DNA of 37,351 nt from Flavobacteriales bacterium (GTDB lineage: Bacteria > Bacteroidota > Bacteroidia > Flavobacteriales_D > Parvicellaceae). Numbering within the stretch: position 1 is the stretch's first letter; every line of letters begins with the position of its first letter. The stretch lies in NCBI GenBank assembly GCA_024635865.1, contig JAGXIB010000206.1, positions 1-37,351 of the forward strand. Reading direction: 5' to 3'. The position numbers were made by a program, and so were the translations under genes. The notes beneath the pieces are model-generated. The model was not told where the DNA came from, did no database searches, and saw only the letters and a program-made list of their open reading frames with translations. Below, piece after piece: positions 1-37,351 of the stretch.

Positions 1-734
1 GCCTTTACCGAATCATTATATCTTTTAGCTTCCGCCCATTCATTATCTTTTGCTTTAGCTTTGTTAACCTTAGCTGCTTTAATGTTTTCTTCACTTTTTA
101 GTTGTTCTGCTGTTCTAGCGTCTTGTTTTACTTTCATTGCAGCTAGGTAATCGGCAATCATTTTATCTAAATTCTGGCTTTGTAAGGCTTTATGCTCAGG
201 ACCATAACTTGCTCCACCATTTTTTAGTTCGTTTAAAGCAATCATTCTTTCTTTTAACGTCATTTTTTTCTTTTCTCCATCTTCGGCAGCTGGAGCAGTA
301 GCTCCTTTTTTAATAAAAACCTTAGAAACAGCATGAAAAGGAGCTCCATCTACTTGAAGTTGATAAAGAACAAAAACATAATCTCCTATAGCTACAAAAC
401 TTTCTTTATCTTCAGTTAACATACTTTCATAAGGATGCCCAGTGCAAACTACGCCTTCTTCTGCAGCGCTCATTGACCATGCTAAAAAATCTTTGTCTTT
501 ACCCTCGTCAACTACAGCACGTATCTTGTAACCTTCTCCTGTAGGTAAATATTCTTTCTGAAATTTAACTACAAACCTTAGGTCTTTTATAACGTATTTC
601 CCATCTTTATTCTCGTCTTGTACAGAATAGTATTCTGTATATTGATCTGTTGTTGAAATGTTTTCAAACAAGCTATTTTGAGCATTTGTTGTTGTTGTAA
701 CAAAAAGTGCTATTCCTACTATTAGTTTTTTCAT
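1..734 (-). CDS. secreted hypothetical protein, 3' end truncated by window edge
   Basis: Open minus-strand frame from ATG at 734 to the window edge, absent from the ORF track because it has no stop. Translation MKKLIVGIALFVTTTTNAQNSLFENISTTDQYTEYYSVQDENKDGKY... has a signal peptide; the C-terminal part is Lys/Glu/Ala-rich. Confidence 0.8.
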   Translation of the reverse strand, partial: MKKLIVGIALFVTTTTNAQNSLFENISTTDQYTEYYSVQDENKDGKYVIKDLRFVVKFQKEYLPTGEGYKIRAVVDEGKDKDFLAWSMSAAEEGVVCTGHPYESMLTEDKESFVAIGDYVFVLYQLQVDGAPFHAVSKVFIKKGATAPAAEDGEKKKMTLKERMIALNELKNGGASYGPEHKALQSQNLDKMIADYLAAMKVKQDARTAEQLKSEENIKAAKVNKAKAKDNEWAEAKRYNDSVK

Positions 735-749
735 TTTTTTTATTATTAA

Positions 750-1763
750 TTACTGTTTTATAAAATGTTGTGTAGAAACACCTTTATCTGTGACTACTTT
801 AAGAATGTAAACTCCTTGCTGTAAGCTTGAAACATCAATGCTTTTTGTTTTGTTACTAGCTATTGATTGTATCACTTTTCCAGAAAGGCTAAGGATGTTT
901 ATTTCAGTGATTTTACCCTCTTCTAATTCAACAAATAAATTGTTTTTAACTGGATTGGGATACGTTTTCAAGTTTAGACCCGGAAAGGCTTTAAGGTCAG
1001 TAATAACAGCATTACAATCTATAGTGCTCGAAACGATGTTATTGTTCGTTCCACTGTTTACTATTGCTCCCTCAAAGTTATTGTTTGATTTATCGGTAAT
1101 GATAGTGTCGGAGACATTTTCAAAGTCATAGTAAGCTATTAAGTTAGTTTCTTGTCCTGTTAAACAAGAGTTCATATTTGAAGAAATTTGTGAAGCTGTT
1201 CTTACTCCATCCCAGATTCTAACTTCATCATATTTTACATTTTCCTGTACCGTTTTAGAGTCGCCGTTAGCACCTAAATAAAAATTTGAAGTTTGATTAT
1301 TAATAATTATTGGGTTAGTAAAGTCTCCTTGTTTGTCCAAAACACCATTAATGTAAATTGAAACGGTTCCTGTAACGTCAGTATAGCTTACTGCTATGTG
1401 ATTCCAAACTCCATAAGTAAGATTAGATATTGAAGGAAAAGAATTGTAACCTGGGTTAGTTCCGTTAGTCCCGTTTGGCCATAAAACAACTCTTTTATCT
1501 GAAGCAACACGTAAGAAGGTACTTCCATAAATATTATATTCTGTTTCTAGTAAACTTACTTGTGTAGAAGTGTTAGTTGGAATATAAACCCACATTTCAA
1601 AGGTAAACGGGTTACTTAAACGCAAGTCACTTCCAGAAGGGGTTGGTATTTTTATGTATTGATCTGTTGAAGTACTTCCTGCTGATAAAGATTCAAAAGC
1701 TTTATCTTGACCTAAGATTATAAAAGGTAAAATAGTAGAAATTAAAATTATTGTTTTTTTCAT
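750..1763 (-). CDS. LamG/concanavalin-like domain protein with type IX secretion C-terminal sorting domain
   Basis: FTFEMWVYIP...WNHIAVSYTD...VSIYINGVLDKQ is LamG-like. The C-terminus YPNPVKNNLFVE...ISLSGKVIQS...IDVSSLQQGVYILKVVTDKGVSTQHFIKQ is T9SS type A-like. Start probably at the internal Met of MKKTIILIS (1763) rather than 1784. Confidence 0.85.
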   Translation of the reverse strand: MKKTIILISTILPFIILGQDKAFESLSAGSTSTDQYIKIPTPSGSDLRLSNPFTFEMWVYIPTNTSTQVSLLETEYNIYGSTFLRVASDKRVVLWPNGTNGTNPGYNSFPSISNLTYGVWNHIAVSYTDVTGTVSIYINGVLDKQGDFTNPIIINNQTSNFYLGANGDSKTVQENVKYDEVRIWDGVRTASQISSNMNSCLTGQETNLIAYYDFENVSDTIITDKSNNNFEGAIVNSGTNNNIVSSTIDCNAVITDLKAFPGLNLKTYPNPVKNNLFVELEEGKITEINILSLSGKVIQSIASNKTKSIDVSSLQQGVYILKVVTDKGVSTQHFIKQ

Positions 1764-1863
1764 GTTATATAGGTTATAACACAATGATAATGTATGATTA
1801 TATTAAAATAACAAATAAGTTTATGAACAGCAATATGGGTTCATAAAGGAGAAAACTTTAGGC

Positions 1864-4749
1864 CTAGTATTTGTTTTTAAAAGGAATTACTAACTTTATT
1901 TTAGTTCCTGTTGGTTTGCCTTCTTTATATAAGTCTATCACTTCAAAACCAATACTTTCACCATGCTGAGAACGAAGAATTTCTAATCTTTTTCCTATTG
2001 CTTCAATGGCAAAGGACTCATGAATATTCCCTTGTCTTTCTTGTATTTTTTGCGATTCAACTCTGCCGATTCCATTATCTATAATAGTACAAATGAGTAG
2101 GTCAGATAATTCAAAATCAATGATTAATTTTTTTTCTCCAAATTGATGTAATAAACCGTGTTTTAGGGCGTTTTCAATAAACGGTTGAACAATTAATGAA
2201 GGGACTAAAATGTTTTTAGTCCCTTTATAGTTTACTTTAAAGTTGAAGTCCTCTTCGAACCTTAGTTTTTCTAGCTTTAAATAAACGGCTATAAACTCTA
2301 ACTCAGACTCGATAGGAATAAAATCTTTATTAGAATAGTTTAAAGTATTTCTAACTAATTCAGAAAATAAGACAATATAGTCATAGGAAGCATCTGTTTC
2401 TTCTTTTAAAATTAAGTCTTGTATAGAATTAAGGGCGTTAAAAATAAAATGAGGGTTCATTTGAGATCTTAAGGCTTTAAGCTCAGAATCTATTAGGTTT
2501 GTTTCTAAGGTTTTTTTTACTATCAGGTCTTTATTTTTCTTTTTTATGCTCTCAATTCTAATTTTAAAGAGAATAAATGCGGTTATTAATACTATAAGCA
2601 GAATTATTAAATAAAACCACCATTGACTCCAGTAAGGATGAAGAATAGAAAAAGAAAATGACTGCAACTTACTTTTTTTATTGGTAGCTACAGCAAAAGA
2701 CTCGAAAGTATATTCTCCAGGTGGCAAGGATTTATATTCTATTCTCCCATTATTAACTTCTGTGGAGTTCCATTTATTTTCTAATCCTTTTATTCTATAT
2801 TTAACGACTGCATGATCCTTGTATTTTATATTTCTAACGGTTTCATAAAATATGAAGTGATTTTGTTTGTAGTTAAATTTTTGGGTTTTAGTGTTATCTA
2901 TTTTTACTTCAGAGACAGTAATAGAGTCTAGGTAAAGAAAAAGTGTATCTTTTGATATTTTTAATTTGTTAACTTGTATTGACTTTACGTGTGTTTTGTC
3001 GCTTAAAACCCACAGTTTATTATGACTTAACTCAATATCATTTATGACTCCTGAAAATCCATCTTCAGCTCCAAAAACTTTGCTATCATTAGTAATTAAA
3101 TTAAGGGATTGAATTTGTTTTTCGTCTGTTAAATAAAGAATATTATCCTTGATTCTTATTTCAGTGATTGAGTTACTAATTATTCCATTTCCTTTGTTTA
3201 ACTGTTGAGTTAGTTTACCGTGTTCAAACACAAGGATGCCATTGTTTTTAGTTGCACACCAGAGTTTATTTTGATGAAAAATTAACCTATTACAGGAAAA
3301 ACGTTTATCTAAGTGTAGTAGTTCGGTTTTGTTTTTATTATTTAATTGAAAAACTGATGAGGCTGTTGCTACATAAAAGTTATTATTTATAGGGTCAGCG
3401 GCTATCGAAATACAGCGATCATTAATTGTCTTATTAAAAAAGTAATGTAATGAACAATTTGAATATCGACTCCAGTTCGAAGTGTCCTGTTTTTCATTAC
3501 TTGACTTTAAGACTACCCCACTATTTGTTGCAAACAAGAGGGTTGAATTATTTAGAGAGCAAATATCTTTTATGTACCGAACATCTGAGCAATTATCAAC
3601 TAAAAAAGAGGCTTCGTAGTACAGGTGAGGAAACTGTTTACTTATGCCTACATTGGCAACATCTTTAAGAATAAAAACACTTGCATAATTGTTTTTAGAA
3701 TTTTCATCAATAGGTTTTACACCATTTTTATAGTGGTAAATACCTTTTTTTACCTTAGCAAAAAACACATTGTTATCATTATCTACAGCAATATCATTTA
3801 TTCGATCTTTTGTTTTTTCAATAATGTTTGAGGATAGATGATGATTAGGTATAACTAAAACTCCTTTGCCAAAGGTTCCCAAATAAGTGTTTTTCCCTCT
3901 TTTGCTAATCGTTGAGATAAAAAGGTCATTAAAAAAACTGTTAGTTACTTTAAGAGTGTCATTTACTATAGACATGACCCTAATACCTCCTTTTTTACCT
4001 AGTCCCCAGATCTCATTTTCATTCATTTGAAAATAAGCCTCATCAGGTTTAGGGTTAACAGTTGTATTTGAAAAACTACTAGAGTAAAAGTCATTAAACA
4101 CCTCTACTAATTGGTTTTTCAATAAAAAATAACACCTTGAACCTGCATATTTTTTTTTAATTAAGCTAAAATATTTAAGTGAGTTATTTTGAATTGAAAA
4201 AACAGTGTCATTGTTTTTTGTGAAAAAGAGAAGTTCACCGTTATATAACTTGCTTAGTCCTGAATTAAATGAATTACCTCCTTTTTTATTTTGTTTAATT
4301 AAGTAAATAGAGTCTTTTGTTACTTTATAACAATCCTTAGACAAAGCAATTAAGTTTCCATCTTTATCAAAGTTTATGAATGTATTCATTGATAATGAGT
4401 CTTTTGGAAGTTCTGAAAACAGGTCTATTTTCTTGTCATTAACAATAAAGATTTGACCACTTAAGTTAGAACAAAAAACTTCGCCTTTTTTGTTTTCTAT
4501 TAAGTTAAATAAGGAACTTCTTATTTGTTCTTTTGGACTTTCAATTGAGACAAATTTATTTTTTTCATGCTTGAACAAGCCAATATCAGTAGCAACATAC
4601 AGTAACTCATCTTGTGTTTCTAATATTGAATATATTTCAGCACCACTTAATTCTTTTTCTCCTATTGTAAAATAGTAAGGCTGCTGAGAAAATAAAGTAC
4701 TTGAACTAATAATCAAGAGAAATAAAATATGTCTTTTTAGAGTATTCAT
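1864..4749 (-). CDS. sensor histidine kinase with N-terminal beta-propeller repeats, Y_Y_Y domain and LytS-type kinase core
   Basis: Signal peptide, repetitive propeller-like region, Y_Y_Y-like VKYRIKGLENKWNSTE...YKSLPPGEYTFESFA, one TM segment, H-box LRSQMNPHFIFNALNSIQ, N-box FIENALKHGLLHQ, G-box DNGIGR. Confidence 0.9.
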   Translation of the reverse strand: MNTLKRHILFLLIISSSTLFSQQPYYFTIGEKELSGAEIYSILETQDELLYVATDIGLFKHEKNKFVSIESPKEQIRSSLFNLIENKKGEVFCSNLSGQIFIVNDKKIDLFSELPKDSLSMNTFINFDKDGNLIALSKDCYKVTKDSIYLIKQNKKGGNSFNSGLSKLYNGELLFFTKNNDTVFSIQNNSLKYFSLIKKKYAGSRCYFLLKNQLVEVFNDFYSSSFSNTTVNPKPDEAYFQMNENEIWGLGKKGGIRVMSIVNDTLKVTNSFFNDLFISTISKRGKNTYLGTFGKGVLVIPNHHLSSNIIEKTKDRINDIAVDNDNNVFFAKVKKGIYHYKNGVKPIDENSKNNYASVFILKDVANVGISKQFPHLYYEASFLVDNCSDVRYIKDICSLNNSTLLFATNSGVVLKSSNEKQDTSNWSRYSNCSLHYFFNKTINDRCISIAADPINNNFYVATASSVFQLNNKNKTELLHLDKRFSCNRLIFHQNKLWCATKNNGILVFEHGKLTQQLNKGNGIISNSITEIRIKDNILYLTDEKQIQSLNLITNDSKVFGAEDGFSGVINDIELSHNKLWVLSDKTHVKSIQVNKLKISKDTLFLYLDSITVSEVKIDNTKTQKFNYKQNHFIFYETVRNIKYKDHAVVKYRIKGLENKWNSTEVNNGRIEYKSLPPGEYTFESFAVATNKKSKLQSFSFSILHPYWSQWWFYLIILLIVLITAFILFKIRIESIKKKNKDLIVKKTLETNLIDSELKALRSQMNPHFIFNALNSIQDLILKEETDASYDYIVLFSELVRNTLNYSNKDFIPIESELEFIAVYLKLEKLRFEEDFNFKVNYKGTKNILVPSLIVQPFIENALKHGLLHQFGEKKLIIDFELSDLLICTIIDNGIGRVESQKIQERQGNIHESFAIEAIGKRLEILRSQHGESIGFEVIDLYKEGKPTGTKIKLVIPFKNKY

Positions 4750-4759
4750 GATGATAAAA

Positions 4760-5503
4760 TCAACTTATTTTTTGTTCAAACTCCTCAATTTTACCCCTTG
4801 CTAATTTAGCTTTTATTTCCTCACTTAAGGTAATAGTTAACTCTGTTTTGTTGATTAACTTTAGGTGAGACAAGTTAATAATCCATGCTCTATGCGAACG
4901 GAAAAAATTAGATTCTTCTGGAATTACAGACTCAAAATACTTTAAGTTTTTGCTTATAATAATTACTTTTTTTTCTTTCAAGTGTAGCTTACTATAAGAT
5001 CCGTCTGCTTCTATGGCTATAATATCAGCTAGGCTTAAAATTCTTCTGTCTCCTAACTCAGGGATAACTATTTTAGTATACTTTTTATTTTTCACTGATT
5101 CTAAAAGGAATCTATATTCTTCAGTTTGTTTTTGAAAGTTTATTTTTCCAGCGGCTTTTAAGATAGCTGTAGACAACCTTTTTCGATCAATAGGTTTTAC
5201 TAAATAATCAATTGCATTTAATTCAAAAGCTTTAATTGCATATTGATCAAATGCTGTAACAAAAATAATTTCAAATGTAATTTCGTTAAAAAAATTCACA
5301 ATTTCATACCCTGCATATTTAGGCATTTGAACATCTAAAAAAACGATTTGAGGAGTTAACCTTTTAATCTCTAAAACTGCTTCTTCTAGATTAGAACAAG
5401 CGCCCAAGACATTGACCTCTGGGTGTTCTCTTTTGAGTAAGCTTGAGAGTACACCTCTAGCGTGCTTTTCATCATCTACTATAATTGCTGTTATTGAATT
5501 CAT
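4760..5503 (-). CDS. LytTR family response regulator
   Basis: Receiver motifs VDDE, VFLDVQMP, K-PID. LytTR domain IIAIEADGSYSKLHL...FFRSHRAWIINLSHLKLI. Lies 10 bp downstream of... i.e. directly upstream of the kinase in transcription order. Confidence 0.95.
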   Translation of the reverse strand: MNSITAIIVDDEKHARGVLSSLLKREHPEVNVLGACSNLEEAVLEIKRLTPQIVFLDVQMPKYAGYEIVNFFNEITFEIIFVTAFDQYAIKAFELNAIDYLVKPIDRKRLSTAILKAAGKINFQKQTEEYRFLLESVKNKKYTKIVIPELGDRRILSLADIIAIEADGSYSKLHLKEKKVIIISKNLKYFESVIPEESNFFRSHRAWIINLSHLKLINKTELTITLSEEIKAKLARGKIEEFEQKIS

Positions 5504-5581
5504 TGCTACAAATATATGAAGTATATCTACTAGTGCAGAAACAATTTTATTAAGCTTAAAAAGAACTTGTAAAGGTAATTG

Positions 5582-5612
5582 TTGTGAAGGTTAGTTATTT
5601 TATTTAGGTTTG
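5582..5612 (+). promoter_or_regulatory. Bacteroidota-type promoter for the TonB receptor
   Basis: TTG (5582-5584), 20-nt spacer, TAGGTTTG (5605-5612), matching the TTG-N(about 19-21)-TAnnTTTG consensus of Flavobacteria/Bacteroides. Confidence 0.55.
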
Positions 5613-5630
5613 TCTAAAAATAAAGCTAAC

Positions 5631-7892
5631 ATGAGACTAAAAACAAAAATGTTGTTACTTTTTTTATTGACAATAAGTGTTGCTGACTACTTTTCTCAGT
5701 ACTCCATTAAGGGAAACGTAGTCTCTAACAGAGGAGAACAAATTAGTTTCGCAAATGTCTTTGATAGTCTAACTAAGACAGGAACTGCTGCGGATTTTAA
5801 GGGAGAGTTCAGTTACAGAACAGATCAAGATGAGGTAGTTTTGTTTGTAAGTGCTATTGGGTACCAAACTAAAAGATCGGAAATAAAATTAAAAGATGAT
5901 ACTAATATACTAATAAAGTTAAGTGAAATAGCGGCATTAGACGAAGTAGTCGTTAGTGGAACATTGTCAGCTATCTCAAAAAGAGAAAGTCCTATTCCAA
6001 TAGAAGTTTATACCTCAAAATTCATAGAAAAAATACCAGTTTCAGGACTCTTTGAAGCAACACAAAATATTAATGGAGTAAGGCCTCAATTAAATTGTGC
6101 GGTTTGTAATACTGGAGACATACATATCAACGGAATGGAGGGTCCTTACACTATGATTACTATTGATGGGATGCCTTTAGTAGGTGGGTTATCTTCCGTT
6201 TATGGTTTACAAGGTATTCCAACAAGCTTAATTAAGCAAATGGAAGTAGTTAAAGGACCAGCATCAACACTATATGGTTCACAAGCGGTTGGAGGACTAA
6301 TTAATGTAATTACAAAGAAAGCAGAACAAGCTCCAGACTTTTCCTTTGGAACAAACATAACAACTTGGAGAGCATCACAAACAGATTTTAGTTTTAAGTA
6401 CAAACTAAAAAAAGCAACAGCTAACTTTGGAGCAGATTATTTTAATTACACAAATCCAATAGATAAAAATGGAGATAATTTTACTGATCTAACGCTTCAG
6501 CATCGAATTTCATTATTCAATAAAATAGATTTTAAACGAAAAAAAAATAGAGAAGCTTCTCTATTGATGAGGTACATGTATGAAGACCGTTGGGGAGGTG
6601 AGATGCAATGGAATAAAAACTTTAGAGGAGGGGATAGCATTTACGGAGAGTCTATATACACAAACCGAATAGAGTTAGTTGGGAAGTATGAATTGCCAAC
6701 AAAAGAACATTTGATTTTAAGTGGCTCTTATAGTAACCATATCCAAAACTCTTTTTATGGAACTACATCTTATAATGCTTTGCAACAAATAGGTTTTGGT
6801 CAGTTAGTTTGGGATAAACAATTAAATATAAAGAATCAAGTATATGCAGGATTGGTTACACGATATGAATTCTATGATGATAACACTTTTGCTACTCAGA
6901 CTATAGATTCTTTGAACCCAACAAATCAACCTACGATAGATATTTACCCTGGTATTTTTGTACAAAACAGTACAGACATTAATGAAAAAGTAAAAATGTT
7001 AAGCGGAATTCGTTTTGACTATCACAATAAACATAAATTAATATTCACTCCACGCTTGAACTTTAAATATAGTCCAACTCCTAAGTTCACCGCTAGGTTT
7101 GGGTACGGAAATGGTTTTAGAGTAGTGAATGTATTTACCGAAGACCATGCGGCACTAACAGGTGCTAGGTCAGTCGAAATTCCGAATAAACTAGACCCTG
7201 AACGTTCTCACAATGTTAATTTAAACATAGAAAAAAGAATTAACACGAGGTGGTCCTATATTATATTAGACGCTTCTGCGTTTTACACTTATTTTTCTAA
7301 TAAAATTATACCAGACTATGAATCAGATGATAACAAAATCATCTATGCAAATTTAGAGGGGAATGCTGTCTCTAAAGGTTTTTCTTTAAATGCTAGTTTA
7401 CTATTTGAATTTCCATTAACTATTAATCTTGGAGCAACCTTAATGGATGTTTATACCAATGAATTGAATGGAGAGGGGAAGTTGATTAAAACGCCTCAAT
7501 TATTAACTGAGAACATCACAGGAACCTGGGCAGTTTCTTATCAGTTTTCTAAAATAAATCTTTCTATAGATTATACAGGAAATATATACGGGCCGATGCA
7601 CTTGCCAGTTTTTGAAAATGACTTTAGACCTGATAAGTCTCCATTTTTTAGTATTCAAAACATAAAAGTTACTAAGGAAATTAAAAATAGATGGAAAGTG
7701 TCTTTAGGGATACAAAATTTATTGAATTATACTCCTCCTCCTTCTTCTATTATGAGAGCCTTTGACCCATTCGACAAAAACATTAATGTAAACAACCCTA
7801 ATAATTATACCTTTGACCCAGCTTATGTTTATACTTCTTTTCAAGGAATTACGGGTTTCTTTGGAGTCCGATATAAATTCAATAAAAAATGA
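5631..7892 (+). CDS. TonB-dependent receptor with CarboxypepD_reg-like N-terminus and CxxC in the plug
   Basis: SIKGNVVSNRGEQISFANVFDS...; plug RPQLNCAVCNTGDIHINGMEGPYTMITIDGMPLVGGLSSVYGLQGIP...VKGPASTLYGSQAVGGLINVITKK; C-terminal beta-barrel ending GVRYKFNKK. The tracked start at 5610 is TTG and overlaps the -7 box; ATG 5631 is preferred. Confidence 0.93.
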   Translation: MRLKTKMLLLFLLTISVADYFSQYSIKGNVVSNRGEQISFANVFDSLTKTGTAADFKGEFSYRTDQDEVVLFVSAIGYQTKRSEIKLKDDTNILIKLSEIAALDEVVVSGTLSAISKRESPIPIEVYTSKFIEKIPVSGLFEATQNINGVRPQLNCAVCNTGDIHINGMEGPYTMITIDGMPLVGGLSSVYGLQGIPTSLIKQMEVVKGPASTLYGSQAVGGLINVITKKAEQAPDFSFGTNITTWRASQTDFSFKYKLKKATANFGADYFNYTNPIDKNGDNFTDLTLQHRISLFNKIDFKRKKNREASLLMRYMYEDRWGGEMQWNKNFRGGDSIYGESIYTNRIELVGKYELPTKEHLILSGSYSNHIQNSFYGTTSYNALQQIGFGQLVWDKQLNIKNQVYAGLVTRYEFYDDNTFATQTIDSLNPTNQPTIDIYPGIFVQNSTDINEKVKMLSGIRFDYHNKHKLIFTPRLNFKYSPTPKFTARFGYGNGFRVVNVFTEDHAALTGARSVEIPNKLDPERSHNVNLNIEKRINTRWSYIILDASAFYTYFSNKIIPDYESDDNKIIYANLEGNAVSKGFSLNASLLFEFPLTINLGATLMDVYTNELNGEGKLIKTPQLLTENITGTWAVSYQFSKINLSIDYTGNIYGPMHLPVFENDFRPDKSPFFSIQNIKVTKEIKNRWKVSLGIQNLLNYTPPPSSIMRAFDPFDKNINVNNPNNYTFDPAYVYTSFQGITGFFGVRYKFNKK

Positions 7893-8353
7893 CTGTAATT
7901 AGCCCCCTATTATTATCCTCTTGGTGTTTATTCATGACTCTTAATTTATATAGTCAAGAGATAAAGTGGACTTCTTTTTCTGATTTAAACGACTCTTTAA
8001 AAGCTAAACCTAAAAAGGTAATTATAAAAATAGAAACGGATTGGTGTGGTTACTGTAAAATGATGGATGTTAATGTCTTCAGTCATAAACGAACACAAAT
8101 AAAATTAGGTGAAACTTACTATTTTGTTAAGCTAAATGCTGAATCTAAAGAAGAAATTATTTTTAGAAACCATATTTTTAAGCCTTCTAGTCTTGCTAGA
8201 GGGAAACATGAGTTGGCGATAACTTTAAATGGAAAAGAAAATACAATCTCTTTTCCTACTACCGTTCTCTTATCTTCTAATCTAGAAATAGAAAACCGAT
8301 TAAACGGATATTTAAAAAGGAGTCATTTTTTTCTGTGGTTAAAAAGTAAGTAA
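7889..8353 (+). CDS. secreted thioredoxin-like protein
   Basis: Signal-like N-terminus, then VIIKIETDWCGYCKMMDVNVF (WCGYCK active site). ATGA overlap with the upstream TonB receptor. Confidence 0.88.
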   Translation: MTVISPLLLSSWCLFMTLNLYSQEIKWTSFSDLNDSLKAKPKKVIIKIETDWCGYCKMMDVNVFSHKRTQIKLGETYYFVKLNAESKEEIIFRNHIFKPSSLARGKHELAITLNGKENTISFPTTVLLSSNLEIENRLNGYLKRSHFFLWLKSK

Positions 8354-8481
8354 TCAACATTTGTTAGTCGATTAAAAACAAACGAATAACCAACTAAAAG
8401 TATAAGTTTTATTACATTTGCTAATTCGGGTCGCTTACATTGTAACCTTTCAATACAAGCAGTGACGATAAAGTAGAACGT

Positions 8482-9570
8482 ATGAACAATTATTTAGTAA
8501 TAATGGCTGGGGGAATTGGAAGTCGATTTTGGCCAATGAGCCGAACGAACTTTCCAAAACAATTCCACGATGTGTTAGGAACAGGAAGAACATTATTACA
8601 AATGACGGTAGATCGTTTTGAAAACATTTGTAACATCGAAAATGTTTATATTGTAACGAATCAAATTTATTTAGACTTAGTAAAAGAACAACTACCTCAA
8701 TTAAAAGAAGATCAAATATTACTAGAGCCTAGTAGGAAAAACACAGCTCCATGTATTGCTTATGCATCATACAAAATATATGCTAAAAACCCAGAAGCGA
8801 ATATTATTGTGGCACCTTCGGATCACTTAATACTGAAGCAGAATGAATTCGAGAAGTCAGTTCATTTAGCAATTAAACAAGCAGAGCAGTCAGATTTATT
8901 AATTACAATAGGAATAAAGCCAAGTAGACCAGATACTGGGTATGGCTATATACAGTTTTGTGATGCTGAAAATAGTATAGCTTCAGAAATTAAAAAAGTA
9001 AAAACTTTTACTGAAAAGCCAAAGCTAGATATGGCAAAAGAGTTTCTAGAAAGTGGCGATTTTTATTGGAACTCAGGAATGTTTATTTGGTCGGCAAAAA
9101 GTATAATGAATGCTTTTGAGCTTAATCTTCCTGATATTCATTCTTTATTTGAAGGAGGCTTAGCTGTATACAATACCGATAAAGAGGCTGAGTTTATAAA
9201 TGAAATTTATCCACAATGTAAAAGTATTTCCATTGATTTTGGTATCATGGAAAAAGCAGATAATGTATTAGTTTTGCTAGCTGACTTAGGTTGGAGTGAC
9301 CTGGGTACATGGGGCTCTTTGTATGACCATGTTGATTTAGATGATAGAAAAAATGCTGTATTAGGAGATAAGGTTTTAACTTATGACTGCAAAGACAACA
9401 TTATCATGATGCCAGATAACAAGTTAGTTGTGGTAGAAGGTTTAATGGATTACATTGTAGTTGAAAGCGACAATACTTTGTTAATTTGTAAAAAAAGAAG
9501 TGAGCAAAAAATTAAGCAGTTTGTGAATGATATAAAAGCCAATAAAAAGATTGGAGATGAATTTATTTAA
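8482..9570 (+). CDS. manC: mannose-1-phosphate guanylyltransferase
   Basis: IMAGGIGSRFWPMSRTNFPKQF nucleotidyltransferase signature, APSDHLI, FTEKP, FYWNSGMFIW, SIDFGIMEK, GWSDLGTWGSLY. Confidence 0.93.
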   Translation: MNNYLVIMAGGIGSRFWPMSRTNFPKQFHDVLGTGRTLLQMTVDRFENICNIENVYIVTNQIYLDLVKEQLPQLKEDQILLEPSRKNTAPCIAYASYKIYAKNPEANIIVAPSDHLILKQNEFEKSVHLAIKQAEQSDLLITIGIKPSRPDTGYGYIQFCDAENSIASEIKKVKTFTEKPKLDMAKEFLESGDFYWNSGMFIWSAKSIMNAFELNLPDIHSLFEGGLAVYNTDKEAEFINEIYPQCKSISIDFGIMEKADNVLVLLADLGWSDLGTWGSLYDHVDLDDRKNAVLGDKVLTYDCKDNIIMMPDNKLVVVEGLMDYIVVESDNTLLICKKRSEQKIKQFVNDIKANKKIGDEFI

Positions 9571-9573
9571 GGC

Positions 9574-11979
9574 ATGTCTTTCAAGAAAGTTTTAAAAAAG
9601 AGTTTTATAATTCTTATTGGTGTGTTGTTCATTGGGTTAATTTCTTCTATCATATACATCAATCATATAAAAAGTAGAGCTTTACCAGATTATATAGAAT
9701 CTGTTAAACTTGGTTTAAGTAACACCGTTGAAATTTATAGAGATAGTTTTGCCGTACCTCATGTTTATGCGAGCAACGAATTTGACTTATACAAGTCTGT
9801 AGGTTATTTGACAGCACAAGATCGTTTGTGGCAAATGGACTTACTTAGAAGAGTAACTCAAGGAAGAATTTCTGAAATTGTAGGAGACAAGGCCATTAAA
9901 TTCGATTTACTGATGCGTTCTTTACAATTGAATAAAAAATCTGAAGGAATTATTGAGCAATCTAGTGACACATTAATAACCATTCTAGAAGCTTATGCTG
10001 AAGGGGTTAATCAATACATTGCTGATAACAAAGATAACTTACCACAAGAGTTTTCTATCTTAGGATACACTCCAGAAAAATGGGAAATAAAACACTCGCT
10101 GAACCTTATCGGTTACATGGCATGGGACTTAACACCTAACTATAAGGCAGAGTTAATTTTAGAGAAAATAAGAAGAAAAATAGGTGATTCTTTAGCGCAA
10201 GAATTTGTTCCAGAAACGTCTACAGAAACATTTATATACCCTCATTTTAAACTTAAAGACACTACTTCCTTAGCGTGGCATAATGTATTAGAAGAGTACG
10301 ATAAGATAATAAATGAGTTGGGGTTAACTGTTTTTTCTGGAAGTAATAATTGGGCTGTTTCTTCTAAAAAAAGCAATACAGGAAAGGCGCTATTGGCTAA
10401 CGATATTCATTTAAAACTAGGTTTACCAGGTATTTGGTATCAAATACACGAAGTAATAGAGGGGGAGCTAAACGTCACTGGCCTTTTACTTCCTGGGCAA
10501 CCATTTATAGTTTCAGGACACAATGAAAAAGTTGCATGGGGATTAACGAACCTAAGAGTAGATAACATCGATTTTTATCAAGAAAAAATAAGTAAAGAGG
10601 ATACAACTAAATATGAATTTAATAATGAATTACTGAACATTACCTTTCAAAAAGAAGTCATAAAAAGTAAAGGAGTAGAACATCACCATACGATCAGACG
10701 AACAATGAGAGGTCCTATTATTTCTGACTGGACAGCCGTTGGATCTGAAAATACGATTTCAATGAAATGGGTAGGGTCTCATCAGTTTAGTAATGAGGTA
10801 AAAGGGTTGTATTTATTTAACCACGCTAAAAACTGGACTGATTTTTCTGAAGGGGTTGCAAATTTTGGAGCTGTTGCCCAAAACATTAATTATGCAGATG
10901 TAGAAGGTAATATCGGACTTAGAGTTGGAGCAGGAATCCCAATTCGTAAAAAAGGAACTGGACATTTTGTTGCTCCAGGTTGGACAGACGAGTACGACTG
11001 GAAAGGGTATGTTCCTTTTGACTCCCTTCCATATACTTACAATCCAAGCTCGAATATTGTCTCCTCTGCAAATAACAAAACGGTAAACGATGACTATCCT
11101 TATTATATTAACCGTTGGTTTTGCACGCCATATAGAGCTGAGAGAATTGTACAAGTACTTAACAGTAAACCAAAAGTTTCAATCGAAGATTTTAAAGCAT
11201 TACAAAATGATTATTATTCTATTCTTGCTAAACAGTTAAGTCCAGTAATTATAGAACACACTAAAAATACAAGCTTAACTGAACTTGAAAAAGAAGGAAT
11301 ACAACTATTAGAAAATTGGGACTATGTTTTAAATAAAGAAAGTCCTGAAGCGCTTGTTTTCGAAAACTTTTGTGTTTCTTTTTTAGAAAAAGTTATTAAA
11401 GATGAGTTAGGAGAGGAACTATTTAAAGACTTTTCTTCTAATGCTGCCATTACTCCAATTATGATTCATAAATTGTGGAGGTCCCCTAATTTAAAACTGT
11501 TTGATGATGTTTCTACTGATGTTGTAGAGAATTATTCAGTTTGTATTGAAAAGGCCTATAAAGAAGCGATTAGGAATATAAAAGAACGTTATGGGGTAGA
11601 TACCAATAATTGGATGTGGGGAAAAGAACACACCTTAACCCTAAAGCATCCGCTAGGCAAAAATAAATTATTAGACCTTGTCTTTAATTACAATTCAGAA
11701 AAGTACCCTGTTGGGGGAAGTTTTCATACGGTCTCTCCTTTTTTTAGTAACTACAACAATTACAAAGAAGTTGATCATGGTGCTTCTCATAGGCAAGTTT
11801 ATACCGTTGGAGACTGGGATAACTCTTATTCTGTTTTACCTTCTGGAAATTCAGGTTTAACAACAAGTAAGCATTATTTAGACCAGTTAGAGCTCTTTAT
11901 TAATGGAGAATACCATAGAGACTATTTTAGCCGTAAAAAGGTTGAAGAAAACACTTTATATAAAACTACGTTTAAATAA
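9574..11979 (+). CDS. penicillin acylase family protein (Ntn hydrolase)
   Basis: N-terminal TM; VPHVYASNEFDLYKSVGYLTAQDRLWQMDLLRR; GSNNWAVSSKKSNTGKALLANDIHLKLGLPGIWYQIHE around the predicted autocleavage Ser; GHNEKVAWGLTN. Confidence 0.93.
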   Translation: MSFKKVLKKSFIILIGVLFIGLISSIIYINHIKSRALPDYIESVKLGLSNTVEIYRDSFAVPHVYASNEFDLYKSVGYLTAQDRLWQMDLLRRVTQGRISEIVGDKAIKFDLLMRSLQLNKKSEGIIEQSSDTLITILEAYAEGVNQYIADNKDNLPQEFSILGYTPEKWEIKHSLNLIGYMAWDLTPNYKAELILEKIRRKIGDSLAQEFVPETSTETFIYPHFKLKDTTSLAWHNVLEEYDKIINELGLTVFSGSNNWAVSSKKSNTGKALLANDIHLKLGLPGIWYQIHEVIEGELNVTGLLLPGQPFIVSGHNEKVAWGLTNLRVDNIDFYQEKISKEDTTKYEFNNELLNITFQKEVIKSKGVEHHHTIRRTMRGPIISDWTAVGSENTISMKWVGSHQFSNEVKGLYLFNHAKNWTDFSEGVANFGAVAQNINYADVEGNIGLRVGAGIPIRKKGTGHFVAPGWTDEYDWKGYVPFDSLPYTYNPSSNIVSSANNKTVNDDYPYYINRWFCTPYRAERIVQVLNSKPKVSIEDFKALQNDYYSILAKQLSPVIIEHTKNTSLTELEKEGIQLLENWDYVLNKESPEALVFENFCVSFLEKVIKDELGEELFKDFSSNAAITPIMIHKLWRSPNLKLFDDVSTDVVENYSVCIEKAYKEAIRNIKERYGVDTNNWMWGKEHTLTLKHPLGKNKLLDLVFNYNSEKYPVGGSFHTVSPFFSNYNNYKEVDHGASHRQVYTVGDWDNSYSVLPSGNSGLTTSKHYLDQLELFINGEYHRDYFSRKKVEENTLYKTTFK

Positions 11980-12091
11980 AAAGAACATTTAGCATTGAAA
12001 ATTGATTACTTGTCATTTTAGGTGTTTGTTTTGCAGTTGATTAGGTATAAAAGCGTATTTTTACCTACCTTTGAATGGAGGTTTATTATCG

Positions 12092-12886
12092 ATGAAACAA
12101 ATTAAAATCATACTTTTTATACTTTCTCTATATACAGGGGCTCAGTTTTGGGCTCAAGAAATAATTATTTTAGAAGGTCAATATCAAAAAAGGAATGTTT
12201 TTGTTGCTAATAGTTCTAATTCTACAGGAATAGGTTTTTGTTCTTTTGAAGTTCGAGTGAATGGAGCTTTAATTACTGATGAAATAAATGTTAGGGCATA
12301 CGAAATAGATTTATCTGTTTTCGAACTCAAGTTAGAAGACCCTGTTATCATAGAAATAAAACACAAAAGGGGGTGTGTTCCTAAGGTTTTAAACCCCGAA
12401 GCCTTACAAGCAAAACCAACTTTTAACTCTAATGATATCACAGTAAATGATGAAGGTGTTTTGACTTGGGAAACTACAGATGAGCATGGTTCTTTGCCTT
12501 TTGTAGTTCAGCAGTATAAGTGGAATAAATGGGTGGACGTTGGAGAAATTCAAGGAAATGGTGAGCCAACCTTAAATAAATATACTTATCAAGTTGACTT
12601 TGTATATGGAGAAAATAAGTTTAGAGTGGTTCAAAAAATTAATCAACAACGTTTTAGAAAAACAAAAACGGTTGTAATTGACTCTGAAAAACCTAAATTG
12701 AACTTTGTATATAACAGGAAAAATAAAAAAGTAGTTTTTTCAAACACTACAGCTTACGAAATTCACGATAAATACGGACAGTTAATTATGCGTGGTTTTA
12801 ACTCTCAAGCAGATGTTTCTCACTTAATTAAAGATGAGTACTATGTTAGTTTTGATAATGTAACAAAAGTGCTGGCTAAGCGTTAA
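12092..12886 (+). CDS. secreted hypothetical protein with degenerate T9SS-like C-terminus
   Basis: Signal peptide MKQIKIILFILSLYTGAQFWAQE. Tail YEIHDKYGQLIMRGFNSQADVSHLIKDEYYVSFDNVTKVLAKR resembles a T9SS CTD (GxL...DVSxL...YY). Tracked start 12071 is TTG; ATG 12092 is preferred. Confidence 0.7.
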   Translation: MKQIKIILFILSLYTGAQFWAQEIIILEGQYQKRNVFVANSSNSTGIGFCSFEVRVNGALITDEINVRAYEIDLSVFELKLEDPVIIEIKHKRGCVPKVLNPEALQAKPTFNSNDITVNDEGVLTWETTDEHGSLPFVVQQYKWNKWVDVGEIQGNGEPTLNKYTYQVDFVYGENKFRVVQKINQQRFRKTKTVVIDSEKPKLNFVYNRKNKKVVFSNTTAYEIHDKYGQLIMRGFNSQADVSHLIKDEYYVSFDNVTKVLAKR

Positions 12887-13029
12887 TAATCCAGATTAAA
12901 ACCTAAAAAAGAAACCTCTCTCTCTTTTTATCTTTTACTGTTGTAAAGAAACAGAACGCCCAACTCTCTAGAGTTTTAAACTTTTCTGCTTAAATAAAAA
13001 GCTAAACCTAATTTTCTCTTTTTACAATA

Positions 13030-13656
13030 CTATTTAAATACATAGCTAATTCCTGTGGTAATCATATCATAATTACTGCTTGGTTTAGAGGACAAAAAAT
13101 TTCCATTAGAGATGTGGTTAAAACCAGCTGTTACAGCAATTTTATTTGTAATACAATATGAAAAATGCCAATAATGATGAAAGTTAAGCCCCCTCCTTAG
13201 TCCATCAGAAACCAAATTATTAGCTTCAACCCATACAAGGCTTATCTGAGGATTAAAAAAGAACCGCTTGGTAAGTCGAAGTGAAAGCTCTATTCCTAGT
13301 CCCGCACAATTCCCTCCTCTATTGGTCAGATGAACTAAAGCAATCGGCCTAATCGAAATCAACCTTCCAAAATAAGCTGAATCTTTCCCCTTTTCTTCAA
13401 AACTTTCAACTTTATCTAATGACCGCTGAAAAGGGAGGTAGAGTTGAATGAATGCACCAAACTGATTAAATTTATTTTCTAATGCTGGATTTATCCCAAG
13501 CCTGGACCTATATATACCAGGGTTAAAACTCAACTTAAGTGGAACGACTTCCAGTTCTACTTTTGCTTTGCTATAAGAAGACTTACTCCCCTCTTTTACT
13601 TGACACCATGCAAAAGATAGTTTAAGGATTAAGAAAATAATTAGTAAAATTTTCAT
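13030..13656 (-). CDS. outer-membrane beta-barrel, PagL/acyloxyacyl hydrolase-like
   Basis: Signal peptide, alternating beta-strands and AVTAGFNHISNGNF (PagL-like H-x-S-N signature), ending ISYVFK. Confidence 0.5.
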   Translation of the reverse strand: MKILLIIFLILKLSFAWCQVKEGSKSSYSKAKVELEVVPLKLSFNPGIYRSRLGINPALENKFNQFGAFIQLYLPFQRSLDKVESFEEKGKDSAYFGRLISIRPIALVHLTNRGGNCAGLGIELSLRLTKRFFFNPQISLVWVEANNLVSDGLRRGLNFHHYWHFSYCITNKIAVTAGFNHISNGNFLSSKPSSNYDMITTGISYVFK

Positions 13657-13788
13657 AAGAGTTTGCCTAGGGAGTAGTTCTAAGCTAATTTTTTTATTTT
13701 GATTAAGGTACTTGCTTTCATTTGTTACTGTAATAAATTATAGTATTTAATAAGGGATGATGTTCCAGGGGTATTGACATATATTGTA

Positions 13789-15120
13789 TTAATTTATTAG
13801 ACTTAATAAATATGCTCTATCCGCTTTAACTGTTTTAAAGGCGTCAGTTTTGCTCAGTCCATTGTACCTAAATTTTCCTCTAGTTTTTAAAAAATACTTC
13901 CAGTAATTCCAACTAAAAATAGCAGAGAGCGGCAAAGAAAGTAAATAAAGAATCCAAATGTAATCGTCTGTCAATAGTGCTACAGTTATTGTTTGCAATA
14001 ACCAGAAAAGCTTAAAGAATAAAACTCCAAAAGCCATTTTAAAAGAGCCATGGAAGGTAATGTCTTTTATTTTTGAGTTCACAAACCACACCGGTATTTT
14101 ATAAGGAATGTAATTGTTGAGCACTCCATAAAGGTGAAAAGGCAACCCTAATACTAACCCTAAAACAGCAAAGAATAAATTTAAAAAAGAATATTTTTCT
14201 TTGTCGAATAACCAATACTTTAGACCGTTTTCTTTGGTGTAGCTGATTACAGATTTAGCTTTTTCGTTTAAGTTTTCTGCTACAGAAGCATTTGTTTCTA
14301 TTGTGTTTTCAATTTTGGATATAAACTGTTTTTGCGACCTGAACTTAGCAATTAAGCTCTTTTCTTTTTCTCCAGCAGCAATTTTGATTTGATTAGGGAA
14401 TAAAAACAACATTTCATGAATTGCTTCATAGTAGTCAAGTTTTTGAATATCGATCATTTCCTTGCTCATCCCTTTACTAATGGCTTCTGTAATCGTATTA
14501 ACAGCTTTAGATTCGTTTTCTTCTTTTTGTTGTTTATAGTCATTTATGGAGATAGGCTCTCCGAAATTGATTAAAAACTCCGATTGAAAACCTGAATACT
14601 CGCTATAGTTTAAACCAACAGGAACGATTTTTATATCTAACTCATTGTTATATTTGTTATCCGCACCATAAGCAATTCTGACTAACCCTTTCATTATAGG
14701 GCGTAAATTCTTCTTGTTATTATGGTTCCCTTCTGGGAAAATGATAATGATATTGTTTTCCTTTAAAAGGTCGTAACACTCGTTAAAAGTACCTTCATTT
14801 TTTTCTATTGTATTCCCGCCATCTCTTTTTCTATATATAGGAAGCATATATATTCCTCTAAACAGTTTGTTTAGAAATGGTTTTTTAAAAATGTCAGCTC
14901 TTGTTAGGTAGTAAGTATTCTGTTTACCAACAACACTTGTTAAAATCGGGTCCAAAAAGGCATTTTGATGATTAATTGCAAAGAGAATAGGCTTATTATG
15001 ATAAGGAACATTTTCTTGCCCCACAGCCTCATATCTTTTGTAAAAGGTGTTAATCCCAATTTTTACAAAAAGGTACCCATAAATGTATGTCCCTGTCCAA
15101 TTTTTAAACCGCCCGATCAT
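13789..15120 (-). CDS. 1-acylglycerol-3-phosphate acyltransferase-like protein with C-terminal membrane region
   Basis: FAINHQNAFLDPILTSVVG, RDGGNTIEKNEGTF, IIIFPEGNHNNKKNLRPIMKGLVRIA, then C-terminal hydrophobic helices. Confidence 0.87.
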   Translation of the reverse strand: MIGRFKNWTGTYIYGYLFVKIGINTFYKRYEAVGQENVPYHNKPILFAINHQNAFLDPILTSVVGKQNTYYLTRADIFKKPFLNKLFRGIYMLPIYRKRDGGNTIEKNEGTFNECYDLLKENNIIIIFPEGNHNNKKNLRPIMKGLVRIAYGADNKYNNELDIKIVPVGLNYSEYSGFQSEFLINFGEPISINDYKQQKEENESKAVNTITEAISKGMSKEMIDIQKLDYYEAIHEMLFLFPNQIKIAAGEKEKSLIAKFRSQKQFISKIENTIETNASVAENLNEKAKSVISYTKENGLKYWLFDKEKYSFLNLFFAVLGLVLGLPFHLYGVLNNYIPYKIPVWFVNSKIKDITFHGSFKMAFGVLFFKLFWLLQTITVALLTDDYIWILYLLSLPLSAIFSWNYWKYFLKTRGKFRYNGLSKTDAFKTVKADRAYLLSLIN

Positions 15121-15130
15121 GTAGTAAAGA

Positions 15131-17572
15131 TTATCTTAATTCTGCTTTTAATAGTTCCGTGATAGAGGTTTGAATTTTATGCATTACTTTTTCAATCTCT
15201 TTATCCTTTAAGGTTTTGTTTTCATCTTGTAAGATGAATCGAACAGCATAAGACTTCTTACCTTTTTCCATGTTCTTACCTTTGTAAACGTCAAATAGAG
15301 AAACTTCTTTTAATAGTTTACGGTCACATTTTTTAGCTATTGTCTCAATTTCTTCGAAAGTAATGGCGTCGTCTAATAATAATGATAAGTCTCTTTTAAC
15401 GGCAGGAAATTTTGTTAACTCCTTAAACTTAACCTTATTCATGCTCATCAATTCTAAAACCACATCCCAATTAATTAAAGCAACAAACACATCATTTTTT
15501 AGTCCAAAATGATTTTTAATGTCATTTCTAATCCAACCAGTATCAGCTACTTTTTTCTTAGCAATTTTATAAGTTAATCCATCTTCTAATAACTGATTTT
15601 CTGTAGCAGAAATATTTCCATTTTTCCAAATTCCCAAGCGATTCAAGATTCCCTCAGTAATTCCTTTAATATTATAAAAGCTTACTTTGTCATTGTTACT
15701 ATTCCAAAGCTCTTCTTGAACTCTTCCGCTAATCACAATACATAAATGTTCTTCTTCGTTGTAGCCGCTTTCAAACTTCTGATAGATCTTCCCGAATTCA
15801 AATAACTTCACATTTTCTGTTCCGTAATTTTGATTTAAACGAACCGCCTCTAAAGCATTAAATAGTAGCGTTTGACGCATTACATCTAATTCTGTACTTA
15901 GTGGGTTTAACATCTTAACAGAAAAAACCTCTTTAATGTTATCGCTTTTTGCAATGTCAACATAATCAGACTTGGTTAATGAGTTAGACATAGCTTCAAA
16001 ATATCCAACACTAGCTAACCAGTCAGAAATATAGTTTTGTTGTTTCTCTTTATCTAATTTTGGTCTGTATGAAATGGAGGTGTTTAACTTTTCTGGAATA
16101 AGAACATTATTAAAACCATAAATTCTTAATACTTCTTCTGCAATGTCAGCTTCACGCTGAACATCTACTCTATAAGCTGGAACTTCTAATTCTAAAATTG
16201 AACCATTCGTTGCCAATACTTCAATCTCTAGATAGGATAAGATATCCTCTATTTCATTTTCTTTAAACTCAACACCACACAATAAGCTAATTCGATCTTT
16301 ATTGACAGAAAACTTGAAGTTTTTTATTGGGTTTGGGTAGTTGTCTGTAATTTCTGAAGAAATGGTTCCTCCAGCAACTTCTTTAATCAATAAAGCAGCT
16401 CTTTTCAATGCTTCGATTGTTAAATTTGGATCAATTCCTCTTTCGAATCGGAAAGAAGCATCTGTATTTAAGCCGTGTCTTTTTGCTGTTTTACGGATGC
16501 TAACAGGGTTAAAATAAGCACTTTCTAAAAACACATTTACTGTTTCGTTGGTGATTCCAGATTTAGCTCCTCCGAAAACACCTGCAATACACATTCCTTC
16601 AGAGCTATTTGAAATTATTAAATCTTCTTCGTGTAACGAACGCTCAGTATCATCTAAAGTTGTAAACTTAGTTTCTGAGGCTAACGTTTTTACAATGACT
16701 TTTTTCCCTTCAATTTTATCTGCATCAAAAGCATGTAAAGGCTGTCCATATTCATGTAAAACAAAGTTAGTAATGTCTACAATATTATTGATCGGTGATA
16801 AATCTATTGATCTCAACTTGTTTTGTAACCACTCTGGCGATTCCTCTACTTTAATCCCGCTAATAGAAACCCCACAATAACGGGGGCAAGCTTCACTGTT
16901 TAATACTTCAACCGAGATAGGTAAATCATGATTTTCTACTTTGAAAGTAGAAGTATCTGGCCAAGCTAACTTTGTAGACACAGGAGTAATTCCTTTGTAT
17001 TTGAATGCCGCTAATAGGTCTCTAGCAACACCAATATGTCCCATTGCATCAGCTCTATTCGGTGTTAATCCAATTTCAATTTGAGTATCTTTTTCAACTT
17101 TAAAATATTCAGGAGCTGGTGTTCCAGCAATTGCATCGGCATCTAGTACCATAATCCCATCGTGTGCCCCTCCAAAGCCAATTTCGTCCGCTCCACAAAT
17201 CATTCCTAGAGATTCAACACCTCTAATTTTCGATTTTTTAATTTTAAACGATTCGCCTTCTTCTGTATATAAGGTAGTTCCAGGAATAGCTACAACTACT
17301 TTTTGTCCAACTGCAACATTTGGTGCCCCACAAACAATTTGTTGCGGCTCTCCTCCAACATTAACCGTAGTAATGTTTAGACGGTCAGCATCTGGATGTG
17401 GTTCTTTAGTTAAAACCTCTCCAATAAATAACCCTTCTAAGCCTCCTTTTATACTCATACTTTCAGTAGTTTTTTCTACTTCTAGACCAGTATCGGTTAG
17501 TATTTCTCCTACAGTAACAGCATCTAAGTCTGTCGATATATATTGCTTCAACCAATTGAATGAAACTTTCAT
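15131..17572 (-). CDS. pheT: phenylalanine--tRNA ligase beta subunit
   Basis: MKVSFNWLKQYI..., tRNA-binding domain (HPDADRLNITTVNVG), B5 domain, FDX-ACB C-terminus (KFPAVKRDLSLLLDD...LFDVYKGKNMEKGKKSYAVRFILQDENKTL). Confidence 0.97.
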   Translation of the reverse strand: MKVSFNWLKQYISTDLDAVTVGEILTDTGLEVEKTTESMSIKGGLEGLFIGEVLTKEPHPDADRLNITTVNVGGEPQQIVCGAPNVAVGQKVVVAIPGTTLYTEEGESFKIKKSKIRGVESLGMICGADEIGFGGAHDGIMVLDADAIAGTPAPEYFKVEKDTQIEIGLTPNRADAMGHIGVARDLLAAFKYKGITPVSTKLAWPDTSTFKVENHDLPISVEVLNSEACPRYCGVSISGIKVEESPEWLQNKLRSIDLSPINNIVDITNFVLHEYGQPLHAFDADKIEGKKVIVKTLASETKFTTLDDTERSLHEEDLIISNSSEGMCIAGVFGGAKSGITNETVNVFLESAYFNPVSIRKTAKRHGLNTDASFRFERGIDPNLTIEALKRAALLIKEVAGGTISSEITDNYPNPIKNFKFSVNKDRISLLCGVEFKENEIEDILSYLEIEVLATNGSILELEVPAYRVDVQREADIAEEVLRIYGFNNVLIPEKLNTSISYRPKLDKEKQQNYISDWLASVGYFEAMSNSLTKSDYVDIAKSDNIKEVFSVKMLNPLSTELDVMRQTLLFNALEAVRLNQNYGTENVKLFEFGKIYQKFESGYNEEEHLCIVISGRVQEELWNSNNDKVSFYNIKGITEGILNRLGIWKNGNISATENQLLEDGLTYKIAKKKVADTGWIRNDIKNHFGLKNDVFVALINWDVVLELMSMNKVKFKELTKFPAVKRDLSLLLDDAITFEEIETIAKKCDRKLLKEVSLFDVYKGKNMEKGKKSYAVRFILQDENKTLKDKEIEKVMHKIQTSITELLKAELR

Positions 17573-17765
17573 AATCTTCTATTTTAAAATCGTAGGCACA
17601 AAAATAGTTTTTTATCTTGACTAGCCCTTTATATTTAAAGTAAGAATCCTTAGAATTAAAAAAATAGTTGGATTTTAATTAATATTAACACCCGCTCTTA
17701 TTTAGAATGAATATAAAATTAGTATTTTTGTATAATTAATTTTAATTATAAAAAGTAAATAAAAT

Positions 17766-18179
17766 ATGTATCCACCAGAATTAGTTGCCCCAATGAAAGC
17801 AGAGCTTACGAGCTCTGGATATGAAGATGTAACAACAGTAGAAGGAGTAGATCAATACTTAAATGCAGATAAAGGAACTACTTTTGTAGTTGTTAATTCT
17901 GTATGTGGGTGTGCTGCTTCTAATGCAAGACCTGCTGCAAAAATAGCAACAGGAAATGGAAAGAAACCAGATAACTTTATTACTGTATTTGCAGGAGTAG
18001 ATGGAGAAGCTGTGAACCAAGTAAGAAAATACTGTTTACCTTACCCTCCTTCATCACCAAGTATGGCTTTGTTTAAAGATGGACAGTTAGTTCATTTTGT
18101 AGAAAGACATCACATTGAAGGTGTTTCTGCAGAAATGATTGCAGAAAATGTTGTAGCAGCTTTCGATGAGTTTTGCTAA
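17766..18179 (+). CDS. bacilliredoxin BrxA/BrxB (YphP/YqiW) family
   Basis: MYPPELVAPMKAELTSSGYEDV...VVVNSVCGCAASNARPAA (CGC active site)...FPPSSPS-like PYPPSSPSMALFKDGQLVHFVERHHIEG. Confidence 0.95.
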   Translation: MYPPELVAPMKAELTSSGYEDVTTVEGVDQYLNADKGTTFVVVNSVCGCAASNARPAAKIATGNGKKPDNFITVFAGVDGEAVNQVRKYCLPYPPSSPSMALFKDGQLVHFVERHHIEGVSAEMIAENVVAAFDEFC

Positions 18180-18190
18180 GATTAAATTAC

Positions 18191-18246
18191 GATAAAAACA
18201 AAAAAGCCTTGCTAAATTAATTTAGCAAGGCTTTTTTGTTTTTATC
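18191..18246. terminator. 56-bp perfect palindrome acting as bidirectional terminator between convergent genes
   Basis: GATAAAAACAAAAAAGCCTTGCTAAATT|AATTTAGCAAGGCTTTTTTGTTTTTATC: the two 28-nt halves are exact reverse complements, with T-tracts on both strands. Confidence 0.92.
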
Positions 18247-19180
18247 TCCATTCTACTATTTGTCCTCGTTTTTTATCTAAGAATTCTTTTGGTACTGATT
18301 CAGAAATTGCTTTTGATAAGGCTTGTAACATTCTTCTTTTGATATGATTTCTGGAATAGGCAATTCCTACTTCCCTGACTGGACTTTCTGAAACAAAAGG
18401 TTTGATAATCGTATTTTTAAGGTTGCAATTATTTACTGCTAACTCTGGTAGTAACGTATAGCCTCCTTCAGTTTCTATTATTTTTTTAATTGTTTCTAAA
18501 GAGCCGCTTTCGAAATTAAACTTAGTGTCTTTTATTTTCTCGTCTTGGTAAGAACATAAGTTTAAAACTTGAGAACGAAAACAATGCCCTTTTCCTAACA
18601 ACCAAAGTCCATCAGCTGTTATCTGACTAGTTTTTAGCTCTTTATTTTGACATAAAGGATGTTTTTTGTTGGCAAAAAACAACATCTTTTCATAGAAAAT
18701 GGCTTCTTCTACTATTCCAGCTTCATTTAATGGAGTGACAAGTATGCCTACATCAATGGTGTCTTTTTTTAACCGTTCTATAATTTCTTCAGATAGTAAT
18801 TCAACTATTGTTACGTTTATTAATGGATATTTTTTTGTTAGGCTTCCAATAAATAACGAAAGTAAGTATGGAGCTAGAGAAGGAATGATTCCTATGGTTA
18901 AGTCTCCAGACAAAGTTGAATTATGTTCTTCTATTACTTCAGTGATTCTTTTGCTTTCAGCCAGCGCAATTCTAGCTTGTTTTATAATCTTTTTTCCTAT
19001 ATCTGTTGGGATAATAGGTTGCTTTGTTCGATCAAATATGACAACTCCTAAGTGGTCTTCTAACTTTTTTATTTGCATACTCAATGTTGGTTGAGTGACA
19101 AAGCATTTTTCTGATGCAGTGACAAAATGACGATAAGTATCTATTGCTACAACATATTCTAGTTGAGTAAGTGTTATCAT
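18242..19180 (-). CDS. oxyR: LysR-family peroxide regulator
   Basis: LysR HTH MITLTQLEYVVAIDTYRHFVTASEKCFVTQPTLSMQIKKLE. Cys pair in LLGKGHCFRSQVLNLC with the same spacing (9 residues) as E. coli OxyR Cys199/Cys208. Confidence 0.92.
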   Translation of the reverse strand: MITLTQLEYVVAIDTYRHFVTASEKCFVTQPTLSMQIKKLEDHLGVVIFDRTKQPIIPTDIGKKIIKQARIALAESKRITEVIEEHNSTLSGDLTIGIIPSLAPYLLSLFIGSLTKKYPLINVTIVELLSEEIIERLKKDTIDVGILVTPLNEAGIVEEAIFYEKMLFFANKKHPLCQNKELKTSQITADGLWLLGKGHCFRSQVLNLCSYQDEKIKDTKFNFESGSLETIKKIIETEGGYTLLPELAVNNCNLKNTIIKPFVSESPVREVGIAYSRNHIKRRMLQALSKAISESVPKEFLDKKRGQIVEWR

Positions 19181-19239
19181 TTGAAGTCCATTTTTTTTGC
19201 GTTTTTTATTTTTGTAAATTTATCAACTTTATATTTAAC

Positions 19240-19270
19240 AAAAAAGCCCAACATCTAGTTGGGCTTTTTT
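19240..19270 (-). terminator. Rho-independent terminator downstream of glmS (possibly bidirectional)
   Basis: AAAAAAGCCCAAC-ATCTA-GTTGGGCTTTTTT, 13-bp stem. Confidence 0.88.
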
Positions 19271-19292
19271 TAATCTATATTAAAAATGGCTT

Positions 19293-21134
19293 TTATTCTA
19301 CGGTAACAGATTTTGCTAAATTTCTAGGCTGATCTACATTACATTTACGCATTACTGCGGTATGGTAGCTTAACAGTTGTAATGGAATTGTTGCCAATAA
19401 AGGAACTAACATATCGTCTGTTTCAGGAATCTCTATAACGTGATCTGCAATACCTCTTACAACTTTGTCTCCTTTTGTTACAATTGCTATGACTTTCCCC
19501 TTTCTAGCTTTAACTTCTTGAATGTTACTTACCACTTTTTCGTAACTTGAGTCTTGAGTTGCAATTACAAAGACAGGCATTTCTTCGTCTATTAATGCAA
19601 TAGGCCCATGCTTCATCTCTGCAGCAGGATACCCTTCTGCATGAATATAAGAGATTTCTTTCAGTTTAAGGGCGCCTTCTAAAGCTACAGGAAAGTTAAT
19701 TCCTCTTCCTAAGAATAATGCATTAGAAGAGTCTTTATAAATTTCAGCTATACTTTTTATATACTCATCAGACTTTAGTACTTCTTCTACTTTTTCTGGA
19801 ATAGCATTTAAGTCTAACATTAAACGACTAAAACGAGTTGGTTCTATTGTTCCTTTGTTTTTACCAAACAATAATGAAATTAAAGTCAATACGGTAACTT
19901 GAGCTGTAAAAGCTTTTGTAGAAGCAACTCCAATCTCTGGCCCAGCATGAGTATAAGCACCACAATCAGTTGCTCTTGCTATTGTGCTGTTTACCACATT
20001 ACAAATTCCAATTATTGTTGCTCCTCTAGACTTTGCTAATTCAATTGCAGCCAATGTGTCTGCTGTTTCTCCAGATTGTGAAATAGCAATAACAACATCA
20101 GTTTCATCTATAATAGGATTCCTATATCTAAACTCTGAAGCATACTCAACTTCAACAGGAATTCTAGAAAGTTCTTCGAGTAAATACTCTCCAACAAGAC
20201 CTGCATGCCAAGAAGTTCCACAAGCAATTATTATTAAGCGTTTTGCTGCAAATATTTTTTCTTGATAAGCTTCAATACCTCCTAAAGAAATATTATTTTG
20301 ATTTAACATCAAACGACCCCTCATACAATCTTTGATAGATCGAGGCTGTTCGTAGATTTCCTTTAACATGAAATGATCATATCCACCTTTTTCTAAAGTT
20401 TCTATTTTCATTTCTAACTCATGTATATAAGGTGTCTTTTCTTGGTTTTGAATGGTCTTAAGGGTTAACCCAGTGTCTAAACTAAGTTTAGCAATTTCCC
20501 CATCTTCCAAGTAAATTACATTTTTTGTGAATTCAACTATTGGAGTAGCGTCTGATCCTATAAAATATTCATCTTCTCCTAGTCCAATAACAAGTGGGCT
20601 ACTTTTCTTTGCTGCAATAATTTCTCTTGGATTTTCATGAGAGATAACTACAATAGCATATGCCCCTATTACCTCATTAAGCGCTTGTCTCGTTCCTTCA
20701 AATACATCACAACCTTCTTGTTCAATTACATCTTCGATTAAGTGCATTAACACCTCGGTATCTGTTTCACTTTTAAAGTCATGTCCTCTTGCAATTAACT
20801 CTTCTTTTAAAACAGCATAGTTCTCAATAATTCCATTATGAACTAGTGCAAACTTACCATTTCCAGAAGCGTGAGGGTGTGCATTAACATCATTTGGTTT
20901 TCCGTGAGTTGCCCATCTAGTGTGGCCAATTCCAACGCTACCAGTAGTATCTTTATCTTTAGAATACTTTTCTAATTCAACTACTTTTCCTTGTTTTTTA
21001 TAGATGTTTAGTTCACTGCCGTTATTCACAGCTATTCCAGAACTATCATAACCCCTATATTCTAGTCTCTTCAGACCCTTTAGTATAATAGGAAAAGCTT
21101 CTCTCCCCCCTACATATGCTACGATTCCACACAT
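19293..21134 (-). CDS. glmS: glutamine--fructose-6-phosphate aminotransferase (isomerizing)
   Basis: MCGIVAYVGGREA, RGYDSSGIA, HTRWATHGKPND, CGTSWHAGLVGEYLLEELSRIPVEVEYASEFRYR, C-terminal RNLAKSVTVE. Confidence 0.98.
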   Translation of the reverse strand: MCGIVAYVGGREAFPIILKGLKRLEYRGYDSSGIAVNNGSELNIYKKQGKVVELEKYSKDKDTTGSVGIGHTRWATHGKPNDVNAHPHASGNGKFALVHNGIIENYAVLKEELIARGHDFKSETDTEVLMHLIEDVIEQEGCDVFEGTRQALNEVIGAYAIVVISHENPREIIAAKKSSPLVIGLGEDEYFIGSDATPIVEFTKNVIYLEDGEIAKLSLDTGLTLKTIQNQEKTPYIHELEMKIETLEKGGYDHFMLKEIYEQPRSIKDCMRGRLMLNQNNISLGGIEAYQEKIFAAKRLIIIACGTSWHAGLVGEYLLEELSRIPVEVEYASEFRYRNPIIDETDVVIAISQSGETADTLAAIELAKSRGATIIGICNVVNSTIARATDCGAYTHAGPEIGVASTKAFTAQVTVLTLISLLFGKNKGTIEPTRFSRLMLDLNAIPEKVEEVLKSDEYIKSIAEIYKDSSNALFLGRGINFPVALEGALKLKEISYIHAEGYPAAEMKHGPIALIDEEMPVFVIATQDSSYEKVVSNIQEVKARKGKVIAIVTKGDKVVRGIADHVIEIPETDDMLVPLLATIPLQLLSYHTAVMRKCNVDQPRNLAKSVTVE

Positions 21135-21137
21135 TAT

Positions 21138-22478
21138 TTAATACTTTGTAAATGTTAATTTTAACTTTGGTTTATCTTTCAATGTCGATTCTTGTCCATT
21201 AAAGACGACTCTGTTTGCAGAAATTCCACTTCTATTAGTTAAAATAGAAAGCGGTGTGTTTTCAATTTCTTCAGCAAATATTTTATTAATGTGCCTCGTT
21301 ACATTAAATACATATTGGTTATTATCAAAATCGTAAGTTCCACCTAACTCCTCATTAAAATCAGCAGTAAAGACATCTTCTCCTGCTTCATTAATACGAG
21401 TTAAAAAAAGTTGAGAGGCAGGAACATATTTGTCTAATGTATAATATTGTACAGGAAGTACTAACTCTGCTTTATTTACTATTATATTTCCATTTTTAAT
21501 GTACTCTTTTAAGTGTGGGAAAAAAACTTTTCCATTTACTCCACCTAACGTTTGAGTAAAGAACTGTTTTTGTCCTAACGTAGAGTCTGATAGTACATTT
21601 CCAACATAATAGCCAGAGTTGTCTAAAGTCACTCTATGATACCTCGCTGACTGAGAATTAAAATTTAAGTCATAGCCAATAGTGTCTTTTGCTACGGTGT
21701 CTCTATAAAAAATAGTGATTTTAGAATACTCATTCAATAAGTCAGTATAGATAATGCCTCCTTCATTAGTGTTTTGAGCCGTATTTGTCTTAATTAATAG
21801 TCCTTTAAACCAATCTGTAAATTGGCCTGTTGCATCATTTCCATCTAAAACCCCTGTTCCAGATTGGTTGATTATATTCCATCCTACTGCGTTAATGTCT
21901 AGTGGTATTCCTAAAATTGCTTCATTAACAATATCACCTTCAACAGTTCCAAGTGTTAGTGGTCTTGGTTCTATTAAGCCTTCTCCAACAGCAACTAAAT
22001 CCCCCATTACTGAGTCTCTTGTGGTTGTAGAGTAATAGGTAGAGTCTATGTTTAAAGCACTACTAAGTTGGTATACTTCAAAGTTTTGGGCTTGAGTATT
22101 CCCATAAAAGTCACTTATCTTTAAGTAAAGCATTACAGAGTCCACTACTAGGTGGTTTAAGTTACCGCTAGGTGGTGTAAAGTTAACTGCTGCAGAAAGC
22201 CTTAGTTGAGCAAAAATTGCAGATTCAATCTTGCCAAAGTAAGGGTCAATATATGAGCCCAGCAAATTATCTCCAGAGAGTTCATCCGTCGGAATTTTCT
22301 CACCTTCTTCAACGTAGGTTAATAATTTTGTTGTATCGGAGATCAGAACATTTAATTCGTCTCCTTGTGGTTGAATTGCTAGTCCTAAATCATTCTCTTT
22401 TTTCTTACAACTAATTGTGATCAGGAAAATTAATAGAGAAATATAAATAGAGGCTTTAGTCTGCCAAAACTTCATCAT
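21138..22478 (-). CDS. DUF4270 family lipoprotein
   Basis: Lipobox FLITISC. NDLGLAIQPQGDELNVLISDTTKLLTYVEEGEKIPTDELSGDNLLGSYIDPYFGKIESAIFAQLRL is characteristic of DUF4270. ATG at 22478 preferred over TTG at 22484. Confidence 0.88.
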   Translation of the reverse strand: MMKFWQTKASIYISLLIFLITISCKKKENDLGLAIQPQGDELNVLISDTTKLLTYVEEGEKIPTDELSGDNLLGSYIDPYFGKIESAIFAQLRLSAAVNFTPPSGNLNHLVVDSVMLYLKISDFYGNTQAQNFEVYQLSSALNIDSTYYSTTTRDSVMGDLVAVGEGLIEPRPLTLGTVEGDIVNEAILGIPLDINAVGWNIINQSGTGVLDGNDATGQFTDWFKGLLIKTNTAQNTNEGGIIYTDLLNEYSKITIFYRDTVAKDTIGYDLNFNSQSARYHRVTLDNSGYYVGNVLSDSTLGQKQFFTQTLGGVNGKVFFPHLKEYIKNGNIIVNKAELVLPVQYYTLDKYVPASQLFLTRINEAGEDVFTADFNEELGGTYDFDNNQYVFNVTRHINKIFAEEIENTPLSILTNRSGISANRVVFNGQESTLKDKPKLKLTFTKY

Positions 22479-23283
22479 TTGCAAGTATGTTATTATAAAA
22501 ATCTTGATGTGCAGGAATCAATGTTTCTTCTGTTTGATATTCTAAAACTGGTTTGCCAGATTCTTCTATATAACTACTAATTGTCTTGTTTATTGTTTCG
22601 CTTCCCATCCCTACTGCATCTGCCCATTTAATACCAAGCATGTTTAAGTTTTCTACGGTGGGTTTTTTAAGTAAGTCAATGTCTTCTTCTAAAAAGTTAT
22701 CAAACTTAAGTTTTTCTATAATTCGATCACTAAGTGGACCAACCTCTCCTTGATCATAACTTGTGAATATGATTTTCACATTTTCGAAATGAGGATCATT
22801 TGCATACATTTTTTTCAAATACAGAGGCATAAGTCCAGCCATCCAACCATGGCAATGTACAATATCAGGAGTCCAACCTAGTTTTTTGACTGTTTCTAAC
22901 ACTCCTTTACAGAAAAACATTGCTCTCTCATCGTTATCAGCATGACACTTGCCTTCCGCATCTTTACAGATACTTTTTCTTTTAAAGAACTCATCATTAT
23001 CAATAAAATAAACTTGCATTTTCGCTTTAGGAATAGAAGCAACCTTAATAATCAACGGATGATCTGCATCATCAATAACTAAGTTCATACCAGAAAGTCT
23101 AATTACTTCATGTAATTGATGTCTTCTTTCGTTTACAACGCCAAATCGAGGCATAAACACTCTTATTTCCTTATCTTCTTCTTGAACTCCCTGCGAAAGT
23201 CTTCTTACAGAAGATGCTATACCTTCCTCAGGTAAAAAAGGAAAAATCTCTTGCGTAATGTATAGAACTCTTTTTTTTGACAT
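22456..23283 (-). CDS. glycogen/starch synthase N-terminal-like (GT5-like half) protein
   Basis: MSKKRVLYITQEIFPFLPEEGIASSVRRLSQGVQE...VRVFMPRFGVVNERRHQLHEVIRLSGMNLVI...PDIVHCHGWMAGLMPLYLKK. Preferred start 23283; the tracked start 23313 overlaps the -7 box. Confidence 0.85.
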   Translation of the reverse strand: MSKKRVLYITQEIFPFLPEEGIASSVRRLSQGVQEEDKEIRVFMPRFGVVNERRHQLHEVIRLSGMNLVIDDADHPLIIKVASIPKAKMQVYFIDNDEFFKRKSICKDAEGKCHADNDERAMFFCKGVLETVKKLGWTPDIVHCHGWMAGLMPLYLKKMYANDPHFENVKIIFTSYDQGEVGPLSDRIIEKLKFDNFLEEDIDLLKKPTVENLNMLGIKWADAVGMGSETINKTISSYIEESGKPVLEYQTEETLIPAHQDFYNNILANDEVLAD

Positions 23284-23310
23284 AAAACCACGTTTTTGTT
23301 TAAGGGAATA

Positions 23311-23342
23311 CAAAAATATAAAAAAAAAATCAATACTTCCAA
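23311..23342 (-). promoter_or_regulatory. Bacteroidota-type promoter for the GT5-like/DUF4270/glmS operon
   Basis: On the minus strand TTG (23342-23340), 21-nt spacer, TATTTTTG (23318-23311). Confidence 0.45.
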
Positions 23343-23442
23343 CAAATAAAGTAATTTTGTGGAGTTTTGCAAATTATAAGCGGTTTTTTGTTGCTTTAAG
23401 CGAAGTGTTTGGGCTATTTGTCTTAAAATATAAATTCATTCT

Positions 23443-24279
23443 ATGAAGTTGTTTAAAACTCAACAGGAGTTAAAAAAAAAATTGGAGGGGTACTCTTCAA
23501 AAGTAATAGGTTTTGTTCCAACTATGGGAGCATTGCACAAAGGGCATGTTTCTTTGATTAGAAAGGCAAAAAAAGAGTCAGATATTGTCGTTTGTAGTAT
23601 TTTTGTTAATCCAACCCAATTTAATGAGTCTACGGATTTTGAAAATTACCCAGTTACACATGATGAAGACATTAAGCTTTTAGAAAAAGCTGGTTGTGAT
23701 ATTCTTTATATCCCAGAAAGTGTTCAGGATGTTTACTCAAATGAAAAACCTATTGAGGTAAACCTTGGTTCTTTAGCAGAGGTTATGGAAGGAGCAAACC
23801 GGCCAGGACATTTTGACGGCGTAGTGCAAGTTGTCAGTGTTTTGTTTGATATTGTAAAACCCAATAAAGCATTTTTTGGGTTAAAGGATTTTCAGCAGTA
23901 CTGTATTATAAAAAAGATGGTAGCTGAATTGAAGTTGGACATTGAGATTGTTGGCTGTCCAATCATCAGAGAAGATAGTGGTCTAGCCATGAGCTCTAGA
24001 AACATTTTGTTGTCAAAAAAAGAAAAAGTAGACGCATTAATTATTAGCGAAACTTTAAAGTTTTTGCAAAAAGAAATTAAAGCTGGTGAAATTTCTGATT
24101 TATTGAATACTTGCAAAGAGAAATTAAGTGCTAAAAGTGAGTTAGAGTATTTAACCGTTGCAGATTTAAATAGTCTACAATCCTTGGAAGTTTTAGAAAA
24201 GGGAGCTATTTACAGAGCTTTTGTAGTTTCTCGTTTAGGAAATGTTAGGTTAATTGATAATATAGAGATTTTTGTTTAA
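23443..24279 (+). CDS. panC: pantoate--beta-alanine ligase
   Basis: [67 protein letters not shown]. Confidence 0.97.
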
Positions 24280-24290
24280 ATTTGTATGCT

Positions 24291-24641
24291 ATGAATATTC
24301 AGGTTTTTAAATCAAAAATACACCGTGTATCTGTTACAGAGGCGGAGTTAAATTATATAGGAAGCATTACCATTGATGAAGCATTACTGGAGGCTGCAAA
24401 CCTTATAGAGGGGGAGAAAGTTCAAATTGTAAATGTAAATAACGGAGAACGTATAGAAACCTATGTGATAAAAGGAGAAAGAAATTCTGGTGTTGTTTGT
24501 TTAAACGGACCAGCTGCTAGACGAGTTGCTGTTGGAGATATTGTCATAATCATTGGCTATGCGTACATGGACTTTGAAGAAGCAAAAACATTTAAGCCGT
24601 CTATAGTATTTCCAAACCCTGCAAACAACAGAATCGAGTAA
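24291..24641 (+). CDS. panD: aspartate 1-decarboxylase
   Basis: [33 protein letters not shown] (G-S self-cleavage site), [42 protein letters not shown]. Tracked start 24282 is TTG; ATG 24291 is preferred. Confidence 0.97.
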
Positions 24642-24659
24642 ATCTCGTTTGTTTCTTCA

Positions 24660-25673
24660 ATGAAAAGTAAAGTTCTAAAAGGTTTAAAAGTTATTATACC
24701 CCTATTTATTGGAGTGTATTTGATGTGGTATTTTTGGGATGCAATGTCAGGAAAAGACAAGGAAAGTTTTTTTAGGGCTGTGAACGAAGCCAATTACTTT
24801 TGGTTTTTCTTATCCGTTATTTTTAGTTTTTTAAGTCACTTGAGTCGAGCAATTCGTTGGCGTTATATGCTAGAACCTATTGGTTACAAGACAAAGTTGA
24901 TGAACAGATATAACGCTTTAATGATTGGCTACATCATGAACCTGTTAATTCCTAGAGCAGGAGAAGCTTCTAGAGCCGGAATATTATACCAAACAGAAAA
25001 AGTTCCATTTACAAAATCATTTGGGACGATTATCGCCGAACGTGTTTTTGACTTAATTATGTTAGGGATTGTTGTGTTACTGGCTCTTTATTTTAGTTAT
25101 GATGACTTAATGGAGTTAATAGAGCAAAACCCTTACTTAACTAAAAAAGAAGGTTCTGATGGAAGTAGTTCTCTACTGTATACCTTAATTGGGTTATTTT
25201 TAGCTGTTGGAGTTGTAGGAGTTTTAATATGGACATTTATTCCTAAGATAAAAAATAAAGTCTTGGACTTAATAAGAGATGTTATTGCAGGAGTCTTTTC
25301 TATTTTTAAATCAGAACATCCCTGGCGTTTTATTGGTCATACATTATTTATTTGGGTAATTTACATTGCTTTTTTTGGATTATGTTTCTTTAGTTTAGAG
25401 TCTACCCAAGAAGTTCCTTTTGGAGGTATTTTAATTGGTTTTATAGCTGGAACTTTAGGGATTATGTTTACCAATGGAGGAATGGGAGCGTATCCAATGT
25501 TGGTTGGAATTGTCATCACCTTCTACTTGGGAGACACCTTGGGAGAAGATGAAGCAAAAGGAGTAGGAAATGCTTTAGGAATGATGATTTGGGCAACACA
25601 AACAATTATGATGATTTTGTTAGGGTTGTTGTCATTGTTTTTAGTCCAAAGAGGAAAGAAAAAGGAAGCTTAA
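24660..25673 (+). CDS. lysylphosphatidylglycerol synthase TM/flippase-like (UPF0104) membrane protein
   Basis: Multiple TM helices; FFLSVIFSFLSHLSRAIRWRYML, MIGYIMNLLIPRAGEASRAGILYQTEKVPFTKSFGTIIAERVFD. Confidence 0.88.
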   Translation: MKSKVLKGLKVIIPLFIGVYLMWYFWDAMSGKDKESFFRAVNEANYFWFFLSVIFSFLSHLSRAIRWRYMLEPIGYKTKLMNRYNALMIGYIMNLLIPRAGEASRAGILYQTEKVPFTKSFGTIIAERVFDLIMLGIVVLLALYFSYDDLMELIEQNPYLTKKEGSDGSSSLLYTLIGLFLAVGVVGVLIWTFIPKIKNKVLDLIRDVIAGVFSIFKSEHPWRFIGHTLFIWVIYIAFFGLCFFSLESTQEVPFGGILIGFIAGTLGIMFTNGGMGAYPMLVGIVITFYLGDTLGEDEAKGVGNALGMMIWATQTIMMILLGLLSLFLVQRGKKKEA

Positions 25674-25676
25674 GCT

Positions 25677-26351
25677 TTATTCCTTACCACTAATAACGAT
25701 TACAAATTCTCCTTTAGGCGCTTTGATTTCAAAGTGTTTTTTTACTTCGGCTAATGTTCCCCTAGCTGTTTCTTCATAGAGTTTAGAAATTTCTCTCGAT
25801 ACTGAACACTTACGATCTTCTCCAAAAGCTTCAGAAAATTCTGTTAACGCTTTTACTATTCGGTAAGGAGATTCGTAAAAGACCATTGTCTTGGTTTCTT
25901 CAACTAGCGCTTGTATCCTTTTTTGACGTCCTTTTTTATGTGGTAAAAACCCTTCGAAAACAAAACGGTCGCAAGGTAATCCTGAATTAACCAATGCCGG
26001 AACCAATGCCGTTGCTCCTGGTAAAGTTTCTACTTCGATGTCGTTTTCTAAACAGGCCCTAACAAGCAAAAAACCAGGGTCAGAAATTGCAGGAGTACCT
26101 GCATCGCTTACTAAACAAAAAGTAGTGTCGGAAACAGAAAGTTCACTTACTAATTGCTCTACGATATTATGTTCATTGTGTAAATGATAAGAACGTTTAG
26201 GGGTGTTTATCTCTAAATGTTTTAATAATTTTCCAGAAGTTCTAGTGTCTTCAGCTAAGATTAATTCACATTCTTTTAGTGCACGAATTGCTCTTAGTGT
26301 TATGTCTTCTAGATTTCCTATTGGTGTTGGAACAATAATTAGTTTTCCCAT
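25677..26351 (-). CDS. rsmI: 16S rRNA (cytidine(1402)-2'-O)-methyltransferase
   Basis: GKLIIVPTPIGNLEDITLRAIRALKECELILAEDTRTSGKLLKH, LVSDAGTPAISDPGFLLVRAC, LPGATALVPALVNSGLPCDRFVFEGFLP. Confidence 0.97.
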   Translation of the reverse strand: MGKLIIVPTPIGNLEDITLRAIRALKECELILAEDTRTSGKLLKHLEINTPKRSYHLHNEHNIVEQLVSELSVSDTTFCLVSDAGTPAISDPGFLLVRACLENDIEVETLPGATALVPALVNSGLPCDRFVFEGFLPHKKGRQKRIQALVEETKTMVFYESPYRIVKALTEFSEAFGEDRKCSVSREISKLYEETARGTLAEVKKHFEIKAPKGEFVIVISGKE

Positions 26352-26413
26352 AATAGGGGTAAAATTAGTTAAAATTAGCTTCTGATAAGCTAATCAGTAA
26401 TAGATTTTACAAG

Positions 26414-26438
26414 AAGGATGGAAACGGCATCCTTTTTT
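26414..26438 (+). other. short hairpin followed by T-tract (terminator-like or start-codon-occluding)
   Basis: AAGGATG-GAAACGG-CATCCTT then TTTT. Contains the ATG of the small ORF at 26418. Confidence 0.4.
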
Positions 26439-26588
26439 GGGTTTTCTGCCGTTTCGTTGTTTTGTTTATTAGTTTATTTACTATATTCATTCTTCAATTC
26501 GGTTTCAAAGACTAAAAAAGATAAAGAGGACAGCGTGGTTTGGTGTGAGACAAACTTGCCCAGCAGCCAAGAATTAACAAAAAATTAA
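26418..26588 (+). CDS. small membrane protein ORF (56 aa), below track cutoff
   Basis: METASFFGFSAVSLFCLLVYLLYSFFNSVSKTKKDKEDSVVWCETNLPSSQELTKN*: hydrophobic helix followed by a charged tail. Confidence 0.4.
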   Translation: METASFFGFSAVSLFCLLVYLLYSFFNSVSKTKKDKEDSVVWCETNLPSSQELTKN

Positions 26589-26638
26589 GACTTGGCATTG
26601 TTCTTGTTTTACATGTTTCACATAGAAAAAATACCATT

Positions 26639-27907
26639 ATGAAAAATATTTTACTTTTTACAAGCTTCGTTTTTATTTTGTTTTCTTGTACTAAAACACA
26701 AGGAGATGTCTCCATTACTTACGAAAAAGCAAATGCAGTTTACGGAGACCTAGAGGCCGTTAGAGCACTGCCTCTTATCACAACACAAAAACAATTAGTA
26801 AACCCAGGGAAAGTATATGTTGGAGAAAACTATATCCTAATAGGAGAGGAGGGACAAGGAATTCATATTTTTGATAATGCAAATATGACCAACCCAATTC
26901 GATTATCATTTATTCAGATACCATACAATAGAGAGTTTTACATTAAGGACGATGTTTTATATGCTGAGACACTATACGACTTTATAAAAATAGATATTTC
27001 AGATGTTTATAACCCTGAGTTAATTAGTAGGGCACTAAACGTGTTTGGAACACCATATAAAAATGACAAAGGAGAGTCTTTATTAAGCTTTAATTATGAA
27101 ATAGCGACGGATGTTTTTGAACTAAATAGTCCCGAAGCTAATGAAATAGAAAGAAAAGGAAAGTTGCATTTAGATTATTTAGACAATGTGATTCCTGAGT
27201 CTACAATTCCGTCTTCATTTGCCTCTACCTCTATTGGGTCAGGGTCTATAAATAGAATAGCTGTAGACTACAATCATATCTATGTTTTAGGGGGTAATAC
27301 TTTACATGTTTTAAGCGATAATGGTTTTTCAATGACACATGAAAATGACATTAAATTAGATGATGGGATGGAGACTATTTACTCTGAAAATAATCGTTTG
27401 TATATTGGTTCAGAAACGGCAATGTTGACCTACAGCGTTAACAACCCTAGTAGGCCATCAAGAGTATCTACTTTTGATCATACAGAATCTTGTGACCCTG
27501 TTCTTCCGATAGGAACAAATCTAGCCTATATGACCCTTAGGTCTGTTGGCAATGAAGGGTGTAATGCTAACGGAGAAAATACCTTAACTGTAATTGATTT
27601 AGCAATAGAGCAAGAGCCAGAAAGTCTCCAGGTTATAGAAATGGAAAGCCCATATGGAATGGCAATGTTAGGCTGGTATCTAATTGTAGGGGAAGGGATA
27701 AATGGGATAACTGTTTTTGATGCTTCTAACCCAAGGAATTTAATAGAGCTAGCAAGAATTACAGGTGTTGAAGCTTATGATATCATGCGTCACCCATCTG
27801 ATCCCTATGTTTTAATGACCACTAGTAGCAATGGTTTGGAGCAGTATCAAATAGATTACAACACGTTTGTTTTAACTCCATTGAGTACAGTAAACTACCC
27901 AAACTAA
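26639..27907 (+). CDS. LVIVD-repeat-type lipoprotein
   Basis: Lipobox FILFSC. Repeats of the type GIHIFDNANMTNPIRLSFIQIP, FIKIDISDVYNPELISR, GITVFDASNPRNLIELARITGVEAYDI. Confidence 0.8.
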   Translation: MKNILLFTSFVFILFSCTKTQGDVSITYEKANAVYGDLEAVRALPLITTQKQLVNPGKVYVGENYILIGEEGQGIHIFDNANMTNPIRLSFIQIPYNREFYIKDDVLYAETLYDFIKIDISDVYNPELISRALNVFGTPYKNDKGESLLSFNYEIATDVFELNSPEANEIERKGKLHLDYLDNVIPESTIPSSFASTSIGSGSINRIAVDYNHIYVLGGNTLHVLSDNGFSMTHENDIKLDDGMETIYSENNRLYIGSETAMLTYSVNNPSRPSRVSTFDHTESCDPVLPIGTNLAYMTLRSVGNEGCNANGENTLTVIDLAIEQEPESLQVIEMESPYGMAMLGWYLIVGEGINGITVFDASNPRNLIELARITGVEAYDIMRHPSDPYVLMTTSSNGLEQYQIDYNTFVLTPLSTVNYPN

Positions 27908-28572
27908 TGAACGGTAAACGATACATCATTTTATTTGTTTTACTTCCTTTTTTTAGTTGGTCTAATGTTACGATTAGTTCAATTAATGGAGAAGGGGATA
28001 AGCCAATTGTTCAGCCTTTAAAGACAAGCTTTTTAAGCAATACATTATATGAGGATGGTGGACGTCTGATTAATTTTAACCATCGTGCTTATTTAAGCTT
28101 TGGTCTCCGAAACTTTATGCTGGACTACCAAGCGACAGTTCAATTAAAAAATTGGGCAGAAATAGGTTTAGGAGTTGGCTACCATCGTAACAATGTAAAG
28201 TTTTATTCTGCTTCTGACCAACATAAAATTTCGATTTCATCTTTACCGACTTATGCTACTATTACTCTTTACCCATACCATGACGACAATAGAGCTTTTT
28301 ATATAAAAGGAAACTATGGTTTTGTAAATAACTTGAGCGGGAAGAAAAATCAAAATGACGATTCATTACAAGGCAATATAATGCAAGCAGGAATTGGATA
28401 TAAGCAGTTTAGTTCTTCTATAGATCGTTATTGGTTTGTAGAACTGTCTCAATATTCTTCTATGGGGAAAGGAACGTTTAAAGATCCTGAAACCTATAGT
28501 GCAGAAACAGATTATAATTTACAGTTTTATGGAATTATATTGTCTGTGGGGATTAATTTGAATAAGTTTTAA
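27907..28572 (+). CDS. secreted hypothetical protein, probable outer-membrane beta-barrel
   Basis: Signal peptide MNGKRYIILFVLLPFFSWS, alternating beta-strand pattern, C-terminal aromatic strand. TAATG overlap with the upstream gene. Confidence 0.7.
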   Translation: MNGKRYIILFVLLPFFSWSNVTISSINGEGDKPIVQPLKTSFLSNTLYEDGGRLINFNHRAYLSFGLRNFMLDYQATVQLKNWAEIGLGVGYHRNNVKFYSASDQHKISISSLPTYATITLYPYHDDNRAFYIKGNYGFVNNLSGKKNQNDDSLQGNIMQAGIGYKQFSSSIDRYWFVELSQYSSMGKGTFKDPETYSAETDYNLQFYGIILSVGINLNKF

Positions 28573-29235
28573 TTAAAGGTTTATTTTTTGACTTATAATG
28601 TTTATAACCTCTTTTAAACGAGTTTCTACTAGATCTAAGTACTCTTCATAATCCTTGATTTTTGGTTTTGCCAAATGATTTAAAATTACTGAGGAATTAT
28701 TTATAGGAGTTAGAAATCTTTTTTCAATTTGGGAAATAGAATTATGAGAAAAAGAACAAAGCTCATTATAGGTAGTTTGGTAAAGTAATAATAAGTCAAG
28801 GTTATTAAATTTTTCTTTATAATCAAGTGCTAATGGCAATGCTGTTAATTTTCTTTCATTAATCTCATTCTTTAGCATCAAAACTCTTGATTTTATTTCT
28901 TGATTTTCAATAGGATTTGAAGGCGAAGAAATTGTATTTAGTTTATTTAATTCAAAATTAAGGTCTTTAATAATATAGTTGTTGATATATGAAGGTTCCT
29001 TAAGGAGAGTTTTTAAATCAATGTAAGTTTCTAAGAAGGTTCTGACTAAAATCGGAGTGTTTCTAAGTTTATTATGTTTAATTAGAAAATAAATATTTTC
29101 TGAAATATCATATAATGATAAAAAGTATAAGTAGTAAAGGAAGTCTTCATGATTACTTACTTTAGGTATTTTATCTACTAATTTATCAGCTTCTTTTAAA
29201 ATATTTGAAAGAGATTCTATTTTTGAATGTTGCAT
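28573..29235 (-). CDS. DUF5677-like helical protein
   Basis: All-helical; RNTPILVRTFLETYIDLKTLL and YNELCSFSHNSISQIEKRF resemble the DUF5677 pattern. Its stop abuts the stop of the convergent gene. Confidence 0.5.
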   Translation of the reverse strand: MQHSKIESLSNILKEADKLVDKIPKVSNHEDFLYYLYFLSLYDISENIYFLIKHNKLRNTPILVRTFLETYIDLKTLLKEPSYINNYIIKDLNFELNKLNTISSPSNPIENQEIKSRVLMLKNEINERKLTALPLALDYKEKFNNLDLLLLYQTTYNELCSFSHNSISQIEKRFLTPINNSSVILNHLAKPKIKDYEEYLDLVETRLKEVINIISQKINL

Positions 29236-29247
29236 TTTTTTTAACTT

Positions 29248-29376
29248 TTACATTGTCCCCATCCTTGTCTTCGCCCCTTTTCTTCCATCGCATTTACGTG
29301 GTGTTTTTTTTGTTGCGCTACAAGAAGCTAAAAACAAAACAACTAATCCGAATACTATTCCTTTTTTAACGTTCAT
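29248..29376 (-). CDS. 42-aa small lipoprotein, below track cutoff
   Basis: MNVKKGIVFGLVVLFLASCSATKKTPRKCDGRKGAKTRMGTM*: signal peptide, LASC lipobox, basic Cys/Gly-containing tail. Confidence 0.72.
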   Translation of the reverse strand: MNVKKGIVFGLVVLFLASCSATKKTPRKCDGRKGAKTRMGTM

Positions 29377-29434
29377 AAGCAATGATTTTGAATTGAGTAT
29401 ACCTTAAAGAGAAGTAAAAAGTTACAGAGAGGCT

Positions 29435-31858
29435 TTATACTCTCAATTGCAAAGTCAAAAAGTAATTGCGGGGAGCTGATGGTATAATTCCAGGGCCAGG
29501 GTATGCCGTTGCTCTACGAGTAAAATAAATACTATTAGTCAGGTTGTTTATTCCTGTTTCAAGCTGTAGCATTTTCCACTTGTATTTTACCGACCAGTCT
29601 ACAATCGAATAAGCAGGGATTAGACCGTTTACCGCATTAGCCTGTTGTAAGGTATTGGTAGCATCAGAAAAGTGCTCTGAAGTATAAGAATATTGAAATT
29701 GTGTACTAAAATTACCATAACCAACCCGAAGGCCAGTTTTAAAAGTGAATTCTGGCACCAACTCTACTTTTTTATTATTGAAAGCTGGCTCTAAGGAGCT
29801 GACATATTTAGCATCTGTAAAAGCTGTGTTTACAAATGTTCTAACAGACAGTTTTGAGGTGTCGTTAATCAATAGCTTCCACCAATCAATAGCGATCATT
29901 CCTTCCACTCCTTTGGTGACAGATTTAGAAATGTTTGTTCTGTATTGGTAGACATTAAATAAAACAGGGTCAGTTTGTATCGCTGTTCCAATACGGTTAT
30001 CATACGAAAGTAAAAACAAAGAAATATCATAGTTAATTTTGTTTCCAACTAACCCTCTAACTCCTAAGTCAAAATTATAGCCTTTTTCATCCTCTAGGTT
30101 GGGATCTATTTTAAAATTAGGGTTTTGAATTTGCATATCGGTAAAGTTTATGCTTCGGTAATTTTGAGAAGCGTTGGCATAAACCTCTAATGTGTCACTT
30201 TGTTTATAGTTTAAGCCTAAGCCTCCAATAACAAAAGAACGATTGTTAGATTGAGTCTCAGTAACTTTCTCATCAAAAACAACATTCCCAGCCAAGTCAG
30301 TTACGGTGTTTCTATACCAACCATTGGCATTAGTGTTTATAGATTCAAATCGGACACCAGGAGTAATACTAAAGTGATTGGTTAATGCAAAAATGTGTTC
30401 TATGAAAGCAGAAATATTCTGGCTTGGAAATTCATAATCAGAACCTTCTACGTAGTTAGGGTTGAGGTATTCAAAATTGGGTTGATCGGTGCTGTCTGCC
30501 AACCCTTGCATACTATGGTTGTATCCTTTGTAATACCTAAAGCCAGTAACAAATGCCCAAATATTATCCTTTACCGTATAGGTTTTAAGAAACCTGGTTT
30601 CATTTCCAAAATTCATAAACTCTCCCAAAATATAATCACGTTCTTGTAAGGGGTCAATCCTGTTTATTTGTTCTAAAACACCTAACGCTTTTCTGTTGGC
30701 AATTAAACCAAAGAATCTACTGTTGATTCGAGCTGAAGAATTAAATTCATGGTCGAATTGAAAAGCCGCTAAATTCCAATCGACTTGAAACCAGTTTCTA
30801 GTTCTGTAAGAGGTGTCAGGGTTAGTGTTAAATTGTAAGTCAGTTAACCCACCAGGTTGGTGAGCTAAATAACTCATCTTAGTGAATTCAATATTAGCGC
30901 TTGTTTTCTCACTGAATTTATATTGTGCATTGATGCCAATAGCATTTACATCAAATTCAGAATTAGGTCTAAAATCATTCCCTTTTTTGTATTGAGCATA
31001 GGCATAATAGTTCCATTTTTTTGTGCTTCCTCCTAGCTCTAAAAATGTATTTGATAACCCAAAAGAACCATTGGTTTGTCTTAAAGTCGCTTCTAGTTTT
31101 TTTTCTTCATTTCCTGTTTTCAAAACAAAGTTTAATAACCCACCAAATTGAGTTCCGAATTGTAAGGCAGCAGCACCTCTAATCAGTTGTATTTTTTTGA
31201 CAGCCTCTGTTGGTGGAATGTAATAGGTTTCTGGATAGCCCAATGCATCCGCACTTATGTCATAGCCGTTTTGTCGCGTATTATAATTAGAAGTTCTGCT
31301 GGGGTTCAAGCCTCTTCCTCCGATACCTAATTGAATACCAGCTCCATCACTTTCCCAGATATTTAATCCAGGTATTTGGGCGTAAATTTGCCTCCCTTGG
31401 TTGACAGCTTTATTTCCGCCTGTTTGTTCAATGTCTATGACTTCGTTTTTTTTCCCTTGACTTATTAAAACTCCTTCGATTGGTCGCATCCGCTTAGTCG
31501 CCCCCACACCATTTTTTTTATTTCCTGACACATCGACACCTTCAAGATTGTATGCTAACTCTTTTAATGTTGCATTTACTTTGGTGTTTGACTTGTTAAT
31601 GGTAACCGTCACTTTTTTCTGTTCGAAGCCCAAGGTGTAATAAATGACTTCGTATTTTCCAAAAGGAATAGAATCTGTTTTATAATTCCCTTGAATATCA
31701 GAATAATAAGTTTTTCGGAGAGAAGAAATACTAATCACCTTTTTATCCTCAAGTGCTTTACTTTTTGTTTTAATGACTCCGGAAAGAATTCCTTTATTTT
31801 GTGCAAAAGAAACTATGCTAATGAAAGCGAACAAGTATAAGGTTAGAAACTTATTCAT
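29435..31858 (-). CDS. TonB-dependent receptor, FecA-like
   Basis: Signal peptide MNKFLTLYLFAFISIVSFAQ, CarboxypepD_reg-like domain, plug GGNKAVNQGRQIYAQIPGLNIWESDGAGIQLGIGGRGLNPSRTSNYNTRQNGYDISADALGYPETYYIPP, barrel ending FLTLQLRV. Preferred start 31858, overlapping the HTTM stop by 8 bp. Confidence 0.94.
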   Translation of the reverse strand: MNKFLTLYLFAFISIVSFAQNKGILSGVIKTKSKALEDKKVISISSLRKTYYSDIQGNYKTDSIPFGKYEVIYYTLGFEQKKVTVTINKSNTKVNATLKELAYNLEGVDVSGNKKNGVGATKRMRPIEGVLISQGKKNEVIDIEQTGGNKAVNQGRQIYAQIPGLNIWESDGAGIQLGIGGRGLNPSRTSNYNTRQNGYDISADALGYPETYYIPPTEAVKKIQLIRGAAALQFGTQFGGLLNFVLKTGNEEKKLEATLRQTNGSFGLSNTFLELGGSTKKWNYYAYAQYKKGNDFRPNSEFDVNAIGINAQYKFSEKTSANIEFTKMSYLAHQPGGLTDLQFNTNPDTSYRTRNWFQVDWNLAAFQFDHEFNSSARINSRFFGLIANRKALGVLEQINRIDPLQERDYILGEFMNFGNETRFLKTYTVKDNIWAFVTGFRYYKGYNHSMQGLADSTDQPNFEYLNPNYVEGSDYEFPSQNISAFIEHIFALTNHFSITPGVRFESINTNANGWYRNTVTDLAGNVVFDEKVTETQSNNRSFVIGGLGLNYKQSDTLEVYANASQNYRSINFTDMQIQNPNFKIDPNLEDEKGYNFDLGVRGLVGNKINYDISLFLLSYDNRIGTAIQTDPVLFNVYQYRTNISKSVTKGVEGMIAIDWWKLLINDTSKLSVRTFVNTAFTDAKYVSSLEPAFNNKKVELVPEFTFKTGLRVGYGNFSTQFQYSYTSEHFSDATNTLQQANAVNGLIPAYSIVDWSVKYKWKMLQLETGINNLTNSIYFTRRATAYPGPGIIPSAPRNYFLTLQLRV

Positions 31859-33203
31859 AAGGTAAAATCCATTTCTTTGAAGCAAACCCTCTTTTTTCTT
31901 TCGCAAGGTCTACGTTTGGCTCTATAAACATTCTACTTCCTTTGTTAAACAGAGCGACTTTAACCGAACCATAAACTTCGGGGACTTCTATTTTTTGGGT
32001 TTTTCCATCTAACTCATAAGTATAATTTTTGTATTGGTCTCTAAGGTAATGAGCATATTGTAAAATCATATCGGGCTGTGTAGCCATCATTTTCTCTTGT
32101 TGTGGTGTTAAGTAGTCCGAATTGTTTATAATTAAGTTGCTATTGGTCTCTGGGTCTTTTACTTTAAACTCAGCATAACCAGCTTTTTCTATAAGCATCA
32201 CTCGCCAACTAAAACGATAGCCTTGTTCTGTCCAAAAAAGGTCACCACTGTATAGTAAATATCGAAAAGGGACGAAGACTTGAATGGTAATAAAAAGGAG
32301 GATTATAATTTTTGTGCTTTTTTTAACGGGTCTAGTCTTTTTTAAAATGACTGGACTTGACTTCCCAGAGTTAATAAAAGCTAACAGTCGCCTATGAAAG
32401 TTCGTAGAAAAGAAGATGGTAGTGCTCAAGATCATTACAAAAGGAAACACTCCAATTGGAAACATAGCAGCTGTAATGACATGAAAAAAAACAACCACGA
32501 CATAACCATAAACTCTTAACCGCTTGTTGAATAAAACAAAAGGAATACAAAGGTCAAATAACATTCCTCCCCAGCTAAAAAGGTATGCAGTAAGGTCATA
32601 GTGCATTAGAGACCCAATGACAGGTAAGTCGGTTTGGTGTTTTAACCAGTTGGTTAATGGTTGAGCTTCAATTAGCCAGTGATAATTTATTTTAGCAATG
32701 CCTGCAAAAAAATAGACCATCCCTAACTGTAGCTTAACGCTGTTAATCGTCCAACTTGGAACGGTGAGTTTTTCTTTAACAATTTTAAAGTAAACATCAA
32801 GCGAAAAGTATCTGTTTGCAGGCAAGAAAATTAAAATAAAACTGACCAGACTAATAAAATAATAATGGTTTAAGTAATTTGTTTTATCTATTAATTCGAC
32901 ATAAGTAAATAAAGTAAAGTAGGAAATGGTTGCTATTCTATAAAACCCTCCCAAGGCGATTAGTAGACTAGACAAGAGCAATAGTATAAACACCGTATTC
33001 ATTCCCACTTCCCCCAAAGGTTTTACCCAATCAAAACCATAATAAGTAAAGAAGTAGGTAGGCTTTACATATAGGTCGTAAACCCAACCTTTAAATAGAA
33101 AACGAGCTGTACTAAAGAATAACAATAAACCAAAAAGAATCCTGAAAACTACTAAAGGAGCAATGTCTTTCTCTGAGTTAAAGAATTTTTTTAATAAGCG
33201 CAT
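31851..33203 (-). CDS. HTTM domain (vitamin K-dependent gamma-carboxylase-like) membrane protein
   Basis: Multi-TM; LGMVYFFAGIAKINYHWLIEAQPLTNWLKHQTDLP...GGMLFDLCIPFVLF...FHVITAAMFPIGVFPFVMI matches the HTTM/VKGC signature. Confidence 0.9.
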   Translation of the reverse strand: MRLLKKFFNSEKDIAPLVVFRILFGLLLFFSTARFLFKGWVYDLYVKPTYFFTYYGFDWVKPLGEVGMNTVFILLLLSSLLIALGGFYRIATISYFTLFTYVELIDKTNYLNHYYFISLVSFILIFLPANRYFSLDVYFKIVKEKLTVPSWTINSVKLQLGMVYFFAGIAKINYHWLIEAQPLTNWLKHQTDLPVIGSLMHYDLTAYLFSWGGMLFDLCIPFVLFNKRLRVYGYVVVVFFHVITAAMFPIGVFPFVMILSTTIFFSTNFHRRLLAFINSGKSSPVILKKTRPVKKSTKIIILLFITIQVFVPFRYLLYSGDLFWTEQGYRFSWRVMLIEKAGYAEFKVKDPETNSNLIINNSDYLTPQQEKMMATQPDMILQYAHYLRDQYKNYTYELDGKTQKIEVPEVYGSVKVALFNKGSRMFIEPNVDLAKEKRGFASKKWILPYE

Positions 33204-33224
33204 TTTTATTTATTTCAGACAAAA

Positions 33225-34406
33225 TTAATCTCCGTCGTTGTCTTGGTAGGTTACTAGAACCCCAAGAGCAGAAGTTAAATCTACTTTAATTAGTGGAACT
33301 AATTTTTGCATCTCTTGATAGGTAGCTAATACTTCTGTAGAATTATTAACAACTTCGAAAGAAAGTGGGTTTGAATGAGAGTTTAAGGCTGTTATAATCT
33401 TAGTAATTTGTGTGTCGATTGTTGTTTCTAATGCGTTGCCATTTGCATCTTTAGCGGAAACAAAGTTAATGTAGTCGTCTAACCCTTGTCCTGTTTCATT
33501 AGAAGAAAACCCATTTCCTTTTATATATTTTCTCATGGCTTGCATTGTAGCTTCAACAAATTCAATGGAGTATCCAGAGTAAAACCCTTCTACGTGTCCT
33601 GGCATTGCTTGTTGAGAAAACCCATTAAAGACCCCAGCTGGTAATCCTACTTTACCTTTTCTTACGTAAGTTTCAAAATGAGAACTTAAGGCATTAACTA
33701 AATTACTAACTGCACTTCCTTGAGAATTGTTTGTATTGTTGTTTTTAAACGCTTCGCTGTAGGTAGCGTTCCAATTTAATAAAACAGTTGAAGCATTTGT
33801 TTTTAACTCATCAGAAATGGCAGTAAGGTAATCTTTCGCTGCTACATTATTCATAAAGTAATCTATGACGGCTTGTTTATTAGCTCCTGTTCCAAATAGT
33901 AAATAGTCGATTGCTTGTAAGCCCTTTGCATCAAAATTGCTTGGAATTTGAAGGTCGTAAGTTCCAGTTGAGATATTAGAGTTTATCAAAACAGTGTCAA
34001 CTGGAAAAATATTTGTTTGTGCTTTTAAGCTAATGTCTTTTGCTGGTCCAAAGTCTATAAAAGCAACCGACTGCCAATCAATACAGGCCTGCTTCCAGCT
34101 TAGCCTTAGTTCTTGTAATGTTGAGGTGGATGGGCTGGTGTTAAATAGGTTAACTTTACTTTTTAAGTTAGTAAGCGTCAATTCATAATTAGAATATGCT
34201 GGAATAATGTAGTTCTGTGCAATATTGGTTAACATTGTCGCTCTATCATAATTTCCTACAACATTATAGTCGCAACTTCCGTCATCTTTTTTTGCTTTAT
34301 TGTCGTAGTTACTAGCAGTTGAATCGGTACACCCTTTTCTTTTACAACCTACTGTTGTTAAGCTAGCAATTACTATTATTCCAATTAAAAGATTCTTCAC
34401 ACTCAT
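33225..34406 (-). CDS. imelysin-like (peptidase M75 family) lipoprotein with acidic N-terminal module
   Basis: Lipobox TTVGC then KRKGCTDSTASNYDNKAKKDDGSCDY. Imelysin-like LRLSWKQACIDWQSVAFIDFGPAKD...KGLQAIDYLLFG...MPGHVEGFYSGYSIEFVEATMQAMRKYIKG. Confidence 0.88.
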   Translation of the reverse strand: MSVKNLLIGIIVIASLTTVGCKRKGCTDSTASNYDNKAKKDDGSCDYNVVGNYDRATMLTNIAQNYIIPAYSNYELTLTNLKSKVNLFNTSPSTSTLQELRLSWKQACIDWQSVAFIDFGPAKDISLKAQTNIFPVDTVLINSNISTGTYDLQIPSNFDAKGLQAIDYLLFGTGANKQAVIDYFMNNVAAKDYLTAISDELKTNASTVLLNWNATYSEAFKNNNTNNSQGSAVSNLVNALSSHFETYVRKGKVGLPAGVFNGFSQQAMPGHVEGFYSGYSIEFVEATMQAMRKYIKGNGFSSNETGQGLDDYINFVSAKDANGNALETTIDTQITKIITALNSHSNPLSFEVVNNSTEVLATYQEMQKLVPLIKVDLTSALGVLVTYQDNDGD

Positions 34407-34428
34407 ATAAAATTATTTGAAATGTTTT

Positions 34429-35649
34429 CTAAAGGTTAGGAACATAACTGGTTAAGTTTGTTTTGCTAGCAATATTATCTATAGCTATTTGAAGGCTATT
34501 TAAAGTTACGTTATTAAAGTCTGTTCCTATCGTAACTAATACATTATTTATGTCTGTTGATGACATTCCTCCGTTACTTGCTCTGTATCCATACTTTAGC
34601 CCTTCAAGAAAAGCTACAGCTTCAGAGATAACATGATTTCTAGTTGTGGCATTTGCAATGTTTGCTTTTGCTACTTTTAAATAATGAATTGCAGAAGCCG
34701 CTCCAACTTTTTCCATTTCTACATTAATAATAGCAACTTGGGCATCTCTAGTTGTATAATCTTCGTTTGATATTGCTGCTCTTCCTTTTCTAAATGCTGC
34801 AGCAATTTTTGTGGCAGAACCTAAAACCCCTTCTCTTGAGTTGGCGTATTCTCCCCAAAACCTATCTGTTCCATTAGTTGGAAAATCTATTTCAGAAGTA
34901 AAATATCCATAAGCTTCATCCCAGTGGTGTTCCATCGTAGTGTAATACTTTCCATTAGCAGCGTCAACTGCTGCAGTATTGTCGTCAGTAGAAATATTAG
35001 CTAAGTAATTCATGGTCATTTGGTTCGTAAATACAGCTCCCATTAATCCTTTTTCAATTAACTGTGTGTATTCTTGACCTTCTCCAGACATTAAATAAGG
35101 TCCTTTTACTCCATCGTTAGGCCATACTCCTCCAGTTCCGCTAGCTCCATTTTCTTGTCCCGATGTAGTCGTAGCACTTAATGTTCCAAGAGCATCCATA
35201 TAGTTTTCAAAAGTTGTTTGTACTCCTACATCTCCACTTGCTGTTTTACTTTTTAATTGTTTAGAAGACCCTGTCATTCCCAAAGAATTAAGATCAGTCC
35301 AAGTATATCCAGTATTTGAATACATGTCTTTTAAGGTCTGTGCATTAACTGCCGTTCCAGCAGTATTAGCTGTTTTCATGTAAGCAACCATTTCGCTTAG
35401 CATATCCAGACGTTCTTTCTGGCCGCTAAAACTTACTGTACTGTTTCCATTTTCATCTTTATAAACATAAGAGGTTGGAATAGAGTAAGTTTCTTCTTCT
35501 GAAACAGTAAACTCACAGGAACCGTCATCTTTCTTAGCCTTTTGACTATAGTTGGTTGCGTTAATATCGGTGCATCCTTTCTTTTTACAACTTGTTGCTA
35601 AAATTAGGCTTCCTCCTAATGCAATTAACATTAATTTCTTTACTTGCAT
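34429..35649 (-). CDS. DUF4856 lipoprotein with acidic N-terminal module
   Basis: Lipobox LATSC then KKKGCTDINATNYSQKAKKDDGSCEF; VSFSGQKERLDMLSEMVAYMKTAN, MEHHWDEAYGYF, RFWGEYANSREGVLGSATKIAAAFRKGRAAI. Confidence 0.87.
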   Translation of the reverse strand: MQVKKLMLIALGGSLILATSCKKKGCTDINATNYSQKAKKDDGSCEFTVSEEETYSIPTSYVYKDENGNSTVSFSGQKERLDMLSEMVAYMKTANTAGTAVNAQTLKDMYSNTGYTWTDLNSLGMTGSSKQLKSKTASGDVGVQTTFENYMDALGTLSATTTSGQENGASGTGGVWPNDGVKGPYLMSGEGQEYTQLIEKGLMGAVFTNQMTMNYLANISTDDNTAAVDAANGKYYTTMEHHWDEAYGYFTSEIDFPTNGTDRFWGEYANSREGVLGSATKIAAAFRKGRAAISNEDYTTRDAQVAIINVEMEKVGAASAIHYLKVAKANIANATTRNHVISEAVAFLEGLKYGYRASNGGMSSTDINNVLVTIGTDFNNVTLNSLQIAIDNIASKTNLTSYVPNL

Positions 35650-35682
35650 GTGCTATTATTTAGATTAAATATAAATAGACTG

Positions 35683-35713
35683 CAAATATAGAAGCGATCA
35701 TTAGAAATTACAA
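35683..35713 (-). promoter_or_regulatory. Bacteroidota-type promoter for the DUF4856/imelysin/HTTM/TonB block
   Basis: On the minus strand TTG (35713-35711), 20-nt spacer, TATATTTG (35690-35683), about 35 nt upstream of the DUF4856 ATG. Confidence 0.6.
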
Positions 35714-35803
35714 TACCTTTTTTAGGGTATATTTTTTTCTTAGCTCAAGACTTACGTTAAAATTCAAGCGAAAAAGAGCAAGGGTTTTGTTAGAAAAAAG
35801 CGA

Positions 35804-36406
35804 TTAAAAAAGTTCTTTTACATTACTGCTAAATAGTTTAATGGCGATGGCTAATAAAATAATACCGAAAACCTTTTCTAAAACAGCTATGCCAGCTTCC
35901 CCTAAAATACGTTCGATACGTTTAGTCATAATTAAAACTATATATACCAGTAGCATATTAATCAATATTGCAATTAAGATGTTTAATTGATGAAACTCCG
36001 CTCGCAAAGAAATAATAGAGGTCATTGTTCCTGCTCCAGCAATTAAAGGAAATGCTAAAGGAACGACAGACGCTACCTTTGCTTTTTTCTTTCCTCCAGG
36101 GTCATTATGTTTAAAAATTTCTACCCCTAAAACCATTTCTAGTGCCATAAAGAATAACACAAATGAACCAGCAACAGCAAACTCATTTGTTCCAATTCCA
36201 ATAACTCCTAAAAGACTTTCTCCTAAAAAAAGAAAGGCTACCATAATTGAGAAAGCAACAATAGAAGCTTTTATTGGACTTATTTCTCCTGCATTTTTTT
36301 TTATTTTAATAATAATAGGAATAGATCCTACAATATCTATTACCGCAAAAAGTACCATTGATGCTACACCAACTTCTTTTAAATCAAACCCTAATTCTGA
36401 AAACAT
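35804..36406 (-). CDS. MarC family membrane protein
   Basis: Multi-TM; FAVIDIVGSIPIIIKIKK, VVPLAFPLIAGAGTMTSIISLRAEF, ERILGEAGIAVLEKVFGIILLAIAIKLFSSNV. Confidence 0.92.
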   Translation of the reverse strand: MFSELGFDLKEVGVASMVLFAVIDIVGSIPIIIKIKKNAGEISPIKASIVAFSIMVAFLFLGESLLGVIGIGTNEFAVAGSFVLFFMALEMVLGVEIFKHNDPGGKKKAKVASVVPLAFPLIAGAGTMTSIISLRAEFHQLNILIAILINMLLVYIVLIMTKRIERILGEAGIAVLEKVFGIILLAIAIKLFSSNVKELF

Positions 36407-36996
36407 TATTTTTTAGTTATAAACTGTTCTATAGTAATTGGAAAATTCTCTTTTTCTAATTTGCTTATTTTTTCTTGCAAGGACAGAAGTGTTTCACTTT
36501 CGTCAATAGAGCATGTTGCTTGCTTAATTATTTTTCCATCATCATACTTTTCATTGACTAGATGAATGGTTATCCCTGTTTCTTTTTCTTTATTTGCTAA
36601 TACCGATTCATGAACATGTCTCCCGAACATTCCCTTTCCTCCATACTTAGGTAATAATGAAGGGTGAATATTTAGAATTTTATTTTCGAAATTAGAAATA
36701 AGGTTCTCTGGAATTTTCCAAAGGAAACCAGCCAATATAATGTAGTCTATTTGCTCAGACTTTAAGAGCCTTAAAACATTATTGGATTCAAAGAAGTCAT
36801 GACGATTAAAAGGTAAAGCTTTTATGTTTGCTTTTTCAGCATGAACTAAAGCTCCTGCATTTTTTTTGTTCGATAATACAATGGTAACTTCAACTATTTC
36901 TGAACCTTCAAAATAATTAATAATATTAAAGACATTACTTCCTGATCCAGAGGCAAATAATGCGATTCTTTTTTTATTATTTTCTGTTGTTTTCAT
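36406..36996 (-). CDS. purN: phosphoribosylglycinamide formyltransferase
   Basis: RIALFASGSGSNVFNIINYF, ILAGFLWKIPENLISNFENKILNIHPSLLPKYGGKGMFGRHVHESVLANKEKETGITIHLVNEKYDDG. Start at 36996 preferred: a TACCTTTG -7-like box at 37028-37021 overlaps the tracked start. Confidence 0.96.
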   Translation of the reverse strand: MKTTENNKKRIALFASGSGSNVFNIINYFEGSEIVEVTIVLSNKKNAGALVHAEKANIKALPFNRHDFFESNNVLRLLKSEQIDYIILAGFLWKIPENLISNFENKILNIHPSLLPKYGGKGMFGRHVHESVLANKEKETGITIHLVNEKYDDGKIIKQATCSIDESETLLSLQEKISKLEKENFPITIEQFITKK

Positions 36997-37088
36997 TGCC
37001 TTTGGTCTTGAAATTGGGCGCAAAGGTAAGAATACATTTAACTTAGTTGTATTATTTATTTGTTAAGTATTTGTAATTTTAAAAAGTA

Positions 37089-37351
37089 TTAAGCTCTCTC
37101 ACCTAATTCAATCACTTCTAAATCTTTAATGTTTCCTTTATCTAGTGTAAAGCGAAGCATTGTTCTAACCTTATGAAATCCATGAATTCCGGCAGCACCA
37201 GGGTTCATGTATAACATTTTTAACTTTTTATCCATTTGGACTTTACAAATGAGGGAATGTCCACAAATAAATAGTTTTGGAGGGTTTTTAGTTATTTCGT
37301 CTCTTATTAGATGGTTGTAAGCATATGGTTTTCCTCCTATGTGTGTGATCC
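37089..37351 (-). CDS. YfcE/MJ0936-type metallophosphoesterase, 5' end truncated by window edge
   Basis: Minus-strand frame ...GGKPYAYNHLIRDEITKNPPKLFICGHSLICKVQMDKKLKMLYMNPGAAGIHGFHKVRTMLRFTLDKGNIKDLEVIELGERA*: GHS motif and NPGAAG, absent from the track because it is open at the edge. Confidence 0.85.
   Translation of the reverse strand, partial: ITHIGGKPYAYNHLIRDEITKNPPKLFICGHSLICKVQMDKKLKMLYMNPGAAGIHGFHKVRTMLRFTLDKGNIKDLEVIELGERA

Follow-up and report, generated by a model that had tools for sequence, protein, structure and literature searches.

A Fur-controlled iron-acquisition operon of Bacteroidota encoding a vitamin K-dependent carboxylase homologue with conserved catalytic residues

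Four adjacent genes in the stretch of Flavobacteriales DNA analysed here (37,351 nucleotides; the window) encode a DUF4856 lipoprotein, an imelysin-like lipoprotein, a homologue of the vitamin K-dependent gamma-carboxylase (VKGC) and a TonB-dependent receptor, and together constitute a Fur-controlled iron-acquisition operon whose VKGC homologue retains, as judged by alignment with the human enzyme, intact catalytic residues. This assignment is based on the Fur boxes preceding the operon, the iron response of its apparent counterpart in R. anatipestifer, the co-occurrence of its genes and the catalytic residues of the VKGC. The identity of the genes, their conservation as an operon, their obligatory co-occurrence and the Fur boxes are established here along with those residues. 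Aerobic members of the Bacteroidota share the unit as a conserved iron-starvation operon. No assigned function was found in the literature for the widespread bacterial VKGC/HTTM proteins, the unexplained relatives of the vitamin K carboxylase that serves human blood clotting. They now gain a testable job in iron acquisition: one VKGC clade with intact catalytic residues is linked to a Fur-controlled iron system and three named partners, and an uncharacterised iron pathway can be named in marine, soil and freshwater Bacteroidota.

The quartet spans 29435-35649, entirely on the minus strand (Table 1), with gaps of 22 bp between the DUF4856 and imelysin genes and 21 bp between the imelysin and VKGC genes. 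The VKGC gene ends at 31851 and overlaps by 8 bp ('ATGAATAA') the receptor gene, the ATG of which begins at 31858; the TTG start given for the receptor in the ORF listing lies upstream of this real ATG. The one-strand arrangement, gaps and overlap described in the earlier note were thus all reproduced from the coordinates. The receptor matches the TonB barrel family PF00593 (E=2e-33), and its similarity is to receptors of the FecA/siderophore type.

Table 1. Positions of the operon genes, control elements and downstream ORF in the window
Feature	Coordinates	Strand	Remarks
DUF4856 (PF16148) lipoprotein	34429..35649	-	406 aa; first in the operon
Imelysin-like lipoprotein (PF09375), IPPA-type	33225..34406	-	393 aa
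Bacterial VKGC homologue, HTTM (PF05090) + VKGC lumenal domain (PF22777)	31851..33203	-	450 aa
TonB-dependent receptor, N-terminal CarboxypepD_reg-like domain	29435..31858	-	807 aa; ATG start
Candidate Fur box ATTTATATTTAATCTAAAT	35658..35676	-	16/19 vs R. anatipestifer consensus
Bacteroidota-type promoter	35683..35713	-	-33 TTG, 35713-35711; -7 TATATTTG, 35690-35683
42-aa lipoprotein ORF, downstream	29248..29376	-	outside the conserved operon

Bacteroidota promoters follow a -33/-7 consensus, and the promoter previously suggested upstream of the DUF4856 gene is plausible on these terms, the -7 element being perfect and accompanied by the -33 TTG. A generic sigma-70 scan lends it no support, since fewer sites were obtained than in shuffles. 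The candidate Fur box, scored against the R. anatipestifer consensus, ends 8 bp before the DUF4856 ATG and is the sole match in the window (0.21 expected); by this sequence match, the operon carries at its promoter the site that marks a member of the Fur regulon. Such a box precedes 80% of 110 operons, compared with 3.4% of other genes. In R. anatipestifer, RAYM_09779, RAYM_09784, RAYM_09789 and RAYM_09794, listed as a TBDR, a 'vitamin K-dependent gamma-carboxylase', an imelysin and a hypothetical protein, appear to match this quartet gene for gene and in order, the fourth, a 'hypothetical', as a putative counterpart; in the tabulated data they stand at 2.1-3.1 in the iron-limited/replete ratio column and at 1.4-1.9 in delta-fur (PMC5609570). 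They appear there as table rows, in which no system or mechanism is proposed (PMC5609570). Metal acquisition, postulated for this locus from the sequence, is therefore borne out, with iron as the metal, by the Fur boxes and by iron and Fur induction as tabulated for R. anatipestifer.

The neighbourhood, which had been thought to recur in marine Flavobacteriia, does so and extends far beyond them. The same neighbours are found at approximately 77 of 80 named loci and for 60 of the 81 VKGC genes in 297 genomes, and the search around VKGC, imelysin and DUF4856 across Bacteroidota that the earlier note called for placed a VKGC gene within 6 kb of 47 of 51 DUF4856 genes. VKGC co-occurs with imelysin (Fisher, p 7.5e-45) and with DUF4856 (p 2e-31), and among 396 Bacteroidota genomes those with a DGD-tailed (IPPA-type) imelysin and those with an operon-type VKGC are the identical 72. 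Chance or purely vertical synteny, that is, neighbours without a functional link, is very improbable as an explanation. The locus counts are indeed phylogenetically non-independent, two families (f24 and f25) contributing many loci; however, the quartet stays constant amid flanking genes that differ between loci, and partners are retained in trans where the operon has been split (DUF4856 in G079 and G237, imelysin in G289). Moreover, VKGC, DGD-imelysin and DUF4856 are missing jointly from one genome (G365, genus g78), the Fur box is common to the operons, and a DGD-imelysin without VKGC occurs in none of the 396 genomes.

The relationship of the HTTM protein to VKGC, recognised in the earlier note, is real: both HTTM (PF05090, E=1.8e-76, 257.6 bits) and the VKGC lumenal domain (PF22777, E=2.1e-50, 171 bits) score above the Pfam cut-off of 27.7, and catalytic residues are kept. 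Operon-type VKGCs form one clade (SH-aLRT 99). With the catalytic, Glu-contacting and quinone-site assignments made for human GGCX (PMC12589487), N112, H113 and K171 of the window protein correspond to N159, H160 and K218, and K218, H160, N159, A214, W223, F286 and F299 are kept in all 116 operon homologues. The quinone-pocket residues F286, F294, F299, W223, A214 and G259 are 98-100% conserved, and the position of Y395 holds Tyr in 102 sequences and Phe in 14. The window protein is shorter than human GGCX (450 vs 758 aa), its alignment stopping near human residue 504, so that it has only a partial propeptide-binding domain (PBD-1 and PBD-2 when full), without the bulk of PBD-2 and the arch; it also lacks the C99-C450 disulfide, as it contains a single Cys, and has Ala at K217. 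That the VKGC is catalytically dead or structural, serving the receptor or the lipoproteins as a chaperone or a factor for membrane assembly, would accord with this largely absent propeptide domain and with the tight coupling to the receptor gene, the two genes overlapping in 80 of 114 loci, but is improbable given that active-site residues invariant in 116 sequences are hard to explain without catalysis.

In animals, vitamin K epoxide is recycled by VKOR. No co-occurrence of VKOR with VKGC was detected (17/70 vs 56/227, p=1), nor was VKOR found in the window's own genome, which is approximately 91% complete, and a vitamin K cycle with VKOR, as in the human system, was dropped from consideration. 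This lack of association is among the points that favour an iron-uptake operon whose VKGC is not a carboxylase, the oxidation of menaquinol driving another reaction, such as a different side-chain oxidation, a step that processes a small-molecule carrier of iron, or iron redox chemistry replacing the di-haem peroxidase of other imelysins. Imelysin systems are usually partnered by an oxidative enzyme, DHOR or EfeB (PMC3143127), DHOR-imelysin modules are fused to the operon at two loci (L138 and L101), and the operon-type active site differs from the human one in having Thr at N290 and Val at M401. Such a role is nevertheless unlikely. The Glu-contacting N159, H160 and Y395 are retained along with the base K218, and H160 is required for Glu carboxylation by human GGCX (PMC12589487); furthermore, DHOR and VKGC are found in the same genomes, and VKGC is therefore not a simple substitute for DHOR. 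The VKGC orthologue of Leptospira reportedly has altered activity.

The imelysin protein matches PF09375 (E=2.1e-35), and its AF2 model matches 4ecg (Foldseek E 4e-9), 3pf0 (2e-8) and 7xrx. It shares with the IPPA/PA4372 family (PDB 3pf0, Psyc_1802) and the ICMP-DHOR-PA4372 operons the fold, a GxxxxE-type motif, a C-terminal DGD, a lipoprotein signal and Fur control, but differs in having VKGC rather than a di-haem peroxidase as its partner, with DUF4856 and a receptor in the operon; the Leptospira lruB operon described in the literature is imelysin-DHOR-imelysin. The GxxxxD/E motif reads G162-L-Q-A-I-D167 in the window, Asp taking the place of Glu (D or E among homologues), and the GxHxxE position has no His. 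EfeUOB, the ferrous-iron system, is likewise related to iron and has an imelysin domain; in contrast, the window operon has neither the EfeU permease nor EfeB peroxidase, lacks a cupredoxin domain and possesses an outer-membrane receptor.

The DUF4856 protein matches PF16148 (E=1.5e-51) and has a conserved H339-x3-E343, the Glu of which is present in 106/106 operon homologues with VKGC and in 2/4 without it, the VKGC-less sequences being few. Its AF2 model (pLDDT 84) gave no significant match in the PDB, and the idea of a hidden imelysin fold was dropped on that account.

At even probability, the quartet would work as a Fur-repressed outer-membrane iron-acquisition operon in which VKGC modifies imelysin and/or DUF4856 for metal or partner binding. 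Fur would repress the operon, the receptor would import an iron source, and the two lipoproteins would capture iron or pass it on, at the outer membrane or close to it. The VKGC homologue, placed in the inner membrane with its lumenal domain toward the periplasm, would draw on menaquinol, O2 and CO2 in deprotonating a Glu on imelysin and/or DUF4856 and carboxylating it, or may otherwise oxidatively modify a lipoprotein residue, during passage of the lipoproteins through the periplasm, thereby allowing proper metal or partner binding. We infer that the VKGC is active and carboxylating, with an operon lipoprotein as its substrate. Weighing against this reading are the missing VKOR association, the shortened C-terminal part with no C99-C450 disulfide, the lack of a Glu unique to VKGC-linked imelysins, the DGD tail of proteobacterial imelysins away from any VKGC gene, and the altered activity reported for the Leptospira orthologue. 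A tentative extension, a little short of even, is that Bacteroidota make a menaquinol-dependent carboxylated, Gla-like lipoprotein for iron uptake with an enzyme family that animals went on to use for proteins of clotting and bone, which would offer a possible ancestral role for the clotting-factor carboxylase. The tie of one VKGC clade to a defined iron system with named partners reduces the question of bacterial vitamin-K-type carboxylation to one mutant and one mass spectrum.

The metal might not be iron alone: carboxylated residues on surface lipoproteins might serve to bind calcium or a different divalent ion, in adhesion or in assembling the receptor, with iron only regulating the operon. 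Gla is the classical calcium ligand, and the imelysin C-terminus, DGD in the window and often DxDGD in homologues, resembles half a calcium loop; yet this carries little probability in view of the phylum-wide Fur control, the tie of imelysin to iron (PMC3143127) and the receptor type. The same tail was considered as a site that VKGC would specifically recognise or modify, an idea made attractive by the identical genome sets. It was ruled out, as imelysins of P. aeruginosa, Phaeobacter and Azospirillum, from DHOR operons with no VKGC gene, also end in DGD, which is therefore a trait of the IPPA family. No Glu conserved solely in VKGC-linked imelysins was found.

Two further proposals of the earlier note fared less well. 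The tiny lipoprotein does exist downstream of the receptor gene, but its pattern matches none of the homologous loci, and it was dropped as an operon member. The acidic Cys modules, which had been taken for modified metal-binding parts, are Asp/Lys-rich, and a strict pattern picks them up in only 1/111 of the operon's imelysins and in 5/106 of its DUF4856 proteins, which does not support that reading; being clade-specific, they are unlikely targets and were excluded as carboxylation sites on both composition and distribution. Looser forms of the module occur in a few near relatives.

The imelysin and TonB receptor genes represent known iron uptake, and the unexpected member of the operon is the vitamin K-dependent gamma-glutamyl carboxylase (VKGC) homologue, an HTTM protein. 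The four genes share one strand, the first three spaced 22 and 21 bp apart and the last two overlapping by 8 bp, precisely as the earlier note described, and the receptor starts at ATG 31858 rather than at the TTG further upstream in the ORF list. Directly downstream lies a DUF5677 gene, which is not conserved alongside the operon.

Features of the operon and its flanks
Feature	Position	Strand
DUF4856 gene	34429-35649	minus
Imelysin gene	33225-34406	minus
HTTM (VKGC) gene	31851-33203	minus
TonB receptor gene	29435-31858	minus
DUF5677 gene	28573-29235	minus
Candidate Fur box	35658-35676	

The suspected recurrence of this neighborhood is borne out, and beyond Flavobacteriales. The order DUF4856-imelysin-VKGC-receptor recurs between differing flanking genes and is present in about 77 of 80 loci from named genomes (the top 80 among more than 570), carried by Flavobacteriales, Cytophagales, Chitinophagales, Sphingobacteriales, Rhodothermaceae, Fodinibius, and others. 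These best 80 carriers apparently all belong to aerobic lineages, none being Bacteroidales, a distribution that fits VKGC's requirement for O2. An overlap between the VKGC gene and the receptor gene is seen at 80 of 114 loci. Among 297 genomes sampled from the window's phylum, the VKGC lumenal domain is found in 70, imelysin in 71, and DUF4856 in 50; the neighborhood search across Bacteroidota places 47 of 51 DUF4856 genes within 6 kb of VKGC and finds imelysin no more than 3 kb from 60 of 81 VKGC genes. Fisher p values for genome co-occurrence with VKGC (imelysin, 7.5e-45; DUF4856, 2e-31) overstate independence because the sampled genomes are related.

Operon-type VKGC and imelysins ending in the tripeptide DGD go together within Bacteroidota, even in trans. 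When profiles built from operon proteins were run over 396 genomes, the 72 with an imelysin match reaching the C-terminal DGD were exactly the 72 with operon-type VKGC, which occurred in none of the 16 with other imelysins only. Genome G365 lacks VKGC, DGD-imelysin, and DUF4856, while other sampled members of its genus, g78, have the operon; DUF4856 lies elsewhere in the genome in G079 and G237, as does imelysin in G289, of the same genus. In G108, a lone VKGC accompanies a DGD-imelysin located in an operon with DHOR, the di-haem peroxidase partner of other imelysins. At L138:309-10858 and L101:5088-12119, the VKGC operon has imelysin-DHOR genes fused to it, and these loci bridge both operon types.

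The operon very probably serves iron acquisition, in line with the metal uptake proposed in the earlier note. The Riemerella-type consensus ATTTAGAATTATTCTAAAT, the Fur box of R. anatipestifer (PMC5609570), has a single match in the 37-kb window (16/19; 0.21 expected window-wide), 8 bp 5' of the first ATG and just 3' of the -7 element. Candidate boxes (at least 15/19, no more than 120 bp 5' of the first gene) precede 80% of 110 operons, versus 3.4% of 883 other gene starts, taken from crude ORF calling, and 1.6% of shuffles. The same source lists four R. anatipestifer genes that match our operon by name and order: the TonB receptor gene RAYM_09779, 09784 (annotated as 'vitamin K-dependent gamma-carboxylase'), the imelysin gene 09789, and the hypothetical gene 09794. 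Their ratios are 2.1-3.1 for WT-Fe/WT+Fe and 1.4-1.9 for delta-fur+Fe/WT+Fe, on a scale (log or linear) unstated in the relevant passage (PMC5609570).

The proposed VKGC kinship holds: the HTTM domain PF05090 (E 1.8e-76) precedes a VKGC lumenal domain, PF22777 (E 2.1e-50), and the protein aligns to human GGCX chains of the PDB (phmmer, E about 1e-37). With human numbering from a cryo-EM study (PMC12589487) transferred through this alignment, K218, the base of human GGCX (PMC12589487), corresponds to K171, H160 to H113, N159 to N112, W223 to W176, A214 to A167, Y395 to Y329, and F286/F294/F299 to F240/F248/F253. K218, H160, N159, W223, A214, F286, and F299 are each kept in 116/116 operon homologues; at Y395, 102 have tyrosine and 14 phenylalanine. 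Judging from these residues, the operon VKGC, a single clade (SH-aLRT 99), is probably an active enzyme. The bacterial protein stops near human residue 504 and thus lacks the arch and most of PBD-2; an animal-type propeptide is not expected on its substrates.

Carboxylation of an operon lipoprotein by VKGC is a tentative reading of the sequences. The acidic Cys module pointed out in the earlier note is an unlikely target, being limited to a few relatives. The imelysin belongs to the IPPA/PA4372 family (PMC3143127) because of its GxxxxD/E motif and DGD tail, and its predicted structure (pLDDT 89.5) matches imelysins 4ecg, 3pf0, and ICMP. Proteobacterial members reside in Fur-controlled imelysin-DHOR operons (PMC3143127). 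DGD almost invariably forms the last three residues of IPPA-type imelysins in Bacteroidota and Proteobacteria alike (window 33225-33236; loci L247, L248, and L249) and is disordered in 3pf0; as a VKGC target it was rejected, since proteobacterial DHOR-operon imelysins with no VKGC nearby also carry it. E273 is likewise kept in such members, and K374, near the C-terminus, is invariant only in VKGC-linked imelysins (elsewhere E, D, K, or L). In DUF4856, whose predicted structure has no PDB match, H339 is kept in 99% and E343 in 106/106 operon homologues, with weaker conservation in four homologues that do not lie near VKGC; E343 stands out as the leading candidate Glu, though on thin evidence.

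Under iron starvation, Fur would release the operon, the receptor and surface or periplasmic lipoproteins would take up iron, and the inner-membrane VKGC, its active site reachable from the periplasm, would modify an exported partner via the aerobic menaquinol pool. VKOR, which recycles vitamin K epoxide in animals, is not associated with VKGC (17/70 versus 56/227 genomes, p=1), so any epoxide formed would have another recycling route or none. The searched open-licence PMC literature mentions DUF4856 in no paper and offers, apart from the R. anatipestifer table, nothing linking VKGC to imelysin or iron.

A second VKGC type lies directly 3' of ribF and mostly 5' of serS (L083, L085, L089, L093, L094, L096, L097, L107, L108, L109, and L117); it keeps K218 and H160, with N, H, and M at three active-site positions versus T, Y, and V in the operon type. 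The window's own genome encodes a second, divergent homologue (L113; G000:C60:729-2033) that also keeps K218 and H160, with no adjoining imelysin or TonB receptor. A full-length homologue on an alphaproteobacterial plasmid of Paracoccus albus (L223), without imelysin, neighbors an AraC regulator, an oxidoreductase, and lipid genes.
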